Virus record (IMG/VR): IMGVR_UViG_3300021376_003102
Span: 1-24,578 of that record
Direction: 5' to 3' (one strand)
Source of the DNA: a virus
Length of the DNA: 24,578 bases
Of the stretch, positions 1-24,578 are shown piece by piece. Made by a program: the position numbers and the translations under genes. The notes under the pieces are model-generated. The model saw only the letters and a program-made list of their open reading frames with translations. It was not told the DNA's origin and searched no databases. Every line of letters starts with the position of its first letter. Position 1 is the stretch's first letter.

Positions 1-2349
1 GAAACTACGAGAGTCTTAGTTGATATATACGATAGTGATTTACCATCAAATGGACATAGAGTTCTTACATTTGATATTGAGGTAGAAATGGTATCAGGCC
101 TACCAAACACAAAAGAAGCTAAAAACGAAATTACATCAATTGCCGCATACGATGGAGCTACCAAATTATTCGATGTATTCGTTTTAGATAAAGAAAGAAA
201 GATAAAAAATAACACCAATCAGTTTAACAAAGATGGTAGACAGGCTAAGATTCATATCTTTGATAATGAACGAAATCTATTACAATCCTTTATAAACTAT
301 TACGAAGAAGTTAATCCAACAATTCTAACAGGTTGGAACATCGACTTCTTTGATATTCCGTATCTTTATAATCGTATCAAAAATATATGCGGTGAGGGTA
401 ACGCTAAACGATTATCGCCCGTAGGACAGACATTCTATTCACCTTATAGAGATAAATGGCAATTTGGTGGTGTAAGTATTTTAGATTATCTCAATCTTTA
501 CAAAACATACACATACACATTAGAATCATCTTATACATTGAACTATATCGCTACAAAAGAATTGGGTAGAGGTAAAGTAGAGTATGAAGGTAATTTAGAT
601 GACCTATTTGAAACTGATTTGGAAAAATTCATTGAATATAACATTGTCGATGTGGACTTGGTTGTAGCAATGGATAACAAACTTCAGTTCATTGAATTAT
701 GTAGAGCAGTTTGCCACGCGGGCTACGTTCCATATGAAGATTACATTTTTTCATCAAAGTGGTTAGAAGGGGCGTGTTTGGGATATCTGAAAAAGAAAAG
801 ATTGGTGGCAACCAACAAACCAAAAGATAGGAAGGAAAGAATGCAAGCTCTTAGAGATAACAACGAAGAAAAGTTTATTGGAGCATATGTAAAAGAACCC
901 ATCGTTGGTAAGTATGATTGGATATATGATTTGGATTTAACATCACTATATCCATCAATCATTATGACATTAAACATTTCACCAGAAACAAAGATTGGTA
1001 AAGTTCAGAATTGGGATGCTGAAGAATGGATTAGAGGAGAAGATAAGGTTTATAAATTAGTTGGTAAAGAGGGTAGTACATACGAATACAATAGAACTGA
1101 ATTATCAGAAGTAATTAAAGATAGTAATTTAGGAATAGCAGCAAATGGAGTATTATATAATCAGGATAAGCCTGGTCTTATTGCTGATATCCTAAATGAT
1201 TGGTTTCAAAAAAGAGTTGAATTCCGAAAGTTAGAAAAAAAATACGGAGAAGAAAAAGATACAGAAAAATACGAATTTTATGCAAAGAGACAATTGGTTC
1301 AGAAGATTCTTCTTAACTCTATGTATGGTGTTCTTGGTCTGCCTGCCTTTAGGTTTTATGATATTGATAATGCAGAAGCGGTTACAATCACCGGCCAAAC
1401 TGTTATCAAAAAGACAGCAGAAATGGCAAACATCAAATACTGGAAAGAACTCGGAACAAGAGACGACTACAATGTTTATATAGATACTGATTCTATCTAT
1501 ATGATGGCTGAACCATTGGTGAAGCATCGTTATCCAAACTACAAAGAATTTGACCAGAATAGAATGGCTGAAGAAGTTAATACTATTGCTGAAGAAACTC
1601 AATCATTCCTAAATAAGTTTTATGATTTATTAGCAGAAAGGTTTTTCTTTATTCCAAAAGATAAGCATCGTTTTGAGATTAAGAAAGAGTATATCAGCAA
1701 GGCTGGATTTTGGGTAGCAAAGAAAAGATACGCACAATGGATGATTTTGAAAAATGGTATCCCCTGTGATAAGTTAGATGTTAAGGGATTAGATGTTGTT
1801 CGTTCTTCATTCCCCAAAGCATTTCAGGACTTTATGGCTAAGTTATTAAAAGATATTCTAATGAGTAAATCTAATTCAGAAATAGATGAATCATTATTGA
1901 ACTTCAAAAAATCAATGGCTATTTTACCTGTAAATAAAATCGCTAAAGGTGGGGCAATAAAAGAATTGAGTAAATATGATAATGGTAGTTGGGTTAAAGG
2001 TAAATCAATTGCAGATTTTGAAAAAGGAACACCTGCACACGTCAAAGCCGGAATAGCATATAACCGATTACTAAAATTCTTTAACTGTCCATATAAACAC
2101 GAACCAATCAGAGATGGTGATAAAGTAAAGTGGGTATATCTAAAAACAAACCCATTAGGATTAGAAGGATTAGCATTCAAAGATTACAATGACCCTAAAC
2201 AGGTTATGGATTTTGTAGAGCAATATATAGATAGAGATGAGATTTACAAAGCAGAATTAGAGAACAAAATTGATGATTTCTACAAAGCTTTAAAGTGGGA
2301 AAAAGCTAGTACGGAAGCTCAAACTGCTAAAAAGTTTTTTTCCTTTTAA
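1..2349 (+). CDS. 43: T4-type family B DNA polymerase (gp43-like), 5' partial
   Basis: Replicative DNA polymerase with 3'-5' proofreading. The frame is open from the first base of the window, so the N-terminus lies outside; the first ATG (position 88) falls inside the exonuclease domain and is not the start. In the 782 visible residues, Exo I is FDIE (D25, E27), Exo II is WNIDFFD (113-118, N and D), and Exo III is YNIVD (213-217). Polymerase motif A is DLTSLYPS (312-319), motif B is KILLNSMYGVLG (435-446), and motif C is DTD (495-497). In T4 gp43 the Exo I aspartate is residue 112, so about 85-90 residues are missing. The protein ends in KKFFSF, an aromatic tail like the clamp-binding peptide at the T4 gp43 C-terminus. 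The clamp gene follows after a promoter. All catalytic residues are present, so the enzyme is probably active. Confidence 0.97.
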   Translation, partial: ETTRVLVDIYDSDLPSNGHRVLTFDIEVEMVSGLPNTKEAKNEITSIAAYDGATKLFDVFVLDKERKIKNNTNQFNKDGRQAKIHIFDNERNLLQSFINYYEEVNPTILTGWNIDFFDIPYLYNRIKNICGEGNAKRLSPVGQTFYSPYRDKWQFGGVSILDYLNLYKTYTYTLESSYTLNYIATKELGRGKVEYEGNLDDLFETDLEKFIEYNIVDVDLVVAMDNKLQFIELCRAVCHAGYVPYEDYIFSSKWLEGACLGYLKKKRLVATNKPKDRKERMQALRDNNEEKFIGAYVKEPIVGKYDWIYDLDLTSLYPSIIMTLNISPETKIGKVQNWDAEEWIRGEDKVYKLVGKEGSTYEYNRTELSEVIKDSNLGIAANGVLYNQDKPGLIADILNDWFQKRVEFRKLEKKYGEEKDTEKYEFYAKRQLVQKILLNSMYGVLGLPAFRFYDIDNAEAVTITGQTVIKKTAEMANIKYWKELGTRDDYNVYIDTDSIYMMAEPLVKHRYPNYKEFDQNRMAEEVNTIAEETQSFLNKFYDLLAERFFFIPKDKHRFEIKKEYISKAGFWVAKKRYAQWMILKNGIPCDKLDVKGLDVVRSSFPKAFQDFMAKLLKDILMSKSNSEIDESLLNFKKSMAILPVNKIAKGGAIKELSKYDNGSWVKGKSIADFEKGTPAHVKAGIAYNRLLKFFNCPYKHEPIRDGDKVKWVYLKTNPLGLEGLAFKDYNDPKQVMDFVEQYIDRDEIYKAELENKIDDFYKALKWEKASTEAQTAKKFFSF

Positions 2350-2381
2350 TTTGGAACATTCAAAATATTTCCTTATATTTG
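2350..2381 (+). promoter_or_regulatory. Bacteroidota-type promoter for the sliding clamp gene
   Basis: TTTG at 2350-2353 and TATATTTG at 2374-2381 are separated by exactly 20 bases. This matches the Bacteroidota housekeeping consensus (TTTG, 19-21 bases, TAnnTTTG). The -33 element begins at the last base of the polymerase stop codon. Transcription would start near 2386-2388, leaving a leader of about 25 bases before the clamp ATG at 2413. The promoter would let the clamp and loader genes be expressed separately from the polymerase. The match is read directly; activity is inferred. Confidence 0.75.
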
Positions 2382-2412
2382 TAATTATAAAATAAAATTT
2401 AAAAACTAGATT

Positions 2413-3126
2413 ATGAACAAAAACAATTTAACACGATTCATTCAAAAGTATTCATTGGGTGGAGTTATTGAATCAGTAGCTTGGAACGCAGAAGGTAACA
2501 AACTTTCAGTACGTTTTATTTCTGATGACAAGACAATGCTTGGTGAAGTGGATTTTAATGGCTTTACATCAAAACCATTCAACATTGGTATTTATACCAC
2601 ATCATTATTGAAAAACCTTATTGGTATTTTGGATAATGATATTAATCTTAATGTAGATACAGTAGGTGATAAAGCAACTGTATTGAAATTAAATTCAGAA
2701 GAAACTGAAACATCTTACCAATTAGCAGATTTAGGTGTAATTCCTGCGGTACCTGATTTGAAACAATTACCAGAATTCGGTATTTCAATCGAAATGGCAT
2801 CCACTATGATTGATAAATTTATCAAAGCAAAAGGTGCATTATCCGATATTGATACTTTCACTGTATTTACTGAAGGTGGTGATTTGAAAATGGCTATTGG
2901 TTATTCAACAATCTCTACAAATAGAGTAACATTCACTTGTGAAAAAGGATTCGCTGGTGAAGTTAAACCCATTTCATTCTCCGCTAAGTATCTAAAAGAA
3001 ATTTTAACGGCTAATAAAGAAGCAACATCCGCTAAACTCAAAGTATCAGCTGATGGATTAGCTCACGTTGAATTCATTATTGATGAGTTCGTTTGTAAAT
3101 ATTATTTAGTAGAAATTCAAAATTAA
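2413..3126 (+). CDS. 45: Sliding clamp (gp45-like, PCNA fold)
   Basis: Processivity clamp that encircles DNA and tethers the phage polymerase; in T4 it also activates late transcription. At 237 residues it is close to the T4 gp45 length (228). The C-terminal half has the PCNA-like pattern FSAKYLKEIL, then LKVSADGLAHVEF, then a final strand with YYLVEI. Such clamps carry few invariant residues, so the call rests on this pattern, on length, and on position between polymerase and clamp loader. It has its own promoter. Its TAA overlaps the ATG of the next gene by one base (TAATG), suggesting coupled translation. Confidence 0.9.
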   Translation: MNKNNLTRFIQKYSLGGVIESVAWNAEGNKLSVRFISDDKTMLGEVDFNGFTSKPFNIGIYTTSLLKNLIGILDNDINLNVDTVGDKATVLKLNSEETETSYQLADLGVIPAVPDLKQLPEFGISIEMASTMIDKFIKAKGALSDIDTFTVFTEGGDLKMAIGYSTISTNRVTFTCEKGFAGEVKPISFSAKYLKEILTANKEATSAKLKVSADGLAHVEFIIDEFVCKYYLVEIQN

Positions 3127-3431
3127 TGAAAATGGCTAAGAAAAAAGAAATGGAACAATTAGAATTATTTCCACCAGAGCAAGGTAGTGTTGAACCCCAA
3201 CAACCAAAAGTTATTCAGGACGCAGAATGGTGTTTTCAATTTTTTAACAATGAACCAGTAGTATTCGCTTGGAATAATGAAAACTCAGAAGCTTCTCCAT
3301 TGGTATTGCAAATTCAACCAAACGAAAGCGATAGATTAACATTTAGACAAAATGGTATGGAATTTAGTATATTCCCAAGACCAATTAGCGAAGAATCAAA
3401 AAAACAAAGAGAATTAGAAAGTAAAAACTAA
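3126..3431 (+). CDS. Small protein with a clamp-binding-like QLELF peptide
   Basis: A 101-residue protein of unknown function. The first ATG overlaps the clamp stop by one base; a second in-frame ATG at 3132 is also possible. A basic N-terminus (KMAKKKE) leads into EQLELFPPEQ, which matches the bacterial clamp-binding consensus QLxLF. The rest is acidic to neutral and looks beta-rich (EWCFQFF, PVVFAW, SPLVLQI, LTFRQNGMEFSIF), and the tail is charged. It lies between the clamp and clamp-loader genes. In T4, small clamp-associated transcription factors such as gp33 and gp55 use short hydrophobic clamp-binding peptides, so a clamp-tethered accessory factor is a reasonable guess. No family was recognised. 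Confidence 0.8.
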   Translation: MKMAKKKEMEQLELFPPEQGSVEPQQPKVIQDAEWCFQFFNNEPVVFAWNNENSEASPLVLQIQPNESDRLTFRQNGMEFSIFPRPISEESKKQRELESKN

Positions 3432-3434
3432 ACT

Positions 3435-3734
3435 ATGAGTTTCGATAATTTAATAGAAAATGTGACTCAATGGGCACATGATAAAGGGATTTTAGTTCCG
3501 GATAATGCACCTAAACAAATGTTAAAGGTGTTAGAAGAAGTGGGTGAAACTGCAGGTGCTTTATTGAAATCTAAAGATGAAGAAATAAAAGATGGTATCG
3601 GTGATTCGTTTGTAACTCTGATTATTTTATCAAAGCAATTAGGTTTGGAGCCAGTTGAATGTTTAGAAGCAGCTTGGAATGAAATCAGAGATAGAAAAGG
3701 TAAAACAGAAAACGGAGTTTTTATAAAAAATTAA
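3435..3734 (+). CDS. MazG-like nucleotide pyrophosphohydrolase
   Basis: Predicted all-alpha NTP pyrophosphohydrolase that hydrolyses (d)NTPs to monophosphates. It may clean up nucleotide pools or adjust alarmone levels during infection. The 99-residue protein is a single MazG-like domain. The first metal-binding helix carries EEVGE (34-38) and the second carries EIKDGIGD (50-57), followed by the hydrophobic stretch FVTLIIL. The C-terminal NEIRDRKGK (82-90) is typical of the short phage form. The second motif reads D-G-I-G-D rather than the classic E-x-x-D, which appears usual for this short subgroup. It sits 3 bases after its neighbour and 2 bases before the clamp loader, inside the replication operon. 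Confidence 0.87.
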   Translation: MSFDNLIENVTQWAHDKGILVPDNAPKQMLKVLEEVGETAGALLKSKDEEIKDGIGDSFVTLIILSKQLGLEPVECLEAAWNEIRDRKGKTENGVFIKN

Positions 3735-3736
3735 TT

Positions 3737-4684
3737 ATGAGTTTTTTCGCAAACGATATAAACAAAAGAGAGCATAGTTTATGGGTAGAGAAATACCGCC
3801 CACAAACGCTTGCTGATTATGTTGGTAATGAAACTATCAAAGAAACTATTCAGCAATATTTAGAAAATAATGATATTCCACATCTATTGTTGTATGGTAA
3901 AGCGGGAACAGGTAAAACTACATTAGCAAAGTTAATCGTAAACACAATCAAATGTGATAGTATGATTATCAACGCATCGGATGAAAACAATGTAGATACT
4001 GTAAGAACAAAGGTAAAGAACTTTGCATCTTCGGTAGGTTTTGCAGGATACAAAGTGATTATCCTTGATGAGTTCGATTATATGACTCCAAACGCACAAG
4101 CAATTCTAAGAAACTTAATGGAAACATTTAGTAAGCATTGCCGATTCATTTTGACTTGTAATTACATTGAGAAAATTATTGACCCTATTCAAAGCCGTTG
4201 CCAAGCATTTGCAATTACACCACCAACTAAAAAAGATGTAGCAGTACAGGTTGTTAAAATTTTAGATGCAGAAAAGATTAAATACGAACCAAAGAATATG
4301 GCTGATATTATCAATTCATATTACCCTGATATTCGTAGAATCTTAAACACCTGTCAACTACAATCAGCTAAAGGTGAATTGAAAGTAGACCATACAATTA
4401 TGGTGGAATCAAACTTTCAAACTAAATTGATTGATTTACTAAAATCATCAGATGATAAACGTAATCTATTTATGAAAATCAGACAGGCGGTAGCAGATAA
4501 TCGATTAAATGATTATTCGGAAATGTATTCAATGTTGTATGATAAAGTAGATGATTACGCAAGTGACAATAAAGCAAATGTAATCTTAACTATCGCAGAT
4601 GGATTATCCAAAGATGCTTTAGTAGTAGATAAAGAAATAGTTTTTATGAGTACAATTATTCAAATTTTAAATATTATTAAATAA
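3737..4684 (+). CDS. 44: Clamp-loader ATPase, large subunit (gp44-like, RFC small-subunit family)
   Basis: AAA+ ATPase that, with the gp62-like subunit, opens the sliding clamp and loads it on primer-template junctions. At 315 residues it matches T4 gp44 (319). Visible motifs are WVEKYRP (16-22), Walker A GKAGTGKT (54-61), NASDENNVDTVR (79-90), Walker B VIILDEFD (107-114), sensor 1 LTCN (139-142), and SRC (153-155), whose arginine is the trans-acting finger. An alpha-helical collar domain follows, as expected. The stop overlaps the next ATG by one base. All catalytic motifs are intact. Confidence 0.96.
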   Translation: MSFFANDINKREHSLWVEKYRPQTLADYVGNETIKETIQQYLENNDIPHLLLYGKAGTGKTTLAKLIVNTIKCDSMIINASDENNVDTVRTKVKNFASSVGFAGYKVIILDEFDYMTPNAQAILRNLMETFSKHCRFILTCNYIEKIIDPIQSRCQAFAITPPTKKDVAVQVVKILDAEKIKYEPKNMADIINSYYPDIRRILNTCQLQSAKGELKVDHTIMVESNFQTKLIDLLKSSDDKRNLFMKIRQAVADNRLNDYSEMYSMLYDKVDDYASDNKANVILTIADGLSKDALVVDKEIVFMSTIIQILNIIK

Positions 4685-4938
4685 TGGAAAACATGCAATT
4701 CCAAGCACCACAACAAATTGATTTAAAAAATACACGTGATATAGCATGTAGACATTGTGGTAACTTGTTATTTATGATGGGGTATAGATTTCGTAAGGCA
4801 TCTAAATTATTAACCGGCGGTGATAGAGATACCGTAATGCCATTCGAAGTACCTTTATGTACTAATTGTGGTAAACCATTAGATGAATTTTTACCTGATG
4901 AATTAAGAAGTACAAAAGAAGAAAATAATGGCGGCTAA
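4684..4938 (+). CDS. Small zinc-ribbon protein between the clamp-loader genes
   Basis: An 84-residue protein with two CxxC knuckles, CRHC (22-25) and CTNC (59-62), the second followed by G. This is the layout of a zinc ribbon. The 33-residue loop between them is basic (YRFRKASKLL). The acidic C-terminus could be flexible. Similar small two-knuckle proteins occur near the clamp-loader genes of other T4-like phages, but no function is known to me. TAATG overlaps the upstream stop, and the gene overlaps the next by 11 bases, so it is probably co-translated with both loader subunits. A role in replication or transcription is inferred from context only. Confidence 0.82.
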   Translation: MENMQFQAPQQIDLKNTRDIACRHCGNLLFMMGYRFRKASKLLTGGDRDTVMPFEVPLCTNCGKPLDEFLPDELRSTKEENNGG

Positions 4939-5380
4939 AAAGTTATTTGACCATTTAAATGCAATAACTGCAGAGCAAGACCCAAACTACTTCAGTAAAC
5001 TTTCAGAAGAAGATAAAAAATCGTGGAGCAACTTTATGATTAACCGATTCTTATCTATGAAGCCGGAATGGGTTGAGCTTATTGCATCGTTATTACCATT
5101 AACTCAAACCTTAGAACCAAAGGATATGTACAAATTGTATATTAATGTTCTTCCAAAAGGAAAGCAATATCTAAAATATACAAAAGGAAAAGCTGATGAA
5201 AAATACGAAGAATTTTTAGTTGAGTTAATTAAGAAAGAATTTACAGTGCCAGAATCACAGGCATTAGAATATATTGATATCTTATACTCTACTAGAGAAG
5301 GTAGAGAAAATATTAAATACATTTGTGAAAAGTACGGAATAGAGAAAAAACAAATTACGAAACTAAAATTAAAGATATAA
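4928..5380 (+). CDS. 62: Clamp-loader small subunit (gp62-like)
   Basis: Likely the non-ATPase partner of the gp44-like loader. The 150-residue protein is somewhat shorter than T4 gp62 (187) and is helical with few sharp motifs. The N-terminal part, LFDHLNAI followed by a segment with NFMINRFLS (35-43), resembles the conserved start of gp62 in distant T4-like phages. The C-terminus is basic (KKQITKLKLKI). The call relies on this resemblance plus position one gene after the loader ATPase. It ends the replication operon; a new promoter follows directly. Confidence 0.78.
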   Translation: MAAKKLFDHLNAITAEQDPNYFSKLSEEDKKSWSNFMINRFLSMKPEWVELIASLLPLTQTLEPKDMYKLYINVLPKGKQYLKYTKGKADEKYEEFLVELIKKEFTVPESQALEYIDILYSTREGRENIKYICEKYGIEKKQITKLKLKI

Positions 5381-5383
5381 TTC

Positions 5384-5415
5384 TTTGGTTTTTTTAAATA
5401 AATTTCGTATATTTG
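5384..5415 (+). promoter_or_regulatory. Bacteroidota-type promoter giving a near-leaderless transcript
   Basis: TTTG at 5384-5387 and TATATTTG at 5408-5415 are again separated by exactly 20 bases. The downstream gene starts at ATG 5420, only 4 bases after the -7 element. Transcription normally begins several bases past this element, so the mRNA would begin at or within a few bases of the start codon and have no ribosome-binding site. The match is seen directly; the leaderless state is inferred. Confidence 0.75.
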
Positions 5416-5419
5416 TTAT

Positions 5420-6280
5420 ATGGCTAGAGTATCATTTTCACAATATAGTATGTGGAGCAGTTGCCCACAACAATACAAACTAAGTTACATTGATGGATTA
5501 TCACAATCCACATCCAATATACATTCAGTATTTGGTTCAGCAATGCACGAAACGTTGCAAGAGTATTTAAGTAGATGCCTTCGTATCTCCAAATCACAAG
5601 CAGATAAGGGAATGGATACTAAAGCATTTCTTAAAGAAAAAATGAGAGAGATTTATCTCAAAGAATCTAACGAAGGTAAAGAACCAATCTGTACTAAAGA
5701 AGAATTGGTAGAGTTTTTAGAAGATGGTAATCTTATATTGGATTACTTTCAAAAATCTAAAAACTTCAACAACTTCTTTTCTCTAAAGTATGATGAGTTA
5801 GTTGCTATTGAGCAACCAATCAATACAAAAATTAGAGAGCATATCAATTTTTTAGGATTCATAGATTTAGTAGTTAGAAGTAAGTTCGATAACAAATATC
5901 GAATCATAGATTTCAAAACATCTACATCGGGTTGGAATAAATACCAAAAGAAAGACCCAACTAAAAACGCACAAATACTTCTTTACAAAAAGTTTTATTC
6001 AGAAATGTTAGGAGTTTCTATGGATATGATAGATGTTGAGTTTATTATTCTAAAAAGAAAGGTTTCCAAAAATACTGAATATAATATTCCACGTATTAGT
6101 AGACACGTTCCAGCAAATGGTAAACAATCTATTAATAAAGCTTGGAATGAGTTTAATACATTTGTAGATAATGTTTTTAATACTGATGGTTCGTATCGAA
6201 CTGATGTAGAATTTTTTAAGAAGCCATCTAAATTATGTGGATGGTGTGAATTTTACGGAACATATTGTGATGGAAAATAA
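5420..6280 (+). CDS. PD-(D/E)XK nuclease with predicted Fe-S cluster (Cas4/RecB-like)
   Basis: Predicted DNA exonuclease of the RecB/Cas4 superfamily, 286 residues. The visible core is H43 in GSAMHETLQ, D149 in GFIDLVV, D164-F-K166 in IIDFKTS, and the QxxxY motif Q185-Y189. Cys15 near the N-terminus and Cys273, Cys276 and Cys283 near the C-terminus match the split four-cysteine layout that holds a 4Fe-4S cluster in Cas4, AddB and Dna2. No cas1, cas2 or CRISPR repeat is present, so a role in phage recombination, end processing or host DNA breakdown is more likely than CRISPR adaptation. It is transcribed from its own promoter just after the replisome genes. Start ATG 5420 is fixed by the promoter and by SFSQYSMWSSCP, the usual beginning of this family. 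Confidence 0.93.
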   Translation: MARVSFSQYSMWSSCPQQYKLSYIDGLSQSTSNIHSVFGSAMHETLQEYLSRCLRISKSQADKGMDTKAFLKEKMREIYLKESNEGKEPICTKEELVEFLEDGNLILDYFQKSKNFNNFFSLKYDELVAIEQPINTKIREHINFLGFIDLVVRSKFDNKYRIIDFKTSTSGWNKYQKKDPTKNAQILLYKKFYSEMLGVSMDMIDVEFIILKRKVSKNTEYNIPRISRHVPANGKQSINKAWNEFNTFVDNVFNTDGSYRTDVEFFKKPSKLCGWCEFYGTYCDGK

Positions 6281-6283
6281 TTT

Positions 6284-6307
6284 TTTGTATATATATGTAT
6301 ATACAAA
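6284..6307 (+). promoter_or_regulatory. Perfect AT-rich palindrome, candidate operator
   Basis: The arms TTTGTATATA (6284-6293) and TATATACAAA (6298-6307) are exact reverse complements around a 4-base spacer, TATG. The site begins 3 bases after the nuclease stop codon and ends 11 bases before the start of a probable DNA-binding protein. Its TTTG could also act as a -33 element, although no good TAnnTTTG lies 20 bases downstream. It could be an operator for the next gene's product. A weak hairpin terminator is possible but less likely, since no U-tract follows. Confidence 0.5.
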
Positions 6308-6318
6308 TATTATCAACT

Positions 6319-6516
6319 ATGGCAGATTTAAAATTAACTACGGTTAAAGTTATAAAAAGGTTATATGATGAGGATTTTAAAATATCTACCATTCAAGGTG
6401 GATTAAACTTTCAAAGACTTGTTAATAGAACTTTAGACCTTTACACCAAAAATGAAAAATTTAGAAAACAACTAAATGAACACACAGCCCTACAAATTAG
6501 TGGCTCACAATTTTAA
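6319..6516 (+). CDS. Small ribbon-helix-helix-like putative regulator
   Basis: A 65-residue protein beginning MADLKLTTVKV. An upstream in-frame ATG at 6295 lies inside the palindrome, so 6319 is the better start. A short strand (LKLTTVKV) leads into a helix, then LNFQRLVNRTLDLYTKNEKFRKQL, a pattern resembling the helical part of ribbon-helix-helix regulators and of small proteins common in T4-like phages. Such proteins usually bind palindromic operators as dimers, and a perfect palindrome lies directly upstream. It precedes the 12-kb glycosylation operon by 17 bases. Autoregulation and control of that operon are inferences; the fold assignment is tentative. Confidence 0.72.
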   Translation: MADLKLTTVKVIKRLYDEDFKISTIQGGLNFQRLVNRTLDLYTKNEKFRKQLNEHTALQISGSQF

Positions 6517-6533
6517 GAACGAACTAAAAAGTT

Positions 6534-7913
6534 ATGGCAAAAAAGAAAATTCTGTTACTCTCCGATGACCTTAGAATGGCTAGTGGTATAGCTAATGTAT
6601 CAAAGCAATTGGTTTTAGGTACAGTACATAAGTACGATTGGGTACAATTAGGTGCAGCAATCAAACACCCAGAAGCAGGAAAAATATTCGATTTAAATGA
6701 GGACGTTAGAAAGCAAACAGGAGTTGAAGATGCTAATGTTAAAATATATCCGTTTGATGGATATGGAAATGCCGATATTATTCGTCAATTGTTAATGATG
6801 GAAAAACCGGATGCAATTCTACACTTCACCGACCCAAGATATTGGATTTGGTTATATGAGATTGAACATGAAATCCGCCAATCAGTACCTTTGTTCTTTT
6901 ATCATATTTGGGATGATTTGCCAGACCCAAAATACAATAGAGATTACTACGAAAGTTGTGATTGGATTGGATGTATTTCAAAACAAACTTATGGTATTAC
7001 TAAAAGAGTTTGGAGTTGGGATAAAGAAAAACATTGGACTAAGCCAGAAGATTGGCAAGTAAGTTATGTACCACATGGTATTCGTTCAGATATCTATAAA
7101 CCCGTAGATGTTCCAACTGATTTCAAAAATAAAATATTTGGCGATAAAGAATATGAATTTGTTCTTTATTGGACAAATAGAAATATTAGAAGAAAGCAGC
7201 CTATTGATGTGATGTTGGCATTCAACGCATTTAGAGAAGCATTACCGGAAGAAAAAAGAGATAAGGTTGTTTTAGTTATGAAAACAAAACCTGTTGAAGA
7301 ACATGGTACTGATTTGATAAAAACAGCAGAACATTTGATGCCAGATGCAAATATCATATTTGTAGATGAAAAACTAAAAGAAGAAGAACTAAACTATCTT
7401 TACAATTTAGCAGATGTAACAATTATGTTATCATCAAACGAAGGGTTTGGATTAGGTACAGCTGAATCAATTATGGCTGGTACTCCAATTATTACAACTG
7501 TAACGGGTGGTTTGCAAGACCAATGTGGATTCAGAGTTAAGGGTAGTGGTAAATTATTAACTGCAGAAGATTATTTAGAAATTGGTTCTTTACACAATAA
7601 GCATAAAAAGAATACACACGTTTGGGGAGATTGGGTAAAACCAATTTGGCCAGTTCGTTCAACAACGGGTTCAGTTCCAACACCATATATTTTTGATGAT
7701 AGAATTGATTTTGAAGATGTATCGCCTTTGATTATGGAATGGTATCAAACTCCAATAGAAGATAGAAAAGCTGCTGGATTGAAAGGTAGAAAGTGGATGA
7801 TGGGAGAAGGTAAGTTAAGTAGAGAAGCTATGTGTGATGCACTCATTGAAGGTATGGAAGGTGCATTTGAAAATTGGAAACCAAAGAAAAAATTTAAATT
7901 GATAAACATCTAA
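6534..7913 (+). CDS. GT-B glycosyltransferase (GT4-like)
   Basis: Predicted retaining glycosyltransferase of GT-B fold, 459 residues, transferring a sugar from a nucleotide-sugar donor to an unknown acceptor. The N-terminal domain begins KKILLLSDD and includes a glycine-containing loop (ASGIANVS, 16-23). The C-terminal donor-binding domain holds NRNIRRKQP (215-223) and the EX7E motif E303-GFGLGTA-E311, followed by AGTPIITTVTGG, which places it near GT4. It is the first gene of a long gap-free run of sugar-related genes and is followed after one base by a second GT-B enzyme. No membrane segment is visible, so it is probably cytoplasmic. Confidence 0.9.
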   Translation: MAKKKILLLSDDLRMASGIANVSKQLVLGTVHKYDWVQLGAAIKHPEAGKIFDLNEDVRKQTGVEDANVKIYPFDGYGNADIIRQLLMMEKPDAILHFTDPRYWIWLYEIEHEIRQSVPLFFYHIWDDLPDPKYNRDYYESCDWIGCISKQTYGITKRVWSWDKEKHWTKPEDWQVSYVPHGIRSDIYKPVDVPTDFKNKIFGDKEYEFVLYWTNRNIRRKQPIDVMLAFNAFREALPEEKRDKVVLVMKTKPVEEHGTDLIKTAEHLMPDANIIFVDEKLKEEELNYLYNLADVTIMLSSNEGFGLGTAESIMAGTPIITTVTGGLQDQCGFRVKGSGKLLTAEDYLEIGSLHNKHKKNTHVWGDWVKPIWPVRSTTGSVPTPYIFDDRIDFEDVSPLIMEWYQTPIEDRKAAGLKGRKWMMGEGKLSREAMCDALIEGMEGAFENWKPKKKFKLINI

Positions 7914-7914
7914 T

Positions 7915-9186
7915 ATGAGTAAACCAACATTAGTATTTCAGGCACCCGTAGCAACGAGAAGTGGATATGGAGACCACGCGAGAGATTTATTACAATCATT
8001 ATATAAATTAGATAAGTTTGATATTAAAGTAATCAGTACAAGATGGGGTGCAACTCCTATGGATGCTCTTAATTATGAAAATGAATTTCATAAATGGATT
8101 GTTAATAATATTATCCAAAAACCTGACCAAAAGCCAGATATTTATATTCAAGTGACCGTTCCGAATGAATTTCAACCATTAGGATTCTATAACATCGGAA
8201 TTACTGCAGGTATTGAAACAACCCATTGTGCATTAGATTGGATTCACGGATGTAATCGAATGGATTTAATAATCGTACCATCAGAACATTCAAAGAAAAG
8301 TTTAGTTGATACGGTTTACAATGAGCAAGATAGGCAAACTGGTAAACAAATTGGTCAACACAGAATACAAAAACCTGTTGAAGTTCTTTTTGAAGGATTT
8401 GATGAAAATGATTTTGGAACTGATGTAGTTGCTACTGTTAGTGAATTGGATGAAATTAAAGAAGATTTTGCATTTTTGTTTGTAGGACATTGGTTAAGGG
8501 GTGACTTAGGTGAAGATAGAAAGAATGTGGGAATGATGATTAAAACATTTGCTATGGCATTTAAAAATGAAAAAGTAAAGCCAGCATTAGTTTTAAAAAC
8601 ATCTACCGCAGGATTTAGTGTGATTGATAGAGAAAGACTTGTATCAAATATAAGACAAACTTTAGGTAAAGATTATGGAACTGTTTCTATTTATTTATTG
8701 CATGGCGATTTAACACCTTCACAAATGAATGGTTTATATGAACATCCAAAAGTAAAAGCAATGTTGAATTTTACAAAAGGTGAAGGATTTGGTAGACCAT
8801 TATTAGAATTCAGTTTGACAGGAAAACCAATTTTAGTAAGTAATTGGAGTGGGCATTTAGATTTTTTAAAAAGTGGAGCGGTATTGTTAGATGGTGAATT
8901 GAAGCCTGTACACGAATCAGCAGCAGATAATTTTTTGTTAAAAGAAGCAAAGTGGTTTAATGTAAATGTTTCTAAAGCACTTCCTTTGATTAAAGATATC
9001 TATAAAAACTATGACAAATATAAAATAGAAGCATTTCAATTAGGTAAACAAAATAAGCAAAACTTCAGTTTATCGAAAATGACTCAATTGTTTGATACTA
9101 TTTTAAATCAGTATGGTATTTATAATAAGAAACAACCAACGTTTCAACCAATGCAGTTACCTAAACTAAAAATGGTAAGTAAGTAA
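7915..9186 (+). CDS. GT-B glycosyltransferase (GT4-like), second copy
   Basis: A 423-residue predicted GT-B glycosyltransferase. The N-terminus (TLVFQAPVATRSGYGDHARDLL) has the GYG loop common in GT4-like enzymes. The C-terminal domain has VGHWLRGDLGEDRKN (190-204), the donor-binding EX7E E290-GFGRPLL-E298, and TGKPILVSNWSGH. It shares layout with the preceding gene but little sequence, so it is probably an ancient paralogue or separate acquisition with a different acceptor. The ATG lies one base after the upstream stop. Acceptor and sugar cannot be predicted. Confidence 0.9.
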   Translation: MSKPTLVFQAPVATRSGYGDHARDLLQSLYKLDKFDIKVISTRWGATPMDALNYENEFHKWIVNNIIQKPDQKPDIYIQVTVPNEFQPLGFYNIGITAGIETTHCALDWIHGCNRMDLIIVPSEHSKKSLVDTVYNEQDRQTGKQIGQHRIQKPVEVLFEGFDENDFGTDVVATVSELDEIKEDFAFLFVGHWLRGDLGEDRKNVGMMIKTFAMAFKNEKVKPALVLKTSTAGFSVIDRERLVSNIRQTLGKDYGTVSIYLLHGDLTPSQMNGLYEHPKVKAMLNFTKGEGFGRPLLEFSLTGKPILVSNWSGHLDFLKSGAVLLDGELKPVHESAADNFLLKEAKWFNVNVSKALPLIKDIYKNYDKYKIEAFQLGKQNKQNFSLSKMTQLFDTILNQYGIYNKKQPTFQPMQLPKLKMVSK

Positions 9187-9187
9187 T

Positions 9188-9658
9188 ATGAATTACAATC
9201 CTATATATCGTAAATCAATTGATGATAGAAACGTAGTAGCTCCTAATAAAATGACAAGGGGTAAATTTTATCTTATAAAAGAATACGATTATGTAGATGG
9301 GACTACAGGTAAATTTACAGAAACAACGGCACCAATAATTTATACACTATTTGTATCTCAAGGTAAAGATATATTACATTGCGTAAAAGTATCCAATGTA
9401 AACCCAAATTTAATAAAAAAGTTCTTTGGAAAATTTGTAAATGAGAATACTGAAAAATTGCAAATGAGGGGTGGTGCTAAAAAGTTTTATGAAAATGTAG
9501 TTGCTAAAGTTCCAATCATAACAAATGATGCTTATAGAACATATAAAATAAGTGGATTACAAAAAGTAATAGAATTGACTATGGATGTTAATGAATTGAC
9601 CCCAAAGAATATGAATGTTACGGGAATAGATAAACGCTCACAATTAAAAGGTAGATAA
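9188..9658 (+). CDS. Uncharacterised 156-residue phage protein
   Basis: No family was recognised. The protein appears soluble, basic and mixed alpha/beta. Its N-terminus resembles a small beta-barrel (RGKFYLIKEYDYVDGTTGKF), followed by IIYTLFVSQGKDILHCVKVSNVNPNLIKKFFGKF. The later segment YRTYKISGLQKVIELTMDV recalls small phage proteins annotated only as hypothetical. It has no signal peptide or membrane segment. It starts one base after a glycosyltransferase and ends 2 bases before the next gene, so it is part of the same transcript. A role in handling the glycosylated target is possible but speculative. Confidence 0.8.
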   Translation: MNYNPIYRKSIDDRNVVAPNKMTRGKFYLIKEYDYVDGTTGKFTETTAPIIYTLFVSQGKDILHCVKVSNVNPNLIKKFFGKFVNENTEKLQMRGGAKKFYENVVAKVPIITNDAYRTYKISGLQKVIELTMDVNELTPKNMNVTGIDKRSQLKGR

Positions 9659-9660
9659 TA

Positions 9661-10053
9661 ATGACATCAAAAGAATACGTTATATGGCTTAAAGGTTTCG
9701 TAGAAGCCTGCCACGAATACGCACCCACACCAAAACAATGGGATGCACTAAAAGATAAATTAGCAGAAGTAAATGATTTAATTGGTACACCAATTGGACC
9801 AGGTATAGGAGTTCCAAACATACAACAATTCCCAACTTGGCAACACCCACACTATCCTAACCCAATGGATAATCCATATAAGATAACTTGTAGTACGGGT
9901 TCAGTTGGTACATCATCACCTGGGTTTGCAGTTACAACTACTCCTGGTTATGGTTCTATTTCCTATAACCCATCCACATCAACTACATATGAGTATCCAA
10001 GTGGTAGTGCTTGGCATTATACAAATAATAAATCACACAACGAAGAGCAATGA
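9661..10053 (+). CDS. Uncharacterised protein with helical head and Pro/Gly/Ser/Thr-rich tail
   Basis: A 130-residue protein in two parts. Residues 1-40 form a predicted amphipathic helical segment (SKEYVIWLKGFVEACHEY, then KQWDALKDKLAEV), like a small domain seen in many T4-like phage hypotheticals. Residues 41-130 are low complexity, rich in P, G, S, T and Y, with TPIGPGIGVP, TTTPGYGS and TSTTYEYPSGS. Such a tail is probably disordered; its many Ser/Thr residues could be sugar acceptors or it could be a flexible virion peptide. Its stop overlaps the epimerase ATG by 4 bases (ATGA). Confidence 0.78.
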   Translation: MTSKEYVIWLKGFVEACHEYAPTPKQWDALKDKLAEVNDLIGTPIGPGIGVPNIQQFPTWQHPHYPNPMDNPYKITCSTGSVGTSSPGFAVTTTPGYGSISYNPSTSTTYEYPSGSAWHYTNNKSHNEEQ

Positions 10054-10919
10054 AAAAAGTATTAGTTACAGGTGGTTGTGGTTTTATAGGTTATGCATTG
10101 ACGCAGAAACTTATTAGTAGAGGATACGATGTAGACGTAATTGATAATTTATCTATTGGTAAAGAAGCTAAGGATGTCAAAAAATTAGGTGCTAATTTTT
10201 CAAAAATTGATATTAGAGATATAGATATTTTAGGTGATAAATTCTACACATACATATTTCACCTAGCGGCGCTAAGTAGAATACAACCATCATTCCAAAA
10301 TCCTTCTTGGACTTTTAGTGTAAATGTAGAAGGAACAAAAAAAGTAGTAGAATACGCTTTTAGAAGCCAAAGTAAATTAATATACGCTGGTTCATCATCT
10401 CGCCATCATAACCCAACATTATCACCATACGCATTAACAAAGCATATGGGAGAAGAATGGATAAAGATGCATAAAGAGGTATATGGATTAAATGCAGAAA
10501 TTGCACGTTTTTATAATGTGTATGGACCTGGCGAAATGATTGGTTCTGATATGGCAGCTGTAATTGGGATTTGGAGATATGCTATTCAAAAAGGAGAACC
10601 AATATTAATACATGGTGATGGTGAACAAAGAAGAGATTTTACTCACGTTGATGATATAGTTGATGGATTAATCCGAATAGCTGAAAGCGATGAAAAGCAT
10701 GAAGATGCTTGGGAGTTAGGAACAGGATGTAATTATTCCCTAAATGAGTTAGCAGATATGCTAGAATATCCTAATAAAAAATATGTAGATGATGTAAAGG
10801 GTAATTATAGAAAAACTCTTAGAATAAACAATGATGCAGTTGAAAGATTAGGATGGCAACCAACCGATAAATTAAAAAGTTATATAGATGAAATTAAGTT
10901 ACGCAATAACAGCTTGTAA
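10050..10919 (+). CDS. NAD-dependent sugar epimerase/dehydratase (extended SDR)
   Basis: Predicted nucleotide-sugar epimerase or dehydratase, 289 residues. The Rossmann motif GGCGFIG (8-14) starts the protein, with an acidic residue after the second strand (VIDNLS, 30-35) as expected for NAD. The catalytic triad is visible as Ser in AGSSS (113-117), Y127 and K131 in SPYALTK. RFYNVYGPGE and GDGEQRRDFTHVDD are typical of UDP-glucose 4-epimerase-like enzymes. It would supply a modified sugar donor for the neighbouring glycosyltransferases. At 289 residues it is slightly short, with a trimmed C-terminal domain. The next gene starts 32 bases before its end. Confidence 0.92.
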   Translation: MKKVLVTGGCGFIGYALTQKLISRGYDVDVIDNLSIGKEAKDVKKLGANFSKIDIRDIDILGDKFYTYIFHLAALSRIQPSFQNPSWTFSVNVEGTKKVVEYAFRSQSKLIYAGSSSRHHNPTLSPYALTKHMGEEWIKMHKEVYGLNAEIARFYNVYGPGEMIGSDMAAVIGIWRYAIQKGEPILIHGDGEQRRDFTHVDDIVDGLIRIAESDEKHEDAWELGTGCNYSLNELADMLEYPNKKYVDDVKGNYRKTLRINNDAVERLGWQPTDKLKSYIDEIKLRNNSL

Positions 10920-11511
10920 TGAATACGAAGAAATTATAAGATTAGTTACACAATTACTAAACTATAAAGGAGAAAATTCAGAAATCGTAGTTCTTTTGGA
11001 TACGCCAAAAGCACCGACTGAACTGGTAGAGTATTTGGAGTTACAGGCAAACGCCGATTATATAACATTAATCGAATCAGAATTTGATAATGATTTTGCT
11101 CATTGGAAAAACTTCCTTAATTCGCAATGTAAAGGTGAGTGGATATTCCAATTAGATGCTGATGAATACTTAGACCCAAATCTTATTGTTAATTTAGAAG
11201 ATATTTTAGAAACAAATATCGATAAAGATTTAATTGTAGTTCCACGTATAAACACAGTGGAAGGATTGACAGAAGCGCACATTCATAAATGGGGATGGAG
11301 AGTAGATGAAAAGGGTTGGGTTAATTTCCCTGATGTTCAGACTCGTATCTATAAGAACAAAGAAACTATTGGATGGGCTGGAAAAGTACACGAAAGAATT
11401 GGGGGATTTGAAAGTTATACCGCATTTCCTTCAGATGAGATGTATTGTATAAAGCATCCAAAGACAATCAAAAGACAAGAAAAGCAAAACGATTATTATA
11501 ATACATTATAA
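10888..11511 (+). CDS. GT2-like glycosyltransferase (GT-A fold)
   Basis: A 207-residue predicted inverting glycosyltransferase. The start MKLSYAITACNEYEE is typical of GT2, and the metal and nucleotide motif D90-A-D92 sits in WIFQLDADEYL. Downstream GWAGKVHERIGG and CIKHPKTIKRQEKQNDYY match small GT2 relatives that act on protein or cell-surface acceptors. The ATG lies 32 bases inside the upstream gene, the largest overlap in this operon. It has no membrane anchor, so it is cytoplasmic. Confidence 0.88.
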   Translation: MKLSYAITACNEYEEIIRLVTQLLNYKGENSEIVVLLDTPKAPTELVEYLELQANADYITLIESEFDNDFAHWKNFLNSQCKGEWIFQLDADEYLDPNLIVNLEDILETNIDKDLIVVPRINTVEGLTEAHIHKWGWRVDEKGWVNFPDVQTRIYKNKETIGWAGKVHERIGGFESYTAFPSDEMYCIKHPKTIKRQEKQNDYYNTL

Positions 11512-12167
11512 TGGTATATGTTTACTATCACATATATGCAGTAGATGGTATAGAATCCATAGTAAGTGAACAATTAGATTTACTTAAAAGTAAATTTGAT
11601 TTTGAATATAATTTAAATATAGGAATATCAGTAGCTAATAAAAATACATCTACAAAAAAATTATTATCCTTATTAGATAAAACAAAAATAAGAGATGTTA
11701 GAGCTGAAGGGCATGAGTTTACAACATTGGAATTGATAGAATCAGATATACATAAATTCAATGATTCTGATTATATTTTTTATTTTCATACAAAAGGAGC
11801 ATCTAAACTAAAAGATTCTAACTATGAAAATATAGAAGATTGGAGAAATTTAATGATGTATTTTAATGTTGAAAAAGTAAAAGATGTATTTGCTATTTTT
11901 CAAAGAACAAAATATAATACATTTGGATGTGAATTTGATACAACATTATCGGGCATTCAATTTTACTCTGGTAATTTTTGGTGGGCAAAAGCTGATTATA
12001 TAAAAACAATAAATTTAGAAAATATAAAGAGAAATAGATTTGATGCAGAGCTAAATTTTATTCAGAAAGGTCAAAATTGGAAACCATATTCAATATTCAA
12101 CAGTAGACAAAATATTGAATTTTTTCATTATAAAGAAAGATTCCCAAAAGAAAAATATAAAATATGA
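11511..12167 (+). CDS. Putative capsule/LPS-type glycosyltransferase
   Basis: A 218-residue protein with the signature of a polysaccharide-cluster glycosyltransferase family: YIFYFHTKGASKL (88-100), an EDWR segment (109-112), and SGNFWWAKADYI (153-164) near the end. In bacterial homologues this pattern (H-[ST]-KG, then GNFWWA) is found in rhamnan and capsule loci. Catalytic residues are not well defined, so activity is inferred from the pattern. TAATG couples it to the upstream GT2 gene, and its stop overlaps the next start (ATGA). Confidence 0.72.
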   Translation: MVYVYYHIYAVDGIESIVSEQLDLLKSKFDFEYNLNIGISVANKNTSTKKLLSLLDKTKIRDVRAEGHEFTTLELIESDIHKFNDSDYIFYFHTKGASKLKDSNYENIEDWRNLMMYFNVEKVKDVFAIFQRTKYNTFGCEFDTTLSGIQFYSGNFWWAKADYIKTINLENIKRNRFDAELNFIQKGQNWKPYSIFNSRQNIEFFHYKERFPKEKYKI

Positions 12168-13552
12168 CAAAATTAATTATTTTTGATTTAGATGGTGTAT
12201 TAGTTGAAGCAAAAGATATACACTTTAAAACATTAAACCAAGCTCTTTGGGAAATTGACAAGAGTGATAAATATGTTATATCAGAAGCAGAACATCTTTC
12301 GATATACGATGGACTAAAAACCAATCAAAAATTAGAACTACTTACACAAAATAAAGGATTACACCCAAACACATATGAAACAGTTTGGAATAGAAAACAA
12401 TATCTTACAATTGAAGCAATAACTGATTTACAACCCGATTTAGATAAAATCGAATTGTTTAAAGAACTTCGTAATAGAGGATATAAGTTAGCATGTTGCT
12501 CAAACTCAATTAGAAGGTCTGTATTGGTGATGTTGGCAAAGATAGGTATAATTGAGTATATGGATTTAATCCTTTCTAATGAGGATGTAAAGAACTCTAA
12601 ACCGCATCCTGAAATGTATTGGAAGGCTATGAGTATGATGGGATGCTTACCAGAAGAAACCCTAATTGTAGAAGATTCTCCGCATGGGTTATTGGCGGCA
12701 AGTAGAAGTAGAGCTAATGTATTAAGAGTTGATAATCCTAAAGATTTGGTATTATCAAAAATTATTAGTAGATTAGATGAAACAAAAAATAAAATTATGA
12801 GTACACCAAAATGGCAAGGTGGTAAGATGAATATTCTTATCCCAATGGCAGGAGCTGGTAGTAGATTCGCAGCAGCAGGCTACACATTCCCAAAACCACT
12901 AATCGATGTGGAAGGTAAACCAATGATTCAGGTGGTTGTTGATAACCTAAATATAGATGCTAACTTTATTTATGTTGTACAAAAAGAGCATAGAGCCAAG
13001 TTTAATTTGGATACCCTATTGAACCTAATCACTCCTAATTGTAAAATAGTAGAAGTCGATGGGATGACGGAGGGGGCAGCTTGTACAACTCTATTAGCAA
13101 AAGAATTCATTAACAATGATGAACCATTGTTGATGGCAAACTCCGACCAGTTCGTAGAATGGGATTCAAATGAGTTTATGTATAAAATGATTGAACAAAA
13201 AGTTGATGGAGGTATTCTAACATTTACAGCAACACATCCAAAATGGTCATTCGCTAAAGTAGATGAATATGGATATGTTACGGAGGTGGCTGAGAAGAAT
13301 CCAATATCAGATATTGCAACGGTTGGTGTTTACTATTGGGCTAAAGGTTCTGATTATGTAAAGTACGCTGAACAAATGATTAGTAAAAACATCAGAACAA
13401 ATAATGAGTTTTATACTTGCCCTACTTTCAATGAAGCAATCGGTGATGGTAAAAAAATCAAAACATTCAACATTGAAAAAATGTGGGGATTGGGAACACC
13501 TGAAGATTTAAAATATTACTTAGAAAATTATAAAAAAATAATACAGTTATGA
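12164..13552 (+). CDS. Fusion: HAD phosphatase + sugar nucleotidyltransferase
   Basis: A 462-residue two-domain enzyme. Residues 1-205 are a HAD phosphatase: D8 and D10 in FDLDGVLVE, S113 in CCSNS, K146 in NSKPHP, and E170-D171 in VEDSPHG. Residues 222-462 are a nucleotidyltransferase of the sugar-1-phosphate type: MAGAGSRF (228-235), FPKPL with K244, and the metal-binding D328 in ANSDQ. The linker (206-221) contains a Met at 212 that could act as an internal start, which would make the second domain separately as well. Together the domains could dephosphorylate a sugar bisphosphate and activate the sugar with an NTP, as in heptose or similar pathways. Which sugar and nucleotide are used cannot be told. 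Confidence 0.92.
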   Translation: MTKLIIFDLDGVLVEAKDIHFKTLNQALWEIDKSDKYVISEAEHLSIYDGLKTNQKLELLTQNKGLHPNTYETVWNRKQYLTIEAITDLQPDLDKIELFKELRNRGYKLACCSNSIRRSVLVMLAKIGIIEYMDLILSNEDVKNSKPHPEMYWKAMSMMGCLPEETLIVEDSPHGLLAASRSRANVLRVDNPKDLVLSKIISRLDETKNKIMSTPKWQGGKMNILIPMAGAGSRFAAAGYTFPKPLIDVEGKPMIQVVVDNLNIDANFIYVVQKEHRAKFNLDTLLNLITPNCKIVEVDGMTEGAACTTLLAKEFINNDEPLLMANSDQFVEWDSNEFMYKMIEQKVDGGILTFTATHPKWSFAKVDEYGYVTEVAEKNPISDIATVGVYYWAKGSDYVKYAEQMISKNIRTNNEFYTCPTFNEAIGDGKKIKTFNIEKMWGLGTPEDLKYYLENYKKIIQL

Positions 13553-14418
13553 ATAATTGTATATTTACAACTCACGCAACTCTTACAAAAGAGCATGCTG
13601 AATATAGTTTACGTTCTTTACTACAAAATCAAAGTAAAGGTATAGTATGGGATTGGTTTATTCTATATAATACACATTCGGATACCATTAGTAATGAATG
13701 GCTCGAATCAAAAGTTAAAGAATTGGATACCAATGGTTATATTCAAAATTTGGCTGTATTTCCATACGATGAATTGGATTGTCAGAGAACACTAACGCAG
13801 GATATCATTAACCAATTAGGAATGTTAGTGGAAAATGGTTTAAATAAACCAGGCAAAACTTTATTGTTAAAATCAGATTATTGTGTATCCCATAACTTCA
13901 ACAAAGTATTTAAAAATCATACTGATATAAATTCGATATGGAGTTTACCAATATATAACGCAAAATCAAAAATACCGCAATTAGAAATCGATGAATTGTG
14001 TAAGTTAGATAAATTTGAAGTAGCACCATTAGCAACTTATTACAGAGGTGGAACGAATCATCCAATTACGCCAGGTTCATTAAATGACCCGTATAAAGAA
14101 TATTCATCAAACGGAAAGCCGGATACAGACTCATCTATTAAATTTGTATCTCATAATATACAAAACGATTATAATCTACACGTATTTACAAATGATGTAT
14201 TAAGTATTTGCCATCAAATAGCAAGTAGAGCATTGAATCCAAACGCAACTTGGGGAGGTGCACATGATTTGTTCAACGTTGGGTTTAATCAAGGTGGAAT
14301 AAATCGTTCAACTGAAATTGGTGCATTTGGAGTTCATATGTACCATTCAATTAAATCAAAAAACCACAGCTTTGAAAGAGGAGATGCTAGAAAAGTTGTA
14401 GAAGGGGAGGAATATTAA
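13549..14418 (+). CDS. Uncharacterised protein, possibly GT-A-like glycosyltransferase
   Basis: A 289-residue protein. The N-terminus (NNCIFTTHATLTKEHAEYSLRSLL) and the middle strand TLLLKSDYCVSH (104-115) resemble the start and DxD-bearing region of GT-A enzymes, though only one acidic residue is visible where DxD is expected. The C-terminal half has many His and Asn residues (WGGAHDLFNVGF, GAFGVHMYHS). No domain was firmly recognised. It overlaps the preceding stop by 4 bases and is followed 1 base later by the next gene. Operon position is the main support for a glycan role. Confidence 0.65.
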   Translation: MNNCIFTTHATLTKEHAEYSLRSLLQNQSKGIVWDWFILYNTHSDTISNEWLESKVKELDTNGYIQNLAVFPYDELDCQRTLTQDIINQLGMLVENGLNKPGKTLLLKSDYCVSHNFNKVFKNHTDINSIWSLPIYNAKSKIPQLEIDELCKLDKFEVAPLATYYRGGTNHPITPGSLNDPYKEYSSNGKPDTDSSIKFVSHNIQNDYNLHVFTNDVLSICHQIASRALNPNATWGGAHDLFNVGFNQGGINRSTEIGAFGVHMYHSIKSKNHSFERGDARKVVEGEEY

Positions 14419-14419
14419 T

Positions 14420-14866
14420 ATGATACTAATATCGCATAGAGGAAATGTGAATGGTAGAATACCTAAAGCAGAGAATAAACCGGATTATATACAAACCGCA
14501 TTGGATTTAGGATATGATGTAGAGATTGATGTTTGGGGTATAGAGGGTGAATTATTTTTAGGACATGATAATCCACAATATCCAATAGGATGGGATTGGT
14601 TAAAAGAAAGAAGTTCAAATTTATGGATTCATTGCAAAAACATAGATGCTCTATTATATCTTACTGATATCGATTATTCGTTGGAATTATTTAATTATTT
14701 TTGGCATGAAACCGACACAGTAACACTAACATCAGAAAATTGGATATGGGCATTTCCTGGCAAACAACCAATAAATGGAAGTATAGCTGTTTTGCCTGAA
14801 ATATACAATGATGATGTATCAGAAGCAGCTGGAGTTTGTTCAGATTTTATAGAAAAATATAAATAA
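14420..14866 (+). CDS. Compact glycerophosphodiester-phosphodiesterase-like protein
   Basis: A 148-residue protein with the opening of the GDPD fold: ISHRGN (H6, R7), AENKPDYI (E18, N19), YDVEIDVW (E35, D37) and FLGHD (H49). These are the usual catalytic histidines and metal-binding acids of phosphodiesterases that cut glycerophosphodiesters. The family is typically about 240 residues; this form keeps the active-site part but lacks much of the second half of the TIM barrel. It may act on a phosphodiester-linked glycan or phospholipid head group. The gene lies between glycosyltransferase-like genes, 1 base after one and sharing TAATG with the next. Confidence 0.8.
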   Translation: MILISHRGNVNGRIPKAENKPDYIQTALDLGYDVEIDVWGIEGELFLGHDNPQYPIGWDWLKERSSNLWIHCKNIDALLYLTDIDYSLELFNYFWHETDTVTLTSENWIWAFPGKQPINGSIAVLPEIYNDDVSEAAGVCSDFIEKYK

Positions 14867-15594
14867 TGAAAGTAGCAGTATTAATATCAGGCCAACCAAG
14901 AAATTATAAAATTGGTTACGATAATTTAAAGAAATCGTATTTAGATAGATACGATTGTGATGTTTATCTACATACTTGGGCAGGCGGTAAATTTGAAGCA
15001 ACTCAATTTTTCAAAGATAGACCAAAAGATGTTTATGAGTATGCAGATAATTATTTATCGGAAATAAAGGATTTATATAAAGCAAAAGTATTTTCAGTAG
15101 AATCCCAAAAAACATTTGATGATAAAGGCATAGTTGACCCATTATGGAGACAACCACTTCAGAATTCAAAATCAATGTGGTATTCATTGTATCAATCCTA
15201 TTCACTTATTGATAAACAATATGATGCTGTAATTAGAACTCGTTTTGATTTACAATACGAAGATTCGTTATTAGATTTAGAATCATTGGATTTAAATAAA
15301 GTGCATGTTTGGGATTGGAGAACCGATGAAAGGGTTAAGCATAGAGGATACTATGATGTATTTGCTATTGGTAACCAAACTAATATGGGAATATATTCAC
15401 AATTGTATCGTAAAATAGATTGGTATTTAAATTACGATTTAAACTATGTAGAATTTTTAAAAGGAGGATGGCCTGGTCAAGATAGTGGATTAAGAAACGA
15501 ATATTTACTAAGATGGCATTTAACTAATAGTGGTATTGATGTGGTAGAACACCCAACTAGTTTAGATAAAGCCGATGGACAAATTATAAGATAA
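14866..15594 (+). CDS. Putative glycosyltransferase with RTRFDL motif
   Basis: A 242-residue protein starting VAVLISGQPRNY. The segment YDAVIRTRFDL (119-129) fits the I-R-x-R-x-D-L signature of a group of viral and bacterial surface-glycan proteins thought to be glycosyltransferases. Conserved aromatic and charged patches follow (HVWDWRTDER, WPGQDSGLRNEYLL). The role is inferred from this signature and from the neighbours. TAATG couples it on both sides. Confidence 0.68.
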   Translation: MKVAVLISGQPRNYKIGYDNLKKSYLDRYDCDVYLHTWAGGKFEATQFFKDRPKDVYEYADNYLSEIKDLYKAKVFSVESQKTFDDKGIVDPLWRQPLQNSKSMWYSLYQSYSLIDKQYDAVIRTRFDLQYEDSLLDLESLDLNKVHVWDWRTDERVKHRGYYDVFAIGNQTNMGIYSQLYRKIDWYLNYDLNYVEFLKGGWPGQDSGLRNEYLLRWHLTNSGIDVVEHPTSLDKADGQIIR

Positions 15595-16490
15595 TGAAAG
15601 GAGTTATAACAATATTTGCGATGCCGCAGGAGTTAGAAGATTTAGCATTGACTCTGAATATGCTAAAGAGAAACTCCGTATTTAGAGATAAAAGTATCGA
15701 TTACAAAGTTGATATTACAATGTGTCTATCTGATGAATTGACAGATTGGGAAAATTCAAAACTACCAAAAGAATATGTTAAAGAAAGAACAATTGAATTA
15801 GTTGAAAAATATTTAGGTTGGTGTGTATGGGATTTACAATGGGGTAATCCAAATATATTAGGATGTGTATCTCAAAGAAGATATAGTTTAAAAAATAATT
15901 CAGATGCTGATTTTTTTATTTGGTTGGATTGTGATTTCACATTCAAAGACACTACTTTATTTTATTCAGCTTCATCATTTAAAATGTTAAAAGAAGCTGG
16001 AATGGATATGTTTGTAGTTACGCCTCAATTTGTAAAGCAATGGGATAATACTTGGGATGTAATAGTTAATGAAAGATTTTGGAATTATCAGCTAGATTAT
16101 GAATTAGTAGCCGATGTTTATGAAGATACATTACCACAAATAGGAGAAGTTGCTATAAAGGAAATAGAAACATTTAAATTTGCTGGTGGTTGGTTTACTT
16201 TAATAAGTAAATCTTTATTAGAAAAGACGGGTGTACCGGAATCATTGGGGCACTATGGATTAGAAGATACATTTGTAATTGAGTGTGCTAAAATTATGAA
16301 AAGTAAAGGAGAGCAAGTATCTCAATTTATAATGGAGAATCTTATAATAGGTGAGAGTTATACACAAAGACCAAACGAAACTATTAAAAGTTTTATTTCA
16401 TCGAAAAATAGAAAAGCTGAATTTACTAAAATAGCAAATGATAATTTTGCAAACGAATTAAAAAGTTTTTATACAAAAAACTATGAATAG
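15594..16490 (+). CDS. GT-A-type glycosyltransferase
   Basis: A 298-residue predicted glycosyltransferase. The nucleotide/metal motif D112-C-D114 lies in FFIWLDCDFTF, preceded by a QRRYSLKNN segment usual before DxD in GT-A folds. KFAGGWFTLISKSLLEKTG and GHYGLEDTFVIECAK form the acceptor side, with ED acting as the candidate catalytic base region. No membrane segment is seen. It overlaps the next gene by 8 bases and the previous stop by 1. Confidence 0.82.
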   Translation: MKGVITIFAMPQELEDLALTLNMLKRNSVFRDKSIDYKVDITMCLSDELTDWENSKLPKEYVKERTIELVEKYLGWCVWDLQWGNPNILGCVSQRRYSLKNNSDADFFIWLDCDFTFKDTTLFYSASSFKMLKEAGMDMFVVTPQFVKQWDNTWDVIVNERFWNYQLDYELVADVYEDTLPQIGEVAIKEIETFKFAGGWFTLISKSLLEKTGVPESLGHYGLEDTFVIECAKIMKSKGEQVSQFIMENLIIGESYTQRPNETIKSFISSKNRKAEFTKIANDNFANELKSFYTKNYE

Positions 16491-17052
16491 GCTTAGAGAA
16501 CTTATCGATAAATATGGTAGTGATAAAAACAAAAATGAATATACTTCAATATATCATACGATTTTTAGTCCAATTAAAACTAAAAATATAAACTTATTGG
16601 AAATAGGTATAGGAACAATGATATTGGATGTACCATCAAGTATGGTCGGATACGCCGGCGATGGATATAGGCCTGGAGCATCTTTAAGAGCATTTAGGGA
16701 TTTCTTTCCAAATTCAAACATATATGGTGGAGATGTTCAAAAAGATTGTATGTTCGAAGAAGATAGAATAAAAACATTTTTATTTGATTCTACAAATCCG
16801 GATGATTGTGATAGTATATTGGGTGATATGAAATTCGATATTATTATAGATGATGGATTACATTTAGCTGAAGCACAAATGGCAACATTTAGAAATTTGT
16901 GGAAAAGATTAAATGATGGTGGTTATTATTTTATAGAAGATGTAGCACAGCATAATCCATTATACTCACAATGGAAGTTTGTTTTTTCTGAAATAGAATG
17001 TGAAAAATGGACAAATGAATATGGTAATATAATAGTATTTTCAAAATATTAA
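16483..17052 (+). CDS. SAM-dependent methyltransferase (class I)
   Basis: A 189-residue predicted methyltransferase. Motif I is LLEIGIGT (38-45), the acidic ribose-binding residue follows in YGGDV (81-85), and IIIDDGLH (120-127) with FIEDV (150-154) resembles the metal-dependent sugar O-methyltransferases related to TylF and MycE. Its opening, LIDKYGSDKN followed by YTSIYHTIFSP, is characteristic of that group. Methyl capping of a glycan sugar would fit the neighbours. The insertion between motif I and the next strand (DVPSSMVGYAGDG) may shape the acceptor pocket. Confidence 0.88.
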   Translation: MNRLRELIDKYGSDKNKNEYTSIYHTIFSPIKTKNINLLEIGIGTMILDVPSSMVGYAGDGYRPGASLRAFRDFFPNSNIYGGDVQKDCMFEEDRIKTFLFDSTNPDDCDSILGDMKFDIIIDDGLHLAEAQMATFRNLWKRLNDGGYYFIEDVAQHNPLYSQWKFVFSEIECEKWTNEYGNIIVFSKY

Positions 17053-17054
17053 AT

Positions 17055-17744
17055 ATGAAAGAAGTTACAGTAGTACTAACGGCATGCAATAGAGCTGATT
17101 TATTAGAAAAGACATTGGATAGTTTTTTTGAAATGAATACATATCCAATCAAACGATTTATTATCATAGATGATGGAATGAATTTTGGTTGTAATGACTT
17201 TGTTAAAACCAAATACCAATTTCCAATTGAATTAATTTACAATAATCCAAAACGATATCAGATTCGTTCAATAGATTATGTATATGGTTTGGTCGATACC
17301 GAATACATCTTTCATATGGAAGAAGATTGGCTATTCCTTAAAAAAGAATTTATTGAAGATTCTATGAAAGTGTTGGAAGCCGATGAAAATATACTACAAG
17401 TTTGGTTGAGAGGAACTGATGATAAAACTGCACCCCATCCTTGGAACGAAGAATTATATGAAGTAGATGGGTTACAAATGGTACTACTAAAATATACAGG
17501 TGTTTGGAATGGTTTTAGTTTCAATCCAGGTCTTAAAAGGCTATCCGATTGGAAAAAATTACCAAATGGATATGATGGGTGTGAAAGAATAACGCCGGCA
17601 GAACAAAGTGGTGGAGTTACATTAGAATGTGATATTTCAGTAGAATATGCTAAGAGAGGAATGATAGCAATGAGATTTTTGGAAACATATATTACCCACA
17701 TAGGTTGGGATAGACATATAATAGAAGGAGTTGATGGAAAATAA
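17055..17744 (+). CDS. GT2-like glycosyltransferase
   Basis: A 229-residue predicted GT2 enzyme. It begins KEVTVVLTACNRADLLEKTL, with IIIDDG (36-41) for nucleotide binding. The DxD position reads HMEEDWLF (87-94), with E89, E90 and D91 likely to bind the metal, a variant common in GT2 relatives. The later TPAEQSGGVTLECDIS and THIGWDRHI form the acceptor domain. It starts 2 bases after the methyltransferase stop and overlaps the next gene by 11 bases. Confidence 0.88.
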   Translation: MKEVTVVLTACNRADLLEKTLDSFFEMNTYPIKRFIIIDDGMNFGCNDFVKTKYQFPIELIYNNPKRYQIRSIDYVYGLVDTEYIFHMEEDWLFLKKEFIEDSMKVLEADENILQVWLRGTDDKTAPHPWNEELYEVDGLQMVLLKYTGVWNGFSFNPGLKRLSDWKKLPNGYDGCERITPAEQSGGVTLECDISVEYAKRGMIAMRFLETYITHIGWDRHIIEGVDGK

Positions 17745-18930
17745 TATACCACAAATTACATTCGCAATTGCTAGTAAGAATAACTTTAGATATGTAAAAT
17801 ATGCCGTTCAATATATTAAAGAAAATTGTTATAGAAATGACCATATCATTCATATCGGAATCGATGGTGAAGATGTAGAATTAGAAAACTATTACAAAAA
17901 CGATAGTAGTATTATCGTTACGAAAGGTGTGAGTGGTATTGCTGCTATTTATAATAATATTGCTAAAAAAGCAACAACCGATTTTATTCTAATATACCAT
18001 GCCGATATGATAGCTGGTAAAAATGTTGATTTATATTTATATAACCAATGGAAAAGAGGGTTAGTTATATCAGCAACGAGAATAGAACCACCATTACACC
18101 CAGGTGACCCTGCTAAAATCGTAGAAGATTTTGGTATGTGGCCTGAAGAAGATGTGGACGATGGGTTTAAGAAACAACAATTTAATGAATTTGTAGAAAG
18201 TAATTTAAATAATAATAAAATTACAAAGGGTGTATTTGCACCTTGGCTGATTCACAAAGATGATTATTGGGTAGTTGGTGGACACGATGAATCATTAAAC
18301 TCACACAGTGAAGATAGAGATTTATTTAATAGATTTTTATTAAACGGATTTGATTTCATTCAGCCTTGGAACGCTATGGTGTATCATTTAACGTGTAGAG
18401 GTGGTCAATTTGAACACGCTACTAAAACGGAAGAACTTACTAAACGTTCCGATAATTGGAATAAATTGGCCAGAAATAACACGAGAGAATTTTTAAGAAA
18501 ATGGGGAACATCACCAAAATATGATGAATATCAGTATCCAATAGTAACTCCAAAATATAATATTGGTATAGTTGTTCATAATTGTAATTTACCATTATTA
18601 GAGCTATTAGAACCAATATGTGATAGAATATATGTAAACGAAAGATTTGAAATCGGAAGGGCTTGGGATTATGTTGAGATGGAATCAGAACATACCAATT
18701 ATGATTTATCTAAACGTATCGCTTACATAGGAAACCAACCACCATCGGATTACGAAGATGTTATAGTAGAGTTTGATGCTAAGAAGCTTACAAAAGATAA
18801 TATACAATTTTTATACCATTTAGGAGATATAATAAAAGAAAGTGGGGATGTTGGTGTAATGGAATGGGATATATTTAGAATAGAAATAAATAATTTAGTA
18901 ACTTTAGAAAGTGGTTTGATAAAAATTTAA
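17734..18930 (+). CDS. GT2-like glycosyltransferase with C-terminal extension
   Basis: A 398-residue protein when begun at ATG 17734. AAGGAG at 17725-17730 lies 3 bases upstream; a TTG at 17731 is also in frame but is a weaker choice. Residues 1-260 are GT2-like, with FAIASKNN (10-17), HIGIDG (40-45) and the metal motif HAD (89-91), then GGHDESLNSHSEDRDLFNRF, where the acidic cluster follows the usual catalytic-base pattern. About the last 130 residues (from YPIVTPKYN) form a separate unrecognised domain. It ends the 12.4-kb run; a 29-base gap follows. Confidence 0.85.
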   Translation: MENNIPQITFAIASKNNFRYVKYAVQYIKENCYRNDHIIHIGIDGEDVELENYYKNDSSIIVTKGVSGIAAIYNNIAKKATTDFILIYHADMIAGKNVDLYLYNQWKRGLVISATRIEPPLHPGDPAKIVEDFGMWPEEDVDDGFKKQQFNEFVESNLNNNKITKGVFAPWLIHKDDYWVVGGHDESLNSHSEDRDLFNRFLLNGFDFIQPWNAMVYHLTCRGGQFEHATKTEELTKRSDNWNKLARNNTREFLRKWGTSPKYDEYQYPIVTPKYNIGIVVHNCNLPLLELLEPICDRIYVNERFEIGRAWDYVEMESEHTNYDLSKRIAYIGNQPPSDYEDVIVEFDAKKLTKDNIQFLYHLGDIIKESGDVGVMEWDIFRIEINNLVTLESGLIKI

Positions 18931-18959
18931 TATTTATATTCGTATATAAAGTAAAAAAT
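18931..18959 (+). promoter_or_regulatory. Possible phage promoter or regulatory site with inverted repeat
   Basis: This gap holds TTTATAT (18933-18939) and ATATAAA (18944-18950) as perfect 7-base arms around TCGT. The decamer TATTTATATT (18931-18940) recurs exactly in the gap before 20653. TATAAAG at 18945-18951 partly resembles the T4 late -10 box TATAAATA. A host-type promoter is poor here: TATATTCG is one mismatch from the -7 element, but the nearest TTTG is only 16 bases upstream. Function is uncertain. Confidence 0.35.
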
Positions 18960-19448
18960 ATGAAGTTTGAAGTAACACATCCTAAAATTTGGAATAAATT
19001 GGCAGAAAAGAAAATGCTAATGAAAAATAAAATTCAAATTTACGAAAAATTAGGTGGTGCATATCGTTTAGGTGAATCAGATGGTGAGCAAGTATTCAAC
19101 AAAATGACTGAATTACTTAGACATAAAATATCTGAAGAAGAAACCACTTATAAGAAATCAAAAAAATCAGTATCTTATTCGACATTAACTCCAGAAACAA
19201 ATTTAAAATCTACAGTAAGTAGTGTTGATTTTGATGTTGAAGAACCCGTTGTAAATGAAGAAGACCACGAAGTTGGAATGATAATGAATCAACTGGATGA
19301 TATTATAAAAAACGCAACAGAACTTAAAGGTAAAATTGGTACAAAGGAAATAAATTTGATGGCATGGATTCAGGATCATATTTCACAATCTCAAAACTTT
19401 ATAAACCAAGTCAATACATATTTTGATGAAAAAGAAGTAGTCAAATAA
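18960..19448 (+). CDS. Uncharacterised 162-residue protein, possible virion assembly protein
   Basis: The N-terminal region is helical and basic (HPKIWNKLAEKKMLMKNKIQIYEKLGGAYRLGESDG), the middle is polar and acidic (EEPVVNEEDHEVG), and the C-terminus is helical (IMNQLDDIIKNATELKGKI, then LMAWIQDHISQSQNFINQV). The last pattern, xAWxQxxIxxxxxFI, resembles helical tails of small proteins near head or core genes of marine T4-like phages. It has no signal peptide or membrane segment. It begins a small cluster after the glycan operon. The assembly role is a weak inference. Confidence 0.78.
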   Translation: MKFEVTHPKIWNKLAEKKMLMKNKIQIYEKLGGAYRLGESDGEQVFNKMTELLRHKISEEETTYKKSKKSVSYSTLTPETNLKSTVSSVDFDVEEPVVNEEDHEVGMIMNQLDDIIKNATELKGKIGTKEINLMAWIQDHISQSQNFINQVNTYFDEKEVVK

Positions 19449-19471
19449 GAAAAGAAATTTTAATTTAAAAG

Positions 19472-19786
19472 ATGGAAAACGTATATTCAGTATTAATTAC
19501 CGCAATAACTGTATTGGGTGGAGCATCAGCTTTTCGTTATTATGAGAAAAGAGCTCAAAGAAGAGAAAGGGATGATGAATTCATCAGACACGATTGTAAA
19601 AACCGAATAGCAAAATTAGAAGCTTTATTAGGAGAATCATCAAAAGAAAAGGATGAAATGCGCGATATGATTTTGGATTTAACTAAGCAAGTAGCAGCAT
19701 TGACTGTTAAGGTAGAATATCTTACTAAAGATAACGAAGAACTTGCCAAAAAAAATAGAACAAAGAAGTCTACATTGAATGGTTAA
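19472..19786 (+). CDS. Small single-pass membrane protein with coiled coil
   Basis: A 104-residue protein. Residues 4-22 (VYSVLITAITVLGGASAFR) are a likely transmembrane helix. A strongly basic stretch follows (RYYEKRAQRRER), then a long heptad-like coiled coil with alternating charges to about residue 95. Basic residues on the C-terminal side of the helix suggest that side stays in the cytoplasm (positive-inside rule). It could anchor a complex to the inner membrane. The gene overlaps the next by 8 bases. Confidence 0.78.
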   Translation: MENVYSVLITAITVLGGASAFRYYEKRAQRRERDDEFIRHDCKNRIAKLEALLGESSKEKDEMRDMILDLTKQVAALTVKVEYLTKDNEELAKKNRTKKSTLNG

Positions 19787-20627
19787 AAATAGATTCACAA
19801 AGGGAGCGTACAATGGATTTGAAGTTGAGTTTGGAAAAGTATATTCTAATCCAATGTTATCTGCGTTTATTCCTATGAATGAAGCTAAAGGTGATAAGAA
19901 GTTAAGAGTATTTGATTTTGATGATACATTGGTAAAAACAAAATCAAGCATATATGTTAAAAGTAAAGATGGCAAAAAATCAAAGTTGACGCCAGGAGAA
20001 TACGCTGTGTATGAACCAAAAGAAGGTGATACTTTTGATTTTTCAGATTTTCAGAGTGTAAAACATCCACAAGAAATAAAAGGTGTAACACGTTTACTTA
20101 AAAACGTTTTAAGAGTAGGTGGTTCTGATGTAGTTATTTTGACTGCGAGAGGTGCATACAAACCTGTTAAGAATTATTTAAAAGATATTGGTGTAGATAA
20201 TGTATTTGTAGTAGCATTAGCTGATTCTGACCCACAAAAGAAAGCAGATTGGATTGAGAATAAGATAAAAGATGGAGTTAATGATGTATTTTTTATTGAT
20301 GATTCTCATAAGAATGTAGAAGCTGTGAAAAAATTAGGTAAAAAATACCCAAAAGTATCTTTGAAAGTAAGACACGTTCAGCATGATATACCAAAAGCAC
20401 CAAAGCAAGATAATTTAGATAGTAATAAAAAAGAAAAGGATTTTATTAAAGGAAAAAAAGATATGGTGGGGAATATAAAACTAAAAAATTTACTACCCAA
20501 AATAGATTTTGATAAAAAAATTAAAAATCCTGAAACAGGTAAAATGATTAAATTGGGTTCGGCCTTAAAATACGATAAAGATACAAAAGCATATAAAGCA
20601 GCTCAATTTACTTTAAAAAAGAAATGA
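19779..20627 (+). CDS. HAD-superfamily phosphatase-like protein with basic C-terminal tail
   Basis: A 282-residue protein. Residues 1-40 are an extra N-terminal segment of unknown role. The HAD core has VFDFDDTLV (D46, D48), ILTARG (T122), a nearby K154/K155, and FFIDDSHKNV (D174, D175), so a working phosphatase site is plausible. From about residue 195 the protein is Lys-rich and ends NPETGKMIKLGSALKY, a short sequence seen in other phage proteins. The basic tail suggests binding to nucleic acid or an acidic partner. It overlaps the upstream stop by 8 bases. Confidence 0.85.
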   Translation: MVKNRFTKGAYNGFEVEFGKVYSNPMLSAFIPMNEAKGDKKLRVFDFDDTLVKTKSSIYVKSKDGKKSKLTPGEYAVYEPKEGDTFDFSDFQSVKHPQEIKGVTRLLKNVLRVGGSDVVILTARGAYKPVKNYLKDIGVDNVFVVALADSDPQKKADWIENKIKDGVNDVFFIDDSHKNVEAVKKLGKKYPKVSLKVRHVQHDIPKAPKQDNLDSNKKEKDFIKGKKDMVGNIKLKNLLPKIDFDKKIKNPETGKMIKLGSALKYDKDTKAYKAAQFTLKKK

Positions 20628-20652
20628 TATATTTATATTAAAATAAAATAAA
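20628..20652 (+). promoter_or_regulatory. Possible phage promoter before the 81-residue gene
   Basis: This AT-only gap contains TATTTATATT (20630-20639), the same decamer as in the gap before 18960, here 13 bases upstream of an ATG. TATATTTA (20628-20635) is one base off the host -7 consensus, but no TTTG lies at the right distance upstream. It could be a promoter recognised by a phage-modified polymerase. Evidence is limited to the shared word and position. Confidence 0.3.
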
Positions 20653-20898
20653 ATGGCAAATTATAGAGGATTTAAAGCAGTATCATTGGCAGCTGGTCAA
20701 TCTGGTTCTTGCAATTTACAAAATGGAACTCACAAAAATGTGTGGGGCGTATTAAGAGGGACATCGGCTACATCTGGTTTAGTTGAATTAGAGGGTAGCG
20801 GTTCAATTTTATTAGAACACTTAGCAGTTGGTGAACCATTCCCTTGCTATCCTGTAAACGTTGTATGTACTGCAGGAACTGTTTACATATTATCTTAA
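20653..20898 (+). CDS. Small probable structural or decoration protein
   Basis: An 81-residue protein rich in Gly, Ser, Val and Leu with no charged cluster. It looks like a single beta-sandwich domain: KAVSLAAGQSG, NVWGVLRGTSATSGLVELEG, SILLEHLAVGEPFPCYPVNV, GTVYILS. Such short beta proteins are often head-decoration or fibre-related virion parts. No catalytic motif is visible. A possible phage promoter precedes it, and it is separated by 18 bases from the kinase gene. The structural role is inferred from composition. Confidence 0.72.
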   Translation: MANYRGFKAVSLAAGQSGSCNLQNGTHKNVWGVLRGTSATSGLVELEGSGSILLEHLAVGEPFPCYPVNVVCTAGTVYILS

Positions 20899-20916
20899 TA
20901 AAGTGATTAAATAGTT

Positions 20917-21363
20917 ATGGTATATCTTTTCACAGGGCAGCCTGGTAGCGGTAAAACTACATTAGGAAAAAAGTTACAATTTTGGTTACAAACCGATAAA
21001 AAGAATTGGCGTAAATCCGTATTTCACATTGATGGTGACCAATTAAGAGAACTATTCCCAAACAAAGATTATTCAAAAGAAGGTAGATATAAGAATATCG
21101 GTAAAGCGTTTGATATTGCAAAATATTTAGATAATTGTGGTAACGATGTTGTTATCAGTTTAGTATCACCATACAAAGAATTACGAGAGCAACTTAAATC
21201 AGAATGTAAAGTTACTGAAATTTATTGCCATACTAAGAAAATGAGAGGTAGAGAAGATAAGTTCGCATTAGATTATGAACCTCCTACCGAATTTTATGTA
21301 GATTTGGATACATCAGATAGTTCTGATGAAACTTTTAAAAAATTAATAAAAGTTTTAGCTTAA
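20917..21363 (+). CDS. APS-kinase-like P-loop kinase (CysC-like)
   Basis: A 148-residue predicted kinase. Walker A is GQPGSGKTT (7-15). HIDGDQLRELF (37-47) matches the DGD substrate motif of adenylylsulfate kinase, YSKEGRYKNIG (52-62) contains the Arg and Asn that bind APS, and VISLVSPYKELR (79-90) completes the family pattern. It could make PAPS for sulfation or phosphorylate another small molecule; no sulfotransferase is visible in the window. It is shorter than CysC (about 200 residues), lacking part of the lid and C-terminus. It couples by TAATG to the amidinotransferase. Confidence 0.87.
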   Translation: MVYLFTGQPGSGKTTLGKKLQFWLQTDKKNWRKSVFHIDGDQLRELFPNKDYSKEGRYKNIGKAFDIAKYLDNCGNDVVISLVSPYKELREQLKSECKVTEIYCHTKKMRGREDKFALDYEPPTEFYVDLDTSDSSDETFKKLIKVLA

Positions 21364-22394
21364 TGTACACAATAAAGCCAAATGTATTTTCTGAATGGGG
21401 TGAACTAAATGAAATAATAATTGGTACTGCAAACAATGCTAGAGTGCCATCTATTGGCGATAAATGCTTACATTGTATAGATTATGCACATCTTTCAGCT
21501 GATGAATTTAATAATAGACCACACGGATTATACCCACAACAATTAATAGATGAAACAAATGAAGATTTGGATGAAATAGCATCTAAATTGAAATCGATGG
21601 GAATCAAAGTACATAGACCTTTAGATAGAGATTTTTCCGAATTAAAAGGTAATGATTTTTGGAATGTTGATGGATATTACAATTATTGTCCTAGAGATTC
21701 TATGTTGGTTGTACAAGATAAGGTCTTAGCAACACCGATGACATTGAGGCATAGACAATTTGAAGCTGAAACTTGTAAACCTCTATTTGACCAAAATCAT
21801 TGGTTTGAAGCACCTAAACCAAAACTTTTAGATTCCATTTATCAAAGAAAAGATTTAAGTAAACCAACCCTTTTAGATGGTGAACCAGTTTTTGATGCAG
21901 CAAATATAATTAAAGCGGGGTATGATATTCTTTATTTGGTATCCAATACGGGAAATAAAGATGGAGCAAGATGGTTAGAAAATTGGTTAAAAGAAAACAT
22001 AGATAAAAAATATAAAGTCCACACAGCGGAAAATATTTATGCATACATACATATAGATACAACATTTGTTTTTCTTAGAGAAGGTTTAGTACTACTAAAT
22101 CCATCAAGAGTAAACGATAATAACTTACCCAAATTTTTAAAAAATTGGGATAAGATATGGGCGCCCAATCCATTCCCTACACAAGTTATGGAAGATTGGT
22201 GTCCTGCTTCACCTTGGTTGGGAATGAATATTCTTTCTATTAATAAAAATTTAGTTATGGTAGAAGAACATCAAACTGAGCTGATGCTAGAATTGAATAA
22301 GTGGGGTATAGATTCTATGCCTGTAAAAATGAGGCATGCTAGAACTTTTAGTGGAGGACCACATTGTATTAGTTTAGATGTAAATAGAACATAG
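21363..22394 (+). CDS. Glycine amidinotransferase-like enzyme
   Basis: A 343-residue enzyme of the amidinotransferase/arginine deiminase fold. The catalytic set is visible: D178 in EPVFDAANI, H230 in YIHIDTTF and the nucleophile C335 in SGGPHCISLDV. CPRDSMLVV (109-117) is also conserved in the family. Relatives move an amidino group from arginine to an amine, as in creatine precursor and streptomycin synthesis (StrB1). Here the acceptor may be an amino sugar; an aminotransferase-domain gene lies two genes downstream. The N-terminus lacks any targeting sequence. Substrate cannot be deduced. Confidence 0.9.
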   Translation: MYTIKPNVFSEWGELNEIIIGTANNARVPSIGDKCLHCIDYAHLSADEFNNRPHGLYPQQLIDETNEDLDEIASKLKSMGIKVHRPLDRDFSELKGNDFWNVDGYYNYCPRDSMLVVQDKVLATPMTLRHRQFEAETCKPLFDQNHWFEAPKPKLLDSIYQRKDLSKPTLLDGEPVFDAANIIKAGYDILYLVSNTGNKDGARWLENWLKENIDKKYKVHTAENIYAYIHIDTTFVFLREGLVLLNPSRVNDNNLPKFLKNWDKIWAPNPFPTQVMEDWCPASPWLGMNILSINKNLVMVEEHQTELMLELNKWGIDSMPVKMRHARTFSGGPHCISLDVNRT

Positions 22395-22395
22395 T

Positions 22396-23088
22396 ATGAT
22401 ATTAAATAAGTGTTATAAATATTCCGACTCACCCATTCCAAATTGGGAATTTCCACAACTATTAGATGATACAACGGCATCAAATTTAAAATGTGAATTG
22501 GAAGAACTTTTCGAATTGAGAAGAAACGAGTTTAAAGTTTTTGATAGAAATGGCTCAATGATGTATGAATGGTGTAAGCATAATAAAATAGATACTCCAA
22601 TTGCATTTCAACTTATTTCGGAATTTCATTCATCAGATTTTGTAAAGTTTTTAGAGCAATTAACAGGAATAAATGGATTGATACCAGATATTCATTTGCA
22701 TGGAGCAGGATATATGCGTTGTGGTAGAGAAGATAGTTTAAAAATACATACCGATTTTAATTGGAATGATACCATAAAGTTAAACAGAGAATTAACAGTT
22801 ATGATATATCTAAACAAAAATTGGAAAGAAGAATGGAACGGAGATATACAACTTTGGGATAAAAAAAATACACATTGTGTTAAAAGATATTTTCCAAAGT
22901 GGGGAAACTGCGTTATATGGAAACATGATGAATTAGGATTTCACGGACATCCGAATCCAATAAATGCACCAGAAGGTGAATTTAGAGATGGATTTAGATT
23001 TTTTTATTATACATCAAATGCAACAAACGATAATCCTCATAGGAGTTTGTATTGGTTTGATGGAGAGAACCCAATAGATAAAAAATAA
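22396..23088 (+). CDS. 2-oxoglutarate/Fe(II)-dependent oxygenase
   Basis: A 230-residue predicted hydroxylase. The metal site is H118 and D120 in KIHTDFNW and H183 in GFHGHPNP, with R197 in EFRDGFRFFYYTS as the 2-oxoglutarate contact. MIYLNKNWKEEWNGDIQLW is the typical strand pair of the prolyl-4-hydroxylase-like group. The enzyme could hydroxylate a sugar, amino acid or nucleobase. It follows the amidinotransferase by 1 base and shares TAATG with the next gene, so the three probably act in one pathway. Confidence 0.92.
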   Translation: MILNKCYKYSDSPIPNWEFPQLLDDTTASNLKCELEELFELRRNEFKVFDRNGSMMYEWCKHNKIDTPIAFQLISEFHSSDFVKFLEQLTGINGLIPDIHLHGAGYMRCGREDSLKIHTDFNWNDTIKLNRELTVMIYLNKNWKEEWNGDIQLWDKKNTHCVKRYFPKWGNCVIWKHDELGFHGHPNPINAPEGEFRDGFRFFYYTSNATNDNPHRSLYWFDGENPIDKK

Positions 23089-24578
23089 TGGATATAGAAA
23101 AAATGTACCCAATTGTTAATGATTGGGGCTGGGTTACTCATTTTGAATGTACGATATCAAAATATTGTGGGTCTAACTTAGCGTTGGCAGTTGATTCAAA
23201 TACCAATGCTATAAAGCTATTATTGGAATATTTAAATGTTAAAAATAAAACAATTTTTATTCCAAATAACACCTATGTTTCAGTACCATCACAAATAATA
23301 CATAGTGGTAATACGCCCTATTTTATAGATTACGAATGGGAGGGAGAATATCAATTATTCCCATATCCAATTTGGGATTCGGCAACTAGGTTTAAAAAAA
23401 ATATGCATACTAAAATGACGTATCAAATTCTTTCATTCCACCATAAAAAAATATTAAATATAGGTACAGGTGGTATGATTTTGACTGAAGATAGAGATTT
23501 CATAAATTGGGCAAGACCCAGAATATACGATGGTAGAGATTTTACTAAAATGTATGTTGATGATGATTTTCAATGTATAGGATATCATATGTATATGACT
23601 CCTGAACAAGCGAAACGTGGGTTAGAAATATTTCATTCAGATAGAATAAACGATTATAATGATGATTGTGGTTCGAATAAAACTTATAAAGATTTATCTA
23701 AACAAAAAATTTTTGAACCATATGTTAATGTTCCTAAAAAATATAAGGGCATTTCTGTTTTATTTGATAGGCCAGAGTTAAATGTTGAAAGGTATGCAAC
23801 TGAATTTAAATTCATTGAAAGAAAAAATATAAATGAAATAAGTTCTGATAATTTAAAAAATTGGGTAAATATAATAGTAAATCATAACGACCATATTATA
23901 CTTAACGATTTTAATATGGATGAGGTTTTAAATTTATCAGAAAAATCATTAAAACTTTTAAAAACAAATCCAAATACATTTTTTGTTTTATCAGATTTAA
24001 GAGAAGGAAACTACAAAGTATCCGATGAATTTTGGAATAAAATAATAGAATTTAGAAAAAAGCATAATATTCCATATAATAAGGTTGTGGTTATTAATAA
24101 CAATATTAAACTAAAGCATGATGATGTAAAAACAATTTCATTTCCACAATATGTTTTAGCACATAAAACGAACCCATCAATAGAAGAAATAAAATTAAAC
24201 ATATATAAAGATAAAAACGTATCTATTGTATTTAAATCAGATTTAGATAAAACTAAAATAAGACCCAAAAGATTTTTAAGTTATAATAGATGTGGATGGA
24301 GATGGCATAGAGCTTTTATGCTATCTAAATTATACAAAAAGAATATATTAGACAACACCATATTTTCTTTTTATGAAAGTCAATATTTTGATAATAAAGA
24401 AAAATTTGGCAACACAATTTACATGCCATCTTCATTTGAAACACTAAATATAGAAACGGAAGATAAATGGGATATTCTTAAATTCTTAGTAGATAAATGT
24501 CCTACTAGATTAGACCACGAAACATCCGAATCAGTAGCAGGAGGACACAATTATTTCTCGAAAAAAGAGCATTATTTA
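23088..24578 (+). CDS. Fusion: DegT-type aminotransferase domain + GT-like domain, 3' partial
   Basis: An open frame of 497 codons runs from ATG 23088 to the end of the window without a stop. Residues 1-195 match the large domain of DegT/DnrJ/EryC1 sugar aminotransferases: FIPNNTYVSVPSQI (57-70), the PLP-binding WDSATRF with D97, and SFHHKKILNIGTGGMILTED with catalytic-lysine candidate K121. MTPEQAKRG (170-178) fits the start of the dimer region. The family is usually about 370 residues, and the C-terminal small domain appears reduced to KTYKDLSKQKIFEPY. From about residue 245 a different domain follows, with RPKRFLSYNRCGWRWHRAFML (392-412), a pattern of fucosyltransferase or exostosin-like glycosyltransferases. 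Amine donation and transfer could be combined in one protein. The end and final size are unknown. Confidence 0.85.
   Translation, partial: MDIEKMYPIVNDWGWVTHFECTISKYCGSNLALAVDSNTNAIKLLLEYLNVKNKTIFIPNNTYVSVPSQIIHSGNTPYFIDYEWEGEYQLFPYPIWDSATRFKKNMHTKMTYQILSFHHKKILNIGTGGMILTEDRDFINWARPRIYDGRDFTKMYVDDDFQCIGYHMYMTPEQAKRGLEIFHSDRINDYNDDCGSNKTYKDLSKQKIFEPYVNVPKKYKGISVLFDRPELNVERYATEFKFIERKNINEISSDNLKNWVNIIVNHNDHIILNDFNMDEVLNLSEKSLKLLKTNPNTFFVLSDLREGNYKVSDEFWNKIIEFRKKHNIPYNKVVVINNNIKLKHDDVKTISFPQYVLAHKTNPSIEEIKLNIYKDKNVSIVFKSDLDKTKIRPKRFLSYNRCGWRWHRAFMLSKLYKKNILDNTIFSFYESQYFDNKEKFGNTIYMPSSFETLNIETEDKWDILKFLVDKCPTRLDHETSESVAGGHNYFSKKEHYL

Follow-up and report, generated by a model that had tools for sequence, protein, structure and literature searches.

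The window analysed here, i.e. the whole stretch of 24,578 nt (24.6 kb) of a virus record that is a fragment, ends with three closely packed genes predicted to encode an amidinotransferase (AMT) of the StrB1 type, a 2-oxoglutarate/Fe(II) oxygenase and a compact DegT-type aminotransferase. The reading that we favour, with a probability of roughly 0.6, is that these genes form an exchangeable cassette for glycan tailoring whose product is a guanidino sugar, and that the kinase encoded immediately upstream takes no part in it. The predicted enzyme families, the catalytic residues, the exact insertion of the cassette and its recurrence are apparent from sequence comparison; the substrate and the product are those we infer.

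The window comes from a T4-like aquatic phage. Its polymerase is closest to that of Microcystis phage Mel-JY01 (49.5%), in which the glycosyltransferase genes likewise come after the replication genes; no close DNA match to the window was found among named phages. The window is rich in glycosyltransferase-like and sugar-nucleotide genes, and the part of interest is organized as follows:

20917..21363, + strand: APS-kinase-like P-loop kinase (PF01583, E=2.6e-15); backbone gene flanking the cassette, outside it
21363..22394, + strand: predicted StrB1-type amidinotransferase (AMT), cassette gene 1 (1bwd, E=7.6e-83; catalytic residues; tree)
22396..23088, + strand: predicted 2-oxoglutarate/Fe(II) oxygenase, cassette gene 2 (PF13640, 54.6 bits, cutoff 27)
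23088..24578, running past the window end, + strand: predicted compact DegT/DnrJ/EryC1 aminotransferase (about residues 1-210) plus a C-terminal domain (PF01041, E=4.9e-16)

The kinase stop and the AMT start overlap by one base (TAATG), a single base separates the AMT from the oxygenase, and the oxygenase overlaps the fourth gene (start 23088) again by one base. An earlier, sequence-only reading of this DNA had joined kinase, amidinotransferase and oxygenase into one coupled set, and the frames, coordinates, overlaps and near-contacts that it gave for these three genes were exact. The amination step at which it had guessed is present as the fourth gene, of DegT type, which was absent from its list.

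Predicted enzymes of the cassette

The AMT gave no Pfam match at 0.001. It matched StrB1 (inosamine-phosphate amidinotransferase, PDB 1bwd) over its whole length (residues 7-343; 7.6e-83), against a value of about 1e-36 for AGAT. Residues D112, D178, H230, D232 and C335 align with D108, D179, H227, D229 and C332 of StrB1, and the catalytic positions are invariant in 35 aligned rows, save for one E at D179. With this complete catalytic residue set, the AMT is predicted to be of the StrB1 type. In a quick tree with SH-aLRT values as its only branch support, run against StrB1 and AGAT as the sequence-only reading had proposed, a branch with a value of 98 puts the AMT on the side of StrB1, in a clade with a Streptomyces homologue, the Pelagibacteraceae AMT and most phage AMTs, whereas AGAT and the Thiomargarita, cyanobacterial and Paceibacterota enzymes fall outside; the tree does not include two PDB amidinotransferases that belong to toxin or virulence pathways and were judged dispensable. 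The tree lowers a reading in terms of AGAT and creatine. Of the earlier description, a glycine-amidinotransferase-like enzyme with a complete Asp-His-Cys set, the residues stand, but the family is that of StrB1, apart from AGAT. In its own pathway, StrB1 works with a DegT-type aminotransferase.

Amidino transfer had been called rare in phages. This holds for named phages, in which an AMT was found in 15 of 50,697 records, but such genes are common in environmental virus contigs, where at least 495 stretches match the AMT profile. One close relative of the cassette (L008) carries a shortened AMT at 8001-8853, whose 853 bases match residues 1-342 with an open frame of 254 aa, possibly owing to an internal deletion or an assembly error.

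The oxygenase matches 2OG-FeII_Oxy_3 (PF13640) with E=2.2e-14 and a score of twice the gathering score, and its Fe ligands H118, D120 and H183, as well as R197, are invariant in an alignment with five relatives. Both the Pfam score and the H-x-D...H pattern with its Arg place it in the 2OG-Fe(II) oxygenase superfamily, as the sequence-only reading had it. The 166-aa oxC1 family found beside many AMTs matches PDB entries only weakly (0.011); its designation as 2OG-type comes from an H-x-D...H pattern.

Residues 1 to about 200 of the fourth gene match PF01041 with 59.3 bits, against a gathering score of 19.8, and the PLP lysine K121 and D97 are invariant in eight relatives; by Pfam score and PLP lysine/aspartate, the protein falls in the DegT/DnrJ/EryC1/StrS family. 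Its length does not conform, the usual DegT enzymes having about 360-400 residues and stand-alone compact copies about 190-215, and because it is about half the usual size it is designated here as compact DegT-type, a putative variant and not a standard member. The copy in the sister contig L005 (605 aa) has perosamine synthase as its best PDB sequence match. Its AlphaFold2 model, which is good in the DegT part and weak elsewhere, compares with sugar transaminases at Z ~18 and an rmsd of 3.1-3.5 over 203-214 residues, pointing to a sugar-aminotransferase fold. The PLP lysine/aspartate and a Z of ~18 over 203-211 residues are thus shared with GDP-perosamine synthase and other DegT sugar aminotransferases (3dr7, 3bn1, 7b0d), from which the compact form differs in being about half as large and, in the window and L005, fused to another domain. 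Since much of the usual fold is missing, catalysis is not assured. A glycosyltransferase was considered for the C-terminal domain and rejected, as comparisons with Pfam, PDB profiles and named phages gave no match in its favour and this part of the model is poorly predicted.

Relatives of the compact DegT were found in at least 577 viral stretches. Copies of about 190-240 aa (L095-L174) are widespread in viral contigs, often with neighbouring genes of the GNAT, GDP-mannose dehydratase-like or radical SAM type, and in the cultured Flavobacterium phage immuto a PglD/hexapeptide acetyltransferase comes after the compact DegT.

The kinase and the slot behind it

The kinase matches APS_kinase (PF01583) and contains a P-loop and DGD..R and SPY motifs; its nearest PDB relatives are APS kinases. 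It is nevertheless named only APS-kinase-like, because its score against the curated APS kinase model TIGR00455 (51.5 bits) lies below the cutoff of 138.7 despite these motifs. The same name in the sequence-only reading is therefore borne out by Pfam and the motifs, but not by the curated model.

Searching IMG/VR with an alignment of the kinase retrieved 431 relatives. Among the best 80 of these viral loci, 5 contain an AMT and 75 do not; most AMT loci, for their part, are without such a kinase. Where the kinases are about 77-90% identical, the gene order is constant: a pair of small genes, a HAD-type gene, the kinase, a conserved gene (about 195 residues) and, in many cases, a GHMP kinase. 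In most relatives, this conserved gene lies about 33 bases past the kinase; otherwise, one unrelated gene intervenes. The order in L005, whose AMT is 91% identical to that of the window, is kinase, AMT, oxygenase, DegT fusion and conserved gene, and the sequence past the stop of the DegT fusion is the same as that past the kinase stop in the empty-site relatives. This identity of the two junctions argues that the cassette is a three-gene insertion into the slot behind the kinase, exactly between the kinase and the next backbone gene.

The other occupants of the slot likewise overlap the kinase by one or a few bases, and the kinase may still share a transcript with the cassette. As a member of the pathway, however, it is ruled out by the 80 viral loci and the empty-site comparison. 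The coupled set including the kinase is not borne out, and neither is a phosphorylation step by the kinase, the gene being present in dozens of relatives without an AMT.

In more distant relatives (L222-L254), a CTP_transf_like (NMNAT-like) gene of 117-135 aa comes directly after the APS-kinase-like gene, so that the real partner of the kinase may be a nucleotidyltransferase, e.g. in cofactor salvage. In another locus (L007), a 202-aa gene at 5649-6257 lies between kinase and AMT; it begins with a P-loop-like stretch that by eye resembles sulfotransferases, and gave no Pfam hit.

Recurrence and gene neighbourhood

In aquatic phage contigs, the combination of AMT, PLP aminotransferase and 2-oxoglutarate oxygenase is met with repeatedly. 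Of 30 non-redundant AMT loci, which were drawn from the best 80 of at least 495 and are not a random sample, 18 have a PLP-type aminotransferase as well as a 2OG-type gene within 5 kb; in a control set of 41 non-redundant kinase loci, a PLP-type gene was found in one and an AMT in three. Two orders are typical, namely oxygenase, 2OG-type, PLP, AMT, radical SAM, and oxygenase, compact DegT, AMT. By sequence, the second PLP family matches aminotransferases only weakly, but its model (pLDDT 84.5) matches those of the HisC type. Two PLP families with no clear mutual sequence similarity thus occupy the same place beside the AMT, and this is the strongest indication that the amine made by the adjoining aminotransferase is what the AMT acts on.

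None of 61 non-redundant compact-DegT loci has both an AMT and a GNAT acetyltransferase (0/20 versus 13/41; Fisher p=0.0056, shared descent not corrected), as would be expected if both cap the same amine. Some compact-DegT loci carry GDP-mannose 4,6-dehydratase-like genes. When oxygenase and dehydratase were compared over the same 61 loci (2/14 versus 21/47, p=0.06), the result was only suggestive as regards the absence of the oxygenase from dehydratase loci and its role as ketone maker.

The three genes do not form an obligate unit, because AMTs 65-74% identical to that of the window occupy the same slot without a compact DegT (L006, L007, L241 and L246); in two of these, L006 and L007, a different PF13640 oxygenase adjoins the AMT. 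A separate group of phage AMTs (L013-L030) is flanked by MoxR-ATPase/VWA-like genes on one side and a calcineurin-like phosphoesterase on the other; no sugar aminotransferase lies close by.

The cassette was not found in the literature searched (open-licence papers only). The glycan locus of Synechococcus phage S-SCSM2R likewise brings together a compact DegT, a 2OG-type gene, an AMT and glycosyltransferases, but its AMT is 39.7% identical, a radical SAM gene is present and the 2OG-type gene belongs to oxC1. In the Pelagibacteraceae genome AG-439-M09, a CDP-sugar operon comprises, in a single gene run, a CDP-glucose 4,6-dehydratase (over its curated cutoff), a full-length DegT, a glucose-1-phosphate cytidylyltransferase-like gene (slightly below its cutoff), an epimerase-like gene and an AMT. 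Here too the AMT stands beside a DegT, in this case with a 4,6-dehydratase; the locus differs in being cellular, in its full-length DegT and 33% identical AMT, and in that no 2OG oxygenase was recognised in it. Exchangeable modules with five radical SAM genes and an AMT have been described in Campylobacter phages CP220 and CPt10 (PMC2853527). These resemble the cassette as phage-borne, exchangeable modules with an AMT and sugar-transferase-like genes, and differ from it in their many radical SAM genes, with no DegT or 2OG oxygenase reported, and in AMTs only 28% and 25% identical.

Proposed pathway and alternatives

In the proposed pathway, the DegT aminotransferase would act on a keto sugar (probably a 4-keto-6-deoxy sugar linked to a nucleotide) to give an amino sugar, to whose amine the AMT would transfer the amidino group of arginine, giving ornithine and the guanidino sugar. 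The oxygenase would act before or after these steps, and our guess is that it either provides the ketone or adds a hydroxyl to the sugar. The guanidino sugar would finally be attached to a glycan that the phage makes, either on the virion or on the surface of the host. The sequence-only reading had placed the product on a glycan or on DNA; the former is the most likely, and no sign of DNA modification was seen. A literature search for guanidino sugars in O-antigens returned nothing useful.

That the AMT is instead an auxiliary metabolic gene making guanidinoacetate (for creatine) or homoarginine as a free guanidino metabolite appears unlikely. Virome work does file such genes as K00613, glycine amidinotransferase (PMC8226683), viral creatine synthesis genes are discussed in a Tara survey (PMC11360552), and some relatives have an AMT without an aminotransferase; however, the tree places the AMT with StrB1 rather than AGAT, sugar enzymes surround it, and no guanidinoacetate methyltransferase was recognised in the scanned genes. 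It is distinctly improbable, too, that the cassette modifies DNA bases or a peptide or protein. The cassette encodes an aminotransferase of the sugar type amid numerous glycosyltransferase-like genes, and no base-hypermodification gene was recognised in the window, even if the weak PDB matches of the oxygenase are to prolyl hydroxylases and the AMT of CP220 adjoins several radical SAM genes (PMC2853527).

A streptidine-like aminocyclitol pathway, with the kinase phosphorylating an aminocyclitol ahead of amidination, is already largely refuted by context, and we give it very little credence. StrB1 is the closest solved relative of the AMT, sharing with it the catalytic residues and the clade, and kinase and AMT have one base in common. 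The phage setting is different, though; the kinase occurs in many loci without an AMT, flanks an empty slot and is missing from most AMT loci, and its closest structures are APS kinases. No linked cyclitol kinase, phosphatase or inositol dehydrogenase was recognised among the scanned genes of this 24.6 kb fragment. The aminoglycoside resemblance pointed out earlier survives for single enzymes (StrB1, DegT), but not as a pathway.

If the guanidino-sugar reading is correct, a small enzyme set, including an aminotransferase of about half the usual size and an amidinotransferase of antibiotic type, gives a glycan a strong positive charge, with possible effects on adsorption or on the exclusion of other phages; it would also explain a gene filed under glycine/creatine metabolism in virome surveys. 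A wider proposal, possible yet decidedly tentative, is that aquatic phages share a modular set of swappable compact enzymes (oxygenase, miniature aminotransferase, StrB-type amidinotransferase) with which glycans of phage or host are decorated with guanidino sugars carrying a positive charge; the oxygenase would then make the ketone in place of the usual dehydratase or dehydrogenase.

Among the surrounding sugar genes, a heptose-kinase-like GHMP gene (L005, 12105-13151; HddA model 344 bits, cutoff 600) is located downstream in relatives, and the window encodes a HAD/nucleotidyltransferase fusion at 12164-13552; together, these perhaps belong to a phage-encoded GDP-heptose-like pathway.
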